Part shown: positions 1-64,000 of the stretch, in pieces
Numbering within the stretch: position 1 is the stretch's first letter
Layout of the letters: each line of letters opens with the position of its first letter
NCBI GenBank assembly: GCA_903899015.1
Contig: CAIUHP010000028.1
Coordinates: 1-64,000, forward strand
Length of the DNA: 64,000 nucleotides
Origin: an uncultured Armatimonadota bacterium
GTDB taxonomy: Bacteria; Armatimonadota; Fimbriimonadia; Fimbriimonadales; Fimbriimonadaceae
Direction: 5' to 3'
Translations under genes and position numbers: made by a program
Notes under the pieces: generated by a model
The model's input: the letters and a program-made list of their open reading frames with translations, nothing else
Told to the model about the DNA's origin: nothing
Databases searched by the model: none

Positions 1-221
1 ACCCCAGCTCGGGTCGCATATGCATGGTTACTAACAATCGGCGCAGCGAAACCAAATTCTTCGTCTGCACCAAAATCATTCTGGTCCCTGCAACCCACCG
101 CACGCGGCATCCCGACCCCGTAGTGGGTCGCGGCATTTAGCCCCGCGTCGCGCAGCGCCGTGGGGTTCAGCGGTGCCACGCATCCGACCCCGGAGGTGGT
201 CGAGGACTGGTGCCTCCCGAT
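1..221 (-). repeat. REP-like repeats downstream of RAYT, inverted orientation
   Basis: Read on the minus strand, this stretch carries the same elements as 725-1146: a tetrad like ACCACCTCCGGGGTCGG, a palindrome CCCCACGGCGC/GCGACGCGGGG, the string GGGGCTAAATGCCGCGACC, and a junction CGCCGATTGTTAGTAA near 25-40. The copies lie in opposite orientation to those on the other side of the transposase remnant. The element continues past the left window edge, so its full length is not visible. No gene is supported here. Confidence 0.75.
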
Positions 222-671
222 TCAGCCCCATAGGTATTTATCGTCAAATGGAATTCCGGCTTCAATCAGGAGCGCACGATATTCGTCGTCGAGGCTCACT
301 TTCTTATGGTGCTCTTCTTGATTCCCGACGTATTGGACCAATCGAGGTAGGTCGTCCTTCCCAAACGAGAAGGCTCCATATCCGTCTTGCCATCCGAATT
401 TCATATGTCCATTGTCTTTCATCCAACGGATGGATGCTTTCTTCAATTCCTGTACTGTGTGGGCGATAGCGATGGTTCTGCCCTGGTTCGCAACGATATG
501 AACATGGTCGGCAACCCCACCTACAATGAAAGTCGGTCAACCCAGATCTTTACAGATACCGCCCAGGTAGGAATGCATATCCATCCTTGTTTTCGCGTCC
601 GAAAGGAGAGCCAAGCGGCCCTTTGTGGCGAACACAAGATGCACATAAAGTGCGGAATAGGAGTGAGCCAT
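222..671 (-). pseudogene. REP-associated tyrosine transposase (RAYT, IS200-like TnpA), interrupted by an in-frame TGA
   Basis: The reading frame starts at ATG 671 (MAHSYSALYVHLVFATKGR) and ends at 222. It encodes a Y1 transposase of the REP-associated class: the N-terminal HLVFATKGR strand, the metal-binding HUH motif in VADHVHIVAN, and a C-terminal helix with YVGNQEEHHKK that carries the candidate catalytic tyrosine. An in-frame TGA at 537-539 splits it after KDLG; the frame is unchanged on both sides, so a single substitution explains the break. Length without the stop is about 149 residues, normal for RAYTs. Repeats on both sides are the expected REP substrates. I infer an inactive or sequencing-affected copy; readthrough cannot be excluded but TGA is a normal stop elsewhere in the window. 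Confidence 0.85.
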
Positions 672-724
672 GGTGACGTAATGATACGCAGACTGCTGAG
701 CAGTTTGGGAGTAGAAAGTTGTCT

Positions 725-1146
725 CGCCGATTGTTGGTAATCGCAAGTCCGCGACCACCTCCGGGGTCGGAATCGATGTTCGCCCCAAACCCCACGGCGC
801 TTTGCGACGCGGGGCTAAATGCCGCGACCCGCTCCGGGGTCGGGATGCTGCGTTTGGTGGGTTGTCGGGGACCAGATAGATTTAGGTTAGCGACGCCGAT
901 TGTTGGTAATCGCAAGCCCACGACCACCTCCGGGGTCGGATTCGATGTTCGCCCCATACCCCACGGCGCTTCGCGACGCGGGGCTAAATGCCGCGACCAC
1001 CACCGGGGTCGAGATGCCGCGTTTGGCAGGTTGCACAGGGACCAGATAGATTGCAGAGGCGTACGCCTTCTACCCCGGGTGCACCACGGAGATGACCCGG
1101 GGCTAAGTTCTGCGACCACCACCGGGGTCGGGATGCCGCGTTTTTT
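725..1146 (+). repeat. REP-like tandem repeat array upstream of RAYT
   Basis: Two near-identical units begin with CGCCGATTGTTGGTAATCGC at 725 and 894 (period 169 bases), followed by a third, shortened unit from about 1064 to 1146. Each contains ACCACCTCCGGGGTCGG, the palindrome CCCCACGGCGC...GCGACGCGGGG, GGGCTAAATGCCGCGACC, a second copy of the CCGGGGTCGGGATG core, and GGGACCAGATAGATT. Long open frames across this stretch on both strands are compositional artefacts of the repeats. With the inverted copies at 1-221 this forms a REP array around the transposase remnant. Confidence 0.8.
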
Positions 1147-1155
1147 AAGGCAAAA

Positions 1156-1677
1156 CTAGATCTCTTCCTTTACTTCAATTCCACATCTAGCGGCTAATTC
1201 AAGCGTCAAAAGTTCGTAGGGAACTTCGATGCCGTTTCTGACCCAGCCTACAGGGACCTTGATTCGGCCTGAGACGATATAAGCAAAAGGCTTGATGGTG
1301 ACGACTCCCTTATCTAGAGTCAGCACCGTTCGATCTCCGCGAAGATGGATAGCGAGCACGCGATCGTATGTAACGCTCTTTAAATTGGAACCATTTACGA
1401 TATCGAATTGCTTGTCTTGTAAGACGAATTCGCTCTCTTCGGCTTGCTTGTGGACCATATCGGCATAGGTGCCCTTACCGAAATCAAAGATGGCTCCCGC
1501 GGCTGTCTTCAAGTTTTCGCTAAAGGTCTTTTGATCGATACCTGACTGTTTCATCAGGTTCATCCCCTTGTTCTGGGCACCTTTGCGAATATTCTCCGCT
1601 CCTGTCTCGAGCCACCGAATGGCTTCACCTGGTCTGTATCGAACCAACTCCACGCAAATACGACTCTGGAGAGGCAA
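1156..1677 (-). CDS. Conserved-looking hypothetical protein
   Basis: I do not recognise a named family. The product is about 173 residues from TTG 1677, or about 164 from an in-frame GTG near 1650 (VELVRYRPGEAIRWLETGAE), which may be the better start; no good ribosome-binding site decides it. The N-terminal half is charged and helical, with no signal peptide. The C-terminal part (YDRVLAIHLRGDRTVLTLDKG, then VVTIKPF) has alternating short strands that recall PH-like folds; that is an inference. It lies 80 bases downstream of the sugar ABC permease on the same strand, so could be cotranscribed, but nothing ties it to transport. Confidence 0.6.
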   Translation of the reverse strand: MPLQSRICVELVRYRPGEAIRWLETGAENIRKGAQNKGMNLMKQSGIDQKTFSENLKTAAGAIFDFGKGTYADMVHKQAEESEFVLQDKQFDIVNGSNLKSVTYDRVLAIHLRGDRTVLTLDKGVVTIKPFAYIVSGRIKVPVGWVRNGIEVPYELLTLELAARCGIEVKEEI

Positions 1678-1757
1678 GAAGGGATGCAGACAGGCGTTTC
1701 AAATAATCAAGTTTCTTCGAAATCGGGTGGAATGGCCCACTTTCTTTGCCTCTATGT

Positions 1758-2606
1758 CTATCGCCCACCTAGGCCGCTAAGCGAAATACCTCTTAGGAAA
1801 TAGCGCTGAGCAATAAAGAAAAGAATGACCGTCGGCAAGATGTGAATGACCGACGCGGCCATGACTTGTTCGAAATTCGTGCCAAAGCTGTCTTGGAACA
1901 TCCTTAATCCGATACTCACGGTGTATTTCTCAGGTGAATTTAAGTAGATGAGGGGGCCTTCGAAGTTATCCCACTGTCCTAAGAACGAAAACAGAGCAAC
2001 CGTCGCCAGAACCGGACCCGAAAGGGGCATGAGAACTTGCCACCATATTCGAACATATCCCGCACCATCAATCATCGCTGCTTCATCGAGTTCTTTGGGG
2101 ATGCTAAGGAAGAATTGCCTCATCAAGAAAATGTTGAACGCGCCGCCTCCAAAAAATGCGGGAATGATCAGTGGATAGTAGGTGTCGATCGCATGCAACT
2201 CGCGCCAAATCATGAACACGGGAATTTGAGTGACTTGGCCTGGCAACATCATCGTAGCCAGCATGGTGTAGAACAAGAAATTACGTGCTTTGAATTGGAA
2301 ACGAGAAAATCCGTAGGCCACGATCGAGCCAGACACTACGCTCGCTAGCGTTGTGATGGCGGTGATGAAGACGGTGTTCAGCATGAACCGAGAAAACGGA
2401 AGTGCGGTCCAAGCTTTGTGATAGTTATCCCAAACGACATGTTTGGGAAGGATGCGGCTCGGATCGGTTGCGAATTCTTCGCCCGATTTGAGGGAAGTCG
2501 CAATCGTCCAGACAAATGGAATCGTAAACATGATCGCGCCGATGATGAGGAGCGCATAGACAATTGTTCGGGCGGCAGGGTGACCATGACGGTAGGTTTT
2601 TTTCAT
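1758..2606 (-). CDS. Sugar ABC transporter permease, MalG/UgpE-like
   Basis: Inner-membrane permease subunit of a CUT1-type carbohydrate importer. About 282 residues from ATG 2606 (MKKTYRHGHPAART); the longer open frame upstream overlaps the preceding gene and lacks homology. An N-terminal membrane segment (TIVYALLIIGAIMFTIPFVW) is followed by the EFA...NYHKAW region, five further segments, and the EAA loop (ELDEAAMIDGAGYVRIWWQV) that contacts the ATPase. Start and upstream stop overlap as ATGA, so translation is coupled to the MalF-like partner. No ATP-binding subunit lies here; such importers often share an MsmX/MsmK-type ATPase encoded elsewhere. Confidence 0.93.
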   Translation of the reverse strand: MKKTYRHGHPAARTIVYALLIIGAIMFTIPFVWTIATSLKSGEEFATDPSRILPKHVVWDNYHKAWTALPFSRFMLNTVFITAITTLASVVSGSIVAYGFSRFQFKARNFLFYTMLATMMLPGQVTQIPVFMIWRELHAIDTYYPLIIPAFFGGGAFNIFLMRQFFLSIPKELDEAAMIDGAGYVRIWWQVLMPLSGPVLATVALFSFLGQWDNFEGPLIYLNSPEKYTVSIGLRMFQDSFGTNFEQVMAASVIHILPTVILFFIAQRYFLRGISLSGLGGR

Positions 2607-3520
2607 TTGTCGCCCCCTTCGTAATAGACCCACTTCTTCGACGTCCGAAATTGGATCATGGTGAGAACAAGCAAGATAGCGAAGAGCACCCAAGCCATTG
2701 CGGAAGCTTTGCCCAATTTGAAGTACTCAAATGCGTTCTGGAAAAGATAGAGCGCGTAATACAAACTCGCATGATTCGGTCCGCCCCCCGTCATGACGTA
2801 AGCGGAAGTGAATATCTGGAACGAACCGATAATTCCAAGAATCAAATTGAAGAACATGACCGGCGAGAGCAGCGGCAAAGTAACCGCACGGAAGCACTGC
2901 CAAGCATTAGCTCCGTCAATCCGAGCCGCTTCATAGTAACTGTCCGATATGCCTTGAAGCCCCGCGAGGAAGATGACCATGCGTGCTCCGCCTACGCCCC
3001 ATAACGACATGATCGCGAAAGCCCATGGTGTCGCACGTTCGTCTTGAAGCCATTGGGGGCCGGTGATTCCGACCATTCGCAGCATGGTGTTTAAGACCCC
3101 ATTATCTGCGTTAAACACCCATTGCCAAACAAGTGACGCTGCGACTGCGGGCACCAGCGAAGGCAGATAGAAGCATGTTCGATATATCTTTTGCCCTCTC
3201 ACGTTCTGGTTGAGCAGAAGCGCGATCGCGAGCGAGCAAGTGATTCCCATCGGCACGGAAACGACGGCATAGAAAATGGTGTTTTTGAGGGCCTTCCAGA
3301 AGAGCGGGTCCTCAAAGAACAAGCGCCGGTAATTCTCGACCCCTACGTATTTGATCGAGACGAGGTCATATTTTTGGAACGAGAGCCAGAGCGACGTTAG
3401 CATCGGTGCCGCGGTAAAGCAAAGAAAGCCGATGAGCCAGGGGCAAATGAACAAGAAGCCCCAGAACCCAGGTTCGTGAGTCAGTTTCCTCCGATTGCGG
3501 CGGGGCTGAGTCACCGCCAT
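2603..3520 (-). CDS. Sugar ABC transporter permease, MalF/UgpA-like
   Basis: Second permease subunit of the carbohydrate importer, 305 residues, six predicted membrane segments. The N-terminal segment (FLFICPWLIGFLCFTAAPML) followed by SLWLSFQKYDL and the NYRRLF region are typical of MalF-type permeases. The EAA loop reads YYEAARIDGANAWQCFRAVT. Its ATG at 3518-3520 shares one base with the stop codon of the substrate-binding protein gene (TAATG), and its own stop overlaps the next permease start (ATGA), so the three genes form a tight operon. Substrate specificity cannot be read from the sequence. Confidence 0.94.
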   Translation of the reverse strand: MAVTQPRRNRRKLTHEPGFWGFLFICPWLIGFLCFTAAPMLTSLWLSFQKYDLVSIKYVGVENYRRLFFEDPLFWKALKNTIFYAVVSVPMGITCSLAIALLLNQNVRGQKIYRTCFYLPSLVPAVAASLVWQWVFNADNGVLNTMLRMVGITGPQWLQDERATPWAFAIMSLWGVGGARMVIFLAGLQGISDSYYEAARIDGANAWQCFRAVTLPLLSPVMFFNLILGIIGSFQIFTSAYVMTGGGPNHASLYYALYLFQNAFEYFKLGKASAMAWVLFAILLVLTMIQFRTSKKWVYYEGGDK

Positions 3521-4833
3521 TAGAACCCAGCCTCATCGGCAAGTACTTTGTCGACCTTCACTTTGGCTCGCGATAGAACGACTTTCGCGTCTCGCTCACG
3601 GCCCGCAATTAAGTTGTCAATTTCGGAATTAAATGCGGTGGTCCATTCGCTCCAACGGTCGTTGATAGGTAACGGTCGGCTGTGTTCGACCGCGTCGACA
3701 AAGACCCAGTTATTGAATGGCGGCAAAGTAGATTTCAGGTAATCCGGCGAATAAGCCATTGCCTTACGGGTCGGAAAGCATCTTCGAAGCTTCACATACA
3801 GCTCATTCTCGGTGGTTTCGCTGGTGATAAACCGCTCAAATTTCCATGCTTCGGCGGGATGCTTCGTCTCGGCATACATCACCAACTGATTGCCTTTACA
3901 GAGGGTGGTATTCCCAAACGGACCCTTCGGAACCGGGCAAACATCCCACTCAAATTTATGGATGACCTTTCGAAATCGAGGGGACATTCCCATGAAATCA
4001 AATACCATGCCGAGCTTGCCACTCTCGAAGGTGAAAAGCGAGTTTTCGCCCTGGGCTTGAGTGGGACTACAGTGATCCTTCCACCGAAAATCGGCGATCA
4101 TTTGAAAGGCTTTCACCGCGCCCGGCTGATCAAAAACGGCATGCTTAAAGTCTTTATCGAGCATGTCTCCTCCGTATCCCCAGATGGCGCTGGCTAGGAC
4201 CGGGAAAGTCGCGCTGCTAGAAGGAGCTCCAAAGCCAAATTGTACCGGACGTCCATCGGGGCCCTTTTTGGTCATCTTGATCGCGCATTCCCGAAACTTG
4301 TCCCAAGTCCATTCGCCTCGCTTCGCCATTTCTGCCGGGTCCTTCAGTCCGGCTGCTTTGAACATGGTTTTGTTGTAGTAAATGAGGTCCCCGCCAAACA
4401 AAACGTTAAGCCCGTAAAGCTTGCCTTGATAAAGGCACTCCTCGATCGCTTGCGGAAAGAAATCATCACGGCTAAATGTCTTATCCTTTGCCGCTAGTTC
4501 GGTGAGATCGTAGAAATAGCCTTTCTTGACGAGGCTAGGGAAGTTGTAATGGTCGACGCGCATCACATCGGGGGCGGTGTGAGAGGCCAACATGAGCATC
4601 ATCTTTAACCCGTACTCGGCGGCCGGAACTTTAAAGAACGTCACGTGAATGTTCGGATTCTTGGCGTTGAATTCGTCGCACAGATGCTCTTCGAGAGCCA
4701 TTTGCTCTGGGTTTCCCCACGCCATGTATCGAATCGGGATCTTGCCGGCATTCGGGTCCGTCGCACACCCCACCCCAACAAAAACGGTCGTCAACGCTAA
4801 CCATGGGCAAATATTGCGTAAACCGTTTGACAT
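3520..4833 (-). CDS. Sugar ABC transporter substrate-binding lipoprotein
   Basis: Extracytoplasmic solute-binding protein of the family 1 (MalE/UgpB-like) type, 437 residues from ATG 4833. A lipoprotein signal is clear: positively charged start, hydrophobic stretch, and lipobox VGVGC with Cys at residue 23. The mature part has IRYMAWGNPEQ, a DEFNAKNPNIHVTF strand, MRVDHYNFPSLVKKGYFYDLTE and YYNKTMFKAAGL, all usual for these binding proteins. A GTG eight codons upstream (4857) is an alternative start. First gene of the importer operon with the two permeases. The bound sugar is unknown. Confidence 0.92.
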   Translation of the reverse strand: MSNGLRNICPWLALTTVFVGVGCATDPNAGKIPIRYMAWGNPEQMALEEHLCDEFNAKNPNIHVTFFKVPAAEYGLKMMLMLASHTAPDVMRVDHYNFPSLVKKGYFYDLTELAAKDKTFSRDDFFPQAIEECLYQGKLYGLNVLFGGDLIYYNKTMFKAAGLKDPAEMAKRGEWTWDKFRECAIKMTKKGPDGRPVQFGFGAPSSSATFPVLASAIWGYGGDMLDKDFKHAVFDQPGAVKAFQMIADFRWKDHCSPTQAQGENSLFTFESGKLGMVFDFMGMSPRFRKVIHKFEWDVCPVPKGPFGNTTLCKGNQLVMYAETKHPAEAWKFERFITSETTENELYVKLRRCFPTRKAMAYSPDYLKSTLPPFNNWVFVDAVEHSRPLPINDRWSEWTTAFNSEIDNLIAGRERDAKVVLSRAKVKVDKVLADEAGF

Positions 4834-5177
4834 CGTAATGAACAAAAACCTTAGCACCCCATTCTAAAGCAAAGCTTTAACCACCGGGGCAGAATTCGTT
4901 TAAGTCGTGGAGTTTTGGGTACGGGATACGGAACTAATATCGATGGCCTCTTTCTTCAGAATTCCAACGAACCCTGTAGCCGCAGGCGGTTCTTGCCTGC
5001 ACGTACCCATTTGTAGGTGGCTCCAATTTGGAATTCAGAACACATCGGCAACCGTCTACCGGATTTCCTACGTCTCAAATTTCCAACGGAGGCACGGACC
5101 ACCTCCGCCTACTGGGGCTCTGGCGGTCGGGCACAGGAGTCCATCGATATGGCTCCGTATTCCGTGCTCAAACACGC
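4834..5177. other. Intergenic stretch with small inverted repeats
   Basis: About 340 bases between the HAD hydrolase end and the sugar-binding protein start hold no supportable gene; the short open frames are not protein-like. Two small hairpins are visible: GCAGGC ggttctt GCCTGC near 4983-5001 and GGAGG...CCTCC near 5089-5107. The importer promoter should lie at the high-coordinate side of its start but no convincing -35/-10 pair stood out. No tRNA-like cloverleaf was found. Confidence 0.4.
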
Positions 5178-5948
5178 TCACAAACCGAGCAGAGGAAGCA
5201 ATTCCATGAGGGAGTGAATCGTTGCGTCTGGCTCAGGGGCGCCTTCGGGAAGACCTTCGGGAACGAGAGTTTCGCCGTTTGCACTGGGAGGTACATCTGA
5301 GTCTCGTCGAATCCAGACCGCATGCCAGCCAAACTCAAGGGCCGCTCGTATATCGTGGCCGTAGCTGTTGCCAACCATTAAAATCTCGTTAGGCATGCAT
5401 TGGACGGCTGCAGCGGCTCGGTCGAAGACCAGTTTCATCGGTTTGCCCAAGCCCATTTCGCCTTCGATAAAGATGTTTTGGAAATAACCTGCGATTCCCA
5501 GGGTCGCTACTTCTTGTCTTTGAACGTCGGCAGGGCCATTGGTAATCAAACCGAGCGGAAACTTGTCCTTGAGAATGTCTAAGACTTGAATGGCATCCGG
5601 GAACAGCGTGAGGGCTCGATCGCGCTCTTCCATATAGGCCTGGCTGAGAAGGGATGCAAGATCGGTGTCTTCGATGCCGAGTCGCTTCAGAGTCAAGCGC
5701 ATCTGTTCGGTGCGAGTCGGCTCACCGGTTTTGAGATAGGTCTCATACCATCCGGTGTGCTTCAAGGTCGGAGCAAACTCTCGAAAAGAAGCGGCCCAGT
5801 GACGGATCATGTCGTCGCTGGAATAGCCTTCCGGTCCGTGCTTCTCGAACGTGGCCCTTAGGCCATATTTGGAAGCATCCCAGTAACCACATAGCGTGTC
5901 ATCGAGATCGAAATAAATCGCACGGACGGTTCCCAGATCAACTACCAA
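5178..5948 (-). CDS. HAD superfamily hydrolase (subfamily IA, YjjG/phosphoglycolate phosphatase-like)
   Basis: Predicted cytosolic phosphatase of 256 residues. Motif I is IYFDLDDTL with nucleophile Asp14 and acid/base Asp16; a helical cap follows (residues about 25-115); motif II is LITNGP, motif III Lys lies in GLGKP, motif IV is VGNSYGHDI. The substrate is unclear; YjjG-type nucleotide phosphatases and small sugar-phosphate phosphatases look alike. Start is TTG at 5948, overlapping the trpS stop by seven bases, and no better in-frame start exists before motif I. It closes the lysA-M50-trpS operon. Confidence 0.87.
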   Translation of the reverse strand: MVVDLGTVRAIYFDLDDTLCGYWDASKYGLRATFEKHGPEGYSSDDMIRHWAASFREFAPTLKHTGWYETYLKTGEPTRTEQMRLTLKRLGIEDTDLASLLSQAYMEERDRALTLFPDAIQVLDILKDKFPLGLITNGPADVQRQEVATLGIAGYFQNIFIEGEMGLGKPMKLVFDRAAAAVQCMPNEILMVGNSYGHDIRAALEFGWHAVWIRRDSDVPPSANGETLVPEGLPEGAPEPDATIHSLMELLPLLGL

Positions 5949-6931
5949 AGGTGCATGGCCTCGCGAACATCTTGCATCGTTTGCTGGGCGACCGCTCGGG
6001 CTCGCTCGGCTCCGTCTCGAAGAATGTCTTCAATCGTCGTGTCATCGATCGCCGCTCGTCTCTCTCGCATAGGTCTCAGGAACTCGTTGACGGCTTCGAT
6101 GCACTCATTCTTGCTCTGCATGCATCCTCGTAGACCCTCACGGTCCTCATTCCACTGGGTTTCCCACTGCGGAGAGTAGACCTTGAGGTACTGGCAAACT
6201 GCGCAACCTTCGGGGATGCCGGGATCGGTCTTCTTAATCTTGCTAGGAGTGGTGAACGCACTCTTAATTTTCTTCGCTGTCTCGTCCGGCGACTCGTTGA
6301 TGTAAATGCAGTTGTCGTACGACTTAGACATCTTTCTCATATCGAGTCCTGGAAGGACAGGTATGTCACCAATGATGTTGACAAACTCTGGGAACACATT
6401 TCCGTAGAGGTGGTTAAATCGACGTCCAATCTCTCTTGAGACCTCAAGATGAGGAGCTTGGTCTTTGCCAACCGGCACTCCATAAGGACGATACATCAAG
6501 ATGTCAGCCGCCTGAAGCACGGGATATCCGAGTAATCCGTAGGGAACTCGCTCGGCCCCTCCAATGTCCTGTTGCTTCTCCTTAAAAGTTGGAACTCGTT
6601 CTAACCAGCCGAGAGGCGTAGCCATCGACAGGAGAAGGTGAAGCTCCGCATGCTCTTTAACATGAGATTGAACAAAAATGGGTGACTTTGCCGGGTCGAT
6701 GCCGCCCGCGATGAAGTCTTTTGCGACTTCGCGGGAGTTACGACTGATTTCACTGGTGTCCCCAAACTGAGTGGTGAGGGCATGCCAGTCAGCGACCATG
6801 CAGTACATGTTGTACTGGTCTTGCAGAGCGACCCAATTTCGAAGTGCGCCCTCATAGTTGCCAATGTGGAGCTTCGGGCCCGTCGACCGCATGCCGCTGA
6901 GAATCCGTTTCTTGTCTGGTGTGCCGTTCAT
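5942..6931 (-). CDS. trpS: Tryptophan--tRNA ligase
   Basis: Charges tRNA-Trp with tryptophan using ATP in the cytosol. 329 residues, normal for bacterial TrpRS. The class I HIGH motif appears as HIGN in GPKLHIGNYEGALRNW, and the KMSKS loop is intact (DMRKMSKSYDN). ADWHALTT and the QAADILMYRP segment are characteristic of this synthetase and of TyrRS/TrpRS relatives. Thirteen bases separate its start from the upstream M50 peptidase stop, so it is probably transcribed from the lysA promoter. Confidence 0.97.
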   Translation of the reverse strand: MNGTPDKKRILSGMRSTGPKLHIGNYEGALRNWVALQDQYNMYCMVADWHALTTQFGDTSEISRNSREVAKDFIAGGIDPAKSPIFVQSHVKEHAELHLLLSMATPLGWLERVPTFKEKQQDIGGAERVPYGLLGYPVLQAADILMYRPYGVPVGKDQAPHLEVSREIGRRFNHLYGNVFPEFVNIIGDIPVLPGLDMRKMSKSYDNCIYINESPDETAKKIKSAFTTPSKIKKTDPGIPEGCAVCQYLKVYSPQWETQWNEDREGLRGCMQSKNECIEAVNEFLRPMRERRAAIDDTTIEDILRDGAERARAVAQQTMQDVREAMHLW

Positions 6932-6944
6932 GTGAGTTTGCTTG

Positions 6945-7634
6945 TTAATTGAAGAGCTGTTGGAAAACGTCTGGATAAGTCGAACCTACGAAGAGGTGAA
7001 AAAGCCAGGAAACTGGTCCCGATACCAGGGAGACATGGGTTGCCTGCAACAGGATCACGACCACAAAAAGCCCAGGCATTCCAATTTGTCGATTGAACTT
7101 GAACCAGTAATAGCGCGGTTTTTCTGGCAAAAGCAAGCCAACCAACCAGTGTCCATCAAGCGGGCCAAAAGGAATGAGATTAAAGCATGCCAAAGCCAAA
7201 TTGATCAGGACGCCGCCGAATAGCCAGTAACCCAAGAAGAGGCGAACATTCTCATCAGTAATGTAAGGAAACCACTGCCCCTTTAAAGCAATTCGCAAAA
7301 CGAAAGCGTAGATTGCGGCTTGGCAAACATTTGAAATCGGACCCGCTGCTACCGAGACGAACCAGTCAACACGCGGATTGCGCATTTTATCGGGATTGAC
7401 CGGTGATGGCTTGCCCCAGCCGATACCCATTCCAACTAGGCTGGTCAAGATCATCATCATGACACCCGTGATCTCAAAGTGTTTGGTTAGATTGAGCGTC
7501 ACACGACCGTAGTAAGCGGGCGTCGGGTCTCCCGCCATGTCGGCAAACTTACAGTGGGCATACTCATGGACGCCGACTCCCAAAAAGAGAATCAGAGCGG
7601 TTGCCAACATGAAGGGAAATGGTTGACTGCCCAT
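6945..7634 (-). CDS. Site-2 protease-like zinc metallopeptidase, M50 family (short type)
   Basis: Integral membrane peptidase of 229 residues. The zinc motif HEYAH lies at residues 23-27 within the first membrane segment, and the third ligand motif NLIPFGPLDG is in the later half, as in short M50B enzymes annotated as YwhC/Rv1735-like. No PDZ domain is present, unlike the RseP-type gene at 10144. The substrate is unknown. It starts two bases after the lysA stop and is followed 13 bases later by trpS, a common arrangement for this type of protease gene next to housekeeping genes. Confidence 0.9.
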   Translation of the reverse strand: MGSQPFPFMLATALILFLGVGVHEYAHCKFADMAGDPTPAYYGRVTLNLTKHFEITGVMMMILTSLVGMGIGWGKPSPVNPDKMRNPRVDWFVSVAAGPISNVCQAAIYAFVLRIALKGQWFPYITDENVRLFLGYWLFGGVLINLALACFNLIPFGPLDGHWLVGLLLPEKPRYYWFKFNRQIGMPGLFVVVILLQATHVSLVSGPVSWLFHLFVGSTYPDVFQQLFN

Positions 7635-7636
7635 AT

Positions 7637-8956
7637 TTAGCTAAGGTCGGTGGGCAAGATGTCTCTCGCGAGCATCTCTTCCCAGGAATCTCTCCTTTGA
7701 ATGATCGTGTGCGTGCCGTCTTCTCGAATCAAAGCCATTGCGGGGCGTTGATATCGGTTGTAGTTTGAAGCCATCGCCGAATTGTAGGCACCGGTGCATA
7801 AAACTTGAATCAGGTCTCCAACTTTTAGGTCCGCTGGCAATTCAATGTCTTCAAATAGTTTGTCGGTTTCGCAGTGCTTGCCCGATACAGTAACCGTCTT
7901 CGATTCAACTTCTCCTACAACAGCGGGGGCGACACGCTCGACGGTGTATTTGGATCCGTAAAGGGCTGGACGGGGGTTATCGCTCAATCCACCGTCAACC
8001 GCAACGTAAGTTCGACTTCCAACGGCTTTTGAAGGCACTGTTTTTAATACGCCCACTCGATAAACGGTGACTCCGCTCTCACCGATCAAGGATCGGCCCG
8101 GCTCTTGACCTAAAACCGGCTCGATTCCGGAACCTTCCAGACTCGACATGACCGCTTCGACGATCAACCGGCAGTAATCGGACATCGCCATGGGCTGATC
8201 TTTGCTTGTGTAAGAAACGCCAAGTCCTCCACCGACGTTAAGGTACTCGGCGGAATAAGCGTGCTTTTCCTTCATGTCGATCGCAAATCGTGCGATCAAT
8301 TCGCCACCTGATCGCTGAGCTTCTGGATCGAGAAGCTGCGAGCCTACGTGGCAATGAAATCCGTAGAGGTGGAGGCCGAGTTGAAGCGACCGAATAGTAG
8401 CCTTTTCGGCGGAACCGTCTGCGATATTGAACCCAAACTTGGTGTCCGCTTGACCGGTCGAAATCTTCGCATGAGTCGCAGGGTCAACGCCGGGGGCCAG
8501 TCGAAGAACGATCTTGGTTGACTTGCGAAGGTCGCCTACGAGCAACTCATCAAGAATTTCAAGTTCCTCGAAGCAGTCGGCGACGATATGGCCGATTCCG
8601 TTGTCCAAGGCGAATTTGATCTCATCACGGTGCTTGTTATTACCGTGAAGGTGGCACTTGGCGCCCGGAACGCCAGCAGCCAAGGCAACTCGAAACTCAC
8701 CCTCGCTGGCCACATCGATCGTGCAACCTTCCTGATAGGCGATCTTGACCAATGCCATGGTGGAATTGGCCTTCGTTGCAAAGCTGATCTCAGAACGAGC
8801 GTAAGCGTTTCGAAAAGCGGTCAGATAAGTTCGAATACGATCTCGGAAGTGTTTCTCATCAACAACGTACAAAGGAGTGCCGTAAGCGGTAGCCAACTCA
8901 ATGGCCGCGGACTCGCTCAGGCGAAATCGGGTGTCCGGGACTGGTGAGGAAATCAT
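7637..8956 (-). CDS. lysA: Diaminopimelate decarboxylase
   Basis: PLP enzyme that converts meso-diaminopimelate to L-lysine, last step of lysine synthesis. 439 residues, full length. The PLP lysine is Lys62 in SFATKANST; the HVGSQ motif (FHCHVGSQLLD) and the glycine-rich phosphate-binding loop (LNVGGGLGVSY) are intact; EPGRSLIGESG and the C-terminal CTGAYNSAMASNYN complete the alanine-racemase-like fold III set. It is the first gene of the minus-strand operon and is divergent from dxr with about 60 bases between starts. dapA of the same pathway is at 42883. Confidence 0.96.
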   Translation of the reverse strand: MISSPVPDTRFRLSESAAIELATAYGTPLYVVDEKHFRDRIRTYLTAFRNAYARSEISFATKANSTMALVKIAYQEGCTIDVASEGEFRVALAAGVPGAKCHLHGNNKHRDEIKFALDNGIGHIVADCFEELEILDELLVGDLRKSTKIVLRLAPGVDPATHAKISTGQADTKFGFNIADGSAEKATIRSLQLGLHLYGFHCHVGSQLLDPEAQRSGGELIARFAIDMKEKHAYSAEYLNVGGGLGVSYTSKDQPMAMSDYCRLIVEAVMSSLEGSGIEPVLGQEPGRSLIGESGVTVYRVGVLKTVPSKAVGSRTYVAVDGGLSDNPRPALYGSKYTVERVAPAVVGEVESKTVTVSGKHCETDKLFEDIELPADLKVGDLIQVLCTGAYNSAMASNYNRYQRPAMALIREDGTHTIIQRRDSWEEMLARDILPTDLS

Positions 8957-9018
8957 GCAAGCGATTATGGCATGGGGCCGGATACCTCATGACGAACCTT
9001 GCGCTAAACTCATCACCT

Positions 9019-10140
9019 ATGAAGCGCGTCGTCGTTTTGGGCTCAACTGGAAGCATTGGCACCCAGACCCTTGACGTAATTTCGAAACTCTCGAACGACT
9101 TGAAGGTCGTCGCCCTTGCCGCCAACCGTAATGCGACACTGCTGGCACAACAAGCTAAGCAATTTGGCGTATCCAACCTTGCCCTCTACGAGGATGTTCC
9201 GGGGAGCGGAATTCCATCCGGCATGGACGCAATCGTACGTCTAGCGACTCTGTCCGAAGCAGATATTGTCGTGATCAGCGTCGCGGGGGTCATTGGACTT
9301 CTACCGACGATTGCCGCGATTGAAGCAGGGAAGAATGTCGCGCTTGCAAGTAAGGAGGTCCTTGTCGCAGCGGGCGAGTTCATTATGCCGATGGTGAAAA
9401 AGCACGGGGTAACGATGACTCCCATCGACAGCGAGCACAGCGCGCTGTTTCAGTGCATGCAAGGTTATCGCGCCGATCAAGTGGAATCACTCATCATTAC
9501 TGCAAGCGGCGGCCCTTTTAGAGGAAAGAAGCTCGCGGATCTCACTGAAATCACAGTCGAGCAGGCAATGAACCATCCCACTTGGCGAATGGGAGGAAAG
9601 ATCACCATCGACTCGGCTACCTTAATGAACAAAGGCCTCGAAGCGATTGAAGCGCGCTGGCTTTTCGGGGTTGAGATTGATCAAGTGCAGGTGGTTGTTC
9701 ACCCGCAAAGCGTTGTTCACAGCATGGTCAAATTCAAGGACAGTAGCGTTCTGGGTCAATTGGGTTGGCCGAACATGCGTCTCCCCATCGCCTACGCGCT
9801 CATGTATCCAGATCGAATCGAGAATGGCCTACCAACCTGGAATCCGGTTGACACACCTAACCTGACTTTTGAATCTGTCGACGAGGAGACATTTACGTGT
9901 CTTGGATTGGCGAGAGAGAGCGCGAAACTCGGTGGCACCATGCCGTGCGCGATGAATGCCGCGAACGAAGTGGCTGCAAATGCGTTCATTAATGGAGGGC
10001 TCAGGTTTTTGCAGATCCCGGAAGTCATTAAGCGCACAATGTCGGAACATTCCCCCCTTGCCGCGACGTTGGATAATGTATTAACCACTGACGCTCAAGT
10101 TCGGTCCTTTACCCGTAAACTAATAAGTCAGCTCGATTAA
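9019..10140 (+). CDS. dxr: 1-deoxy-D-xylulose 5-phosphate reductoisomerase
   Basis: Catalyses the NADPH-dependent conversion of DXP to MEP, the committed step of the non-mevalonate isoprenoid pathway. 373 residues from ATG 9019 (MKRVVVLGSTGSIG); the extra 25 residues possible upstream are not family-like and overlap the lysA start. The NADPH loop GSTGSIGTQTLD, the metal/substrate motif DSEHSALFQC, ASGGPFRG, and HPTWRMGGKITIDSATLMNKGLE are all present. Three bases separate its stop from rseP, the frequent dxr-rseP arrangement. Confidence 0.97.
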   Translation: MKRVVVLGSTGSIGTQTLDVISKLSNDLKVVALAANRNATLLAQQAKQFGVSNLALYEDVPGSGIPSGMDAIVRLATLSEADIVVISVAGVIGLLPTIAAIEAGKNVALASKEVLVAAGEFIMPMVKKHGVTMTPIDSEHSALFQCMQGYRADQVESLIITASGGPFRGKKLADLTEITVEQAMNHPTWRMGGKITIDSATLMNKGLEAIEARWLFGVEIDQVQVVVHPQSVVHSMVKFKDSSVLGQLGWPNMRLPIAYALMYPDRIENGLPTWNPVDTPNLTFESVDEETFTCLGLARESAKLGGTMPCAMNAANEVAANAFINGGLRFLQIPEVIKRTMSEHSPLAATLDNVLTTDAQVRSFTRKLISQLD

Positions 10141-10143
10141 CTC

Positions 10144-11433
10144 ATGCCTCTGATTCTCTATTACCTCCTCACCGGCATTGTCCTCATCATCATGTTCTCG
10201 GTGCTCGTCGCCGCACATGAATTTGGGCATTACCTTTTCGCTCGAATTTTTAACATGGGGGTAGAGGAATTCGCGATCGGCTTCGGCAAGCCTCAACTCA
10301 TCACTTGGATGAAAAGGCAATATCGGATTCCCATGCAACCAGGTGAAGTGGCAAGCATCGAGCATGAAGACACCTCTAAACTGGATATCGAGGCTGCTCC
10401 CCGTCCGCCCGAAGACATCAAGATTATCGAATCTCCTGAAGGTCAATTTCTAGAAGAGACCACTCGGTTTACGGTCCGAGCGTGGCCATTAGGTGGGTTT
10501 GTTCGAATCAAGGGGATGATTCCAGAAGAAGACGGAAGTGAGACCACGATTGCAGGCGGATTCTATTCTAAGGCTCCTTGGAAGCGGTTCATCGTTTTGT
10601 TGGCAGGTCCAACTTTTAGCGTCCTCGCGGGATTAGCGATTCTCATCCCATTATTTATGGTTGAGGGCACGCGAGAATTTGATAATAAGCCGGTTATTGG
10701 AGCCGTTACCTCTAAGGGGCCAGCTGAAAAGGCTGGTTTGAAAGCGGGCGATAGAGTCGTCTCGATCGACGGGAAGCCCATTTCAACGTTCTACGAAATG
10801 AACGTTATCGTTCGAGATAGTGCGGATAAAGCGCTCCATTTTGTGGTTCAGCGCGACTCTCAAAAGTTAGATTTGACGGTTGTCCCCGAGTTGGACAATC
10901 AGGAAACGAACCTCCTAGACGAGAATCTCAAGCCAACACCCATCAAGCGCAAACAAGCAAAACTCAAGACCGAGATTCCATCTCATCGGGTCAGTGTGGG
11001 TTTTCTCAAGGCAACCTCAAACGCGGCGATGGTTCCAATCGAAGCTGTTGCAAGTTTAGCTGGGGTCGTAAAGCACCCTTCTTCGTTCAAAGACAACGTG
11101 AGTGGACCGATCACGATTTCTCGATTTGCCTTTGACACCGTCAAGGATGGAATCCCCTCAATTCTTGAACTTGCCGCACTCTTAAGCATCTCCGTGGGAA
11201 TCTTTAACCTATTGCCGGTTGCTCCGCTTGACGGCGGCCAAATGACGATGGCGGTTGCCGAGATGTTTCGTCGAGGTAAACGGCTCAGTATTCAGGTTCA
11301 AGGCATGATCAATATGGTCGGCTTGATGTGTATGTGCGCCCTCATACTCGGGGTCCTCTTCGTCGATTTCGGGCGATTGAGAAGCGGTAATAGCGTACTG
11401 AAAGATCCTGCACCCAAAAAGGCAACGAAGTAG
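10144..11433 (+). CDS. rseP: RIP metalloprotease RseP, M50 family with PDZ domain
   Basis: Membrane-embedded site-2 protease, usually cleaving anti-sigma factors within the bilayer. 429 residues: zinc motif HEFGH at 25-29 in the first membrane segment, GFVRIKGM loop, one evident PDZ domain around residues 170-240 (IGAVTSKGPAEKAGLKAGDRVVSI), and the second metal motif NLLPVAPLDGGQ in the C-terminal membrane part. An extended polar insertion around residues 60-105 and a lysine-rich segment around 255-280 are longer than in short homologues. Located directly after dxr. Confidence 0.95.
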   Translation: MPLILYYLLTGIVLIIMFSVLVAAHEFGHYLFARIFNMGVEEFAIGFGKPQLITWMKRQYRIPMQPGEVASIEHEDTSKLDIEAAPRPPEDIKIIESPEGQFLEETTRFTVRAWPLGGFVRIKGMIPEEDGSETTIAGGFYSKAPWKRFIVLLAGPTFSVLAGLAILIPLFMVEGTREFDNKPVIGAVTSKGPAEKAGLKAGDRVVSIDGKPISTFYEMNVIVRDSADKALHFVVQRDSQKLDLTVVPELDNQETNLLDENLKPTPIKRKQAKLKTEIPSHRVSVGFLKATSNAAMVPIEAVASLAGVVKHPSSFKDNVSGPITISRFAFDTVKDGIPSILELAALLSISVGIFNLLPVAPLDGGQMTMAVAEMFRRGKRLSIQVQGMINMVGLMCMCALILGVLFVDFGRLRSGNSVLKDPAPKKATK

Positions 11434-11460
11434 GCTCCATTTCAGGAATAATCGGTCCCA

Positions 11461-12420
11461 ATGAAAGTTGGAATCGTTGGTACGGGTGGCATGGGAAACA
11501 CCCATGCTCGACAGTATCGAAAAATGCCGGGTATCGATCTAGGTTACTTTGAGCGTAATCCTCAGCGTGGAGATAGCTTCCAGCATAAGTGGGACGCGCA
11601 TCTGTGCCACTCCATCGAAGAACTACTCGAATGGTCGGACGTGGTCGACATTTGTTTGCCAACAGATCTCCATCCTGAATTTGCTTTGAAGGCAATTGCG
11701 GCTCGAAAGCCGTTGTTCCTAGAGAAGCCCATCGCCAGTTCGTACGAGGTTGCCGAGCAGATTGTAGATGCAGCAAACAAGGCAAAAGTTCCACTGATGA
11801 TCGGACAGGTCGTCCGTTACTTTCCGGAATACGCTATGGGGCGTCGCTTAGTGTTAGCGGGCAAAGTCGGCAAACCAGCCGCCATCCGAATGAGACGGGG
11901 CGGACCTTCACCGAAAGGCAGCAGCGGCTGGTTTATGGACCATAAACGCTCGGGTGGGGTGTTGGTGGATCTTGGAATTCACGACTTCGACTGGCTTCGA
12001 TGGACGTTTGGAGAAGTGAAGTTCCTTTACAGTCGTTCACTTGGCGCCGCAACCGATCATGGTCCCGATTATGGACTCACGACATTGACGTTTCAATCAG
12101 GTGCGGTTGCCCATGTTGAATCCACTTGGATGGATCCAGGCGGATTTAGAACGATGTTCGATGTTGCCGGCAGTGAAGGACTGCTTGAGTTTGATAGCAT
12201 GAAGACTCCCGCGCTAAAGACCGTGACGGCTGAGTCGATCATCCGCGAACCGTCAATTAGCGGACTGGAAGATCCTTATTATCTCGAGTTGTCCGACTTC
12301 TTAAAAGCTGTCACCGATGGAACACCGCCTCCCGTAACCGGCGAAGATGGACTCGCTTCGTTGAAGATCGCCTTGGCCGCTTTGGAAAGCGCCAAATCCG
12401 ATAAAGTCATCTACTTTTAA
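11461..12420 (+). CDS. Gfo/Idh/MocA family oxidoreductase
   Basis: NAD(P)-dependent dehydrogenase acting on sugars or related polyols, 319 residues. N-terminal Rossmann fold with VGIVGTGGMGNTHARQY, then the EKP motif (LFLEKPIASSYEV), and the C-terminal alpha/beta domain with GGVLVDLGIHDFDWLRW, where the His/Asp region is part of the active site. Starts 27 bases after rseP on the same strand. The substrate is not identifiable. The second family member at 18071 is only distantly similar. Confidence 0.9.
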   Translation: MKVGIVGTGGMGNTHARQYRKMPGIDLGYFERNPQRGDSFQHKWDAHLCHSIEELLEWSDVVDICLPTDLHPEFALKAIAARKPLFLEKPIASSYEVAEQIVDAANKAKVPLMIGQVVRYFPEYAMGRRLVLAGKVGKPAAIRMRRGGPSPKGSSGWFMDHKRSGGVLVDLGIHDFDWLRWTFGEVKFLYSRSLGAATDHGPDYGLTTLTFQSGAVAHVESTWMDPGGFRTMFDVAGSEGLLEFDSMKTPALKTVTAESIIREPSISGLEDPYYLELSDFLKAVTDGTPPPVTGEDGLASLKIALAALESAKSDKVIYF

Positions 12421-12640
12421 TGACTTAGGAAGGGATTCTGAAGACTGATCCAGTTTGAGGCAAGTCAAGAAACCCTTCCAAGATCTCATCTGACAAGTGT
12501 CTTAACTGCCTGACCAAGGCAAGTTCAAGCGCAGATTCTTTGAATAGAACACAATTCTGAGTGCCGAATTGTTGGCTTCCAGGAAGCTAAATCGTTTCGG
12601 ATGCGAATGTTTTCCAGGTCCGAGGCGGTACGATTGAGCG
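12421..12640 (+). other. Intergenic region before rph
   Basis: 220 bases with no supportable gene. The small open frame on the minus strand here lacks protein character. A promoter for rph is expected but no clear -35/-10 pair or ribosome-binding site is visible before ATG 12641. Confidence 0.35.
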
Positions 12641-13354
12641 ATGCGATCAGACGGCAGACAGCCGGACCAACTTCGTCCCTTTACCCTCGAAAGAAACTTT
12701 GCAAAGTTTGCCGAAGGCTCATGCCTTATCAAAGTCGGTGACACCCACATGCTGGTCACCGCAACGGTTGAAGACCGAGTTCCTCCCTTTATGAAGGGCA
12801 AGGGAAGCGGATGGGTTACTGCCGAGTACTCCATGCTTCCTCGCTCCGGTCGTCAGCGAAATCAGCGTGACCAGATGAAGCCAAATGGTCGAAGCATGGA
12901 AATTCAGCGACTGATTGGCCGTGCGATGCGAACCGTTTTCGATCTTGAAGCGATGGGCGAGCGAACGATTACGCTTGACTGCGATGCCTTAAGGGCAGAC
13001 GGAGGCACTCGATGTGCGGCCATTACTGCCGCCTATGTCGCTTCGTATGACGCGGTTCAGTGGATGATGAGTCATCGAATGCTCAAGAAGAACGTCCTTC
13101 TCGAACCGATTGCAGCGGTTTCGGTGGGTGTATGCCGAGGCCAAGAAGTTCTCGACCTCGATTACAGCGAAGATAGTACTGCGAACACGGACATGAATAT
13201 TGTCATGACGGGAAGCGGCCGCTTCGTTGAGATTCAAGGTACGGCAGAGAAGGAACCATTTGGAATAGATACTCTTGGTCGAATGCTCAAGCTGGGCCAG
13301 AAGGGAATCAACGAGCTCATTGCGGCTCAGAAAGAAGTTTTGGGAATCAGCTAA
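12641..13354 (+). CDS. rph: Ribonuclease PH
   Basis: Phosphate-dependent 3'-5' exoribonuclease that trims tRNA 3' ends. 237 residues, standard length. The opening RSDGRQPDQLRPFTLERNF, VGDTHMLVTATVEDRVPPF, YSMLPRSGRQRNQR and the GRAMRTVFDL region are diagnostic; phosphate-binding residues in GERTITLDCD and TRCAAITAAYVA are present. The stop codon abuts the rdgB start with no spacing, a very common rph-rdgB gene pair. Confidence 0.97.
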   Translation: MRSDGRQPDQLRPFTLERNFAKFAEGSCLIKVGDTHMLVTATVEDRVPPFMKGKGSGWVTAEYSMLPRSGRQRNQRDQMKPNGRSMEIQRLIGRAMRTVFDLEAMGERTITLDCDALRADGGTRCAAITAAYVASYDAVQWMMSHRMLKKNVLLEPIAAVSVGVCRGQEVLDLDYSEDSTANTDMNIVMTGSGRFVEIQGTAEKEPFGIDTLGRMLKLGQKGINELIAAQKEVLGIS

Positions 13355-14002
13355 TTGCCGACGAATGGACTTCCGTTTGCGACCTTAGTGATCGCAACCC
13401 ATAACCGAAAGAAGGCGGGTGAGATGATAACGATTCTCAGCCGCCGCTTTCCTACGCTTGAACTCAAAACGCTTGCAGATTACGAGAATGCTCCCGAGCC
13501 TGAAGAGACGGGAACCGATTATCCGTCCAACGCTCGAATAAAGTCGGAGAGTGCGGCAGATTTCACCGGGGAATGGTGTTTGGCGGACGATGCGGGCCTC
13601 GAAATTGACTTTCTCGACGGAGCGCCCGGCGTCTACAGTAAACGGTTTGGCGGGGAAGATTTGCCGTTCCCTGAGAAGATTAAGCTGATCCTCGAAATAA
13701 TGGAGGGCGTGCCCGAATCGGGGCGAGGAGCAAGGTTCCGATGTTGCGTTGCTTTAACTCCTCCATACCGGATGGGGCCAACCGAGACTTTTATCGCCAT
13801 TTGCGAGGGAAGAATCTCGGAAACTCCGAGTGGCGGCGGCGGATTCGGATACGATCCTATTTTCTACCTTCCGGAATTAGATTGTACGATGGCGGATTTA
13901 TCGGCCGATAAAAAGCACGCAATCAGTCACCGAGGAAAAGTATTATCCGAACTTTCACGCCATTTAGAGGCGGGATGTCCACCACGTTCTCGTGGAATTT
14001 AG
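13355..14002 (+). CDS. rdgB: Non-canonical purine NTP pyrophosphatase (RdgB/HAM1)
   Basis: House-cleaning enzyme that hydrolyses dITP, ITP and XTP to monophosphates, limiting wrong purine incorporation. 215 residues. The N-terminal VIATHNRKKAGEM nucleotide loop, DYPSNARIKSESAA, LADDAGLEIDFLDGAPGVYSKRFGG, and the GGGGFGYDPIFYLPE signature are all intact, ending with KHAISHRGKVL. Start is TTG 13355 immediately following the rph TAA; no other in-frame start precedes the conserved N terminus, so coupled translation with rph is likely. Confidence 0.95.
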   Translation: MPTNGLPFATLVIATHNRKKAGEMITILSRRFPTLELKTLADYENAPEPEETGTDYPSNARIKSESAADFTGEWCLADDAGLEIDFLDGAPGVYSKRFGGEDLPFPEKIKLILEIMEGVPESGRGARFRCCVALTPPYRMGPTETFIAICEGRISETPSGGGGFGYDPIFYLPELDCTMADLSADKKHAISHRGKVLSELSRHLEAGCPPRSRGI

Positions 14003-14028
14003 CAAACTTCGTGATAGCATGAGTGCGA

Positions 14029-14991
14029 ATGATTTCAGATGGACCGGAAACTAACGAGTCGACCGCAGCTGAAATTGCAGTGCCTCCCGTTTGGTGCCGA
14101 AACTGCCAGCATCCCATCCACCATAACTACTGCCCGAATTGCGGTCAGCATGCTCGTGACCATAACACGAAGTTGTGGAACTTCATCGCCGAGTTCCTTG
14201 AAGAATTCATCCGATTCGACTCGAAATTCCTCAGGACCGTGGTTCCGTTGGTTTCTAAGCCCGGGTTTCTAACTCAAGAATGGGTTCAAGGTAAGCGAGC
14301 GCGTTATATCACTCCGCTCAAAATCTATATCATGCTGAGTGCAATCGCTTTTCTTGTGATTTCGCTTAAGATCAATTCACATACTGTTCCGAGTGGACTC
14401 GACATGAATGTTGGCTCCGGTAACGACCTTAGCGAACTCATGCCCAAGAGAGGCGACAATGAGATCGTCTACTTTTTCAAACAGTCCATATTGGCGTTTT
14501 CGAAGGTTGACAAGAAGGTCCTCTTGGATCAGTTTATGGGGCGACTACCGACCGCCTGTTTCTTGATGGTGCCGATTGCGGCTGTCTTATTTGGCCTCCT
14601 CTACGTGAGGCGCAGCAAATACTATGTGGAGCACCTCGTGTTTACACTGCACTACAGCGCATTTAGCTTCCTCATGCTCGCGACTGCGATTGTGGTGCCG
14701 TGGAATGGAATTGGCCCAATTTGCTACCTTTGGGTAGCGATCTATTTATTCCTGGCGATGAAGCGTAGTTATGGACAAGGCTGGATAAAAACCTTTTTCA
14801 AATTTTCCATCTTTGGATTTTCGTATTCGATCCTGATTGCTTTAGTCGTTGCCGCAACGGCAATGACGTCGGCCTTCTTATCGCGTGACTTAGTTGCTCC
14901 GACTGCTACTCCAACTCAAAAGAAGGCATCTGAACAAGTAGATGTAAAAACGCCCAAGTTGGGTACCGATAAGAAATCATCCCTTCAATAG
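14029..14991 (+). CDS. DUF3667 domain membrane protein with zinc ribbon
   Basis: Family of unknown function. About 320 residues from ATG 14029 (GTG 14023 is an alternative two codons earlier). An N-terminal zinc ribbon C-x2-C-x8-C-x2-C (Cys23, 26, 35, 38: CRNC...YCPNCG) is followed by the DUF3667-like segment with RFDSKFLRTVVPLVSKPGF and GKRARYITPLKIYI, then about five membrane segments and a polar tail. It lies 26 bases after rdgB. Its last 15 bases overlap the end of the convergent proline dehydrogenase gene. Confidence 0.8.
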   Translation: MISDGPETNESTAAEIAVPPVWCRNCQHPIHHNYCPNCGQHARDHNTKLWNFIAEFLEEFIRFDSKFLRTVVPLVSKPGFLTQEWVQGKRARYITPLKIYIMLSAIAFLVISLKINSHTVPSGLDMNVGSGNDLSELMPKRGDNEIVYFFKQSILAFSKVDKKVLLDQFMGRLPTACFLMVPIAAVLFGLLYVRRSKYYVEHLVFTLHYSAFSFLMLATAIVVPWNGIGPICYLWVAIYLFLAMKRSYGQGWIKTFFKFSIFGFSYSILIALVVAATAMTSAFLSRDLVAPTATPTQKKASEQVDVKTPKLGTDKKSSLQ

Positions 14992-15960
14992 GGATTTGAT
15001 GATAAATAGGGTGTTGGCAGGTCTTTCTGCCAGCCGTCGCGTGAAATAGGGATACCAAGCATCGCCGAACGGAACGTAGATGCGAACGTTATATCCTTGA
15101 GCAAGAAGCCCGTCCTGAAGATCTCTTCGAATGCCGTACAGCATTTGGAACTCAAACTTTGATTTGTCGATGCCATGCTGAGTGGCATAGTCCGTGATCG
15201 TCTTGATAATCACTTCATCCTGGGTAGCAAAAGCGGGATAAGTGCCCGCATCGAGCAGTCGCTTGGCACATGATTCGTAAGCCTCGTCTACTTTCGATTT
15301 TTCCGGGTAGGCCACCGAAGCGGGTTCAAGGTAGGCGCCCTTCACTAGACGAACACGAGCCCCCCACGAAATCACTCGCTCTACATCTTCGGGAGTGCGA
15401 TACAAATAGGTCTGGAGAACGGTCGCCGTGTTCTTGTAGTCTTTCCGAACCTTCTCAATCATGTCCATCGTTCGAGCGGTGTATTCGGAAGCCTCCATAT
15501 CCACTCGAACAAAGTTGTGATATTTGCGGGCAGTTTCTAAAACGTCCCGTAAATTTCTCTCCGTAAAATCTTCGCCTTGATCGAGTCCGCATTGGGTCAA
15601 TTTGATCGAAATATTGAGCGGTTCGATTCCGTCGCCAGATTCGTTCAGAGTCGGTGACAATGAATGCTCGCTGTTCCACTTTATGACTGCCGGGACCTGA
15701 GCAATGCGTTCGAGCATCTGGATATAAGTAGCCTTCGCCTCAAGAGCTTCCTGTTCCGATGCAGTGTTCTCGCCTAGATAATCGAGCGAAAGCTTCATCC
15801 CTTTTGCCAGAAGCGGCTCACTCGCTTTGAGTGCCTCTTCAAGGGTGTCTCCCGCGATAAATCGCTTCACAAGTGGGCGGAAGAAAAACGACTTTCGAAC
15901 GAGCGATTTAACTGGGGCAAGCCCAGAGGTTTTTAAAACGAGAGTGCGTGCGAGCGACAT
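14977..15960 (-). CDS. Proline dehydrogenase (monofunctional)
   Basis: FAD enzyme oxidising L-proline to pyrroline-5-carboxylate. About 327 residues from ATG 15960 (MSLARTLVLKTSG). The TIM-barrel motifs are present: SIKLTQCGL, RVDMEASEY, TYLYRTPEDVER, ARVRLVKGAYLEP, FEFQMLYGIRRD and the C-terminal VPFGDAWYPYFTRRLAERPAN, which binds proline and FAD. Length fits the single-function type, not PutA. No pyrroline-5-carboxylate dehydrogenase is adjacent. Divergent from the glycosyltransferase with 62 bases between starts. Confidence 0.94.
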   Translation of the reverse strand: MSLARTLVLKTSGLAPVKSLVRKSFFFRPLVKRFIAGDTLEEALKASEPLLAKGMKLSLDYLGENTASEQEALEAKATYIQMLERIAQVPAVIKWNSEHSLSPTLNESGDGIEPLNISIKLTQCGLDQGEDFTERNLRDVLETARKYHNFVRVDMEASEYTARTMDMIEKVRKDYKNTATVLQTYLYRTPEDVERVISWGARVRLVKGAYLEPASVAYPEKSKVDEAYESCAKRLLDAGTYPAFATQDEVIIKTITDYATQHGIDKSKFEFQMLYGIRRDLQDGLLAQGYNVRIYVPFGDAWYPYFTRRLAERPANTLFIIKSLLKG

Positions 15961-16022
15961 TGAGTGTTTGTCTGAGTGTACTCTGTGAGCCAAACGTTAA
16001 GGTGAGGCGGTACCCTTTAGCA

Positions 16023-16910
16023 ATGGCGAGGGTAACGGTGTGCCTATCAGTTTTCAACGGCGCGGACTTCATTGCTCGAGCCTTAGATTCGGTATTCGCA
16101 CAAACTTATCGCGATTTTGACGTGCTTGTTTTGGACGATGGCAGTTCCGACAACTCTTCGGAAATTGCGCGCACTTTCGATTGCCGGGTCATCACCATTC
16201 CAAATGCCGGTCGTGGCGCAGCGCTGAGGCAGATGGTCGATGAGGCAACCGGCGAATTCATTGCATTAATTGACCACGACGATATTTGGCTTCCCGATAA
16301 ATTAGAAAAACAAATTCGAAAGCTCGATGAGACTGGGGCATCTCTAGTTCATGCTGACTGTTGGTTCGAGTATAACACCGGTCGAGTCGTCGAACGAAAT
16401 CTTAGTTTTGACCCTCAAGCCAACTCTTTCGATCACATCATGCCGACCAATAATGTGATCGCCAGCAGTGCAGTTTTTCGACGAGACGAGATGATCGAAG
16501 CAGGGAATTTCGTTCCCGATACTCTCCGATGTTGTGATTGGTACGGTTGGTTTATTCTCGCACCGAACCATAAATTCGTTCACATCCCTGAAAAGCTCGT
16601 TCGGTATGCCGTTTTAGAATCAAGCCTTGCCAATGCCGGATATCGCTTTTTCGAAGCTCAACACTACTTACTCATCGAAAAAATTCTTCCACGGTTTCAC
16701 GAGTTGTTTGGAACTCTGCCGCATAACCAAGCGGTTCGATACAAGAAAATGATCATAGAGCGATCGGGGATCGCTCTATCCTCAATGGCAAAAGGGCTCG
16801 AAGGCAAAGGGGACAAAAAGGGAGCGCGGCTTTTGCATCGAAAGGCGATTGGCATGGCACCGACGGTATTGAGGGTCTGGACACGAGCCCTTCGCTCGCT
16901 GGTCAGTTAA
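16023..16910 (+). CDS. Glycosyltransferase family 2
   Basis: Predicted inverting glycosyltransferase, 295 residues from ATG 16023 (MARVTVCLSVFNGADFI). GT-A fold motifs: FNGADFIARALDSVFAQTYRDFDVLVLDDGSSDNS at the N terminus, RGAALRQMVDEATGEFIALIDHDDIWLPDKLEKQ containing the DxD-type metal site (DHDD), then a GW-rich C-terminal part. No membrane segments. A single gene, not in a polysaccharide cluster, so the acceptor is unknown. Its end overlaps the convergent dus gene by four bases. Confidence 0.9.
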   Translation: MARVTVCLSVFNGADFIARALDSVFAQTYRDFDVLVLDDGSSDNSSEIARTFDCRVITIPNAGRGAALRQMVDEATGEFIALIDHDDIWLPDKLEKQIRKLDETGASLVHADCWFEYNTGRVVERNLSFDPQANSFDHIMPTNNVIASSAVFRRDEMIEAGNFVPDTLRCCDWYGWFILAPNHKFVHIPEKLVRYAVLESSLANAGYRFFEAQHYLLIEKILPRFHELFGTLPHNQAVRYKKMIIERSGIALSSMAKGLEGKGDKKGARLLHRKAIGMAPTVLRVWTRALRSLVS

Positions 16911-17977
16911 GCTATCGAAGCTGTTTCGTCCGCATGCGCAGCCGAATCAAGCTGGTAAGCGGTTTCAAATTCTCTTAAGACATCTTCGAACTCTTGAACG
17001 GATGAGCAACGAGTCAACCGGTCACGCAACTTTGAGGCTCCCATGACGCCTTTGATGTAGAGCGGTACTTGACCTCGCAGGGCCCGACATCCTCGTATCT
17101 GGGCGTCCGTAAACCCTGGACTCAGTTGAGCCTCCTCAAAAGTTTCTGCGTCTGCTTCGCAAGCCACCATCTTGCGAACATGTTCGAGAGCGACTTCGAT
17201 TCGCTCAGAAAGAGTCGGCTCAGGTGGACAAGGATCTCCAACCATAGCCGCTCGAATGCGTCCCAAAGCCCACGGGTTCGAGATGGCGGCTCGACCCACC
17301 ATGACTCCGTCGCATCCTGTTTCGCGCAACATTCTGAGAGCGTCTTCCGGAGTCTTAATGTCTCCGTTGCCGATCAATGGAACCTGAACTGCCTCTCGAA
17401 GTTGCGAAATCAGCCGCCAGTCGGCTTCTCCCTCAAAGCCTTGCTTAGCAAAGCGAGCATGGAGCGTGAGCATCTTGGCCCCCGCACCTTGAAATCTTCT
17501 CGCAAGTTCAGGGGCTGCGAAGAGCGAGTAATCCCACCCCGCACGAACTTTAACTGTTACTGGGACATTAACGGCATCCACCACCGCTTTCACAATCGCT
17601 TCCGCTTGAACAGGGTCTTTAAGAAGTGCCGCGCCTGAGCCTGTTTTGCAGACCTTGGGAACCCAGCAACCCATGTTGATATCAACGATGTCGGCCCCCA
17701 TCTCTTCGGCGATTCGTGCGGTCTCGGCCATTGTCTCGGGTTCCGCTCCGAATATCTGAATGCCAAGTGGTCGCTCCCCTGGATCAATTCGCATTTTTCG
17801 GAACGTCTTCACGGCTCCGTAATGAATGGCCATCGCGGAGACAAACTCCGTGAACATTAAGCCAGGACCGCCAATTCGCTTGGCGATCAGTCTGAAAGGA
17901 AGATTCGTGACGTCCTCCATCGGGGCCAACAGTAAAGGAGGATCGACCTTGATGGAGCCAATCTCAAAGGTCGGCAC
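16907..17977 (-). CDS. tRNA-dihydrouridine synthase (DusB-like)
   Basis: Flavin enzyme reducing uridine to dihydrouridine in tRNA. 356 residues. FMN-barrel motifs: PLLLAPMEDVTNLPFRLIAK at the N terminus, DINMGCWVPKVCKTGSGAALL with the catalytic Cys (the usual GCP is GCW here), TVKVRAGWD, LHARFAKQGFEG, and VPLIGNGDIKTPEDALRML followed by GCDGVMVGRAAISNPW. The C-terminal helical tRNA-binding part is present. Convergent with the GT2 gene and divergent from the Gfo/Idh gene at 18071. Confidence 0.94.
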   Translation of the reverse strand: MPTFEIGSIKVDPPLLLAPMEDVTNLPFRLIAKRIGGPGLMFTEFVSAMAIHYGAVKTFRKMRIDPGERPLGIQIFGAEPETMAETARIAEEMGADIVDINMGCWVPKVCKTGSGAALLKDPVQAEAIVKAVVDAVNVPVTVKVRAGWDYSLFAAPELARRFQGAGAKMLTLHARFAKQGFEGEADWRLISQLREAVQVPLIGNGDIKTPEDALRMLRETGCDGVMVGRAAISNPWALGRIRAAMVGDPCPPEPTLSERIEVALEHVRKMVACEADAETFEEAQLSPGFTDAQIRGCRALRGQVPLYIKGVMGASKLRDRLTRCSSVQEFEDVLREFETAYQLDSAAHADETASIA

Positions 17978-18070
17978 GTCTCATTATGGCAGGAACTCGC
18001 ATTCATACCCTTGCGCACCACCCCCTCTAACGACCAAAATCCGGAGTGTCACCGCGACGAAGAGGGAAGG

Positions 18071-19225
18071 ATGTCAAAGAAGCAAGTTAACGTTGGTCTT
18101 ATCGGATACCAGTTCATGGGCAAAGCCCACTCCAATGCCTATCGGCAAGTGGGGCGATTCTTCGACCTGCCTGTCGATGTCCACATGCACACCATTTGTG
18201 GCCGAAACGAAGGTGCAGTCAAAAAAGCCGCTGAGTCTTACGGCTGGACCAATTACGAAACCGACTGGCGAAAGGTCATCGCCAATCCAGAAATCGACGT
18301 CATCGATATCAGCACTCCCGGCAATACCCACGCCGAAATCGCCATTGCCGCAGCGGAGGCCGGGAAGGCTGTTTTCTGCGAGAAGCCTATTGGAAATACA
18401 CTTGATGAAGCCAAGCGAATGCTCGACGCGGTTCAGAAAGCGGGAGTCCCCCATGCGGTCTTCCACAACTATCGAAAAGTTCCTGCCGTCGCTCTGGCGA
18501 AAAAACTGATTATGGATGGTCGCCTTGGCACTATCTATCACATGCGAGCAACCTACCTCCAGGATTGGATTGCAGACCCGAATTTCCCTCTGGTATGGCG
18601 CCTGCAGAAAGAAATTGCTGGCTCAGGAACTCATGGTGATATCAACGCTCACATCATCGATTTAGGTCGTCACTTACTCGGCGACTTTGATGAAGTTTGC
18701 GGCACCTTGCACACATTCATTAAGAAGCGCCCGATTGCTGGGGAGATTGATGACAAACTCGGTGCAAAGGCAAGCGATAAGATGGGCGACGTAACCGTCG
18801 ACGATGCCGCTATGTTCCTCGCTAAGTTCAAAAACGGCGCTCTCGGAACATTTGAAGCAAGCCGATTTGCGGTTGGCCGAAAGAACTACAATCGCTTCGA
18901 AATCAATGGTTCAGGCGGAAGCCTGGTCTTCAATTTGGAGCGAATGAACGAGTTGGAATTCTACGATAACAGCACTCCTGAGGAGACTCACGGTTTCACG
19001 CTCATTCAAGCCACTGAGGGAAGCCACCCTTATGCTGGGCATTATTGGCCGGTCGCACACATCATTGGTTACGGGGAAACCTTCACGAATCTGCTCGCGG
19101 ATGCATTCACAAATATGGCGGCAGGTACACGAATCGAACCCGACTTCGTGGACGGATACGAGAATCAAAGAGTGTTGGATGCAGTCGAGAAGAGTCACGC
19201 CTCTCGAACCTGGGTTTCGCTCTAA
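18071..19225 (+). CDS. Gfo/Idh/MocA family oxidoreductase
   Basis: NAD(P)-dependent dehydrogenase of 384 residues. ATG 18071 is preceded by a strong purine-rich ribosome site (AGAGGGAAGG), so the upstream extension is not used. Rossmann motif VGLIGYQFMGKAHSNAYRQV, EKP motif FCEKPIGNTLDEAK, then SGTHGDINAHIIDLGRHLLGD with the active-site His/Asp pair. The GYQFMGKAH signature is typical of a large clade often found with inositol or rare-sugar catabolism. It stands alone and is followed by a strong terminator. The substrate is unknown. Confidence 0.93.
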   Translation: MSKKQVNVGLIGYQFMGKAHSNAYRQVGRFFDLPVDVHMHTICGRNEGAVKKAAESYGWTNYETDWRKVIANPEIDVIDISTPGNTHAEIAIAAAEAGKAVFCEKPIGNTLDEAKRMLDAVQKAGVPHAVFHNYRKVPAVALAKKLIMDGRLGTIYHMRATYLQDWIADPNFPLVWRLQKEIAGSGTHGDINAHIIDLGRHLLGDFDEVCGTLHTFIKKRPIAGEIDDKLGAKASDKMGDVTVDDAAMFLAKFKNGALGTFEASRFAVGRKNYNRFEINGSGGSLVFNLERMNELEFYDNSTPEETHGFTLIQATEGSHPYAGHYWPVAHIIGYGETFTNLLADAFTNMAAGTRIEPDFVDGYENQRVLDAVEKSHASRTWVSL

Positions 19226-19234
19226 TAACCACGA

Positions 19235-19297
19235 CCTTGCGTCGCTTATCTGGGCCCTAATTCCCATAAGGGGCCGATGAGCAACGCAAGGTTTTTT
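19235..19297 (+). terminator. Rho-independent terminator after Gfo/Idh gene
   Basis: A long, nearly perfect stem pairs CCTTGCGTCGC...GGGCCC with GGGGCC...GCAACGCAAGG (19235-19291), followed by the run TTTTTT at 19292-19297. It separates the oxidoreductase gene from the large outer-membrane protein gene. Confidence 0.9.
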
Positions 19298-19462
19298 GCG
19301 TTTTTGGCGTAACGAGTGGGCTCGAAAGGCGTATCATATGCGGTAACGCGTGTTTTATTCACGGCAAGGATGCTGTTGAGTTAAAAACGTTGCCAATTGT
19401 CTGTTGTTTTGACGGCGAATGGTCTAAAATAGCGGTAGGGGTGTTGCGCCTCGAAATATGCC

Positions 19463-22400
19463 ATGGGAAGGCTTGGAAAAGGACTGATAGGAGCGGTAAT
19501 TGTGGGAGCGCTGCCAGCGGCAGCACTTGCTCAGGCACCTTTTGCGCTCGATTCCGGCCAAGTATCCAACCAGAAGTCTGCTGAAGTCGGCGGAATACCA
19601 ACGCTCGACATCATTACCCTCGGTGCCATCGGCCCAGGAGCACCTCTTCGGTACGGCAATATCGTTCCAAATTCGGAGAACGTTCAACTTGCAGGAATGA
19701 CCCTGAAGTCGGGTGTGGACTACATGATGGATTACGCCGTTGGCGTCGTCTATTTGATGGTCACCCAGAAAGCTGGCCAGTCACTTACCGTTTCTTACCG
19801 ATACAAGCCAGGAGCCGCACCTGCAGGAGCAGCCGCTCCACTCAACGGCCTAACGACCTTTAAGTACGCACTCCTGCCTGGCTCCGTCAATATGCTAACC
19901 GGGCTCGGTTTAGCAGAAAGAGGAACGGATGGCTCGGTAGCTTCGAGCAACGTTTACGGTATCAATAACACCCTGAAGTTCGGCCAAGGGACTTCTCTCA
20001 ACGGTTTGTTTGTTGTTAACGATCGCCAGAAAGTCAACGCGTTTGCCGGTCTTTCTCTCGATCAATCGACTCCCGGAGCAAAGACGTCTGTTGACAGCGG
20101 TCGATCTCAAATGATCGTCCAGAATCTGCAGAGCCATTTCTTGGGTGGCAATATTTCCAGCGACTATCAGAACATTGATAAGTCGTTCTCAAACTTCTCG
20201 TCCGCTTCTGCGTCGGGAATGGATGACACTCGAATTAAGCAGCTCCAAGGCGAGCGAGGCTTAACTCGTCTAGGCTTCTCCGCAACGGACCTAAACCTTG
20301 GTGGACTCAAACTCAGCAATTCATATCGCTCCGTCAAAGACGGAAGCAATGGAATCGACTGGAAGTCCCTCGGACTCGCTCAGGGTGGCATCAAGCTTAA
20401 TTACAGCTCGCAACGAGTGGATCGAAATTTTGTTCGAGGTAAGGATCTTGCCGACGCCAACCATGACCAGTTGGCAAAAGAAAATGGTCTAAGCCGAGAA
20501 AACCTGTCTGGAGAGTGGGCTCAAAAGTTTGGAAAACTAAGCTACACCGATTCGAAGATTGTCGACAATGTTACGCATCACGAGATTTATTCGAAGTTGT
20601 GGGCATTCGACTCGGGCAAGTATAAGTTCAACATGGGCGACGAAACCGTCGACCAGGGCTTCATGCGATTCGACAGTCTGCTTGCACCCGAAAAAGTCTC
20701 GTTCGGACGAGAGGCGGGAGTGCAGAGGAAATGGCTTGGATTGCAAGCGAGTTTCCTCGGTAAAGACACGCCGATTACATTCAACCAATCGACTCTTACT
20801 TCAACGGCTGGCAAATTCCAGAGTCAAGATGTTGAGGTTGTAAGTAAGACTTGGAGCCTACAGCACCTAGACCGAAAGGCAAGTGCGAATTTTGTCTCGG
20901 TTGGTGCTTTGGCCGATCCAGAAATCGACAGCAATGTGAAGTCGATTGCATCCATGTATGGTGCGGACGTCAAACCCACTCCAAATGATCGAACCCAGTT
21001 CCTGGGAACTCGAGGGCTAGATCGTAAGTTTGATGGCTTTACAGAATCCTATAAAGACCTCAAGTTGACCGCGAGTCAATTGAAGCTGACTGGGCAAAGT
21101 GACTCTGGACGGCTCGATACATTCGCGATTTCCAGCAAGAACATGCTCCTGTCATATCGACACGAGAACCTTGGAGCTAAGTTCAACGAAATCACGTCGA
21201 TGATGGACTTGGAAAAGTCTCGCCTGGGAACGCTTGCAGGCCTCAATCGAACAGACCTCAGTTTTGCGCTGACTCGGGGGAACAAGAAGCTCAATATCGA
21301 GAACATGGGAGCTTCTACTCTGACGGGCAACGTTCAAAGAACGACTCTTGACTACTCGGACAATAAGATCAACATCCAAGCGGGATCGAGATCGGTCTCG
21401 AGCGCATTCGTTGATGCTCCAAGTTTGATCGACCCAGCCAAAGACATCCTCAATCAGATGAAAGGGTTCAATGAGCAGGATGTCAAAGTGAAGTGGCAGC
21501 TCAAATCGAACATGACGCTCGATTCGACCTACCAGAACATGTACAACGCCACTAATGGCCAGACATGGAGAACTAGGAACAACGTTCTGAACTGGAGTCC
21601 CGACAAGAACACTCAGATCAATATCACGGACCTTGAGCAGCATAACTCGGATTCGTTGCTATCGCTTTTCGATAGCTCGGTCGAAAAGATGTCGATGACT
21701 CGCAACATGGGCCGATATGGCACCTTAACCTTGCTCGATGAGCAAGATCAATACAAGGGTATCGACGCGAAACTGATCAGCCAGAAGCGAGACTATTTAG
21801 CTTATGAAGCGAAGGTCACCGCCAATACGAGTTTTAAGACTGAGCAAACCATCACGAATTTTGCGAACGGCACGCACGAGAACATCAACTCAAACACAAT
21901 TAGCACCGCTCTTTCGAAGAATGCGGGAGTAAGTTTGACGAACACCCAGGTTGACCGTGAAGGTAGCAACGATGAAGCTCATCGAAACTACGGCTTCTGG
22001 TACGACCTTGGAAGTGGTGTCCGAGTGAGCTACGGCTACGCACAACAAGCGCTCCCTCAGAATCAGGGAACATCAAGTTCTTCGTTAATGATCGGATCGG
22101 GAGTCAATAGCGCGGCTCCTGCGGGGCAAGTTCAGCAAGTACAGAACGGGCAATTAGGGAACATTCAAGTGGGAGGCGGATACTTCGCCAATCAGTTTGA
22201 TGCAACCAATCGAACTCAAACCGCTGGCAATCTTTCCCTCGTGACCGCTAAGCCGTTCAAGCTAGGTTTCATCAAGGATGCAAAGTTTGCGGTGAACTTG
22301 AACACTGGGTCGGATAAGTCGGCTCTGATCCGTGAGAACAAGCTTATCGGTGGTTCAGGCGCAATTGGCACGAACACGTTTGCTTACGAATACAAGAGCC

Positions 22401-23005
22401 AGCTCGATCCATCTGGTTTACGCGCCATTGATCGCACCTTCAAGCTTCAAACCGATCCATCGGAAAAGAAGCTAGTGACCGCTGGTGTTTCGTATAAGAG
22501 TCGAACGTTAACGAATGACTCGCAGATCATGGTTCGAGATTTCAATCTCGTCTTCCGACCGGCGAAGAATTTCACGTTCTCGAATTTGGTGCAAACGAAT
22601 CCTGAAATCGCAAACCCTTCCGCGATTCTGGGCTCCATTCCACAAGCTTCTCGAAGCAACAAATGGCGCTTAGATTATAAGAAGAACGACAACCTCACGA
22701 TCGGGGCGACATTTGATGAGCTGATCAACGATCAGACACATTCGCTATCTCGAACGAGTGGTGTCACTGCGAAGCTCTTTGAGAAAATGGGATCGCCCAT
22801 GACCTTGTTCTTCGGCGTGGAAAATGCCAACCAAACAAACCTTTGGCGCACCACGACTCGATACAGCATTCAATTCGATCAGAAGCCAGGTTCAAATCAA
22901 ACTCTAAGTCTATTCTTTGGAAGCGTTAGCTACGAGCATAGTGTTCCTGTTGGCACGAAAGTCGAGAACTTGACGATGCGTTTGAACTATCAGTTCCGGT
23001 TCTGA
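19463..23005 (+). CDS. Large predicted outer-membrane beta-barrel protein (1180 residues), function unknown
   Basis: No named family recognised. Signal peptide at residues 1-23 (LIGAVIVGALPAAALAQA). Residues about 30-110 form a compact N-terminal domain (LDIITLGAIGPGAP..., VDYMMDYAVGVVYLMV, SLTVSYRYKPG). The remaining ~1050 residues are rich in alternating polar/hydrophobic strands, Asn, Ser, Thr and Lys, with few cysteines, and the protein ends in LTMRLNYQFRF, an aromatic C-terminal strand as in porin-like barrels. I infer a very large barrel or a beta-helix-plus-barrel surface protein. Start ATG 19463; a nearby ATG at 19458 is out of frame. Hairpins lie on both sides, so it is monocistronic. 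Confidence 0.8.
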   Translation: MGRLGKGLIGAVIVGALPAAALAQAPFALDSGQVSNQKSAEVGGIPTLDIITLGAIGPGAPLRYGNIVPNSENVQLAGMTLKSGVDYMMDYAVGVVYLMVTQKAGQSLTVSYRYKPGAAPAGAAAPLNGLTTFKYALLPGSVNMLTGLGLAERGTDGSVASSNVYGINNTLKFGQGTSLNGLFVVNDRQKVNAFAGLSLDQSTPGAKTSVDSGRSQMIVQNLQSHFLGGNISSDYQNIDKSFSNFSSASASGMDDTRIKQLQGERGLTRLGFSATDLNLGGLKLSNSYRSVKDGSNGIDWKSLGLAQGGIKLNYSSQRVDRNFVRGKDLADANHDQLAKENGLSRENLSGEWAQKFGKLSYTDSKIVDNVTHHEIYSKLWAFDSGKYKFNMGDETVDQGFMRFDSLLAPEKVSFGREAGVQRKWLGLQASFLGKDTPITFNQSTLTSTAGKFQSQDVEVVSKTWSLQHLDRKASANFVSVGALADPEIDSNVKSIASMYGADVKPTPNDRTQFLGTRGLDRKFDGFTESYKDLKLTASQLKLTGQSDSGRLDTFAISSKNMLLSYRHENLGAKFNEITSMMDLEKSRLGTLAGLNRTDLSFALTRGNKKLNIENMGASTLTGNVQRTTLDYSDNKINIQAGSRSVSSAFVDAPSLIDPAKDILNQMKGFNEQDVKVKWQLKSNMTLDSTYQNMYNATNGQTWRTRNNVLNWSPDKNTQINITDLEQHNSDSLLSLFDSSVEKMSMTRNMGRYGTLTLLDEQDQYKGIDAKLISQKRDYLAYEAKVTANTSFKTEQTITNFANGTHENINSNTISTALSKNAGVSLTNTQVDREGSNDEAHRNYGFWYDLGSGVRVSYGYAQQALPQNQGTSSSSLMIGSGVNSAAPAGQVQQVQNGQLGNIQVGGGYFANQFDATNRTQTAGNLSLVTAKPFKLGFIKDAKFAVNLNTGSDKSALIRENKLIGGSGAIGTNTFAYEYKSQLDPSGLRAIDRTFKLQTDPSEKKLVTAGVSYKSRTLTNDSQIMVRDFNLVFRPAKNFTFSNLVQTNPEIANPSAILGSIPQASRSNKWRLDYKKNDNLTIGATFDELINDQTHSLSRTSGVTAKLFEKMGSPMTLFFGVENANQTNLWRTTTRYSIQFDQKPGSNQTLSLFFGSVSYEHSVPVGTKVENLTMRLNYQFRF

Positions 23006-23028
23006 AACTTGTCATCCAAAGCCAATCA

Positions 23029-23061
23029 AGAGGCCGTTTGCATAATGTGCAAACGGCCTCT
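23029..23061 (+). terminator. Perfect 14-bp hairpin after the large outer-membrane protein gene
   Basis: AGAGGCCGTTTGCA pairs exactly with TGCAAACGGCCTCT across a five-base loop (TAATG). No T-run follows, so it may act as a weak terminator or a 3' stabiliser rather than a classical intrinsic terminator. Confidence 0.7.
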
Positions 23062-23105
23062 GCTGCTTGGTCACTCCATGATTGGAAACAGGTAAAACCC
23101 TGGAG

Positions 23106-24005
23106 ATGAATCTTGTGCCTTTTAGTGGATGGGAGCGTAACGCTAAGATCGTTTGCAACGACGTTGAGATGATCGTGACCTTGGACGTGGGTCCCCGAGT
23201 TATTTTCCTTGGTCCGACTGGCGGCCCTAATATGTTCGCAGTTCACGCCTCCGAAGCAGGCCAAACAGGTGGCAGCGAGTTTAAAGGTTATGGTGGACAT
23301 CGCCTCTGGATCGCTCCTGAAGAGCCACTTAGAACGCTGCAGCCCGACAACGATCCGGTTGAATACACCATGGACGGAGATATCCACGTATTTACTTCGC
23401 CGACGGACGTCAATCACGTTCAGAAGCAAATTCGTATCCAAGCCGACACCGCCAACAATCGTTTCGTCTTGGTTCATCGACTTATCAATCACGGGGCATA
23501 TCCGATTGAGTTGTCCGCGTGGGCCCCGACTCAATGCGCTGGAGGAGTCGTACTGTTTCCTCAGCCTCCATTCGAGTCGCACAGCGACCGTCTGCTACCG
23601 ACTCGCCCAATCGTCATGTGGGGCTATACCAAATTCCAAGATCCGCGTTGGACTTGGGGTGATTCCGTAGTTCGCCTTCGACACGACGCGAATATGGGGC
23701 CGCAGAAGATCGGAGCATTAGTTGCTCAGGGGTACGCAGCTTGCGTTAACTTTGGAAATGTGTTCCTTAAGCGCTTCGGTTTCGACGCAACCGCAACTTA
23801 TCCCGACTTCAACAGCAATTTCGAGACCTTCACCCGTCAAGACATGCTAGAAATCGAGAGCCTCGGCCCAATGGTCACCGTCCCCAGCGGTGGAACCGTT
23901 GACCATCAGGAAACGTGGTATCTCATTCAGAATCAGACTGTTCCGACGGATGATACTGAGTGCGGCAAGTGGCTCGCTGACTTAGCCGAGACTCGACCGC
24001 TTTAA
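23106..24005 (+). CDS. DUF4380-like protein (aldose-epimerase-like fold)
   Basis: About 299 residues from ATG 23106; TTG 23082 is an alternative. The opening GWERNAKIVCNDVEMIVTLDVGPRVI, GGHRLWIAPE, and WAPTQCAGGVVLFPQPP segments are typical of DUF4380 proteins, which resemble galactose mutarotase-like beta-sandwiches. No signal peptide is evident. Function is unknown; a carbohydrate-binding or epimerase-like role is an inference from the fold. Followed by a good terminator. Confidence 0.75.
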   Translation: MNLVPFSGWERNAKIVCNDVEMIVTLDVGPRVIFLGPTGGPNMFAVHASEAGQTGGSEFKGYGGHRLWIAPEEPLRTLQPDNDPVEYTMDGDIHVFTSPTDVNHVQKQIRIQADTANNRFVLVHRLINHGAYPIELSAWAPTQCAGGVVLFPQPPFESHSDRLLPTRPIVMWGYTKFQDPRWTWGDSVVRLRHDANMGPQKIGALVAQGYAACVNFGNVFLKRFGFDATATYPDFNSNFETFTRQDMLEIESLGPMVTVPSGGTVDHQETWYLIQNQTVPTDDTECGKWLADLAETRPL

Positions 24006-24020
24006 ACGACATCGTAAGTT

Positions 24021-24059
24021 AGGTGGCTGTCTCCAAGTTGAGCCAGCCGCCTCTTTTTT
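24021..24059 (+). terminator. Rho-independent terminator after DUF4380 gene
   Basis: AGGTGGCTG pairs with CAGCCGCCT (one G-T pair) and is followed by CTTTTTTG. It sits between convergent genes and may serve the plus strand mainly. Confidence 0.85.
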
Positions 24060-24075
24060 GGGTTGACAGTAGCCG

Positions 24076-24915
24076 CTAGTGCCTTTTTGCCGTGAGCGGC
24101 ATTGGCCAAACACCGTAAATGTTGCCATCGCGACGTTGGACCGCCGCCATGTCGGGCTTCACCGATCTAAGCTGACCCGTTACCGTTAGGACAAAGGATC
24201 CTTCATCGTGGCGGCCTTCACCCGTTTTTAAGAAGTTGGGCCCGTCCGATTCAGGGAAAGCGAGACGAGTCACGAATTTCGATTTCGCATCGCCGTTGAA
24301 ATTGTCATTATCCCAACCAATCACCATGCCGTCGTATGGAACCAATCGACCCTCAGCGTCCTTGAAGGGAAGGGGATCAAATGTTTTCATGGCACCTCGA
24401 TTGCTTGTTTCTCCAATGAGAATGGCTTCGTTGGGGTCGTCGACCAAAGAGCGGCTAAAAGCGCCTAGAGGTGCGAACATACCGTACGTGAGAGAAAACT
24501 TCTTGACGTCTGACCGAGGATTCTGCGACCAGGTGTACTCTGTTTTGTCCGCTGATGGGCATGTAAACGAAGCTCTTGCCGTCATATATTCGGCTAAGTC
24601 ACTCGCCCAGGTGTAAGGCGCACCAGACGACTGGAGCATGGGCTCGTCCGCTCCACCCGTTGCGTAAAGTGGGGGAAACTTGTCCTCATTCAATGTCGCG
24701 TACTGATTGATCGAATCGAAGATGCCTTTCATGTTCATGATGCATCTCGACTTCTCACTTCGACGTTGGAGAACCTTGAATACAGGGAACATCATCCCAG
24801 CCAGGACGACGAGAGCGATGCCGACGATTTTAACGTCTTTACGTGAAACGTAAGCCGAATTAGACTTCGATTCCGCTTCAGGCGCAGATGGATCGTAGAG
24901 GTCAGTCGTACTCAA
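24076..24915 (-). CDS. Membrane-anchored pseudopilin-like protein (DUF1559/H-X9-DG-like)
   Basis: 279 residues. One N-terminal membrane segment (IVGIALVVLAGMMFPVFKVLQ, about residues 30-50) is followed by SEKSRCIMNMKGIFDSINQYATLNEDKFPP, the pattern of type II secretion-like pseudopilins seen in Planctomycetes and Armatimonadota. It lacks a prepilin peptidase site (GFTLIE). The C-terminal RHDEGSFVLTVTG resembles a degraded H-X9-DG motif. TTG start overlaps the upstream LCP stop (TTGA), indicating translational coupling. The role is unknown. Confidence 0.75.
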   Translation of the reverse strand: MSTTDLYDPSAPEAESKSNSAYVSRKDVKIVGIALVVLAGMMFPVFKVLQRRSEKSRCIMNMKGIFDSINQYATLNEDKFPPLYATGGADEPMLQSSGAPYTWASDLAEYMTARASFTCPSADKTEYTWSQNPRSDVKKFSLTYGMFAPLGAFSRSLVDDPNEAILIGETSNRGAMKTFDPLPFKDAEGRLVPYDGMVIGWDNDNFNGDAKSKFVTRLAFPESDGPNFLKTGEGRHDEGSFVLTVTGQLRSVKPDMAAVQRRDGNIYGVWPMPLTAKRH

Positions 24916-25889
24916 TTTGTTGCTCCTGCTGCCTGCTTGGCGGGGGCGTCGATCAGATAATACTGAGCGAGAACATCGTTGAGCTTGTCTTCATCCACGT
25001 TTAAATTCGTTCCCCTTCCATCGACTACCGGTATCTGGCCCCATTGAATGTTTTGTGCGGGAACCGTCTTCGAGAACCACGCCATGGAAACGATTTCGTC
25101 TGAATTTAAGGATCCACCGATGACTTTAACGCCCTGATCGATGATATTTGGAAGCTTGGTCCAGTTCTTGATCACCTGATTCTTGAATGAGACCAGGAAC
25201 TGTTTCTGTCGTTGCTGTCTCACTAAGTCGCTGTCCGCGTGTCGGAACCTTACAAAGCACATGGCATTGTAGCCATTCATGAGCTGGGGACCCTTCTTGA
25301 TGTGAATGAAGAGTTTGCCCGCATGGTCTTCGTAATTTAGAGCCTTATCCGCGTTAATTGGCACGCCACCGACGAGATCAACGACTTGCTGAAAGGCATC
25401 AAAATCCAACGTCACAACTCGGTCAATTTTGACGCCTGGAAGTAGAAACTCAACTGCCTTCTGAGTGAGTTCTGCCTCATGCCCTTTCTTGGCAATGCTG
25501 TGGTAAGCGTTAATCTTTAAGCGGTGATAACCAGGAAGTTGGCACTCGGTATCGCGTGGAATCGAGACACCGGTAATTCGGTTGTTCTTGAAGTCAAGCT
25601 TGACAACGAGCATCATGTCCGACCTCGCTTGCTTTCTCAAGACCTTGCCCGTACCGTCTTGCAAATCTTCATCGCAGCCTAAAACGAGCAGCGTAAAGGT
25701 ATCCGCTCCAAAGGCTTCTTTGGGAGTCTTATGAGAAAAAAGAAGCTTGCTACCCACTTCGCTGGTGCTGATCCATCCGCCAAACGTGCCAATTCCAAGT
25801 GCGGCGGCTAGTAAGCAAACGTAAGCCACCCCACCTAGGACTCTTTTGGCAGATGATGACTTTTGGGGCTTTTTCCTCGTTGGGGGCAT
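24912..25889 (-). CDS. LytR-CpsA-Psr (LCP) family protein
   Basis: Membrane-anchored phosphotransferase family that attaches glycopolymers to peptidoglycan or similar acceptors. About 325 residues from ATG 25889. Basic N-terminal tail, a membrane segment (GGVAYVCLLAAALGIGTFGGW), then the extracellular LCP domain: LLVLGCDED, ARSDMMLVVKLD, TGVSIPRDTECQLP, INAYHSIAKKG, DLVGGVPI and the arginine-rich FVRFRHADSDLVRQQRQ, the lipid-phosphate site. Coupled to the pseudopilin-like gene downstream. The transferred polymer is unknown. Confidence 0.92.
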   Translation of the reverse strand: MPPTRKKPQKSSSAKRVLGGVAYVCLLAAALGIGTFGGWISTSEVGSKLLFSHKTPKEAFGADTFTLLVLGCDEDLQDGTGKVLRKQARSDMMLVVKLDFKNNRITGVSIPRDTECQLPGYHRLKINAYHSIAKKGHEAELTQKAVEFLLPGVKIDRVVTLDFDAFQQVVDLVGGVPINADKALNYEDHAGKLFIHIKKGPQLMNGYNAMCFVRFRHADSDLVRQQRQKQFLVSFKNQVIKNWTKLPNIIDQGVKVIGGSLNSDEIVSMAWFSKTVPAQNIQWGQIPVVDGRGTNLNVDEDKLNDVLAQYYLIDAPAKQAAGATN

Positions 25890-26021
25890 TCGAACTCCAT
25901 TATGGCAGACGCCCAGTTTCAACGCTTTGAAAACATGCTCGGTTCCATCTAGGTGGAATTCGTTGAACGAACAACTATAGTTCGCATTTCAACGGTCAGC
26001 GAGTGCCTCGCATGGGTGCGT

Positions 26022-27377
26022 TTACGTAGGATCGAGGAGAGTACGATGCGGCATCGAAACTCGGAACGTTGTGCCTTTGCCTAGTTCGCTATCGATGCTT
26101 ACTTTTGCATCGTGAGTGGCGGCAAGTTCCAGAACAATCTTGAGACCCCATCCCGAACCGCTTGCTTTATCCCACTGACTTCGGGCGTTACCGCTCAAGA
26201 TCCGCTCTGCAGTTTCGTGACTCATTCCCGGACCTGAATCCTTTACTTCAATAATGTGCTCGTCATTCGCGAACTGGTAGCCAACCACGACCTCACCAAA
26301 CGGATCGATATCGTCCTGGTCATCGTCAATGGTGCCTTGCCAATCGTCAGGAATAGTTTCCTTCACGGCCTTGATGGCGTTGCCAACGAGGTTTTGGACA
26401 ATGCGGAAAATATACAGCTCGTCGTGCAGAGTCGCAGGCGCTGACTCATCGATCTCATAGACGAGAGACACGTTATTTGCACGAGCTTCCGTGCTCAAAT
26501 ATGCGGCACTTGTTTCGATCGAACCTCCCAAATAACCCATGCTCTTGTTAGGTCTCAATTCGCGTCCCGCAGAAATATCCGAGACTAGGCGTGAGTAGCC
26601 AACGATTCGATCTACGGAGTTCTTCAACTCGCCAAACATCGGATCGAGGGTCTCGATGTACATCTTGACGGAGTCATTCTGCTCATTGAGCTCAAGCTGG
26701 TCGCGCAGACCCTTCATAGCCATATCGCTAAAGCTGAGAGTGGTATAGAGGCTCGCCGCGAGATTGCCGATGTCGTGGCTCACTTTGCCCATTCCGAGCA
26801 AGGTGGAAGCGCGGGCGCTTTCTTCGGTAAGGCGGAAATTCATGTAGGCCATCGTGGCAACCGCCGCGATGATGTCTAGAACGGCGACGTCGGAGACGTT
26901 GAAGCTGCCTTCTGGTTTGTTGAGAAGCTGTACAACGCCAATAGGAGTTTCATCTTCCATCATGAGCGGAGTAGCGACCATCGAAAGAACCGGTACGCCC
27001 GTTGCCTTCTCGATGGCGTTCCATTCTGATTCAGGCTTGGGAGCAAACTCGCGAGTAATTGTTTCCCGAGTCTGGAATGCTTTGCCAGCCGTTCCATAGT
27101 CTTCTGCAATATCTCGAGAGGGAAGTTTGTCGGCGATATTCTCTGGCAATACGTGTTGGAATCTGAGGCGATGGGACGATGGATCGTGAAGGTAGATCGT
27201 TCCGCCCGTCGCTCCCACCGCTTCAACGCAGATCGCGAGAACATCCTTCATCAGCAGGTCAAAGTTCCCGCTGCTGGCCAGCTTGCGTGTTGCAACTTGC
27301 ACGGCTCGTATGAGCTGGTCGTTCGTTCTCATGCGTTCAGCGAGTGTACTTGAGGCCACAAGGGACTTTGACGACAT
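26022..27377 (-). CDS. GAF-domain sensor histidine kinase
   Basis: 451 residues, cytosolic. A GAF domain spans about residues 20-185. The phosphoacceptor region is MGKVSHDIGNLAASLYTT with His201, an HD-I-x-N variant of the H-box. The ATPase domain follows: N-box QNLVGNAIKAVKE (Asn329/333), G1 VKDSGPGMS (Asp380), G2 GSGWGLKIV (about 407-414) and a closing KGTTFRVSMP. No membrane segment and no partner response regulator nearby, so it is an orphan kinase. An acidic loop (DDDQDDIDPFGE, 351-362) inside the ATPase domain is unusual. Confidence 0.92.
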   Translation of the reverse strand: MSSKSLVASSTLAERMRTNDQLIRAVQVATRKLASSGNFDLLMKDVLAICVEAVGATGGTIYLHDPSSHRLRFQHVLPENIADKLPSRDIAEDYGTAGKAFQTRETITREFAPKPESEWNAIEKATGVPVLSMVATPLMMEDETPIGVVQLLNKPEGSFNVSDVAVLDIIAAVATMAYMNFRLTEESARASTLLGMGKVSHDIGNLAASLYTTLSFSDMAMKGLRDQLELNEQNDSVKMYIETLDPMFGELKNSVDRIVGYSRLVSDISAGRELRPNKSMGYLGGSIETSAAYLSTEARANNVSLVYEIDESAPATLHDELYIFRIVQNLVGNAIKAVKETIPDDWQGTIDDDQDDIDPFGEVVVGYQFANDEHIIEVKDSGPGMSHETAERILSGNARSQWDKASGSGWGLKIVLELAATHDAKVSIDSELGKGTTFRVSMPHRTLLDPT

Positions 27378-27435
27378 AAAAGAGCTTGAGGCCCAGGAAA
27401 CACGGTCTTATTACCTATCCTGTATTTCATTCCGA

Positions 27436-28782
27436 TTACCCAGAAGTTGATTCGTCCGGCTTTTTGCGATCTCGAAGCTTCGCTTCGTAGCCTCTATCGG
27501 TCGGGAAATAGTAACGCCGATTCGAAATTGCATCCGGCAGATATTGTTGATCTACGACCGCGCCTTCGAAATCGTGCGCGTAAAGATAACCTTTTCCATA
27601 TCCCAAGTCCTTCATCAAGCCGGTTGGAGCATTCCTTAAGTGGATGGGAACTGGGTCATTCCGGGTTTTCTGAACATCTTCCACCACTTTGCCCCACGCT
27701 TCATAAACCGCGTTGCTCTTCGGCGAAGTCGCTAAGAAGGCAACCGCTTCTGCCAGCGCTAAAGCACCTTCAGGCATGCCAATAAAGTGAACGGCTTGCT
27801 GGGCAGCGATTGTAATAGAGAGTGCAGAAGGATTTGCTAAGCCAATATCCTCGGTCGCCATTCTCACGATCCGTCGAGCAAGGTACATCGGATCTTCTCC
27901 TCCATCTAACATCCTTGCAAGCCAATACAACGAAGCATCGACATCGCTTCCTCTCACGCTTTTGTGGAGTGCAGATATGAGGTCGAAATGCATCTCGCCA
28001 TTCTTGTCGTACAAAACGGCTCGTCGTTGGATGGAACTAGAAACGGTATCGAGGTCAATATGGAGAGCTCCATCCTCTGATTCCGATTGAGCTTCTGCCA
28101 CCGCGACCGTGAGTTCAAGCATGTTTAGAGCCGATCTTGCATCGCCATTCGCTAAGTTCACGAGAGCATTTTTGGCATCGTCATCAACCAGAAAGGATCG
28201 CTTTCCAAACCCGCGATCAGAGTCGTGAAGAGCACGCTCGATCACGTTGAGAATCTCTTCGTCACCAAGAGCCTTTAACACGTAAACTCGGCTTCGAGAG
28301 AGAAGTGCCGAATTCACCTCGAAGGATGGATTCTCCGTGGTTGCTCCAATTAAAGTTACGGTGCCATCTTCTACGACAGGCAGGATCGCGTCTTGCTGAG
28401 CTTTGTTGAAGCGATGAATCTCGTCGATGAATAAAATCGTTCGATGCCCCATCGATCGCCGATGCCGGGCCACTTCAACAATTTTACGAAGATCTGCAAC
28501 CCCCGCCGATACCGCGCTGACCCGATCAAAATTGGCTGACGTCACTTTGGCAACAATCTCGGCCAACGTCGTCTTTCCGACGCCTGGAGGTCCCCAAAGG
28601 ATAATGGAACCGAGTCGATCCGCTTCGACAAGCTTGCGGAAAGCTGATTTCGGGCCAACTAAATGTTGCTGACCAAAAAACTCGTCGAATGAACGGGGAC
28701 GCATTCGCGATGCCAGTGGGGCATCGGATTGTCCTAAGGCGTTCGCAAACAAACCTGAACCATCCTCGGAATCACGCCTCAT
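27436..28782 (-). CDS. rarA: Replication-associated recombination protein A (RarA/MgsA AAA ATPase)
   Basis: Clamp-loader-like AAA+ ATPase acting at stalled forks. 448 residues. Walker [10 protein letters not shown] at about 64-72, Walker [17 protein letters not shown], sensor 1 [13 protein letters not shown], and arginine finger in [11 protein letters not shown]. The C-terminal MgsA part is intact: [37 protein letters not shown], and [21 protein letters not shown]. Divergent neighbours: histidine kinase downstream, pstB upstream on the same strand. Confidence 0.96.
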
Positions 28783-28864
28783 GAATTCTAAATTACGCTA
28801 TTTGCTTGCCAAGAAACCGGATGAATCCGATGCAAGTCCAATTTTGGTTGCGCTCGCAACTAAA

Positions 28865-29656
28865 TCAGCCGAATCGACCCGAAATATAATCTTCGGTTTG
28901 CTTCTTTTGCGGATACAAGAAGATATTTTGAGTCGTGTTGTACTCAACCATTTGGCCATCCATAAAGAATGCCGTGTGATCGCTTGCTCGCTGAGCCTGC
29001 TGCATGTTGTGAGTCACGATAACAATCGTAAAATCACGCTTCAGTTCGAAAATTAAGTCTTCGATGCGAGATGTGGCAATCGGGTCAAGCGCGGAGCATG
29101 GCTCATCCATGAGGATGATCTTCGGATTAACGGCCATGGTGCGAGCAATACAAAGTCGTTGCTGCTGACCACCTGAAAGCGAGAGTCCAGATTGTTTGAG
29201 TTTCGATTTGACATCGTCCCACAGGGCGGCCTTACGCAGGGAAGACTCAACAATATGGTCTAACTCGGCTTTGTTTTTGATGCCGTGAATCTTCGGACCA
29301 TAAGTGATGTTGTCGTAAATCGACATGGGGAATGGATTTGGCTTTTGGAAGACCATTCCAACTTCCTTCCTGAGCTCAACCGGATCGACACCCTGGGCAT
29401 AAACGTTTTCGCCATCAAGCATCACTTCGCCTTCCATTCGAGTGCCATCAATCAGGTCATTCATTCGATTGATGCATCTTAAGAATGTCGACTTCCCACA
29501 ACCAGACGGTCCAATTAAGGCCGTAACTTGGTTTGCGGCAATATCGATGTCGATGCCTTTCAGGGCATGAAACTGCCCATAGTAAAAGTGCAAACCTCGA
29601 GTCGAAATCTTCGACTGAGTGTTGGTGGGTACCGGCGCGCTCATCTGCAGAGTCAT
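28865..29656 (-). CDS. pstB: Phosphate ABC transporter ATP-binding protein
   Basis: ATPase of the high-affinity phosphate importer. About 263 residues from ATG 29656; the extra upstream open frame runs back into the aroC end. Walker [11 protein letters not shown]-loop in [21 protein letters not shown] (highly PstB-specific), signature [17 protein letters not shown], Walker [14 protein letters not shown] and H-loop [10 protein letters not shown]. The other pst genes are not in this window, so this pstB is separated from pstSCA. A perfect inverted repeat lies just upstream of the start. Confidence 0.96.
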
Positions 29657-29666
29657 GATGCCAGAT

Positions 29667-29689
29667 TTAACATACTTGGAGCATGTTAA
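29667..29689 (-). promoter_or_regulatory. Perfect inverted repeat upstream of pstB, candidate operator
   Basis: TTAACAT and ATGTTAA are separated by nine bases in the 40-base gap between the aroC stop and the pstB start. The half-site resembles TTAACA elements described for Bacillus PhoP boxes, but those are direct repeats, so a Pho link is only a guess. AT-rich arms without a T-run make a terminator unlikely. Confidence 0.45.
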
Positions 29690-29696
29690 GAGACGA

Positions 29697-30788
29697 TTAT
29701 TGCCCCATGAAATGCTGTAACGACCGTTGACGCAAGGCATGATCCACTAAAACAAGCGCCACCATTGCCTCGACCATGGGTACCGCCCGAGGCAGTACAC
29801 ACGGATCATGGCGTCCTCGCCCCTTGATCGTTGTGTTCGAATGATCCGATGCAATCGTGTGTTGTTCCATCATGATTGTCGCGGTCGGTTTGAATGCCGC
29901 TCGGACAACAATCGGCATACCGTTTGAAATTCCACCCTGAATTCCACCGCTGAAATTGGTTCGAGTGCTCACGATGCCCGCATCGTCGGCTTCAAATTCG
30001 TCGTTCGCCTGAAGACCGGTTAGGTCAGTCATGCCAAAGCCGCCGCCGATCTCAAACCCTTTGCAAGCCGGTAGAGAAAGGATCGCTTTGCCGAGGTCTG
30101 CTTCAAGCTTGTCGAATACGGGTTCTCCCCATCCAGCAGGCACGCCGCGCGCGACGCAGCCGATCACTCCACCAACCGAATTTCCCGCTTTTCGAATCGC
30201 CTCGATGTGCTCAAGCATTTGTTCGGCCGCTTTCTGATCCGGGCATCGAACGATGTTTGCCTCGACGTCGGACATAGTGACCGTTCTGGGATCGATGTCC
30301 GCGCGTAAGGAATGAACCTTTTCGACGTAGCCAACTATTTCGACGCCCAAGGAGGCGAGAACCTTCTTCGCGAGAGCTCCGGCCGCAACTCGCCCGATCG
30401 TCTCGCGAGCCGATGAACGTCCCCCACCCGACCATGCTCGGATGCCGTATTTCTCGTCGTAAGCGTAATCTGCGTGTGAAGGCCGATACTTGTCCTTCAT
30501 CTCATCGTAGTCCCGCGACCTTTGATCTTCATTTCTGACCATCATGGAGATCGGAGTACCGAGAGTGAGACCATCGAGCACGCCGCTTAAGATTTCAACG
30601 GTATCGGATTCTTTGCGCTGGGTAACGATACTTGACTGACCAGGTCGCCGTCTATCGAGTTCAAACTGAATCTCGTCTAACGTAATCGGCACCCTCGGCG
30701 GGCATCCATCGACAACTACTCCGACCCCGCCACCATGAGATTCTCCCCAGGTCGAGATACGAAACAGCGTTCCTAAGCTGCTGGACAT
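29697..30788 (-). CDS. aroC: Chorismate synthase
   Basis: Reduced-FMN-dependent enzyme making chorismate from EPSP, last shikimate pathway step. 363 residues from ATG 30788 ([20 protein letters not shown]); upstream frame is not family-like. Signatures present: [73 protein letters not shown], and the C-terminal [21 protein letters not shown] and [18 protein letters not shown]. The upstream pathway gene aroA is at 37439. Confidence 0.97.
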
Positions 30789-30877
30789 AAGAGAGAGTCT
30801 ACCGTCCGCAGTACGGACGGTCCACTTGGCGATTGGGTTAGACCTCCATTCCAACTTGCGACCAACCCTCAAAAACG

Positions 30878-32209
30878 TCAGTGAGGGTTGGTGGGAAGGT
30901 TGAGGCCGAGCGCCTCTGTTAAAGCGTGAGTATCCTGCGCAGGGCCGCTAATTTCAAATTCTTTCGGCTTCGTCTTTACATGATGGAGATGGATCGGAAG
31001 GATCATGGTATCACTGGCGAATTCATGAGGCTTCCTGATTCGAACCGAAATGGTAAGTTCAGGAATGATGCTCGGTGAGTTTGAGTTTTGATTGCCCTTT
31101 CGCTTGAGGTCCACCCCAATGCTGTTGCCTCCAAGTCGAATGTGGAGGACATCGATCCCAAGAGTCTCAATTGAAGGGGTCATTCCAGCGAAGGATGCCT
31201 CACTTTCAGATTCAATTCCGTGCGGATGTCTTTGCACCTTGACAAGGATGAGACCTGACGTTGACGAGTCCTTTGATCGCTTTTTGGGGAGAACCTGCGA
31301 TTTTTCTATCGTAGCTTCAGCATCTTCTAGCATTCCAACATGTTGTGTCGTTGGGAATTGAAGTTCTTTGACTCCGTCAACCGTTACAATTTGAGCGTTT
31401 TTATAGGTCAAATTGACGATCGACTGAGTGTAGTGATAGCGATTAATGCGAACCTTAACCGCATCCAATTGATCGATGTAGTGGCTAAATTCGGGCTCAC
31501 CACTTCCTTTGGGACAGTATGCAGTGCTTAAGAGATCTTCTCTCCAGCTCTCGGAATGATCTTCAAACCGTTTCTTGACCTCGGGAGCTAGGGTTAGGTG
31601 AGTGAATGGTTCGCCCCCAGGAACGACATAGCAATTGATCTGAACCACTTTGTCTGCGGCAGCTATCTCCGACGGCGTCATGGGCGGAATACATCGCTTG
31701 GGCTCCGCAAATTGATCCAGAACGATGGTTTTTCTCTTGGGAATGCTTGAGGCCGTAACGACCCCGTCAAATACCGGAAAACTCACTCTCAATGGCTTTT
31801 GCGAATATCCCCTGGGAATTCTCAGGCGAATCAATTCTCCTTTTTGAAGACACCGAATAGGGAAGACACGATTCTTCTCGTCAACCGGCGGCCCAGGAGC
31901 GAAATCCCATGGTAAGCCTGATCCTTCTCCAATAGATGACTTCGTTGCTCCCGCATCGTAGAGCCATGCAACTTCCGCATCTTGAGCAGTGCAGGTGTAA
32001 CTCCCAATCGTTTTTCCGTCCTTAACAGCAAGTACCACCTTTCCCGGTGAAGCTGCCGCCTGATTCAGAACCACAACGTTAAATCGACGCGTCTGGGCAA
32101 CCAACTGATCCGGTTCCATGGCGGATTTCACCTTGAAAAGTGTGAGCATCGAACCGATAACGATCACGATGCAAACAATGATCGTTGTTCCTTTGGGGTT
32201 CTGTTTCAT
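30878..32209 (-). CDS. Hypothetical protein with N-terminal membrane anchor
   Basis: I do not recognise the family. 443 residues: a basic start, one membrane segment at about 8-26 ([17 protein letters not shown]), then a long extracytoplasmic part with mixed strands. Visible features are a Cys at CTAQDAEV, a proline-rich stretch [18 protein letters not shown], and [20 protein letters not shown]. It has no tandem repeats or catalytic motif that I can see. It lies upstream of aroC by about 90 bases on the same strand but has no functional tie that I can name. Confidence 0.7.
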
Positions 32210-32623
32210 AAGTATCTTGAATTCAACTCGGAGCCTCGAATCTTTTGTTTGCGATTCAAGTACGACTGACGATTAATTAGCGTAGGAGTGTCATCCCCAA
32301 CTATAGAAACTTGCATTCATGATCTCTTACTGATTCATGAGTCACAAAGGTTGCTGATGGATAGACAAAGTTGGGAATAAGTTCGAAATAGTTTCCCGAA
32401 TGAGAGATGGAAACCTTTTTCGGCCCTAATAGTTCGCGCTCCGGCTTTTTTCGTATGACCGTCAGCCCATCTTCCCAGGCTCAACCGATTGTCGGTCTAC
32501 AAAAAAGGAGACACCATGAATTAACTAAAATCGGGCACGTTGTCATTGGCCGTCATCTGAGATAAGATTGAGCAGTATAGAACCTATAATCGAACTCAAA
32601 GGCGAGACAATCGATAAAAAGTC
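32210..32623. other. 414-base divergent intergenic region with a two-codon frame behind a strong ribosome site
   Basis: No full gene is supported. At 32505-32524 a strong Shine-Dalgarno (AAAAAAGGAGACACC) precedes ATG AAT TAA, a Met-Asn-stop frame. A TATAAT hexamer lies at 32584-32589 about 35 bases before the deacetylase start, without a clear -35. The rest shows nothing recognisable. Confidence 0.4.
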
Positions 32624-33724
32624 ATGCTCCCCCATTTTTACTACACGCCCGAAATCTTGAAGTACGACTTTGGATCGCAACATCCCTTGCGACCTGAACG
32701 GTTGCGGAGGGCGATTGAGCTCATAAGTCGTTACGACGTTCCGATTCTCGATCCTGGCCCGGGAAGTATCTCTGATCTTTTTCGAGTTCACGGCGAAGAA
32801 TATGTCTATTTGGTGATGGCAACGTCTGATCGGCTGAGTAAAGGTGATTTCTCAGCGGACGATGCTGAAAGAGGACATCTTTTTTCCTACGGATTCGGAA
32901 GTGGCGACAACCCACCTTTTGCGGGAATGTACGATGCCTCGCTAGCCTATTGTTCAGCCTCGGCCCAGGCTGCAAAAGTCGTGCGAGACGGAGCACCGCT
33001 TGCGTTTGGAATCGGCGGTGGACTGCACCACGCCCTCAAAGACCGCGCAAGTGGCTTCTGCATCTTTGACGACCCTGCGATTGCTTGTCACATCCTTCTA
33101 GAAAAATTCGAGCGCGTCGCATACGTTGACATTGATGTTCACCACGGCGATGGCGTGCAATGGATCTTCTACAACGATCCTCGCGTGCTAACGTGCAGCA
33201 TCCACGAAGAGGGAAGGACGCTCTTCCCGGGAACGGGTGGGGTCGAAGAAACAGGTGCTGATTTCACCAGCTTTAACGTTCCGATCCAAGCTCGAACGAC
33301 GGGCGATGTTTGGTTGCACGCTTTTAAAGAAACGATCCCTAAGGCACTTGAAGCGTTTCAACCTGGGGCCGTTGTCTTACAGATGGGAACGGATGTCCAT
33401 TTGCTCGATCCTTTGGCTCACCTTCGATGCTTGCAACAAGACTGGTTAGCGGCGGTGAAAATCATCGGGGATCTTGGATTGCCGTTAGTTGCTTTGGGCG
33501 GCGGCGGTTACAACCTTATGACCGTGCCGCGAATGTGGGTTTCTGGGTGCTTGACGCTGGGCGGCGTTCCGTTTGAAGACGAGCTTCCCGCTGATCTTGG
33601 AGAGCAGTACCGGATGCCGTCCTACTCCGATCACGGTCCGGCCGAACCTAGTTTCGGAAAGCCTCATGCTGACCGGGTCATTGATTGGTTGACGACCCAA
33701 CATATTCCTCATCTGCGGCGTTGA
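32624..33724 (+). CDS. Histone deacetylase superfamily protein, AcuC-like
   Basis: Zinc-dependent deacetylase family, 366 residues. Core motifs: HPLRPERLRRAIELI, FRVHGEEYVYLV, GGGLHHALKDRASGFCIFDDPAIA (catalytic His pair), YVDIDVHHGDGVQWIFYNDPRVL (Asp and His zinc ligands), SIHEEGRTLFPGTGG, and LQMGTDVHLLDPLAHLRC with GGGGYNLMTVPRMW (active-site Asp and Tyr-region). AcuC controls acetyl-CoA synthetase acetylation in Bacillus; here no acs or acuA neighbour is visible, so the target protein is unknown. It opens a plus-strand run up to cmk. Confidence 0.93.
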   Translation: MLPHFYYTPEILKYDFGSQHPLRPERLRRAIELISRYDVPILDPGPGSISDLFRVHGEEYVYLVMATSDRLSKGDFSADDAERGHLFSYGFGSGDNPPFAGMYDASLAYCSASAQAAKVVRDGAPLAFGIGGGLHHALKDRASGFCIFDDPAIACHILLEKFERVAYVDIDVHHGDGVQWIFYNDPRVLTCSIHEEGRTLFPGTGGVEETGADFTSFNVPIQARTTGDVWLHAFKETIPKALEAFQPGAVVLQMGTDVHLLDPLAHLRCLQQDWLAAVKIIGDLGLPLVALGGGGYNLMTVPRMWVSGCLTLGGVPFEDELPADLGEQYRMPSYSDHGPAEPSFGKPHADRVIDWLTTQHIPHLRR

Positions 33725-33775
33725 TATTAGCCTTCCCAAGAACCTGGATGGGCGATAAAGCGTATCCTTAATGCA

Positions 33776-36562
33776 ATGCAAAACGATCCGGGTTCCTACC
33801 GAATCCAAGTCGATCCGATCCAGATGAAGAAGGCCATCGATCGAGGGCGAGTTTTCGCCGTCATCGGTATCATCATCTTCGCGCTATTGTCGTGCGTAGT
33901 GCCCTACACCGACTTCCTATGGTATGCCCACGATGCGCGGCACCCTGATGTTTTCGAAGTTTCCTACGGCAGTCGAGCTGTCATTTTGCTCACTGCGTTT
34001 GTTGGTAGCTGGGCTTTTCTCTACTGGAATATTCGCAAAGCCCTAAAGGTTAGCCTAATCTTCCTGAATACGCCAGACAATCGCAGCCAAGCGATGCTCT
34101 CCAACGCGATTGATTGGATCACGAGGCGAGGAGGCGCAGTCGTCCTCGTCGTAGCCCCGATTCTGGCCTTCTTAATGGCAACCGGGCTCGCAGGCGAGTG
34201 GAACACGTACTTGTTGGCTCAGCATGCTCAGTCGTTTCACATGAAGGACCCCATTTTAGGTATTGACCTTGGGTTTTACGTGTTCAACTTGCCTTGGTAT
34301 CGGGCACTTTCGAATTATGCATTTGGACTAATGTTCTTAACGACAGCCATTTCGATTGGAGTCTATGCGGGCCTTCAAGCTATGGCGTTGCTCGCGAAAA
34401 TCGAGTTAAGTCGGCCGCACATTCGGATGCATGTGAGTCTTCTAGTTGGCTTGACCATCCTCACGTTTGCCATTCAAACTTGGCTTAAAACCTATGAATA
34501 TGGGTTAGTGGATAGCGGCCAGTTTACGGGGGCTGGGTTCTCGGCGATGTATCAACTTTCGTTGATGCGAGCCTTCGTTTGGTTGACGGCATTTATTGGA
34601 CTGGCCACCATCTTCGGACAGAAATTGGGTCGCCCTTACTCTATCGCTATCGGCGGAGGAATTAGCTTATTTGCCTACTACGTGCTGCTGATTATCGGCG
34701 TGCCGTTTCTAGTTCAGCGCTTTGTCGTCGATCCTGACCGGATTCATAAGGAGGCGCCTTACGCTCAAAAAGCGATCAACATGACTCGCTACGCTTTTGG
34801 GCTCGACAAGATTTCTGTCAAGGACTCTGAGATTCACGACAGCCCGACCTCCGCTGAAATAAAGGGTTCGTCGGCAACGCTTGAGAACATGAGGCTTTGG
34901 GATCCTTACGTGCTGCGTCAAGCTCTAGAGGCGGTTCAAAGCGTCAAGCCCTACTATTCGTTCAATGACGTAGACATTGATCGATACATGATCGGTGGCA
35001 AGCAGACGATGTTGATGCTTTCCCCTCGCGATTTGCGACTGAGTGGACTGGATCAATCAGCGCAAAACTGGGCCAACCAAAGACTGCGATATACCCACGG
35101 GTACGGCTTGACCGTTTCGCAAGTCGACACGGTTACGAAGGATGGGCAACCTCAATTTTTAGCGAGCAACATGCCGCAAATTTCATCCCCTGAACTGAAG
35201 ATTGAAGAACCCAGAATCTATTTCTCAGCGATCAAATCAGAGGGCGACGATTATGCGCTGGTAAATACCGGTGAAGCGGAGTTTGATTACCCGAACGGTC
35301 CCGGAAACAAGTGGGCGGGAAATCGAGGGATTCCGATTAGTGGGCTCCTTTCGAGACTTGCCTTTAGCATCGCTCTTACCGACGGCAACCTCCTGATCTC
35401 GCAAAACATCACTGGCGAAACTCGACTATTGATGCGACGGAATGTCATCGAACGGGCAGCGAAGGTTTATCCGTTCTTACACTTCGATGAAGATCCCTAT
35501 GTGGTGATCAATAAGGGACACCTCACATGGATCCTCGATGGATATACCACCACGTTGATGATTCCGTATTCGGGACGGATAGACGGAGTTAGCGGTGGCG
35601 TCAACTACATCCGAAATTCCGTGAAGTGTACGGTGGATGCTTATACGGGTGAGATCAACGCCTTTGCGGTGGACCCGAATGAGCCGATTCTTGCGGCTTA
35701 CAGGCAAATCTATACTGGACTTGTTCGAGACTTGAAAGAGCTACCAGCGGGATTACAGGAGCACTTTCGATATCCGGAAGATCTTTTCCGCATGCAAGCG
35801 CTACAGCTAACGGAGTACCACGTAACTGATCCAACCGTCTTCCTCACGAACGCAGATGCTTGGAACATCGCCCGGGAGAGGAATTTGAACGGGGCGAAAG
35901 CTGCGATTCGGCCCTATTACGTACAACTTCAAAATCAGGACGATACAAAACCTCAATTTCAACTGATCCTGCCGTTCACACCCAACCAGAAGCCAAATAT
36001 GAGTGGATGGCTATCTGCCAAATGTGACGTTGGAAATTACGGCAATATGACCCTCTACCGGTTCAAAGAACCTTTACCGAAAGGGCCAGAATTGATGGAG
36101 GCCGATTTTAGCAGTACGCCCGAAATCAGCTACATCAATCGGCAGTATCAGAACGAGCAAAGCGACATTATCGTTGGAAACTTGCTGGTCATTCCGATCG
36201 GAAACAGCGTGATGTACTCAGAGTCCTTGTTCCTTCAGAGTCGAACGAGCGGCATTCAGGCAGTGCCAAGACTTTTCCGTGTGATCCTTGCTCTAAACAA
36301 TAAAGTGGTGGTCGGGGAAACCTATGGCGCGGCACTCAAACAACTCTTCCAAGAGTCCGATACAAGTTCGATGGCGATGGCGGCACCTACCGGTAAGGCT
36401 GGTACGGAACCCTTGAATAAGCAAACCCTCGCAACCGCTAAGGCGGCGTTGGAGCTTTTCGACAAAGCCCAAGCGGCTCTGAAGAGCGGTGATTTCGCGA
36501 AGTACGGAGAGCTCCAAAGTGAGTTGCGTAAAGCACTCGCACAACTGGCAGCTAAGCCATAA
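33776..36562 (+). CDS. UPF0182 (COG1615) family membrane protein
   Basis: Conserved protein of unknown function, 928 residues. About seven N-terminal membrane segments (residues ~20-325; FAVIGIIIFALLSCVVPYTDFLWYAH is the first), then a large soluble domain presumably outside, with MLMLSPRDL, TYTHGYGL-like RYTHGYGLTVSQV, KGHLTWILDGYTTT and the closing TQSRTSGI-like region QSRTSGIQAVPRLFRVILA. A C-terminal acidic/Ala-rich helix (ELFDKAQAALKSGDFAKYGELQSEL) resembles the family tail. tyrA starts eight bases downstream. Confidence 0.93.
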   Translation: MQNDPGSYRIQVDPIQMKKAIDRGRVFAVIGIIIFALLSCVVPYTDFLWYAHDARHPDVFEVSYGSRAVILLTAFVGSWAFLYWNIRKALKVSLIFLNTPDNRSQAMLSNAIDWITRRGGAVVLVVAPILAFLMATGLAGEWNTYLLAQHAQSFHMKDPILGIDLGFYVFNLPWYRALSNYAFGLMFLTTAISIGVYAGLQAMALLAKIELSRPHIRMHVSLLVGLTILTFAIQTWLKTYEYGLVDSGQFTGAGFSAMYQLSLMRAFVWLTAFIGLATIFGQKLGRPYSIAIGGGISLFAYYVLLIIGVPFLVQRFVVDPDRIHKEAPYAQKAINMTRYAFGLDKISVKDSEIHDSPTSAEIKGSSATLENMRLWDPYVLRQALEAVQSVKPYYSFNDVDIDRYMIGGKQTMLMLSPRDLRLSGLDQSAQNWANQRLRYTHGYGLTVSQVDTVTKDGQPQFLASNMPQISSPELKIEEPRIYFSAIKSEGDDYALVNTGEAEFDYPNGPGNKWAGNRGIPISGLLSRLAFSIALTDGNLLISQNITGETRLLMRRNVIERAAKVYPFLHFDEDPYVVINKGHLTWILDGYTTTLMIPYSGRIDGVSGGVNYIRNSVKCTVDAYTGEINAFAVDPNEPILAAYRQIYTGLVRDLKELPAGLQEHFRYPEDLFRMQALQLTEYHVTDPTVFLTNADAWNIARERNLNGAKAAIRPYYVQLQNQDDTKPQFQLILPFTPNQKPNMSGWLSAKCDVGNYGNMTLYRFKEPLPKGPELMEADFSSTPEISYINRQYQNEQSDIIVGNLLVIPIGNSVMYSESLFLQSRTSGIQAVPRLFRVILALNNKVVVGETYGAALKQLFQESDTSSMAMAAPTGKAGTEPLNKQTLATAKAALELFDKAQAALKSGDFAKYGELQSELRKALAQLAAKP

Positions 36563-36570
36563 TTGTTGGC

Positions 36571-37386
36571 ATGACGATTGGGATCGTTGGGCTTGGGTTG
36601 ATTGGCGGTTCGATTGGCCTCGCACTTCGTGAGCCAGGTCGGAAAATCATCGGCTTCGACTCCGATCCCAAATCGGTTAAAACCGCAATCGACCGCTTCT
36701 GCATTGATTCGGAAGGAACCTTTGAAGAAGTGGCAAAGGCAGATGTCGTCTTCGTAGCGGTTCCGCCCTTGAAAGTAGTCTCCGTGCTCGAAGAGCTCCA
36801 AAAGCTCAAGGGACCCGATACCGTTTTCACTGATTGTACAAGCGTGAAATCGTCGGTTTCTGAGTGGGCTAAAACGACCCAATGTCCCGACTTTATAGTT
36901 GGACACCCTATGGCAGGGCACGAGAATTCGGGAGCAGCCTTTGCATCCGCGTGGATGTATCGAGGTGCGAAATGGATCCTGAGCCCCACGAAATGCACAA
37001 GCAAAGCTGCCTTGAGCAAGGTTGAGGCTTTGGTGAAAGCGATGGGCGCGATTCCAGTTCGAATGGACGCGACCCAGCACGATCATCAAGTTGCTACCTT
37101 GAGTCACCTTCCTCACGCCATTGCGGCTGCTCTCGTTCAGATGAGGGCTGAATTTGAAGGAGAAGACGTCTCCGGTGGATCTTGGAAAGATCTGACTCGT
37201 GTTGGCGGAGTAGATCCGAACTTGTGGACCCAGATATTTATGGAAAATCGAGTTGAGCTTTCCAAGTCGATACAGGACTTGGAGCAGCGGCTCGCTCAAA
37301 TCCGGCAGCATCTCGATACGGGCAATAGTGCCGAGATAAAGAAATATTTGGAGCAATCAAGGAAAGCGAAGAAGGCTGATAAGTGA
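36571..37386 (+). CDS. tyrA: Prephenate dehydrogenase (TyrA family)
   Basis: Oxidative decarboxylation of prephenate (or arogenate) to a tyrosine precursor using NAD(P). 271 residues. Rossmann motif TIGIVGLGLIGGSIGLAL, cofactor-selecting IIGFDSDP (Asp suggests NAD preference), TDCTSVKSSVSEW, VGHPMAGHENSG with the catalytic His, and HDHQVATLSHLPHAIAAAL. The length is short, without the ACT domain, matching the core enzyme. It shares the plus-strand run with aroA and cmk. Confidence 0.95.
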   Translation: MTIGIVGLGLIGGSIGLALREPGRKIIGFDSDPKSVKTAIDRFCIDSEGTFEEVAKADVVFVAVPPLKVVSVLEELQKLKGPDTVFTDCTSVKSSVSEWAKTTQCPDFIVGHPMAGHENSGAAFASAWMYRGAKWILSPTKCTSKAALSKVEALVKAMGAIPVRMDATQHDHQVATLSHLPHAIAAALVQMRAEFEGEDVSGGSWKDLTRVGGVDPNLWTQIFMENRVELSKSIQDLEQRLAQIRQHLDTGNSAEIKKYLEQSRKAKKADK

Positions 37387-37438
37387 TCACACTAAAGCGG
37401 ACCAGACCCAATCGGTACCAACTCAGCAGAAAAAAGAT

Positions 37439-38770
37439 ATGACCTTAACTATCAATCCAGTCGTCACTCTCGAAGGAGAACTTCGGGGCCCGAGCGATAA
37501 ATCGCTGACTCACCGCTCTTATATGTTTGCCGCGATCGCAAACGGCATTTCGGTGGTTCGAGATCCGCTTCGGGGTGAAGACTGTGAATCCACACTAAAA
37601 TGCATGCAGCAGCTTGGTCTGACCCACGAGTGGCTGAGCGAAAGGGAAGTCCGGCTGACTCCGCCTATCAAATGGCTACAACCCTCTCAACCCCTAGACT
37701 GCGGCAATAGCGGCACCACGATGCGTCTGCTCAGCGGATTACTTGCTTCAAGAGAACTCGATGTCACCTTGATCGGAGATGCGTCCCTCTCGAAGCGCCC
37801 CATGAAGAGAATAGCGGTACCTCTACGACTGATGGGAGCCACGGTTGAAGGAGATACGCCTCCACTTCATATCGTTGGAGGAAACCTCAAAGGCATTCAC
37901 TACGAAAGCCCGGTTGCCAGTGGCCAAATCAAGAGTTGCTGCCTACTTGCGGGTTTGGTTGCAAACGGTGTCACTACGGTAACCGAGCCAAGTTTGAGTC
38001 GCGATCACACGGAGCGAATGTTGCGTGCCATGGGAGCTCATTTGATTCGTAGCGGTGATGATGCAAGTACGGATTCTCATGATTCGATGTCGAGTCATCG
38101 ATCACATTTGCCTCCATCAGTTAGCATCCATCCGACCGAACACCTTGAACCTTTTGAATTTCAGGTTCCTGCGGATATTAGTAGCGCTGCGTTCATGATG
38201 GTTGCCGCGGCAATCTTGCCAAACTCGCGACTCGTTCTTCGAGACTTAAGCGTCAATCCCACTCGAACCGGCATTTTTGATGTTTTCGAGCAATGTTCCA
38301 TTCCGTTCGAAATGGGTGAATTGCGAAGCGAACTTGGTGAACCGGTGGCAGACGTGGTAATCGGCGCTCAACCTCATCTCCAGCCGTTCGTGATTGATGG
38401 CCCGTTGGTTCCTCGATTGATCGATGAAATTCCCGTCTTGGCCATTCTCGCGACCCAGTGTGAAGGCATTAGCGTCATTCGAGGAGCCAAAGAGCTTCGA
38501 GTGAAGGAGAGCGATCGCATAGAGCTTATGGCCAACGGTTTGCGAGCGATGGGGGCCAATGTTGAAACCTTCGAAGATGGCATGGAGATTTCCGGTCCGA
38601 CCGCGCTCAAGGCAACTCGCATTGATGCTTGTCTCGATCATCGAATAGCTATGGCGTTTGCAATCGCGGGTCTCGTCGCCGAGGGCCAAACCGAAATCGA
38701 AGGGGCAGATGCTATTGCCACTAGCTATCCAAATTTTGAATCCGACTTAATGAGGCTCACCATTGTCTAA
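37439..38770 (+). CDS. aroA: 3-phosphoshikimate 1-carboxyvinyltransferase (EPSP synthase)
   Basis: Transfers enolpyruvyl from PEP to shikimate 3-phosphate. 443 residues. GPSDKSLTHRSYMFAA at the N terminus, LDCGNSGTTMRLLSGLLA, GDASLSKRPMKR, SGQIKSCCLLAGL, FQVPADISSAAFMMVAAA, IDEIPVLAILA, LRVKESDRIELM and DHRIAMAFAIAGL are all present. Around residues 205-225 there is a Ser/His/Asp-rich insertion (DDASTDSHDSMSSHRSH) compared with most family members. The last eight bases overlap the cmk start. Confidence 0.97.
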   Translation: MTLTINPVVTLEGELRGPSDKSLTHRSYMFAAIANGISVVRDPLRGEDCESTLKCMQQLGLTHEWLSEREVRLTPPIKWLQPSQPLDCGNSGTTMRLLSGLLASRELDVTLIGDASLSKRPMKRIAVPLRLMGATVEGDTPPLHIVGGNLKGIHYESPVASGQIKSCCLLAGLVANGVTTVTEPSLSRDHTERMLRAMGAHLIRSGDDASTDSHDSMSSHRSHLPPSVSIHPTEHLEPFEFQVPADISSAAFMMVAAAILPNSRLVLRDLSVNPTRTGIFDVFEQCSIPFEMGELRSELGEPVADVVIGAQPHLQPFVIDGPLVPRLIDEIPVLAILATQCEGISVIRGAKELRVKESDRIELMANGLRAMGANVETFEDGMEISGPTALKATRIDACLDHRIAMAFAIAGLVAEGQTEIEGADAIATSYPNFESDLMRLTIV

Positions 38771-39443
38771 AGACATTTCTAAAATCGTTGTCGCTATTGA
38801 TGGACCCGCTGGAGCAGGGAAGAGTACGGTCTCAAAGGCCCTGGCTCGGGATCTTCAGCTTAGCTATCTGGACACTGGTGCTATGTATCGCGCACTTGCC
38901 TTAAAGGCGAGTCGAGAGAACCTACGCTCAGACGCAGGTGAGGAAATCGGAAAGCTGATGGAAAACACCGAAATCACCTTTGGTACCGGAGATCCTCAAC
39001 CAGTATTTCTCGACGGTGAAGATGTCACTTCGCTCATCCGAACTCCAGAAATTAGTGAAGCCGCAAGTGCGATCAGCGCTCATACCCCCGTCCGCAAGGC
39101 ACTTGTTGCACGCCAGCAGAAGCTCGTGGCGATTGGAGGAGTAATTCTTGAAGGCAGAGATGCAACAACGGTGATTGCCCCAAATGCCGACGTCAAAGTT
39201 TTCTTGACCGCTTCCTTAGAAGAACGGGCTAAGCGACGTACGATTGAATTCGATCAGAAAGGGCAAGCATCCGATTTTCGAGAAGTTCGGCAGCAGATTC
39301 AGCTAAGAGATCATCGCGACATAACTCGCGATGACAGCCCTTTGACAGTGGCACCCGACGCCCACATTGTAGAAAGTGGGGGAGTGCCCGTCGAGCTCGT
39401 CGTTCAAAAGCTCAAAGAGCTTATCAACAACGTCGTGAATTAG
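38763..39443 (+). CDS. cmk: Cytidylate kinase
   Basis: Phosphorylates CMP and dCMP with ATP. 226 residues. P-loop VAIDGPAGAGKSTVSKALA, LDTGAMYRALALKA, ILEGRDATTVIAPNADVKVFLTAS, and RDHRDITRDDSPLTVAPDAHIV are typical. Start is TTG 38763, overlapping the aroA stop; there is no ATG before the P-loop. The aroA-cmk order is common in bacteria. Convergent with the PilP-like gene with about 40 bases between stops. Confidence 0.96.
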   Translation: MSKDISKIVVAIDGPAGAGKSTVSKALARDLQLSYLDTGAMYRALALKASRENLRSDAGEEIGKLMENTEITFGTGDPQPVFLDGEDVTSLIRTPEISEAASAISAHTPVRKALVARQQKLVAIGGVILEGRDATTVIAPNADVKVFLTASLEERAKRRTIEFDQKGQASDFREVRQQIQLRDHRDITRDDSPLTVAPDAHIVESGGVPVELVVQKLKELINNVVN

Positions 39444-39486
39444 CTTTGTGTCAATTCAGAGGACAATCTGATTAAGGCAGCGACGG

Positions 39487-40086
39487 TCAGGATCCCTTAA
39501 CGGATAGCGTCTGCTGCTTTCGTCCTTTCTCAATAACTACGTGGGTTTCTGAAACTGAAACGAGCTTAAATCCTTTTCCGAAACTCGCTCCCTGGCGGAT
39601 AACCATTTGACTGGAGCCGATCATCAGAATCGCGACTCCTTCACCGCCCGTCACTACGCCTTCCACAGATATGGAGTCAAAGTCGGTTGGTACCTTTGGA
39701 AGACTTGCGCTGCGTAGCGGAATTCCTCCGTCGCGAACAAGAGATTCTGCGCCATTAATTTGGCCTTTCATGGGTTCATAAAGTTGAGGTGCTTGCATCG
39801 TTGGATTGGAGGGTGATGGAGCGGCAATTGTGTCCTTGAAAGGATTGATAATCACGTTGGGTGTAGGAGGCGTGTAGTCAATAACTGGATCGGACTTCTT
39901 GTCCGAATTAGTCGTTGGGGCGGATCCAGTTACTCCCTGGGGATTGAGATAAACGGAAGAGCTTCCTGTTTGGGGAGTACTGTTGTCAGCCTTTGCTCGG
40001 AATCCTGCGAGGGCAAAAACAGCAACAACTAAACCAACTAGGCCGGCTGCCTTTGTTCGATCTTGAGGACGTAGAGACTGAATCAC
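39487..40086 (-). CDS. PilP/GspC-like type IV pilus assembly protein
   Basis: 199 residues from GTG 40086, chosen because GGAG lies six bases upstream; a TTG at 40107 gives seven more residues. One membrane segment near the N terminus (AAGLVGLVVAVFALAGF), a Pro/Thr-rich linker with INPFKD, then a C-terminal beta domain (ISVEGVVTGGEGVAILMIGSSQMVIRQGASFGKGFKLVSVSETHVVIEKG) like the PilP/GspC homology region. Unlike typical PilP, no lipobox is seen. It lies 199 bases downstream of the PilO-like gene, and a hairpin in that gap suggests its own transcript. Confidence 0.75.
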   Translation of the reverse strand: MIQSLRPQDRTKAAGLVGLVVAVFALAGFRAKADNSTPQTGSSSVYLNPQGVTGSAPTTNSDKKSDPVIDYTPPTPNVIINPFKDTIAAPSPSNPTMQAPQLYEPMKGQINGAESLVRDGGIPLRSASLPKVPTDFDSISVEGVVTGGEGVAILMIGSSQMVIRQGASFGKGFKLVSVSETHVVIEKGRKQQTLSVKGS

Positions 40087-40285
40087 TTTATTCTCCGGGA
40101 GAGCCAAGACTAACCTTTGAGCGTCTTGCCTCTTCTATATATGTGTATCGGTCACGTTCGATTCAAAATTAACAGTTGAACCAGATATTTTTACGAGGCT
40201 TTGAATCCTTTTACAATTCACGCCATTTGGAACGTCAGCAAACCGAGACCCCGGGGGCGTCCGTAAATCTCAAACTGTAAAGCCT

Positions 40286-40308
40286 AGTTGGTTCGCTTCG
40301 AACCGACT
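40286..40308 (-). terminator. Hairpin at the end of the PilO-like gene
   Basis: AGTCGGTTCG pairs with CGAACCAACT (one G-T pair) across a three-base loop, starting at the stop codon. There is no good T-run; it may be a weak terminator or 3' stabiliser separating the PilMN-PilO and PilP-like transcripts. Confidence 0.5.
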
Positions 40309-40888
40309 AACTTGATTTGATCTGGAGACCGCTCGAAACCTTTTGATCTTTCTTAGGCACGACGTATCGCGTGACTTTCAAGGCTAGCGAAGTTGAATCG
40401 TTCGCCTCACGTGTCCAAACCAAGTTACTTAATGTTAAAAGCCGGTCAGACGTTTCTAGTGTGGAAATCATGGTCCGAATATTGCTGTAACTCCCTTGTA
40501 ATAAAAGGTTCGCGGAGATCTTGACGATGCCCTTCATCAGCGGGTCTTCTTGCTGCCCCTTCTGGTTTCCTTCGCGGGGTTGCTCGGAGGAATCGCTAGT
40601 CCAAGAAGACACCTTCGTATTGCACTTGACCGCCATCGATCGAAGGCTTGTTACAAACGTGTATTCCTCAGTTGGACTGGCTTCAACAGTTGCGTATTTC
40701 TTTTCTTCCGGCAATGTTTCGATCAACTTTTGCTCTTGAAGTGCTTGCTGCGCCTCAATTCGAGCCTTATTACGATCCTCGCTGGCTTGGTTGAACGCAC
40801 TATTCTCTCGGTAGATGAAAAATCCGGAAGTTGCTGTGCAAAGAATCGGGATGACCCAACCTAAAACTCTAAATCTTTCAAGACTCAT
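40307..40888 (-). CDS. PilO-like type IV pilus assembly protein
   Basis: 193 residues. An N-terminal membrane segment (VLGWVIPILCTATSGFFIY), a coiled-coil with Gln/Glu/Ala (ASEDRNKARIEAQQALQEQK), and a C-terminal ferredoxin-like part (ISANLLLQGSYSNIRTMISTLETSDRLLTLSNLVW) that matches the PilO/GspM pattern. ATG 40888 overlaps the PilMN stop as ATGA, so the two are coupled. Identified mainly by order and topology, since PilO sequences vary greatly. Confidence 0.82.
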   Translation of the reverse strand: MSLERFRVLGWVIPILCTATSGFFIYRENSAFNQASEDRNKARIEAQQALQEQKLIETLPEEKKYATVEASPTEEYTFVTSLRSMAVKCNTKVSSWTSDSSEQPREGNQKGQQEDPLMKGIVKISANLLLQGSYSNIRTMISTLETSDRLLTLSNLVWTREANDSTSLALKVTRYVVPKKDQKVSSGLQIKSS

Positions 40889-42561
40889 TTCTTTGTTTCC
40901 TCGTGCATTCGAATCCGGTCGGAAGTAATTGTCTTCCCATGAAGTTCAAAACTAATCCCGGTGCCCTTTTCAGGAGCGACTTGTCGAAACCAATTGATAT
41001 GTAGGTCCGTTAAAAGTGGACATTCCTGGAGTGTCTTGATCGTTACCAGCATGCTGGATTCGGATGCAGATTCTCCGTCAATAACAACTTGTTGGTTGGG
41101 AGAGACTGCCACTGAAGAAAGACCCGTGCCAGGACCAACGCTTCCTGCAATCGAGTCGAGAATCTCAGTAACCGGAATGCCGGTCTTTCGAAATGCTTTG
41201 TATTGATCTGCTTGGCGATGGCGATCTTCCACGACCGTATTGATTGCCTTCCGCACTTGAGAAGCCTGGGTGTTGGTCATCAATGCCTCTCGATCAAGTT
41301 GGGCGATTTGATTTTGGTAAAGCGCGCAACCGGCTACCCCCACGGCAACCGCTAAGGCAGACGTCAGAATCGAACCTCGGAAATTTCGGATCGATACAAC
41401 CTTCTCTTCCGCGACGCGTTCGACCGAGTACAGATCGATTCTTGGAACACGGCTCAAAGATTGACCGTGCATGGCGAGCCCGAATGCAGTAGAGCAAACA
41501 ATGTCGAACCGGTTTGTAAACGATGTTCCCGCAACCGGTCGGTCGAGTGAGCCAGAAAGTGGCCGAATCGGCTCGACAGTAAGTCCAAGTCTTGATGCTA
41601 ACTCATCGGCCAGTGTTTCGAGTCGACCGTCATCGACGGCAATCAGAACTCGTTCACAGTCTGAGAGACTCGGATATTCGCGCTGATAGTAATAGAGAGT
41701 TCGATGGATTTCAGTCGTGAATGCTTCGAGCGATAGCCGGTTTAGATTAGAGGGTACGGACTTGGCTTCACTAGGTTCGTTGGCATACTCCTCGACTGAT
41801 GGTCCCAAATAGGCAAAATCGTTGGAGGGCACGATGTCGCTTGTAATGACGCGAGATCCGATATCGATCCTTCGATAGGCAACGAGTTCCCCTTGGTGGA
41901 CAACTGCAATATCGGTGTTGGCCGGGCCCACCATCAGACCAAAAAATGTTGTAAGCGATCCGGCTGTCTTCAACATCGAACGATACATTGCGTAGTGGGT
42001 TGGCTCGATGGCTTCGACAGTAAGTCCGGCCCCCTCGACAACTTGTCGGATACACAAAATCGCCGCGTGCTGAGTCGCAAAGACAGTGACTAATTCTGGT
42101 TTGGCTTTGTGAGAACTCGTGCCCATCCAAACTTCTGTCTGATCGCGCCAACCGTCACCAATCTCAAGCTGGCTCTGCTTACTCATTCGGATGTAAGCAT
42201 GAGCTCCTTGGTCGCCGTGAGTCATGTTTAGATCCACGACTTCGCCACTGACAATCACCGCGAGTTCTTCATCGCAAACGGGAGGAACGTCAATCGTGCG
42301 CACATTCGTGCATTCCCCGGCGAGGCCAATCACCGCTCGCGTGCATTTGACGTCCATCGACTCAAGCAGGCTTTTCAGGGCTTCGGAGACTACTTCGGGT
42401 GCGATGATGTAGCCGTTTTGCATACTCCCTATCGGCATCGCAATTCTTCCCATTTTCTCGAGATCGGGTTGCGATTGGCGGGAGCGAAGTTGAATGACGC
42501 GAATTTCGCTCTCGTGGAATTCTATGCCGAGGATGGAGGAATCTTTTTTTCGCATGGACAT
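40885..42561 (-). CDS. PilM-PilN fusion protein, type IV pilus inner-membrane platform
   Basis: 558 residues from ATG 42561, preceded by AGGAAG. Residues about 10-370 are a PilM-type actin-like ATPase (ILGIEFHESEIRVIQL, VIGLAGECTNVRTIDVPP, PTHYAMYRSM, GPANTDIAVVHQGELVAYRRIDIG, TAFGLAMHGQ). Residues 371-558 are PilN-like: a short cytoplasmic RIDLYSVERV segment in the place of the INLLP motif, a membrane segment at 397-415 (SILTSALAVAVGVAGCALY), a coiled stretch and a periplasmic beta domain. PilM and PilN are normally separate, adjacent proteins. PilO-like and PilP-like genes follow; PilQ is not in the window. Confidence 0.9.
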   Translation of the reverse strand: MSMRKKDSSILGIEFHESEIRVIQLRSRQSQPDLEKMGRIAMPIGSMQNGYIIAPEVVSEALKSLLESMDVKCTRAVIGLAGECTNVRTIDVPPVCDEELAVIVSGEVVDLNMTHGDQGAHAYIRMSKQSQLEIGDGWRDQTEVWMGTSSHKAKPELVTVFATQHAAILCIRQVVEGAGLTVEAIEPTHYAMYRSMLKTAGSLTTFFGLMVGPANTDIAVVHQGELVAYRRIDIGSRVITSDIVPSNDFAYLGPSVEEYANEPSEAKSVPSNLNRLSLEAFTTEIHRTLYYYQREYPSLSDCERVLIAVDDGRLETLADELASRLGLTVEPIRPLSGSLDRPVAGTSFTNRFDIVCSTAFGLAMHGQSLSRVPRIDLYSVERVAEEKVVSIRNFRGSILTSALAVAVGVAGCALYQNQIAQLDREALMTNTQASQVRKAINTVVEDRHRQADQYKAFRKTGIPVTEILDSIAGSVGPGTGLSSVAVSPNQQVVIDGESASESSMLVTIKTLQECPLLTDLHINWFRQVAPEKGTGISFELHGKTITSDRIRMHEETKK

Positions 42562-42882
42562 GTGGCTTCCTATTCGTGTGCGAAGGTTAGTCGTGGACGA
42601 GGACCGGGGTTGAAATGAGAACCTGCACGCTGGATGCAAGGAGACTGATTGGGATTGCGCAGGTCTTGAGCTTTCACTAGAAGTTATATCGGTTGATTTC
42701 TTCGGAATTTTTAGGGCCTATTCCTCAAATTTATCTTGATTTGTCAAAAAAATTTAGAAATATTTTTGCAGAAAAGAATGGGACCCACGACAGCGAACTG
42801 TTGTTTCGCTTTCTTACGTGGATTGAATGTCGTCTGCAGACACACGCAAGCGCGCGAGTGCGGTACAACCGAATACAAGAAT
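42562..42882. other. Divergent intergenic region between PilMN and dapA
   Basis: About 320 bases without a supportable gene. A very AT-rich stretch at 42730-42772 contains TTGATT followed after 17 bases by AATATT, a possible plus-strand promoter for dapA. The open frame reading through into dapA from 42736 is not DapA-like before 42883. No lysine riboswitch features were recognised. Confidence 0.35.
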
Positions 42883-43767
42883 ATGGGTGCGTTTTTTGGA
42901 CCGAAGGATTGGGGCACGCTCTTAACCGCGATGCTAACGCCGTTTCATGAAGACGGCAGTGTTAACTACAGCGAAGCTGCTCGGCTTGCGAACTATCTCG
43001 TCGACGTGCAGAAAAACGACGGCTTAGTCGTAAACGGTACAACCGGCGAATCGCCAACACTTACTGAGGCCGAAAAACTTAAACTTCTTGAAGTCGTGCT
43101 TGAAACGGTTGGTGACCGAGCGGCGGTTGTATTTGGAGCGGGAAGCTATAACACCGCCGAATCGATTGAAATGACCCGTGAGGGTGAGAAGCGAGGTGCC
43201 CATGGCATCATGCTCGTCAACCCTTATTACAATCGACCTGGACAACAGGGCCTATACGCTCACTTCTCAACGATTGCTAAGGAAACGGGCCTTCCGGTGA
43301 TGCTCTACAACATCATGCCTCGCAGCGCGATCAACCTTGAAACTCCAACTCTGCTAAGACTTGCCGAGATTCCAAATATTGTCGCCGTTAAGGAAGCAAG
43401 CGGCAGCATTCCTCAGATTACGGATGTTTGCGGTCAAGCACCAGATGGATTCCGAATTTACAGCGGTGACGATGGTTTGACCTTGCCAATTCTAAGTCTG
43501 GGTGGACACGGGATCGTAAGTGTTGCCGGACACGTGGTGGGCGACCGGATTAAGGAAATGCTGAACGCATTCCCAAGTGATCCCGTTAAAGCTCGCAAAC
43601 TGCATCACGAGCTGATTCCAGTCTACAAGGCCCTTTTCTCGGCGCCGAGCCCAGTGCCAGTGAAATACGCGACCAGTCTGAAGGGGTTTGACTGCGAGTC
43701 GGTACGGCTTCCGCTGGTAGCGTTAACTGATGCCGAGAAAGCAGTTGTTTCGGGCGCTCTAGGCTAA
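42883..43767 (+). CDS. dapA: 4-hydroxy-tetrahydrodipicolinate synthase
   Basis: Condenses pyruvate with aspartate semialdehyde, first step of the diaminopimelate/lysine branch. 294 residues from ATG 42883 (MGAFFGPKDWGTLLTAMLTPF). VNGTTGESPTLTEAEKLKLLE carries the Thr-Thr pair, YYNRPGQQGLYAHF the active tyrosine (Y in NPYYNRP), VMLYNIMPRSAIN the second Tyr/Arg, and NIVAVKEASGSI the Schiff-base lysine. Full length. lysA of the same pathway is at 7637. A strong hairpin follows downstream. Confidence 0.96.
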   Translation: MGAFFGPKDWGTLLTAMLTPFHEDGSVNYSEAARLANYLVDVQKNDGLVVNGTTGESPTLTEAEKLKLLEVVLETVGDRAAVVFGAGSYNTAESIEMTREGEKRGAHGIMLVNPYYNRPGQQGLYAHFSTIAKETGLPVMLYNIMPRSAINLETPTLLRLAEIPNIVAVKEASGSIPQITDVCGQAPDGFRIYSGDDGLTLPILSLGGHGIVSVAGHVVGDRIKEMLNAFPSDPVKARKLHHELIPVYKALFSAPSPVPVKYATSLKGFDCESVRLPLVALTDAEKAVVSGALG

Positions 43768-43902
43768 AGATCGTCTGCTCATATTGGACCGATTTTCTTT
43801 GAGTTTAAGGACTCACATGCGGAAACTCGGTGTACTTTTGCCGATACCTGTATAGTGGCAGTAGAAGCTGACTCTTCGAACTCTAAGCTCACTCTTGAGG
43901 AT

Positions 43903-43939
43903 CTCCTCTCTTTTGCGCATAAAGCGTAAGAGAGAGGAG
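43903..43939 (+). terminator. 16-bp hairpin between dapA and the next gene
   Basis: CTCCTCTCTTTTGCGC pairs with GCGTAAGAGAGAGGAG (two G-T pairs) around a five-base loop ATAAA. Only a short TTT follows, so it could end dapA transcription or be a leader element for the gene starting at 43976. Confidence 0.6.
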
Positions 43940-43975
43940 TTTCCCAGACATCGAGTACTTGTGAGGTTCCCACAC

Positions 43976-44728
43976 ATGAAATCAGTTCTATCCGTTTATC
44001 TACGTCCGATAATCGCAGCAACAATGATGATGATTCTCTCGTCCCGCGGCTGGGCGATTAATCCGGCCGACGGAAACGCCTTGTTAATGCAAGCTCAGAT
44101 TCAGCAGAGCCAAGGGCATTTTGAAACGGCGGGGGCGCTTTACGGGAAAGCAGCTGAAGCCTTTCGTGGTGAAGGAAAGAGTCCTCAACAATCTCAAGCA
44201 CTGAAACAATCAGCCCTAATGTATGAAAAGGAGGCCGACAAGTTATTGAAGATCAAGACGCCAAGCCAGCGCCTTAATCCTGTCGCGCCTACCAAGAAAA
44301 ACTCCAATCGCAGTCCAAGTCACGCTCAGCAGAAGAACAAGCAGCTACTGCCACCTAAATCGCGAGATAATTTACCAAACAAATCCACCGCATCGGGTGC
44401 ACCAACAACTGAAACCATCGAGGCACTTATTGCCCAGATCTTTGAAAAGAAGCGCTCATTCGGTCCAGTCGTATCAGTATCCTTTCAATCTATTCAGATG
44501 ATACGAGGAGCCCATCATGGTCAGGAATATAAGGATGGTGACATTGCACTGGCTTCAACTGTTTACACCTACAACGTAAAGTTCGCCGTTCGGAAAGACT
44601 ACTCCACGCAATACGAGTCCTACAGGCAAGATTCCAATTATGCCTTGTACCTATTCCATGGTAAGTGGGATATTAGTGGCGTCGCCGGTGGAACCGGAGT
44701 TGGAAAGGTCAAGACTTTTAACAAGTAG
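43976..44728 (+). CDS. Secreted hypothetical protein with TPR-like helices
   Basis: About 250 residues from ATG 43976. Signal peptide IIAATMMMILSSRGWAIN, then helices NALLMQAQIQQSQGHFETAGALYGKAAEAFRGEG that look like one or two TPR units, a Lys/Pro/Ser-rich linker (about residues 90-135), and a C-terminal beta region with VVSVSFQSIQMIRGAHHG and YALYLFHGKWDISGVAGG. No family recognised. The longer upstream frame from 43895 runs through the hairpin and is not used. Confidence 0.7.
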   Translation: MKSVLSVYLRPIIAATMMMILSSRGWAINPADGNALLMQAQIQQSQGHFETAGALYGKAAEAFRGEGKSPQQSQALKQSALMYEKEADKLLKIKTPSQRLNPVAPTKKNSNRSPSHAQQKNKQLLPPKSRDNLPNKSTASGAPTTETIEALIAQIFEKKRSFGPVVSVSFQSIQMIRGAHHGQEYKDGDIALASTVYTYNVKFAVRKDYSTQYESYRQDSNYALYLFHGKWDISGVAGGTGVGKVKTFNK

Positions 44729-44891
44729 CGGGATCGATTTCCATAGATACACTGGCTCGCCTTAGCTGGACGATAATCATTCTTCGCGAAGAAAGTCCGA
44801 AGGTCCGATTTAAATTGAACTCTCGGGCGCATCTAATACACTAACTCCAATAGGAAGTTAGCACTGAAAGGTGTTGACGTGAGGAGAATGT

Positions 44892-46295
44892 ATGATTGGA
44901 TTAATAGCAGCGGCCCTCTTGGCGTCTGGCCCGACTCAAACGGAGTTGACCATTTATAACCAAGGATTTGGCTTGGTGAAAGAAATTCGAGACCTGAATC
45001 TCAAGCAAGGACGACAACGAGTTGCCATCGAAGACGTCGCATCCTTGATCGATCCGACCAGTGTCAGCTTTCACAGCGTGACGAACAAGGATGCTTTTAG
45101 CATTCTGGAGCAGAATTATCAGTTCGACCTCATTAATCCGGTCGCGATCCTCAATAAGTCCGTCGGACAGAAAATAAGGTTCATTCGAACGATAGGAAAT
45201 CAGAAAGATATTCTCACCGGTACGTTGTTAAGCGCACCGACCTCAATCGTCGCCAATCCGGGCGGAGGCAGCCAACAAACCTACAATGGCATGGTCATTC
45301 GCACGGACGACAACCGAATTGTCCTGGATCCCAGTGGGGAAGTCGAAGTTTCATCGGTGCCGGCGGGACTCATTAGCAAACCAACGCTCATGTGGGATCT
45401 CGAAGCCCAGCGAGCAGGCGATAACAAAGTTGAGCTGAGCTACATCAGTAACGGACTTAATTGGAATGCCGATTATGTGGTCACGCTCAATGGAGCGGGC
45501 AAAGGGGATATTCAAGGCTGGGTTACGCTCAGTAATACCAGTGGTGCTACCTGGGAAAACGCGAATCTCAAGCTGTTGGCCGGCGATGTACACACCGTTG
45601 ATAACGTTCGTCGCTCGATGAAGTCGATGTCCGGCGGATTTGGTGGAGCAGGTCGTGGTGGATTTGTGGAAGAAACCCTTTTCGAGTACCACTTGTACAC
45701 CCTTCAGCGCCCCGCCACCGTAAGGCAGAACGAAACGAAGCAGTTGTCACTCCTCCAAGGACAAGACGTTCCGATCGAGAAGAAGTTAATCGTTGACTCA
45801 ATCGCGAATGCTTACTATCCAAGTGAAGGAGAAATTGGAACGGGTGACGTCAAACCGCAAGTTCGGTTGGAGTTTGTCAATAACAAGGAGAGCGGACTTG
45901 GCATGCCACTACCCAAAGGCAAGATGCGAGTCTATCAGCGTGATAAGTCGGGCTCGGTGCAATTACTCGGGGAAGATCAAATTGATCACACCCCTCGAAA
46001 CGAGAGAGTTTCATTGGTCATTGGAAAGTCATTCGACGTCGTCTCAACACGGAAGAGAATGAGCTTCACGAAGATCAATGATCGTTTCTACCGAGAGACC
46101 TTCCAAATTGAACTAAGGAACCGAAAGGAAACTTCTGAAACCGTTAATGTTTTGGAGCGTCACTGGTGGGATTGGAAGATTGTGGAGAAGAGCCAGGAAT
46201 TTGCGAAGCTTGATGCAAACACCGCTCTGTTTGTCGTGAATCTCAAGCCAAACGAAACGAAGAAGGTTGTCTACACGGTGGAGACGAAATGGTAG
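44892..46295 (+). CDS. DUF4139 domain protein, copy 1
   Basis: 467 residues with a short signal peptide (MIGLIAAALLASGP). A DUF4139-type beta protein: ELTIYNQGFGLVKEIRDL, ASLIDPTSVSFHS, LEQNYQFDLINPVAILNKSVG, NGMVIRTDDNRIVLDP, LSYISNGLNWNADYVVTL, and the C-terminal LRNRKETSETVNVLERHW and KPNETKKVVYTVETKW. Extracytoplasmic, function unknown in the family. A good ribosome site (GAGGAGAA) precedes ATG 44892. The next gene is a close paralogue overlapping it by seven bases. Confidence 0.88.
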   Translation: MIGLIAAALLASGPTQTELTIYNQGFGLVKEIRDLNLKQGRQRVAIEDVASLIDPTSVSFHSVTNKDAFSILEQNYQFDLINPVAILNKSVGQKIRFIRTIGNQKDILTGTLLSAPTSIVANPGGGSQQTYNGMVIRTDDNRIVLDPSGEVEVSSVPAGLISKPTLMWDLEAQRAGDNKVELSYISNGLNWNADYVVTLNGAGKGDIQGWVTLSNTSGATWENANLKLLAGDVHTVDNVRRSMKSMSGGFGGAGRGGFVEETLFEYHLYTLQRPATVRQNETKQLSLLQGQDVPIEKKLIVDSIANAYYPSEGEIGTGDVKPQVRLEFVNNKESGLGMPLPKGKMRVYQRDKSGSVQLLGEDQIDHTPRNERVSLVIGKSFDVVSTRKRMSFTKINDRFYRETFQIELRNRKETSETVNVLERHWWDWKIVEKSQEFAKLDANTALFVVNLKPNETKKVVYTVETKW

Positions 46296-47707
46296 TTCTT
46301 TCCCACTTAATCACCGCCCTGGCACTTCAGACTCCCGCAACGTCGGCCGAAATCACGATTTATAATCAGGGTTTCGGGCTAATTAAGGAAGTACGTGAGC
46401 TTCAATTAAAGTCGGGAAGGCAATCGGTCGCCATCTCAGACGTTGCATCTCTGATTGATCCAACCAGCGTCAGTTTTCATAGCTTGACGCCAGGAAATCC
46501 ATTTGAGGTCCTTGAACAGAACTATCAGTTCGACCTAATTAATCCTATCGCGATTCTCAATAAATCGGTGGGGCAGAAGATAAAGTTCTTCCGGACGGTT
46601 GGAATTGCTAAAGATGTCCTCTCAGGCACGCTCTTAAGCGCGCCAACTGCGGTTGTTTCAAATCCAAATGGCGGAAGCGAACAATCCTATAACGGCATGG
46701 TCATTCGAACCGATGACAATCGAATCGTATTGAATCCAGCCGGTGAAGTCCAAGTGATGTCTATTCCGCCCGGGTTGATCAGTCGGCCAACCTTGGCATG
46801 GGACGTAATTTCTCAAAGCGCAGGAAATCGATCCGTTGAATTGAGCTACATCAGCAATGGCCTGAACTGGAACGCCGATTATGTGATGACGCTCGACGGA
46901 ACCGGAAATGCCGATGTCCAAGGTTGGGTGACTCTTAGCAACACGAGCGGAGCCTCATGGAAGAACGCCAAACTTAAGCTCCTTGCCGGCGATGTTCACA
47001 CCGTGGAAGCACCGCAACCGACGGTCGTCTTCGCGAGTGCTTTTGACAAAGCAGACCAACTGAAGGCTCCCGGGTTTAAAGAAGAATCCCTGTTTGAATA
47101 TCACCTTTACACTCTTCAGCGTCCAGCGGATGTGCTCAATAATGAGACCAAGCAAGTGACATTGCTTGAGGGGCAGGGTGTTCCGGTCACGAAGAAGTTG
47201 ATCGTGGATTCGATCGTTAATTCTTATTATCCGAGCGAAGGCGAGATCGGTACTGGCGATATTAAGCCCCAGGTTCGAATTGAGTTTATGAACGACGAAA
47301 AGAGCAAGATGGGAATGCCCTTGCCCAAAGGTAAATTCCGTATTTACCAGCGAGATCAATCCGGCTCTGTGCAGTTATTAGGCGAAGATCAGATTGATCA
47401 CACTCCAAGAAATGAGAAAGTTTCTTTGAACGTGGGCCGGTCGTTCGATGTCGTTTCAACTCGGCTACGAACGAACTTCACCCGACTCTCGAACCAATCG
47501 GTTCGTGAGACGTTCACGATTGAACTTCGCAATCGTAAAGAAACGGCCGAGACCGTGAATGTTCTAGAACGTCACTGGGGAGATTGGAAAGTTACCGAAC
47601 ACAATTTGGATTTCACCAAAGAAGACAGCAACACCATGCAGTTCATCGTTCCGCTTAAACCAAACGAGGTGAAGAAGATTACGTATACCGTCGAAACGAA
47701 GTGGTAG
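46289..47707 (+). CDS. DUF4139 domain protein, copy 2
   Basis: 472 residues, colinear with the preceding gene over its whole length and sharing most motifs (ITIYNQGFGLIKEVREL, SVSFHSLTP, YISNGLNWNADYVMTLDG, EIGTGDIKPQVRIEF, LRNRKETAETVNVLERHW, YTVETKW). The main difference is the loop around residues 245-270, Gly-rich in copy 1 and QPTVVFASAFDKADQLKAPG here. Signal peptide VVLSHLITALALQTPATSA. Start ATG overlaps the copy-1 stop by seven bases, so expression is coupled. A hairpin at 47803 ends the operon. Confidence 0.88.
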   Translation: MVVLSHLITALALQTPATSAEITIYNQGFGLIKEVRELQLKSGRQSVAISDVASLIDPTSVSFHSLTPGNPFEVLEQNYQFDLINPIAILNKSVGQKIKFFRTVGIAKDVLSGTLLSAPTAVVSNPNGGSEQSYNGMVIRTDDNRIVLNPAGEVQVMSIPPGLISRPTLAWDVISQSAGNRSVELSYISNGLNWNADYVMTLDGTGNADVQGWVTLSNTSGASWKNAKLKLLAGDVHTVEAPQPTVVFASAFDKADQLKAPGFKEESLFEYHLYTLQRPADVLNNETKQVTLLEGQGVPVTKKLIVDSIVNSYYPSEGEIGTGDIKPQVRIEFMNDEKSKMGMPLPKGKFRIYQRDQSGSVQLLGEDQIDHTPRNEKVSLNVGRSFDVVSTRLRTNFTRLSNQSVRETFTIELRNRKETAETVNVLERHWGDWKVTEHNLDFTKEDSNTMQFIVPLKPNEVKKITYTVETKW

Positions 47708-48029
47708 AGGGCGTCCTTAGTCCACAGAAATGCTTGGAGTTAGAAGCTTTCCGGGCAGTTTGATATTGTCGGCAGAAGGATGTATCTCGCGAATGCTCGT
47801 AGACCGGGGATGGTTCTTGCCCCGGTTTTGCTTCCAATGGGCGAAACTTGGTAAGGCGAATGACCGAGCGTTATTTCGTTTGAAATACGGTGACCCTTCG
47901 TAGTCAGGATTCGAGCTTTACGAGCAAAACCGCGGCACAACCCATCCACGGTCTACAAATGATTGAGAAAGGGATTCATTCAGGACGGTTTGATATTCTC
48001 GTCCGAAGAAACCAATGAGTTGATCTAAT
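47708..48029. other. Intergenic region with a 21-base direct motif repeat
   Basis: No gene is supported over about 320 bases. It contains a hairpin at 47803 and two copies of a motif GTTTGATATTnTCnnCnGAAG at 47758-47778 and 47988-48008, 230 bases apart in the same orientation. The role is unknown. Confidence 0.45.
47803..47829 (+). terminator. Hairpin terminator after the DUF4139 pair
   Basis: ACCGGGG pairs perfectly with CCCCGGT across a ten-base loop, followed by TTTGCTT. Likely transcript end for the DUF4139 operon, about 100 bases past its stop. Confidence 0.65.
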
Positions 48030-49217
48030 CTATTTGCCTACAGTAGCCGTTCCGCTGTTTGGCAGACTCGCATTGATTAGCCCCACAAACGATTGGAATT
48101 GAGCGAGTGCAGGGCGATGCTTGCCTTCTTTATCGAGAAGATTGAGCGGGCTATCGCCATTTTTCGAGAAATCGGAGAGGATCGCGCCAGCGTATCCCTG
48201 TTTCATCGCCGAGTCAAGGAAGGCCATATCCGTCTTTGTCTGCAGTTCAGCATCGGAAGTCTTTGAAGACTGGCCGCATGCTCCAATGAGAACGGGGCGA
48301 TCCAGTTTGAGCTCCCTAGCGGGGGGAAGCACGCCCTTATCGTCAAACATGTGGACATCAAAAAAGTCCAGGCCGAGCTTGCTGAACTTGCCAGATTTAA
48401 CGTTGTCGGTTTCGTGCAACCCCGAGCTTGCGCTGACCAATCTTTGAGGATCGACTGATTTTACGACGTCAAGGGTGGATTTCAAGAACGTCCTCGCTTG
48501 GTCCCACGAGATACCCTTGTCGGTCTTGTTTCCGTCCTTGCCCGAAATCTGAGATTCTATTTCTCCGAAGAGATCGATTGCAAAAACGCTCGATCTGCCT
48601 TTAAGCTTGGCAACCAAAGGTGTGATTGCTTTCTTAAGGAAAGCATTCTTTGCATTAACATCCGTAAGAGGATTCTTCGCGATCGCAGATTCAGACCACG
48701 AATCGAGTAGGCAAACGTAGACTTGCATTTTGCTAGCTTCTGCCTTGTCCAGCAGATCCGACAGATTCTTTTGAAAGGCGTCGTCGAGCCCGCTAACAAG
48801 TCCGCCGGAATCTAGTTTGAGACCGTTTAGTTTCTGGAAAAGGCGAATTCGAATAACGTTTGATCCGACTCCCGCCATATCCTGCATGGTGGACGCTACG
48901 AGCTTAGAGCTGTAACCGGGTTCGGCTTCGCCGAGGAGGGGGCTTTTACCCAACTCACGATCGGGCTGCCCTGTAAAGCTGGAAACATTAAAACCCGCTA
49001 CGAAGCCTTGTCGACCATTTTGGAGCGGGAGAAGCTTTGAACCCAGTGTCGCCGCACCGAATGACGTTGCCGAGGGTACCGTTGAATTATCCAGCGAACG
49101 AGATCCGTTTCCGGAGTTGTAGCCAGACATATCGCCCGTCTGCGTCCCTCCGCACCCGGTAAGAGTGAGCCCCAATCCTATCGTGACGGGAACGACCGCT
49201 TTCATCGTGAATCTCAT
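48030..49217 (-). CDS. Lipoprotein with GH5-like glycosidase barrel, catalytic nucleophile apparently lost
   Basis: 395 residues. Lipoprotein signal with LTGC lipobox at Cys22. A Ser/Gly-rich linker is followed by a TIM-barrel-like sequence (GFVAGFNVSSF, NVIRIRLFQKLNGLKL, MQVYVCLLDSW, VFAIDLFGEIES, DPQRLVSASS, LGLDFFDVHMFDD, RPVLIGACGQSS, GYAGAILSDFS) arranged as in cellulase/mannanase families. The acid/base position reads GEIES instead of NEPE, and the strand that normally ends in EFG reads GACGQ, so the nucleophile seems missing. I infer a carbohydrate-binding pseudoenzyme. ATG 49205 is an alternative start. Confidence 0.7.
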   Translation of the reverse strand: MRFTMKAVVPVTIGLGLTLTGCGGTQTGDMSGYNSGNGSRSLDNSTVPSATSFGAATLGSKLLPLQNGRQGFVAGFNVSSFTGQPDRELGKSPLLGEAEPGYSSKLVASTMQDMAGVGSNVIRIRLFQKLNGLKLDSGGLVSGLDDAFQKNLSDLLDKAEASKMQVYVCLLDSWSESAIAKNPLTDVNAKNAFLKKAITPLVAKLKGRSSVFAIDLFGEIESQISGKDGNKTDKGISWDQARTFLKSTLDVVKSVDPQRLVSASSGLHETDNVKSGKFSKLGLDFFDVHMFDDKGVLPPARELKLDRPVLIGACGQSSKTSDAELQTKTDMAFLDSAMKQGYAGAILSDFSKNGDSPLNLLDKEGKHRPALAQFQSFVGLINASLPNSGTATVGK

Positions 49218-49346
49218 GTGTATTTAGCCTAACCCAAAATGAAGGGTGTTTGTGCCCAATCATTTGCATCTGCCCCCGAAACAATAGACGAGTGGTAGTA
49301 GGACAAGGTTCTTTTTTGGTAAGTTCCTTATGCCCACTTATTAACC

Positions 49347-50063
49347 ATGATCTATGCAATCGGTGATATCCATGGCCACCTTTCCAAGCTGGAATTGCTT
49401 CTACACAAGTTAATTCACCATGGGATGCGCAATGACGACACTTTGGTTTTTATAGGTGATTATATTGACCGGGGCCCCGAAACAGCAGGTGTGATCGACC
49501 TACTTATAAAATTGCAAGCTAGCCGACCCAACACAGTTTTCCTTCGATGAAACCACGAGCAGCTTATGCTCGATGCCAGGCAAAGATTTGAGCCTGAGTT
49601 TGATTCAAATAATCCGGTTGGAACTTGCGAATTGGGTATGCATTGGTTTCCGAACGGTGGAATTGAAACACTACGTTCTTACGGCGAGCTTAAGGGTCGG
49701 CATTGGTCGAAGATCATTCCTGAGTCGCACTGGAATTTTGTTCTGAACACCCAATTGGAATACGAAGAAGCTCATTATCTTTTTGTCCACGCTGGAATTG
49801 TTCCACCTGGCCTCTATTGGAGGTTTGGCGTCTACGAGGCCGATCCGCGACTCTGGATCCGAGATGAATTTATCCGTTCCCGCTCAGACTTCGGTGGCCG
49901 TGTCGTCGTCTACGGTCACACCCCAAGTTCCAGCGGCCTGCCGGTCATCCAAGCCAACAAACTAGGCATCGACACCGGCGCCGGCTTCGGCGGTCCGCTG
50001 ACCGCCGTGGGATTGAAGAGTAAATACGACCCTCGCGACTTGCTAATTATTCAGGTGAAGTAA
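49347..50063 (+). pseudogene. PPP-family serine/threonine or ApaH-like phosphatase, broken by an in-frame TGA in the GNHE motif
   Basis: One frame of about 238 codons. N-terminal part: MIYAIGDIHGHLSKL and VFIGDYIDRGPETAG, metal motifs I and II. At 49548-49550 TGA stands where the family has Gly of GNHE (VFLR-stop-NHEQLML). The rest continues in frame with FVHAGIVPPG, VVYGHTPSS and IDTGAGFGGPLTAVGL, all intact. A single G-to-T change (GGA to TGA) explains it. The second half could initiate at an ATG at 49566, but would lack metal motifs I and II. Either a recent pseudogene or a sequencing error. Confidence 0.85.
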
Positions 50064-50149
50064 TGTGGGCTATTTCAGACTTGACTGGAGCATCCAACGA
50101 CCCAAAGGATCGTGCCAAGCTTGAAGCAGAAGGTATCTTCAATTATTAA
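50063..50149 (+). CDS. Possible 28-codon small ORF after the phosphatase
   Basis: ATG 50063 overlaps the phosphatase stop (TAATG). The frame gives MWAISDLTGASNDPKDRAKLEAEGIFNY and ends at 50149. It may be a remnant of a larger gene in this decayed region. No family recognised and no independent evidence for expression. Confidence 0.2.
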   Translation: MWAISDLTGASNDPKDRAKLEAEGIFNY

Positions 50150-50210
50150 CAACATTCGGTAGGTATGCCGAACAGGCGGATACACTTACTAAAGAGGAGG
50201 CCGAACGGAA

Positions 50211-50522
50211 ATGAATGAAGCAGACTATCTCAGTTTTATCGTTGACCGTATGCGGAGATGCTTCGATGTAAAAAAGATCATTCTATTCGGCTCCCGGTCA
50301 AAGGGCACTGCCAGTATCGACAGCGATTTTGATGTGCTCGTGATTGCTGAAACGAATATCCCGTTCATTAAGAGACAGGGGCTAGCGATGGTAGCGCTGG
50401 GCAAACACGAATACCCTGTCGATCTTTTGGTTTATACGCCAATGGAAGCTGAATTGGCCGCAACCGTTCTTGGCTCCGCTGTCTATTGGGCAGAAAAAGA
50501 AGGCAAGGTCTATCTTGCTTGA
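50211..50522 (+). CDS. MNT-type nucleotidyltransferase, antitoxin of an MNT/HEPN pair
   Basis: 103 residues, preceded by a strong ribosome site (AGAGGAGG). The minimal nucleotidyltransferase motif is complete: IILFGSRSKGTASIDSDFDVLVIAE, with GS, the DxD-type SDFD and a later acidic residue in HEYPVDLLVYTP. MNT proteins of this kind act as antitoxins that AMPylate the HEPN ribonuclease toxin partner. The HEPN partner gene follows, its TTG start overlapping this stop, but is broken. This copy may now be a free-standing relic. Confidence 0.85.
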   Translation: MNEADYLSFIVDRMRRCFDVKKIILFGSRSKGTASIDSDFDVLVIAETNIPFIKRQGLAMVALGKHEYPVDLLVYTPMEAELAATVLGSAVYWAEKEGKVYLA

Positions 50523-50866
50523 CTCAGCAACACAAGACTGGATTGACAAAGCCATTGAGGACGAACAAGTAATTTCTCTGATTACCGGAAATAAGGGGCC
50601 GTGGGGTTTAGCAGCCTTTCATATTCAGCAAGCAGCCTAAAAATATCTCAAGGCATTTCTTGTCAAACATAAGGTAGCTCCTCCCAGAACACATGATCGC
50701 TCCCAGTTAATTGAGCTTATCGTAGGAGTTAATCTGCCCGAGCTAGTAGTTGACGCGATGGCAAGGACAGGTTCATTCGCCTGGCTCACAAGATAGCGAG
50801 CTTGACGTTTTAGAGGTGCTGGATGATCTTGAGCGGGTCAAATCTTGGATAATTCCGAATTTATGA
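50515..50866 (+). pseudogene. HEPN-domain protein, degraded toxin partner of the MNT gene
   Basis: Starting at TTG 50515 the frame reads LLDSATQDWIDKAIEDEQVI and AAFHIQQAA, then TAA at 50638-50640 where HEPN proteins usually have Glu (AEKYLKAFL), then KYLKAFLVKHKVAPPRTHDRSQLIEL. Around 50740-50770 the frame must shift; the other frame then gives SPGSQDSELDVLEVLDDLERVKSWIIPNL, a normal HEPN C terminus, ending TGA at 50866. At least one nonsense change and one frameshift make it non-functional. The R-x4-6-H catalytic motif cannot be fully checked. Confidence 0.8.
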
Positions 50867-50924
50867 GCTGAGTAGATGTGATTACTCCGGCGGCCACATG
50901 TTTGTAAGGGAACCACCGGCGGTT

Positions 50925-51314
50925 TCAATCAGCTGGGATTGATGCCAACCAATCCAGCTTCAAAATATGACGATCAGCTGTCATAAGTGGTAGGTTCTGT
51001 TGGACTGCAGTCCCAGCAATCAGTCTGTCAAATGGGTCAGCGTGCTCGAATTTGAGGGTCCGGCTTCTAATCACGATCTCCTCGGACACCGGGATCCTTA
51101 TTACCTTTGATGACTTCATCCATCTTCGAACGAGCGCTTCGGGCTCGTATTGGCTGGCAAGCCGCCCCTTCTCTACTGCCACCATGGTTTCGTAAATGGA
51201 AACTGTGCTAATTGCGATTCGCGGGGAGCTTTGCAGTCGCTCTTTGGCAGAAAGCGAAAGTCTATCGGAGTCCATATGAAACCAAATCCACACATGAGTA
51301 TCAATCAGAATCAC
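50925..51314 (-). CDS. VapC-like PIN-domain ribonuclease toxin
   Basis: 129 residues from GTG 51314, which overlaps the antitoxin stop as GTGA; a TTG at 51329 is an alternative. The PIN acidic residues are all present: Asp5 in ILIDTHVWIW, Glu in SIYETMVAVEKG, Asp in HADPFDRLIAGTA and Asp in MTADRHIL. Predicted Mg-dependent endoribonuclease that cuts RNA when released from its antitoxin. It pairs with the Phd/YefM-type gene immediately upstream; intact, unlike its neighbours. Confidence 0.9.
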   Translation of the reverse strand: MILIDTHVWIWFHMDSDRLSLSAKERLQSSPRIAISTVSIYETMVAVEKGRLASQYEPEALVRRWMKSSKVIRIPVSEEIVIRSRTLKFEHADPFDRLIAGTAVQQNLPLMTADRHILKLDWLASIPAD

Positions 51315-51547
51315 GCAAGGTCTCCCCAATCTTCGGGCGAGATAATTGGCCCCACAATGTCTCCGACGATTACCGCGTCGCCCTTGAATTCGTCGAATAT
51401 CTGTTCGGAATGGAGTTCGTCGACTCGTACCAGCTGTGCAATGGGTCGTCCTCTTTTCGTAATCTGAACGGTCTCGCCTGAAATCCGTACCTGTTCAAGC
51501 AATTTCAGAGCATTGTGTTTATATTCCGTTGCACTGACCTGAATCAT
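51311..51547 (-). CDS. Phd/YefM-family antitoxin
   Basis: 78 residues from ATG 51547 (MIQVSATEYKHNALKLLEQV). The N-terminal part with VSATEYKHNALKLLEQVRISGETVQITKRGRPIAQLVRV is the Phd/YefM DNA-binding fold; the C-terminal acidic tail (HSEQIFDEFKGDAVIVGDIVG) should wrap the toxin. Its stop overlaps the VapC-like start (GTGA). A TATAAT-like hexamer lies six bases before the start codon, so the mRNA may be leaderless and autoregulated. Confidence 0.88.
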   Translation of the reverse strand: MIQVSATEYKHNALKLLEQVRISGETVQITKRGRPIAQLVRVDELHSEQIFDEFKGDAVIVGDIVGPIISPEDWGDLA

Positions 51548-51582
51548 ATGTCCATTATACATGGCCATATTTCTTTGAGAGC
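51548..51582 (-). promoter_or_regulatory. Candidate promoter/operator for the Phd-VapC pair
   Basis: On the minus strand, CCATGTATAATGGACAT precedes ATG 51547. TATAAT ends seven bases before the start, which would place transcription initiation at or near the ATG. ATGT and ACAT flank it as a short inverted repeat, a plausible site for antitoxin binding. A -35 at about 19 bases upstream (TTGCTC) is weakly matched. Confidence 0.4.
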
Positions 51583-51699
51583 AAATACACATCAGCACGC
51601 AACGGGTGCCAAGGAACGTAAAGGTGGGTGTTGAAACTTGACGACCTTGGTGTGATGCACAATTTTTAGCTTATGGATCTACAATCACACGGGAACTAA

Positions 51700-52125
51700 A
51701 TGAGTTCAGACAGTACGATCGCGATATTTGTGGGTGACTTTAAGGCGCTCGTTTTGGAGCTTCGAGAAGCGAAAGTTTTCGATGAAACCTTTCACTTTCC
51801 AGATATCGAGGCGGCAATTGAATGCCTTGCAACTCTGAAGGCCGGGGATTTATTCGTCATGGGTTTCTTCGTTCGACCATCGTCAGTTTCAAATGGAGGA
51901 GGGACGTTGGCGGAAAAGCTAGGCTTGTTGTCGCCAGAAAAAGACTGGTCTATGCATTCATTTGAGTACGTTCCTGAGATTCGAAGAATCGTGCCGAGTG
52001 CTAGGGTTTGGATAGCAACGGCACAATACGACGATTTGTCCGACTTCCAACTTTGGAACGATAAATTGGGAGTGGAAATGGTTCCTGCACCTCTTTCGCT
52101 AGAATTCGTCGTCTCTAAACTGTAA
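51700..52125 (+). CDS. Hypothetical protein, possibly a divergent REC-like fold
   Basis: 141 residues. No named family recognised. The pattern of strands and helices (IAIFVGDFKALVLELREAKVF, LFVMGFFVRPSS, ARVWIATAQYDDL, VEMVPAPLSLEFV) resembles a receiver domain, but phosphoacceptor and lysine positions are not obvious. It lies in the accessory island upstream of the small protein/nucleotidyltransferase pair on the same strand. Confidence 0.55.
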   Translation: MSSDSTIAIFVGDFKALVLELREAKVFDETFHFPDIEAAIECLATLKAGDLFVMGFFVRPSSVSNGGGTLAEKLGLLSPEKDWSMHSFEYVPEIRRIVPSARVWIATAQYDDLSDFQLWNDKLGVEMVPAPLSLEFVVSKL

Positions 52126-52208
52126 AGGGTGAATTCATTACCGCGACCCTGGAAGTGGGTCTAGTATCAGGTTGTGACTTCGAATTAGGTCCAGTGGTAA
52201 GATTCGAC

Positions 52209-52421
52209 ATGTTGAACAACCAAAGTCAAGAAGAGCTTTTATCTCTCTATACGCGGGCGTTCCGCGAGTTTGGAACACGGGCTCTATGGAACATGCGCCC
52301 CGTGCAAGAACCTGCAGAAGCTGATGCTTTAGCTATCACACGCGCTCTCCGCACACACGCAGGGATGGATGGTCGTCGCCTAGCCGAACGGATCGAAGAG
52401 CTGTGCCGTGCCACTCACTAA
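52209..52421 (+). CDS. Small helical protein, candidate partner of the downstream nucleotidyltransferase
   Basis: 70 residues from ATG 52209 (MLNNQSQEELLSLYTRAFRE). Mostly helical: FGTRALWNMRPVQEPAEADALAITRALRTHAGMDGRRLAERIEELCRA. No DNA-binding motif obvious. Its end overlaps the start of the nucleotidyltransferase gene (GTG 52408) by 14 bases, the usual arrangement of antitoxin-toxin or cofactor pairs. I infer an antitoxin-like partner, without homology proof. Start uncertain; GTG 52155 would add 18 residues. Confidence 0.6.
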   Translation: MLNNQSQEELLSLYTRAFREFGTRALWNMRPVQEPAEADALAITRALRTHAGMDGRRLAERIEELCRATH

Positions 52422-53226
52422 ATTCCAATCGCAAGTGCTTGGCCTCCTGGCTGCGAAGCGGGACCTCAACAGCTTTATTGCAGGAGGAATTGCTCTCAAT
52501 CGAGAGGGCCCGCGCTATTCGCGCGACGTCGATATCTTTCACGATTCTGAAGAGCGACTTGAAATTGCTGCGAATGCTGATGCTGAAATCCTAACTAGAG
52601 CAGGAATGAAATTTACTTGGACACAGATCCTAACAGGGAAACGAGAAGCTGAAGTTGAGAGACTCAATGATCGACTTCGACTTGAATGGGTTCACGATAG
52701 CGCTTTTCGATTCTTTCCCGCGCAACGCGATGAACTGTTTGGATATGTCTTGCATCCTGCCGACCTAGCAACTAACAAGGCTTCAGCAGCGGCCGACCGC
52801 AGGGAACCTCGCGACATCATTGATCTTCTAACGATTCACGAGCACATCCTTCCCCTTGGTGCAACGATCACCGCCGCGGTTGGCCGATTTCCAGGTCAAT
52901 CGCCCGAGGAAATGCTTTCGGATATCAAACGCCACAGCCGTTTCACAGCGGAGGACTTCAGGGTTCTTTCGGTTGAAGAGCCGATAGATGTAGCGGACGT
53001 CCACAACCGGATCAGAAGGATGCTAGATAAGGCGGAAATGTTCATCAGCAACATCCCCAGTCATGCGGTAGGCATGCTCTTCCTCGACGGAGGGCTGCCG
53101 ACGGAGCCAGACATCAATCGTTTAGGCCTGTATGAGCACCGTATCGGTGCAGTGGGCGGCGTTTGGCCATCGTCACCAGATATCTCGCGGGCAATGCTGG
53201 AGAACTACGGCCAAGGCAATCACTGA
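52408..53226 (+). CDS. AbiEii/AbiGii-like nucleotidyltransferase
   Basis: 272 residues from GTG 52408. N-terminal nucleotidyltransferase core: FIAGGIALNREGPRYSRDVDIFHDSEE, with GG at 26-27 and the DxD-like DVD at 40-42 for metal and NTP binding; FGYVLHPADLATNKASAAADRREPRDIIDLLTIHE matches the helical segment of AbiEii-type proteins. Related enzymes act as toxins in type IV TA systems by modifying tRNA. The short overlapping gene upstream is the likely partner, unlike AbiEi, which is larger and wHTH-containing. Function inferred only. Confidence 0.78.
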   Translation: MPLTKFQSQVLGLLAAKRDLNSFIAGGIALNREGPRYSRDVDIFHDSEERLEIAANADAEILTRAGMKFTWTQILTGKREAEVERLNDRLRLEWVHDSAFRFFPAQRDELFGYVLHPADLATNKASAAADRREPRDIIDLLTIHEHILPLGATITAAVGRFPGQSPEEMLSDIKRHSRFTAEDFRVLSVEEPIDVADVHNRIRRMLDKAEMFISNIPSHAVGMLFLDGGLPTEPDINRLGLYEHRIGAVGGVWPSSPDISRAMLENYGQGNH

Positions 53227-53361
53227 ACGGACAACGAGGCTCCAATGGAATGATGGTCGAAGCATCAAAATAAGTTAAATGAGGCTCAGCGGATTTCCGC
53301 AACCAATGCTTGCGACACATAGCAATAGGTATGTGTTTGGGGCAACCGTCTGGGTGGAACT

Positions 53362-53727
53362 ATGAAGCGAATATTAATCGTTGAGAACGACAAGTCGGCA
53401 AGATTGCATCTTGTAAACACCTTTGAACAATCGTGCTTTGAAATTGAGATTGTCCAAAACGTGGAAACGGCTCGTGAGTCGCTGTCCCGGGAGCATCCGA
53501 TAAGCTTGTGCATTCTTCCTGCTCTAATGGTCGGTGGGACTGTGGGCGATGTATTTAGCGGATTGCCACAGTCAGTTCTTTCCCAAACTATCTTTGCTGT
53601 GATGAGTGCATTTCCATCACTCGCTAAGGCTCAATTGGAACTTGAGTTTGTGAAAGTGCACTGGTTGCATCGTCCGCTTCAGGACGATGAATTAGCGAAG
53701 ATGTTGAAACTAATATCGGAAGCTTAA
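53362..53727 (+). CDS. Receiver-like protein without phosphoacceptor aspartate
   Basis: 121 residues, single REC-type domain. RILIVENDKSARLHLVNTF supplies the acidic pocket, IFAVMSAFPSLAKAQLEL the Thr/Ser position, and VHWLHRPLQDDEL the place of the Lys-Pro pair, here Arg-Pro. The strand that should carry the Asp reads SLCILPALMVGG, so the phosphorylation site seems lost. Probably a pseudoreceiver acting by protein interaction. No output domain. Located between the nucleotidyltransferase and the purB end. Confidence 0.65.
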   Translation: MKRILIVENDKSARLHLVNTFEQSCFEIEIVQNVETARESLSREHPISLCILPALMVGGTVGDVFSGLPQSVLSQTIFAVMSAFPSLAKAQLELEFVKVHWLHRPLQDDELAKMLKLISEA

Positions 53728-53763
53728 GAGGAAGCAACCAGGACTATCTCTAGTGCTCAAGCT

Positions 53764-53833
53764 TCACGCCAAGGTCGCAAGGGAACGCAAAGTCAGGATT
53801 CTCCCTTCGCGAAACTTTGCGACCTTTGCGTGA
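53764..53833. repeat. Long inverted repeat of the ACGCAAAGGTCGCAAAG type
   Basis: TCACGCCAAGGTCGCAAG at 53764-53781 pairs with TTTGCGACCTTTGCGTGA at 53816-53833, with one or two mismatches, around a smaller internal GGGAACGCAAAG. This resembles a hairpin repeat that occurs in intergenic regions of many bacterial genomes. It sits between convergent genes and could also end the purB transcript. Confidence 0.6.
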
Positions 53834-53836
53834 GGA

Positions 53837-55132
53837 CTAGTCTCGGATACCGGTAGCGTCCAACGTGTGACCAACATTTCGCAGGTGGTGCTCAAGGCTG
53901 AAGATCTCCTCAAGCTGCTCTGCGGTAAGTCGCTCGATGACTTCGGGGTCTTGAGAGACAACTGACTTGAAATCCGAGCCATCCCAAGCCTTAGCAGCAT
54001 TACGCTGGGCCACTTTGTAAGCCGCTTCTCGTGTCATGCCGGCATGGATCAGTGAGATCATCACGTGCTCGCTGAAAACTAAGTCTCCTCGAGTTCGCAG
54101 GTTCTTCTCCATGGTCTCGGGGAAGACTTGAAGTCCGCTCAGAATTCGCGTCAGGCTCTTCAGCATGAAGTCGGCGAGGTTGCATGAGTCAGGGAAGACA
54201 ATTCGCTCGAGCGAAGAGTTCGTCAGGTCGCGCTCGTGCCACGTTGCAACACTCTCAAGCATTGCGTGAGCATTTGCGCGGAGGAGTCGAGCCAAGCCGC
54301 AGATCGTCTCGGAGTTCCAAGGGTTCCTCTTGTGAGGCATCGCGCTGCTTCCTGTTTGTCCGGCGGCAAATGCCTCTTGAACTTCAAGAATCTCCGTTCG
54401 CTGAAGATTACGAAGCTCGGTTGCGATCCGCTCCAATCCTGCTCCGAGAAGTGCCAACGCATTTAAGAAATTCGCGTGACGATCTCGGTTGATAATTTGG
54501 GTGGTTGCTGGATCAGGTGACAAACCAAGTTTTGCGCAGACGATTGCTTCCATCTCAGGCGAAGTGATCGCATGGACACCGACCGCTCCCGATACCTTTC
54601 CAACTGACACATCGGCTTTGGCTTGCTTAAGGCGCTCGATATTGCGCGTCAACTCGGCGTACCAATTAGCGCACTTGAAGCCAAAAGTGATTGGCTCGGC
54701 ATGAATTCCGTGGGTCCGTCCTATCTCGACGGTGTGCTCGTGTTCGAGCGCTAACCGTTTGATTTCAACAGAAAGCTTCGTGGCACTTTCGATGAGTACG
54801 TCACAGGAATTGCGGAGCATCATTCCAAGTGCGGTGTCAATAACGTCGTAGCTCGTTACACCTAGGTGAATGAATCGACCGCTCTCACCGACATTCTCAG
54901 CCAAGTTACGAACAAAAGCCATGAGATCGTGGCGTGTCTCGAGTTCGATCTCATCGCAACGCTCCAAGTCAAATGTTGACTTAGTCTGGATATCGGTCAA
55001 AGCGCTTGCTGGGATTGCCCCAAGTTCGACATGAGCTTCAACGATTGCGATTTCTACCTCTCGCCATACTTCGTATTTAGCTTGTCGCGACCAAATACCA
55101 TTCATCGAGGGGGTTGTATATCGTTCAATCAT
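53837..55132 (-). CDS. purB: Adenylosuccinate lyase
   Basis: Acts twice in purine synthesis, releasing fumarate from SAICAR and adenylosuccinate. 431 residues. Signature GSSAMPHKRNPWNSE is present, with RTHGIHAEPITFGFKCANWYAEL (catalytic His region), THLGVTSYDVIDTALGMML-type segment IHLGVTSYDVIDTA, and DLTNSSLERIVFPDS. Full length. Divergent from the PPK2 gene with about 80 bases between starts. Confidence 0.97.
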   Translation of the reverse strand: MIERYTTPSMNGIWSRQAKYEVWREVEIAIVEAHVELGAIPASALTDIQTKSTFDLERCDEIELETRHDLMAFVRNLAENVGESGRFIHLGVTSYDVIDTALGMMLRNSCDVLIESATKLSVEIKRLALEHEHTVEIGRTHGIHAEPITFGFKCANWYAELTRNIERLKQAKADVSVGKVSGAVGVHAITSPEMEAIVCAKLGLSPDPATTQIINRDRHANFLNALALLGAGLERIATELRNLQRTEILEVQEAFAAGQTGSSAMPHKRNPWNSETICGLARLLRANAHAMLESVATWHERDLTNSSLERIVFPDSCNLADFMLKSLTRILSGLQVFPETMEKNLRTRGDLVFSEHVMISLIHAGMTREAAYKVAQRNAAKAWDGSDFKSVVSQDPEVIERLTAEQLEEIFSLEHHLRNVGHTLDATGIRD

Positions 55133-55214
55133 CGGGTCTTAAAGGGTACCTCCTTCGTCCATTGTGCTTCACACATTGGACGCAGAACTCAGTCCGGTAT
55201 ACACTGGAGCTACC

Positions 55215-56054
55215 ATGCCGTACGCTCACCTAGTTAAACCAGGCTCCTCCGTAAAGATAAAAGATTTCGATCCTGGCGAACACGGCGGCTTAGAAAAAGA
55301 AGAGGCTGATTTTCGTCGTCACGAAATGGGTCAGAAAGTGGAGCAGCTACAAGAACTGATGTATGCCGCCAACATGAATTCGCTTCTACTTGTGCTCCAA
55401 GGATCTGACACCAGTGGCAAAGATGGAGCGATCAAGGGCATTCTGCAGTATGTAAACGTTCAAAGCTGTCGAGTGGCGAGCTTCAAGCAACCCACTCACC
55501 TCGAGCAATCTCACGATTTCCTGTGGCGCGTACACCAACAGGCGCCTGCCGCAGGAGGAATGACGATTTTCAACCGTTCACATTACGAAGACGTTCTGGT
55601 GGTTCGAGTTCATGACTTGGTCCCGAAAGACGTTTGGAAGAAGCGATACGATCAGATCAATCAGTTCGAAGAACTTCTCACTGACTCGGGAACGATCATT
55701 CTGAAATTCTTCCTGAATATCAGCAAGGAAGAGCAGGAAAGGCGACTTTTAGACCGCGAAGCAGACACGGATAAGTCGTGGAAACTGTCAGTTGGCGACT
55801 GGAAAGAACGAGAACTCTGGAAGGAATATCACAAAGCCTATGCCGATGCGATCGAAAAGTGTAGCACCGCTAAGGCGCCTTGGCACATCGTTCCGGCGAA
55901 CCATAAGTGGTATCGCGACCTCGCGATCATGGAAGCCATAGAGGGCGCGCTCAAACCATACAAGTCCATATGGCACGACCACCTAAAAGAAATAGGCGTG
56001 GAAGCGAAAGGCGAGCTCGAGAAGTATCGAGCTGCCATGAAAGCAAAGAAGTGA
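55215..56054 (+). CDS. Polyphosphate kinase 2 family protein
   Basis: Polyphosphate:nucleotide phosphotransferase, 279 residues from ATG 55215 (MPYAHLVKPGSSVKI). Walker A LVLQGSDTSGKDGAIKGIL, lid segment SFKQPTHLEQSHDFLWRVHQQAP, Walker B-like FNRSHYEDVLVVRVHDLVP, and FFLNISKEEQERRLLDRE. The GSDTSGKDG and E-rich lid fit class I/III enzymes that phosphorylate ADP or AMP; the class cannot be settled by eye. A hairpin follows. Confidence 0.92.
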   Translation: MPYAHLVKPGSSVKIKDFDPGEHGGLEKEEADFRRHEMGQKVEQLQELMYAANMNSLLLVLQGSDTSGKDGAIKGILQYVNVQSCRVASFKQPTHLEQSHDFLWRVHQQAPAAGGMTIFNRSHYEDVLVVRVHDLVPKDVWKKRYDQINQFEELLTDSGTIILKFFLNISKEEQERRLLDREADTDKSWKLSVGDWKERELWKEYHKAYADAIEKCSTAKAPWHIVPANHKWYRDLAIMEAIEGALKPYKSIWHDHLKEIGVEAKGELEKYRAAMKAKK

Positions 56055-56083
56055 GATTCAGCGATTTAGACTTCTGAACCGCA

Positions 56084-56112
56084 GCTCCTGCGTAAGGCCA
56101 ACGCAGGAGCTC
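56084..56112. terminator. Hairpin between convergent PPK2 and metallophosphoesterase genes
   Basis: AGCTCCTGCGT pairs perfectly with ACGCAGGAGCT across a seven-base loop. Followed by CATTTGATCACTTT on the plus strand. A shared bidirectional terminator is likely. Confidence 0.7.
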
Positions 56113-56123
56113 ATTTGATCACT

Positions 56124-57092
56124 TTAATGAGAAGGCTGAACGTAGGAGAAAGTATCGGCTGTTTCATAAACACCCGGGCTCGTTCTTGCTTTAAAAGTGA
56201 TCGTCACCTTCGCGCCGTCAATCTCAACCACGGCGTAGCCGTACTTGCTTTCGATATGGCTCAATTTGTCGATCTTCCAATCGCTGACGTTTCCGAGGTC
56301 GTCGGAGCCGTGGACGAGGGGTGCCCCGGCAGTTCCAATTACGAATTGGTGGAATGCGCTGTCCGGTGTTCCACCAGGAGCCGTGGCGACGCGGTGATCG
56401 TAGAGATGGTCGTGACCAAAGAAGGCAATATGGCTGCCTGCCGCCAACAGACTCTTGATCAATGTGTCGCGTGAAGCAGGATCAACTTCAAGGCCATCGT
56501 CATGGTTGCCGCTTCGGAATGCCATCTTGTGAGAAAAGATGAAAACATGTTGTTCGGTCTTTTTCTTGAGGACATCATCGAGCCAGTTTTGATTGACCTC
56601 TAGTTTCGAGCTTTGAAATTCGTCTAGCCCAATGAAGAGTGCATTGTGATGGCTAACTGTGAAGCTCATGCCTTCTTCACCTTTAGGGCCATTTGAAGGG
56701 AGGGCATATCGCCCGACGAACATCTTTCGCCAGACTGCTTCCGGATGAGGCACATGCATTTCATGGTTGCCGCGAATGTTGTAGACCTCAATTCCTGCGT
56801 CATAGACCGGTTTCATAATTTCGAACCAAGTCGTTAATTGCGATTCCATTTCTTCGTCGGTCTTAGGGCCTGCAATAAGGTCTCCCGAGAAAAGCAGGAG
56901 GTCAGGCTTCTCGGCGACGATTGCTCTAGAAAGCTCGCCCATGATAAGGGTGTTGACGCCATTGTGGTCTTCGGGACGATTCTTTCCTGACCGACCATCT
57001 CCGGTGACGATGAACTTCCAAGAATCTGCGCAAGCCGATTGAGCTAGCGTCCCTACGATCAAGGAAGCGAGAACCAATAGTGGTGCCTTCAT
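56124..57092 (-). CDS. Secreted metallophosphoesterase (calcineurin-like)
   Basis: 322 residues with signal peptide (LLVLASLIVGTLAQSACA). Calcineurin-fold metal motifs: FIVTGDGRSGKN (in place of GDxH), LLFSGDLIAG, NIRGNHEMHV, VFIFSHKMAF and FFGHDHLYDH. Predicted extracytoplasmic phosphatase or phosphodiesterase; the first motif has GDGR rather than GDxH, as in purple-acid-like variants. Located 45 bases downstream of hrcA on the same strand. Substrate unknown. Confidence 0.9.
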   Translation of the reverse strand: MKAPLLVLASLIVGTLAQSACADSWKFIVTGDGRSGKNRPEDHNGVNTLIMGELSRAIVAEKPDLLLFSGDLIAGPKTDEEMESQLTTWFEIMKPVYDAGIEVYNIRGNHEMHVPHPEAVWRKMFVGRYALPSNGPKGEEGMSFTVSHHNALFIGLDEFQSSKLEVNQNWLDDVLKKKTEQHVFIFSHKMAFRSGNHDDGLEVDPASRDTLIKSLLAAGSHIAFFGHDHLYDHRVATAPGGTPDSAFHQFVIGTAGAPLVHGSDDLGNVSDWKIDKLSHIESKYGYAVVEIDGAKVTITFKARTSPGVYETADTFSYVQPSH

Positions 57093-57137
57093 GTACCACT
57101 GTTTACGCCCTCAACGTTATCTGAAGGTTAAGCTGAG

Positions 57138-58166
57138 TTACCCAAAAAAGCGTGTGAGCGAGTCCCCAAGGGCCTTGGCAGTGTAATTCACGAGTGGAAT
57201 ACTTCGGTCGTAATTCATGCGTGTGGGGCCCACCAGTGCGATGACGCCAGCTTCCTGCCCGCCAATGTAGAAGCTGTTTCGAACGACCGACAGCTGTTGC
57301 ATGCTGGAATGCCTATTCTCTCGACCGATGGTCACGGGACGGTTGCGTTCCGATGGAGCGACTGCTTCGAACAACACGTCCGAGTCGGTCAACTCTTCTA
57401 GAAGATCGTGAAGGGAAGTGAGGTCTCGCTGGAATTCAGGCTGTCCAAACATGAATTCTTCACCTTCTGTGATCAAAACTCCTCGCGTCAGTTCGCGTGA
57501 AATCGACCGGATGCTTGTCCACAAGGTCGCTAGCAACTTGTCCATCGCGGCATTTCCCGAACCGATCGGTGTTTTTGTACGGGTCAACGTGCGAAGGTCT
57601 TTGCCGACTAAAGAAGTGGGAAGAATTTCGTTTGCCTTTCCCACATCTTCAAGCGTTAGGCCCGCCGGAACTTCGATCATCCTGTTTTCAACATGTCCGT
57701 TGCTAAGAACTAAAACAAGCAGAGCCTTGGTTGGACCTAAAGCGCTGACAACAGCATTGCGTATCGTTACATTGCTGTCTCGAACGGTCGTTGCGACGCC
57801 AAGCAAGTGCGTGACGCGGCTCAGAGCACGGATGGTGTCTCGGAGCATGCTCTGCAGTGCATCACCTTCCGCAACCGCATTTTTAACGCGGTTTCGACTC
57901 AGTTCATCGATCTCGCGAGTAACGATGAGGTGATCGACATAATAGCGATATCCAGCGTCACTTGGAATCCGGCCCGCGCTTGTGTGGGGTTGCTCCAGGA
58001 AGCCAAGGTCGGACATCTCGGCCATTTCATTACGCACCGTTGCGGACTTCACGCCCAGCTGGTATTTCTGAACAAGGGCCTCGCTGCCAATCGGCTCAGC
58101 GGCCGTCACATACTCAATAATGATTGCCTGAAGGATCGTCTGCTTTCTAGGATCAAGTTCAGCCAT
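57138..58166 (-). CDS. hrcA: Heat-inducible transcription repressor HrcA
   Basis: Represses heat-shock genes by binding CIRCE sites, with GroEL as modulator. 342 residues. N-terminal winged helix (RKQTILQAIIIEYVTAAEPIGSEALVQKY, VKSATVRNEMAEMSDLGFLEQPHTSAGRIPSDAGYRYYV), then the dimerisation/GAF-like part with VLVLSNGHVENRMIEVPAG and a C-terminal IALVGPTRMNYDRSIPLVNYTAKAL. No CIRCE repeat was found upstream or elsewhere in the window, and no grpE, dnaK or dnaJ neighbour. Confidence 0.95.
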   Translation of the reverse strand: MAELDPRKQTILQAIIIEYVTAAEPIGSEALVQKYQLGVKSATVRNEMAEMSDLGFLEQPHTSAGRIPSDAGYRYYVDHLIVTREIDELSRNRVKNAVAEGDALQSMLRDTIRALSRVTHLLGVATTVRDSNVTIRNAVVSALGPTKALLVLVLSNGHVENRMIEVPAGLTLEDVGKANEILPTSLVGKDLRTLTRTKTPIGSGNAAMDKLLATLWTSIRSISRELTRGVLITEGEEFMFGQPEFQRDLTSLHDLLEELTDSDVLFEAVAPSERNRPVTIGRENRHSSMQQLSVVRNSFYIGGQEAGVIALVGPTRMNYDRSIPLVNYTAKALGDSLTRFFG

Positions 58167-58227
58167 CTACTTATGATTTTACGCTGAACGGCTCGATTTA
58201 TCTACGCAAGGTGTATGCTCGGGACCG

Positions 58228-58632
58228 ATGCAAGCAGATTTTGGTGAAGATGGCTTGATCAAATTGGGAGTTGCGGGGGCTCTTGCGCGAGAATATTCCG
58301 CCGATGCAAAAGCCTTTCTCGGATTTTTTGCGTCTGCGATGCAAAATGCACTCGGAGACGAAGTTGAGGTTACCTATCGAGGAGGCTTTCTCACTAAAAA
58401 AACGGTTCAGTCGGTGAGCTTATTGGGGGGCGAGAATCGATTCATTTTGGAAGATCCCGGTAAAGGACCTCTTCAAGCCAAAATGGTGCATACCGTGCGA
58501 GGAATTGCGCTCAAGACTCAATTAATTGATATTGAAACATGGCTTTCTCTCATCTCAGACGTAATTGAGGCAAAGGCTCAAACGCAAGCAGCGACTGCAC
58601 GATCGCTCAAGGGCATTTTAGGTTTGGAATAG
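58228..58632 (+). CDS. Hypothetical protein, first gene of the YbjQ-like operon
   Basis: 134 residues, cytosolic, no family recognised. Two helical ends (GVAGALAREYSADAKAFLGFFASAM and LISDVIEAKAQTQAATARSLKGIL) flank a small beta region (EVTYRGGFLTKKTVQSVSLLGGENRFILED). Stop lies one base before the next ATG region (start 58634), so the three genes 58228-60224 form an operon. Divergent from hrcA. Confidence 0.7.
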   Translation: MQADFGEDGLIKLGVAGALAREYSADAKAFLGFFASAMQNALGDEVEVTYRGGFLTKKTVQSVSLLGGENRFILEDPGKGPLQAKMVHTVRGIALKTQLIDIETWLSLISDVIEAKAQTQAATARSLKGILGLE

Positions 58633-58633
58633 C

Positions 58634-59392
58634 ATGCAGTCTCCATGGATCGCGACTGTTGACTCTCGGGAACTTTCGACTTTACTTGGTCTCGGCATCG
58701 AACCAGTCAGGCAAGTTTTTGGTGCTTCGGTGCGTGCAATCTCACTCACTTCCTTCCCGATTACGACGTGTCTGGTTCAGATCGAGATGGATGCCTACTA
58801 CCAAATGTTGGACGAATGCCTTCAGGCCGTTCATGCAGAAGCGGAGCGGCTTTCGGCAAACGGCGTAGTTGATTGCCAGCTCACTTATGAAACGACTTTA
58901 GAAGGAGCACCGGCCGGATATCGATTGCTGCGAATGCAGATGATCGGCACTGGGGTCCTTGATGAAAGGAATCTCTCAAGCCAACGTTATGTTGCGGCAT
59001 GCACGGCAACCGAGCTCCTGGGCTTGCATCGAGCAGGATTTCAACCATGCGGACTCGCGGTCGGCCACTGTTCTTTTTACCAAGTCGCGTGGCGCCAAAA
59101 GCCAAAACGGGGTCCGTTGGGGTCGTGGATGAACGAAGAAGTAGCTGAACTTACTCAGGGGCCGTATACGGCTCGTGAAATTGCGATGTCGAGGATGACG
59201 GACATGGCTCAAAAATGCGGTGGCGTTGGGATCGTCGCCGTGAAATACCAATCTTCGGTCATTCCTTCGGGATCGTTAGTCGATGGAACCATGGCCGCCG
59301 TCTGTCGAATGTCGATGATCGGAACGGCAATTCGTCGCAACCCGAAATCTGACTCGGAAGTATCCATATCGTTGGCCGTTAAGGTCAACTAG
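58634..59392 (+). CDS. YbjQ/UPF0145-like protein with two heavy-metal-binding-type domains
   Basis: 252 residues, two related segments. The first (about 15-120: IEPVRQVFGASVRAISL, CLQAVHAEAERLSANGVVDCQLTYE) and the second (about 125-235: LGLHRAGFQPCGLAVGHCSFYQVAWRQ, TAREIAMSRMTDMAQKCGGVGIVAVKYQ, MIGTAIRRNPK) both follow the UPF0145 pattern of a G-S/H...Y strand, a helix with RxLAxxRM-like and a closing GTA strand. Paralogue of the next gene. Function unknown; a metal role rests only on the family name. Confidence 0.75.
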   Translation: MQSPWIATVDSRELSTLLGLGIEPVRQVFGASVRAISLTSFPITTCLVQIEMDAYYQMLDECLQAVHAEAERLSANGVVDCQLTYETTLEGAPAGYRLLRMQMIGTGVLDERNLSSQRYVAACTATELLGLHRAGFQPCGLAVGHCSFYQVAWRQKPKRGPLGSWMNEEVAELTQGPYTAREIAMSRMTDMAQKCGGVGIVAVKYQSSVIPSGSLVDGTMAAVCRMSMIGTAIRRNPKSDSEVSISLAVKVN

Positions 59393-59402
59393 GAATAAAG
59401 AA

Positions 59403-60224
59403 ATGCCCTACGTACAAGGTTCGTTTGAAGGTCTTCCCGACGCTGCAAGGCGTCGCTTAACAGAAATGCGCGGCGGAGAAGGAAAGAAAGGGCTCTTTAC
59501 CAGCGACCTTTCGGTAAATGAGTTCCTGCTTTGCCAGGAAGCTTCCTTTGATCCGGTTGGCTTGGTAATGGGATCGTCCATCTATCACATTGGATTCCAG
59601 GCCCAGAAGTTCTATCAAAATCAAGAGCTTGAAGTGTTGACTCAGGCAATGTATGAGGCCAGGGAGTTGGCTATGACGCGTATGGAGGAGGAGGCAGACG
59701 TCCTTGGTGCAGATGGCATAGTCGGTGTTCGGCTCGAAGTTACTCGCTACGAATGGGGTGCCTCAATGGCGGAATTTATGGCCGTCGGTACCGCGATTAA
59801 GCATCGTGGAGGCGGAAACTATCGGACATTGGACAACCGTCCGTTCACATCGGACCTTAGCGGTCAAGACTTTTGGACACTTCTCAAAGCAGGTTATCAG
59901 CCTCTGTCACTTGTCATGGGAACCTGTGTCTATCACGTAGCGCATCAAGGGGTGATGCAGGCGATGAAGCAAGTTGGTCGGAACATTGAAATGCCTAACT
60001 ACACGCAGGCACTTTACGACGCACGCGAGTTGGCACTTTCCCGAATGCAAGCGGAAGCCGAAAGGGAGGGCGCTGCCGGGATTGTCGGTGCCCAAGTGCG
60101 CGAAAACAGCCACGGCTGGGACAGCCATGTGATCGAATACTTTGCTGTTGGAACGGCAGTCAAGCCAATTCCAGGAACCAACCCGGTCCCTGAACCTACA
60201 TTGACTCTGTCGTTGAACGACTAA
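59403..60224 (+). CDS. YbjQ/UPF0145-like protein with two tandem domains
   Basis: 273 residues. Two clear internal repeats: residues about 30-135 (FTSDLSVNEFLLCQEASFDPVGLVMGSSIYHIG, YEARELAMTRMEEEADVLGADGIVGVRLEV, FMAVGTAIK) and about 147-255 (FTSDLSGQDFWTLLKAGYQPLSLVMGTCVYHV, YDARELALSRMQAEAEREGAAGIVGAQV, YFAVGTAVK). This is the UPF0145/heavy-metal-binding type, usually a homopentamer of single domains. Last gene of its operon, followed by a hairpin at 60229. Confidence 0.8.
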   Translation: MPYVQGSFEGLPDAARRRLTEMRGGEGKKGLFTSDLSVNEFLLCQEASFDPVGLVMGSSIYHIGFQAQKFYQNQELEVLTQAMYEARELAMTRMEEEADVLGADGIVGVRLEVTRYEWGASMAEFMAVGTAIKHRGGGNYRTLDNRPFTSDLSGQDFWTLLKAGYQPLSLVMGTCVYHVAHQGVMQAMKQVGRNIEMPNYTQALYDARELALSRMQAEAEREGAAGIVGAQVRENSHGWDSHVIEYFAVGTAVKPIPGTNPVPEPTLTLSLND

Positions 60225-60228
60225 GTTA

Positions 60229-60246
60229 GCCTGCCAACTGGCAGGC
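60229..60246. terminator. Short GC-rich hairpin between convergent genes
   Basis: GCCTGCC pairs exactly with GGCAGGC across AACT. No T-run on either side. It lies in the 26-base gap between the YbjQ-like operon end and the secreted protein end. Confidence 0.5.
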
Positions 60247-60250
60247 GGTG

Positions 60251-60685
60251 CTACCGGAAGAAGTTGACAGTGGTTGTAATGCCCGAGCTGGTTTTGGTAA
60301 CGGACAGAGTTCTCTGGGCCTTGTTAATCACATAGACTTGAGGAAATCCAAATTCTTTACCGTTCTCCATTCGCTGAAGGGAAACCGTTGTGCCGTTTGT
60401 GCTCCAAACTCCTCGAACGAGGGGAGTCATTTTAGGTGCTCCAGCGGTTGCCAGGCTATAGGTCTTGTTGTCCTTAAGAGTCAGGGTCAGTGTATCGGCC
60501 TGAATTTGATTGAGGGCCTTTAACCGAGCAGTATTCTGGTGAGGATTCTTGAGCTTAGGCAAGCTCGACATATCAAACTGAATTTTTCCGTGCCATGTAC
60601 CGGTCACGCTGTCGGTTGCAAAGGATGCTCCGGCTAGGATGACCATACCAAAAACAACGCTGCCAGCCTTCATCAAGTAGTTCAC
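60251..60685 (-). CDS. Small secreted protein, paralogue A
   Basis: 144 residues from GTG 60685, which aligns with the ATG of paralogue B (MNYLMKAGSVV against MNQFIKVSVLV); an internal ATG at 60673 is the alternative. Signal peptide AGSVVFGMVILAGASFA, then a beta-rich domain beginning TGTWHGKIQFD, with LTLTLKDNKTYSLATAG, RGVWSTNGTTVSLQ, ending TVNFFR. The strand order recalls lipocalin-like domains, but this is a guess. The 5' leader forms a hairpin around the ribosome site and start (see 60660-60718). Confidence 0.78.
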   Translation of the reverse strand: MNYLMKAGSVVFGMVILAGASFATDSVTGTWHGKIQFDMSSLPKLKNPHQNTARLKALNQIQADTLTLTLKDNKTYSLATAGAPKMTPLVRGVWSTNGTTVSLQRMENGKEFGFPQVYVINKAQRTLSVTKTSSGITTTVNFFR

Positions 60686-60718
60686 CCTACAGGTATACCC
60701 CTCGACGAAGGCTGGCAG
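60660..60718 (-). promoter_or_regulatory. Leader hairpin enclosing the Shine-Dalgarno and start of paralogue A
   Basis: CTGCCAGCCTTC and GAAGGCTGGCAG (60660-60671 and 60707-60718) are a perfect 12-base inverted repeat with a 35-base loop. In mRNA order: 5' arm, three bases, GAGGGGTATA, start GTG, eleven bases, 3' arm in the coding region. The same layout recurs at 61146-61207 with different but still complementary arms, which suggests a conserved RNA structure. Confidence 0.6.
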
Positions 60719-60741
60719 TCTCCAGAACGGCTTAGAATTTC

Positions 60742-61173
60742 TTAGCGAGTGAAGGTAACTCGAACTGCATCCTTCTGGTGGGTTCGAGGATCTTCTTGGC
60801 TCATCACAAATGCTTTGCCATTTGGCGAGAGGACAAATACGTCTGGCTTGCCTTGGATTTTTCCGTTAACAGTTGTGGACATGGTCAGGGTTTTCCCGGT
60901 GAGTGTCCATGAGCCTGTTCGGCTTGGGCCACCGATCGTCGACTCTGTAAACGTGTGGTCAGGCTTAATGGTGAGGTTGATGACGGTTTGCTGTACCTTA
61001 GAAATCATTCCCATCATTTTTGTATGAGCCGACGCATTTGGAGCCTTTGAGATCTTGGCGGTGTCGATTCTGACTCGTCCTTTCCAATTACCCGTGATGT
61101 CGCCTGCCATTGCAGAAGCTGCGAAAGCGGAGAGCGCACAAACGAGAACGCTAACCTTTATAAATTGGTTCAT
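60742..61173 (-). CDS. Small secreted protein, paralogue B
   Basis: 143 residues. Signal peptide VSVLVCALSAFAASAMA, then ITGNWKGRVRIDTAKISKAP, INLTIKPDHTFTESTIG, GSWTLTGKTLTMSTTVNG, and a closing DAVRVTFTR, colinear with paralogue A. No cysteines in the mature part and no known family. The ATG is set by alignment with A and by GAGGGG eleven bases upstream. The two genes are 56 bases apart and may share a transcript with the LolA-like/cytochrome gene upstream. Confidence 0.8.
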   Translation of the reverse strand: MNQFIKVSVLVCALSAFAASAMAGDITGNWKGRVRIDTAKISKAPNASAHTKMMGMISKVQQTVINLTIKPDHTFTESTIGGPSRTGSWTLTGKTLTMSTTVNGKIQGKPDVFVLSPNGKAFVMSQEDPRTHQKDAVRVTFTR

Positions 61174-61207
61174 GAGTTTTTATACCCCTCACCAAAGGTT
61201 AGCGTTC
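61146..61207 (-). promoter_or_regulatory. Leader hairpin enclosing the Shine-Dalgarno and start of paralogue B
   Basis: GAACGCTAACCTTT (61146-61159) and AAAGGTTAGCGTTC (61194-61207) form a perfect 14-base inverted repeat with a 34-base loop. Distances match those of paralogue A: three bases from the 5' arm to GAGGGGTATA, and eleven bases from the start codon to the 3' arm. Stem sequences differ from A but keep pairing. Confidence 0.6.
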
Positions 61208-61238
61208 CGTCAACTTGAAGTTTTAATGGTATTACGAC

Positions 61239-62177
61239 CTATTTTTCTTTAGCACCCGCTTTAATCCAGCTAGCAATTGTTGCTAGGTCAGCATCTGAGA
61301 GGGAACCGCGAGGAGGCATGAGTGGTTTGCCTGCGCCCTTGAGGAACGCGGTCAACCGGCTACCATCGGGATCACCAGCCGTGATTTCTGAACCACCCCG
61401 GCCACCAGCCATAGCGCCTGCATAGGACGACAAATCGAGGCCCGATCGAGGATTGTTAGAATTGTGGCAACCAGCACAATTGGTCTGGAAGATGGGAGCG
61501 ACTTTATCCCAAGCGACGGTAGCCACCGCACTTGGATCGACTTTCTTCGCGCCTTCAGGAACTGAAAAGTTGAAATCAGCATCTGCGGGAGCGTCATTCG
61601 ATAGTGTCAGCTCTTTAGCCATCATGATGAGCTGTTTGTCTTCACCAGTCTTAAGCGAAATTCCGCGAGCCACACCCAATGTGTTGTCAATGAACAACGT
61701 TGCGGTTCTCTCTGGCTTACCTGGGAGGACGAGTGCGACCTCGGTGACTGCCTTCCCCTTGATGATGCGAGCGGAACCGACTTTAATCCCGGTTACATCC
61801 TTGAATGGCTCTTTTGTGAAGAAGGCAACCCAAGGTAGGACAGCATCCTTCTTGAGGAAGGTCTTCAGGTCAGCTTCCGTTTGAGCAGTTTGGGTGTAAG
61901 AGTTGTCAGCCTTCTTGAAATCCCAAACGGTTGTTCCATTTGCAACGAGTGTTTGGTCAGGAGTTTCGAGCTTGAACTTGCCCTCTTTACCTAGCTTGAG
62001 TTTGTATTCCACTGGTCCGCCGCCAGGGAGGTTCTGGACGGTGTACTGAACATCGATGGATTTCGCTGTCTGAAGTTGCTTTGTATGCTTTTCGAGCAGC
62101 GAGTCACCCGACCCGGTTTGAGTGGTAATGACGGCACCAAGAATGCCTGTTAATCCGATAAGGAAAGGAATTTTCAT
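61239..62177 (-). CDS. LolA-like domain fused to cytochrome c (CxxCH) domain
   Basis: 312 residues from ATG 62177. Signal peptide IPFLIGLTGILGAVITTQT. Residues about 25-205 resemble LolA/outer-membrane lipoprotein-sorting proteins (SIDVQYTVQNLPGG, KFKLETPDQTLVANGTTVWDFKKADNSYTQT, LFIDNTLGVARGISLKT, NFSVPEGAKKVD). Residues about 222-312 are a monohaem cytochrome c of the planctomycete type: CAGCH at 234-238 binds haem, Met287 in PLMPPRGSLS is the likely sixth ligand, and SDADLATIASWIKAGA closes it. The combination of a sorting-like beta domain and a haem domain is unusual. Role unknown. Confidence 0.82.
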   Translation of the reverse strand: MKIPFLIGLTGILGAVITTQTGSGDSLLEKHTKQLQTAKSIDVQYTVQNLPGGGPVEYKLKLGKEGKFKLETPDQTLVANGTTVWDFKKADNSYTQTAQTEADLKTFLKKDAVLPWVAFFTKEPFKDVTGIKVGSARIIKGKAVTEVALVLPGKPERTATLFIDNTLGVARGISLKTGEDKQLIMMAKELTLSNDAPADADFNFSVPEGAKKVDPSAVATVAWDKVAPIFQTNCAGCHNSNNPRSGLDLSSYAGAMAGGRGGSEITAGDPDGSRLTAFLKGAGKPLMPPRGSLSDADLATIASWIKAGAKEK

Positions 62178-62275
62178 AATTCGACCCGGAAAGCGCTGGA
62201 GGCGCAAAGAATATGATGCGGGACAACCCTGTTTCGTTTCCTAAGAATTCGTTAATCTTAGGTCCCGTAAACAGA

Positions 62276-62305
62276 AGAGTGGAAAGCCGGAAGACCTTCC
62301 ACTCT
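62276..62305. terminator. Terminator hairpin downstream of ppdK
   Basis: AGAGTGGAA pairs perfectly with TTCCACTCT across a 12-base loop, followed by TTCTT on the plus strand and TCTGTTT on the minus strand. It lies just downstream of the ppdK stop and before the LolA-like gene. Confidence 0.75.
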
Positions 62306-62336
62306 TTCTTATGTTACCAAGACAATGGCCGTTGCT

Positions 62337-64000
62337 TTACTTGTCGTTGGTGACTTTAACGTTCTTTTGAATCGCAGCCTGAGCAGCCGCGAGTCGAGCG
62401 ATAGGCACTCGGAACGGTGAGCAGCTAACGTAGTCCAATCCGATTTCTTGGCAGAAGAAGATCGATTCGGGGTCGCCGCCATGCTCGCCGCAGATTCCAC
62501 ACTTCATGCCTGGGCGTGAAGCTCGTCCTTCGTCAACCGCCATTCGCATCAAGCGACCAACGCCAACCGTGTCGAGAGTCTCAAATGGGTTGCGAGTCAG
62601 AATCTTCTGATCCACATACTTGCCCAAGAACTTGCTCTCAGCGTCGTCTCGGCTGAAGCCGAACGATGTTTGAGTAAGGTCGTTGGTTCCGAAGGAGAAG
62701 AACTGAGCGTACTGAGCAATTTCTCCCGCGGTGAGAGCGGCACGAGGAATTTCGATCATCGTTCCGAATGAGTAAGGAATTTCCACGCCTTGCTCAGCAA
62801 CGATCTTCTTTGCTTCCGCTTCAAGCTGATTTTGAACCACTCGAAGCTCGTTGACCGTGCTTACGAGGGGAATCATAATCTCAGGATAGACCTGCTTGCC
62901 TTCCTTGATCAGCTTTGCGGCTGCCTGAAGGATGGCGCGAGTTTGCATAACGACCAAGCCTGGGAAGACGATCGAGAGTCGAACGCCTCGAAGACCGAGC
63001 ATTGGGTTCGATTCCTTCATGCTTTCAACTTCGTGAAGCATCTTCATCTTCTCAGCCAACTGCTCATCAAGACCGGTCTGACCGAGGTCAATCTTAGTCT
63101 TAAGCTCAGTTGTTTCTCGAACCAACTGCTCGAAGTTCGGTAGGAACTCGTGGAGAGGAGGATCGATGAGTCGAACGGTGACCGGGAGGCCTTGCATGAC
63201 TTCGAAAATGCCTTCGAAGTCGTTCTGCTGGACGACCTGGAGCTTGTCCAGAGCGGCTTGTCGTACGGCTTCATCCTTCGTCAAGATCATTTCTTGAACG
63301 ATTGGAAGTCGATCGGACTCGAAGAACATATGCTCGGTTCGGCAAAGTCCGATACCTTCAGCACCGAATTCAAGTGCTTGAGCGGCGTCACGAGGATTAT
63401 CGGCATTGGTTCGAACCTTCATGGTTCGAGCCGCATCTGCCCAAGCCATCAGTTCGCCAAAGGAACCGCTAACTTCGGGAGCAATCAGTTTGAGCGCGCC
63501 AAGATAAACGTTTCCAGTTGAACCGTCCATCGTGATGACATCGCCTTCATTTACGACGGTACCGTCGACGGAGAACTTTCGGTTGTGAGTATCGACTGCA
63601 AGAGCCTCTGCACCCGCAACACACGGAATTCCGAATCCGCGAGCAACAACGGCTGCGTGGGAAGTCTTTCCACCGCGAGCGGTGAGAACTCCCTGGGCTG
63701 CCATCATGCCATGGACGTCGTCTGGGTTGGTTTCATCTCGAACCAAAATGACTTCGTGGTTGAGACCACCATGCTTGCCACGCTCGGCTGCGCGGTCCGC
63801 ATCAAATACGACCTCACCAACGGCAGCTCCTGGCGAAGCAGCAAGTCCCTTGGCGAGCAATTTGGCGCCGTGAAGGGATTCAGGATCGATTCGTGGGTGA
63901 AGGAGCTGATCGAGGTGTGATCCGGTCACTCGCGAAAGCGCTTCTTCTTTCGTAATGAGACCTTCGTGAACCATGTCGACTGCAATCTTGACGGCAGCTG
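62337..64000 (-). CDS. ppdK: Pyruvate, phosphate dikinase, C-terminal part (gene runs off the window)
   Basis: Interconverts pyruvate, ATP and Pi with PEP, AMP and PPi. Only the last ~554 residues are visible; the frame stays open to base 64000 (AAVKIAVDMVHEGLITKEEAL), so the ATG inside is not the start. The phosphohistidine domain is present (LTARGGKTSHAAVVARGFGIPCVAGAEAL), then the PEP/pyruvate barrel: EGIGLCRTEHMFFESDRLP, MLGLRGVRLSIV, EIMIPLVSTVNEL, GTMIEIPRAALTAGEIAQYAQFFSFGTNDLTQTSFGFSRDDA, and MKCGICGEHGGDPESI with the catalytic Cys. Confidence 0.97.
   Translation of the reverse strand, partial: AAVKIAVDMVHEGLITKEEALSRVTGSHLDQLLHPRIDPESLHGAKLLAKGLAASPGAAVGEVVFDADRAAERGKHGGLNHEVILVRDETNPDDVHGMMAAQGVLTARGGKTSHAAVVARGFGIPCVAGAEALAVDTHNRKFSVDGTVVNEGDVITMDGSTGNVYLGALKLIAPEVSGSFGELMAWADAARTMKVRTNADNPRDAAQALEFGAEGIGLCRTEHMFFESDRLPIVQEMILTKDEAVRQAALDKLQVVQQNDFEGIFEVMQGLPVTVRLIDPPLHEFLPNFEQLVRETTELKTKIDLGQTGLDEQLAEKMKMLHEVESMKESNPMLGLRGVRLSIVFPGLVVMQTRAILQAAAKLIKEGKQVYPEIMIPLVSTVNELRVVQNQLEAEAKKIVAEQGVEIPYSFGTMIEIPRAALTAGEIAQYAQFFSFGTNDLTQTSFGFSRDDAESKFLGKYVDQKILTRNPFETLDTVGVGRLMRMAVDEGRASRPGMKCGICGEHGGDPESIFFCQEIGLDYVSCSPFRVPIARLAAAQAAIQKNVKVTNDK

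What the first reader, a model, noticed from the sequence alone, without database searches (positions are those of the whole stretch)
60660..61207. Two paralogous secreted-protein genes share a leader hairpin with compensatory stem changes
Both genes have a long perfect inverted repeat (12 and 14 bases) that encloses the Shine-Dalgarno and start codon in the loop. Spacing is identical in both: three bases from the 5' arm to GAGGGGTATA, and eleven bases from the start codon to the 3' arm within the signal-peptide codons. The stem sequences differ (AGCC/GGCT in A, AACC/GGTT in B; GCCA/TGGC against GCTA/TAGC) but pairing is preserved. Substitutions in one arm that are matched in the other are what selection for RNA structure would leave. 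I infer a translational switch or autoregulatory leader for secreted proteins.
Basis: partly seen in the sequence, partly recalled or inferred. Interest (0 to 1): 0.75.

Follow-up and report, generated by a model that had tools for sequence, protein, structure and literature searches.

The report
Covarying hairpin around gene start sites
Two neighbouring secreted-protein genes in a Fimbriimonas-like bacterium carry a stem-loop that brackets their start codon, and related genes in another species keep the pairing although most paired bases have changed; what looked like a ribosome-binding site in the loop is more likely the promoter's -10 box, so the hairpin probably acts only in RNA running through from the gene upstream.

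Summary
In detail: perfect 12-bp (A) and 14-bp (B) inverted repeats enclose the starts of two tandem minus-strand genes, with the stated spacings, far beyond chance (5 of 40 homologues have arms of 11 bp or more; 1 of 1,560 swapped pairings does). Orthologues in G013 (a Fimbriimonas MAG) keep the hairpin in the same register with other sequences (A with L042, B with L007): 12 of 17 pairs changed on both sides; sliding one arm leaves 1-3. So pairing, not sequence, is conserved. But a covariance model finds no further leader in 20 genus genomes, and more distant homologues lack it.

'Shine-Dalgarno in the loop' is not supported: the conserved part is GGTATA, with TATA about 12 nt before the start, also in homologues without the repeat. 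That is the signature of a -10 box of (near-)leaderless genes, so the 5' arm should lie upstream of the native transcript. Best explanation: the hairpin forms only in read-through RNA from the co-directional, terminator-less gene upstream and insulates this start, while the promoter inside the loop makes mRNA that escapes it. The mechanism is inferred; a normal mRNA leader and template-switch maintenance remain live rivals.

The parts
61194..61207 (-). B leader, 5' arm GAACGCTAACCTTT
   Evidence: begins 31 nt behind the upstream stop codon
61181..61190 (-).
   Evidence: GGTATA at the same distance from the start in 15 of 46 homologues
61146..61159 (-). B 3' arm AAAGGTTAGCGTTC, inside signal-peptide codons
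60742..61173 (-). gene B, secreted protein of 143 aa (ATG at 61173)
60707..60718 (-). A leader, 5' arm CTGCCAGCCTTC (stem extends inward to 18 bp with two G-U pairs)
   Evidence: begins 23 nt behind B's stop codon
60694..60703 (-). A loop motif GAGGGGTATA: probable -10 box
60660..60671 (-). A 3' arm GAAGGCTGGCAG, inside signal-peptide codons
60251..60685 (-). gene A, secreted protein of 144 aa (GTG at 60685)
61239..62207 (-). upstream same-strand gene with a cytochrome c (PSCyt1) end, 65 nt before B, no terminator found between

Best explanation
A stem-loop selected for pairing brackets the promoter -10 box and the start codon of tandem secreted-protein genes. It can form only in RNA transcribed from further upstream (read-through from the cytochrome-type gene into B, and from B into A), because the gene's own promoter sits in the loop and its (near-)leaderless mRNA begins downstream of the 5' arm. 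In read-through RNA the hairpin stands 23-31 nt behind the upstream stop codon and closes the SD-less start region, so that ribosomes finishing the upstream gene do not re-initiate there; the protein is made only from the gene's own mRNA. Shown here: the hairpin, its covariation, the -10-like box in the loop, the tandem context without a detected terminator. Inferred: the transcription start, the read-through, and the insulating effect.
For: Covariation in orthologues, 12 of 17 pairs. GGTATA/TATAAT-like box at -17..-11 in the family, SD-like sequence rare; same signal before first genes of transcription units, which Zheng et al. read as leaderless (PMC3160421). In L012 an intrinsic terminator with T8 directly abuts GGGTATACC, leaving almost no room for a leader. 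All six strong cases follow a same-strand gene by 51-65 nt without a terminator, while L012 and L031 have a terminator there and no hairpin. Without the 5' arm the 3' arm is computed 39-48% unpaired, with it 6-15%.
Against: No transcript data. L009 in the same context has no hairpin. The start codon is in the loop rather than in the stem, so closure of the start is partial except in A. The context comparison is small, phylogenetically not independent, and rests on crude upstream ORF calls.
Confidence: 0.42

Rival explanations
1. One reading: the hairpin belongs to the gene's main mRNA leader, with GAGGGG as Shine-Dalgarno and the start codon in the loop, and works as a translational switch or a stability element.
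For: Covariation on the sense strand and G-U pairs in A. GAGGGG is purine-rich and 11 nt before the start in B.
Against: GAGG is not kept in homologues, GGTATA is; only 23 nt separate B's stop codon from A's 5' arm, leaving no room there for another promoter; no sigma-70-type promoter found in the region.
Confidence: 0.23
2. Template-switch (quasipalindrome) homogenisation: DNA replication repeatedly copies one arm from the other, so the repeat stays perfect without selection for function.
For: Mechanism is documented and produces multi-base compensatory changes (PMC8794818). Arms are perfect Watson-Crick over 11-14 bp; the coding arm carries amino-acid changes and the non-coding arm follows.
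Against: Comparable repeats are almost absent at other gene starts; register and spacing to the GGTATA box are kept without gaps across deep divergence; A has two G-U pairs in the stem that homogenisation would have removed.
Confidence: 0.17
3. The hairpin serves the upstream gene: a processing or 3'-end-protecting structure in its transcript, with no role at the downstream start.
For: 5' arm lies 22-37 nt behind the upstream stop codon in all five cases measured.
Against: Such a role would not need the second arm to lie in the next gene's codons on the far side of its promoter and start codon; no T-run follows the stem.
Confidence: 0.12
4. DNA-level element: a dyad operator or an invertible promoter segment.
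For: The repeat is centred near the predicted transcription start.
Against: Arm sequences differ between A, B, L007 and L042 while pairing persists; a protein or recombinase site would keep sequence. 34-41 bp between arms is very short for inversion.
Confidence: 0.03

Closest known systems
Ribosome termination structure, RTS (Chemla et al. 2020, PMC7518266)
   Same: Stable mRNA structure behind a stop codon, proposed to insulate the next gene from re-initiation
   Different: RTS is centred about 5 nt behind the stop; here the stem begins 22-37 nt behind it, is long-range, covaries base by base, and encloses the next gene's promoter box and start codon
IS10/IS50 transposase fold-back protection against outside transcription (own knowledge, not re-read here)
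   Same: A structure present only in read-through RNA, absent from mRNA of the native promoter, keeps the start from being used
   Different: No mobile element; no Shine-Dalgarno to hide; arms are not terminal inverted repeats
TA-led leaderless genes (Zheng et al. 2011, PMC3160421)
   Same: TATAAT-like box about 12 bp before the start codon
   Different: Those carry no hairpin around the box
Template-switch-maintained hairpins (Monttinen and Loytynoja 2022, PMC8794818)
   Same: Perfect arms with multi-base compensatory change
   Different: Described there for RNA genes; here one arm is protein-coding and the other lies in presumed promoter DNA

Membership tests
Ribosome termination structure | Stable structure directly behind the upstream stop codon | tested here: inconclusive
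   5' arm begins 22-37 nt behind the stop; RTS minimum is centred at +5
Ribosome termination structure | Controls re-initiation of the downstream gene | not testable with these tools
   needs reporter assays
Leaderless (TA-led) gene | TATAAT-like box about 12 bp before the start, no Shine-Dalgarno | tested here: met
   for the family, for the genome; GAGGGG in A and B is the only SD-like feature and is not conserved
Leaderless (TA-led) gene | Transcript starts at or next to the start codon | not testable with these tools
   no 5'-end data
IS10/IS50-type fold-back protection | Native promoter lies inside the repeat so its mRNA lacks the 5' arm | tested here: inconclusive
   -10-like box lies in the loop; the start of transcription is unmapped
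IS10/IS50-type fold-back protection | Part of a transposable element | tested here: not met
   tandem secreted-protein genes in a locus kept between species
Known Rfam leader or riboswitch | Match to a covariance model | tested here: not met
   no match up to E = 1 in 59000-62500

The most novel reading that the evidence does not exclude
A chromosomal 'promoter-in-the-loop' hairpin: selection keeps promoter DNA complementary to the same gene's signal-peptide codons so that a leaderless gene in a tandem array is expressed only from its own promoter and stays silent in read-through RNA.
Probability: 0.33. Interest if true: 0.65.

Novelty: new variant of a known kind. Interest (0 to 1): 0.45.

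Why it matters
Leaderless genes that lie directly behind other genes face the problem of unwanted translation from read-through RNA. A covarying hairpin that includes the promoter would be a simple, testable answer, and a case where coding and promoter sequence must evolve together. If template switching is the cause instead, the locus is a clean natural example of arm homogenisation between coding and non-coding DNA.

Tried and rejected
Rfam scan: nothing. ECF-type promoter GGAAC-N16/18-GGTATA: no enrichment, 25 hits against 82 for the reversed pattern in 20 genomes. GAGGGGTATA as a genome-wide motif: 7 copies in 4.9 Mb, about what chance gives, and only B, A and one other stand before an obvious start. 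Sense against antisense fold energy as a test for RNA: not discriminating, IR-less homologues show the same bias. First genome-contig scan with B and the alignment-based one gave nothing. My protein query was typed partly from a guess (after residue 25) instead of the real G013 protein; the loci it fetched are real DNA and were judged on their own sequence, but its E-values should not be used. Invertible promoter and protein operator were rejected because arm sequences are not shared.

Full report
WHAT IS THERE. The window is part of a 4.94-Mb draft genome (G000, contig C28). Its HrcA protein is 80-81% identical to those of an uncultured Armatimonadetes MAG and a Fimbriimonas sp. MAG, whose contigs match G005:C10 and G013:C121 in length, so the organism is a Fimbriimonas-like member of the Armatimonadota. 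On the minus strand lie a gene with a cytochrome c (PSCyt1) end (61239-62207), gene B (60742-61173) and gene A (60251-60685), followed by a convergent YbjQ-type gene. A and B encode small proteins with signal peptides, 29% identical, weakly lipocalin-like at best. The two inverted repeats are exactly as described.

MORE THAN CHANCE. Pairing the upstream part of each of 40 homologues with its own coding start gives perfect arms of 14, 12, 11, 11, 11 and 10 bp in six cases; 1,560 swapped pairings give 11 bp or more once. A scan of 762 kb (mostly this genome) with 686 crudely called genes finds five start-enclosing inverted repeats of 11 bp or more, four of them in this family. Folding of -45..+45 gives z of -7.1 (A), -4.6 (L015), -4.5 (L042), -4.4 (B), -3.7 (L008) and -3.0 (L007), and values near zero or positive in most other homologues.

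COVARIATION. G013 has the same locus with three tandem copies behind the cytochrome-type gene. A protein tree pairs A with G013 copy 3 (L042; support 100/99) and B with copy 2 (L007; 94/64). A plain MAFFT alignment of the four leaders puts all arms in one register, without gaps between the 5' arm and the GGTATA box. With the stem written out, 85% of cells pair, 12 of 17 pairs have changes on both sides, none of 500 shuffles reaches this, and sliding by 1-3 columns drops it to 1-3 pairs. Four sequences are few, but the changes are many and the orthologues are only 45-46% identical in protein. What is conserved is pairing, not sequence.

HOW FAR IT REACHES. A covariance model built from the four leaders finds those four (also weakly on their opposite strands) in 20 genomes of the genus and otherwise only a very weak match at G013 copy 1 (17 bits, E 0.9). 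L008 in G005 has a 10-bp version with a longer loop and shifted 3' arm; L015 in another genus (G035) has an isolated 11-bp one. Homologues in G004, G012, G017, G018, G008 and other genera lack it. So the stated refutation, orthologues lacking the repeat, is true for more distant members and false for the closest one.

THE LOOP LOOKS LIKE A PROMOTER BOX. Over 46 homologues the GAGG part is not kept; GGTATA occurs at -17..-13 in 15 and nowhere at -60..-25, TATAAT-like hexamers occur 21 times at -17..-11 against a background of 0.03 per position, and SD-like hexamers are rare. In 215 divergently transcribed first genes the same signal is about 3-4 times background just before the start, whereas genes less than 30 nt behind another show SD enrichment instead (crude gene calls). 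Zheng et al. take TA-like signals about 12 bp before the start in bacteria as promoters of leaderless genes (PMC3160421). In L012 an intrinsic terminator with T8 ends right at GGGTATACC, leaving almost no leader. If this holds for A and B, the 5' arm lies upstream of the native transcript start.

MECHANISM (INFERRED). Both arms are then present only in RNA that comes from upstream. All six strong cases follow a same-strand gene by 51-65 nt with no terminator found, while L012 and L031 have a terminator there and no hairpin (for L042 the automatic call picked a wrong ORF, the true neighbour L007 ends 62 nt before it). L009 in the same context has no hairpin, so it is not indispensable. The 5' arm starts 22-37 nt behind the upstream stop. 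I therefore favour insulation: in read-through RNA the hairpin keeps terminating ribosomes from re-initiating at an SD-less start, while the native near-leaderless mRNA escapes. Ribosomes sliding from one cistron to the next (70S scanning) are an accepted initiation mode (review PMC9031893), and structures behind stop codons were shown to govern re-initiation in a synthetic operon (PMC7518266). Without the 5' arm the 3' arm is computed to be 39-48% unpaired instead of 6-15%.

RIVALS. A leader in the main mRNA remains possible until 5' ends are mapped. Template switching can keep arms alike without selection (PMC8794818); the near absence of similar repeats at other starts and the two G-U pairs in A speak against it but do not exclude it. 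Operator and inversion models fit badly because arm sequences are not shared.

VERDICT. Observation confirmed; the inference that pairing is conserved is strengthened; the Shine-Dalgarno and autoregulation readings are not supported. A small, real, covarying element of unproven function, found so far at one locus type in two species.

Noticed in passing
L032 (G018:C64), -58..-22 before the start: Another hairpin, TACCCAGAATC/GATTCTGGGTA with a 15-nt loop, lies between a same-strand gene and this homologue; its 3' arm overlaps the GGGTATACC box. A different geometry in the same context.
   Followed up: partly
L015 / L131 (G035:C2), around the GTG start: Isolated 11-bp start-enclosing repeat GAGGGCCGTCC/GGACGGCCCTC in a homologue of another genus; its nearest relatives lack it.
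   Followed up: partly
L089 (G007:C61), minus-strand position about 1387: A 13-bp repeat ATTCTATGCGATT/AATCGCATAGAAT encloses a possible TTG start of an unrelated gene; the true start may be elsewhere.
   Followed up: no
762 kb, mostly G000 with short stretches of relatives: TATAAT-like boxes just before the start codon are enriched in first genes of transcription units, SD in genes behind others: leaderless genes seem common in this Fimbriimonas-like group.
   Followed up: partly
window 58634-60224 (+): Two adjacent genes with YbjQ-type domains (PF01906, two stretches each), convergent to gene A.
   Followed up: no
L082 (G013:C121) 4288-5688: Three tandem copies of the secreted-protein gene where G000 has two; copy 1 has at most a weak, bulged hairpin.
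   Followed up: yes
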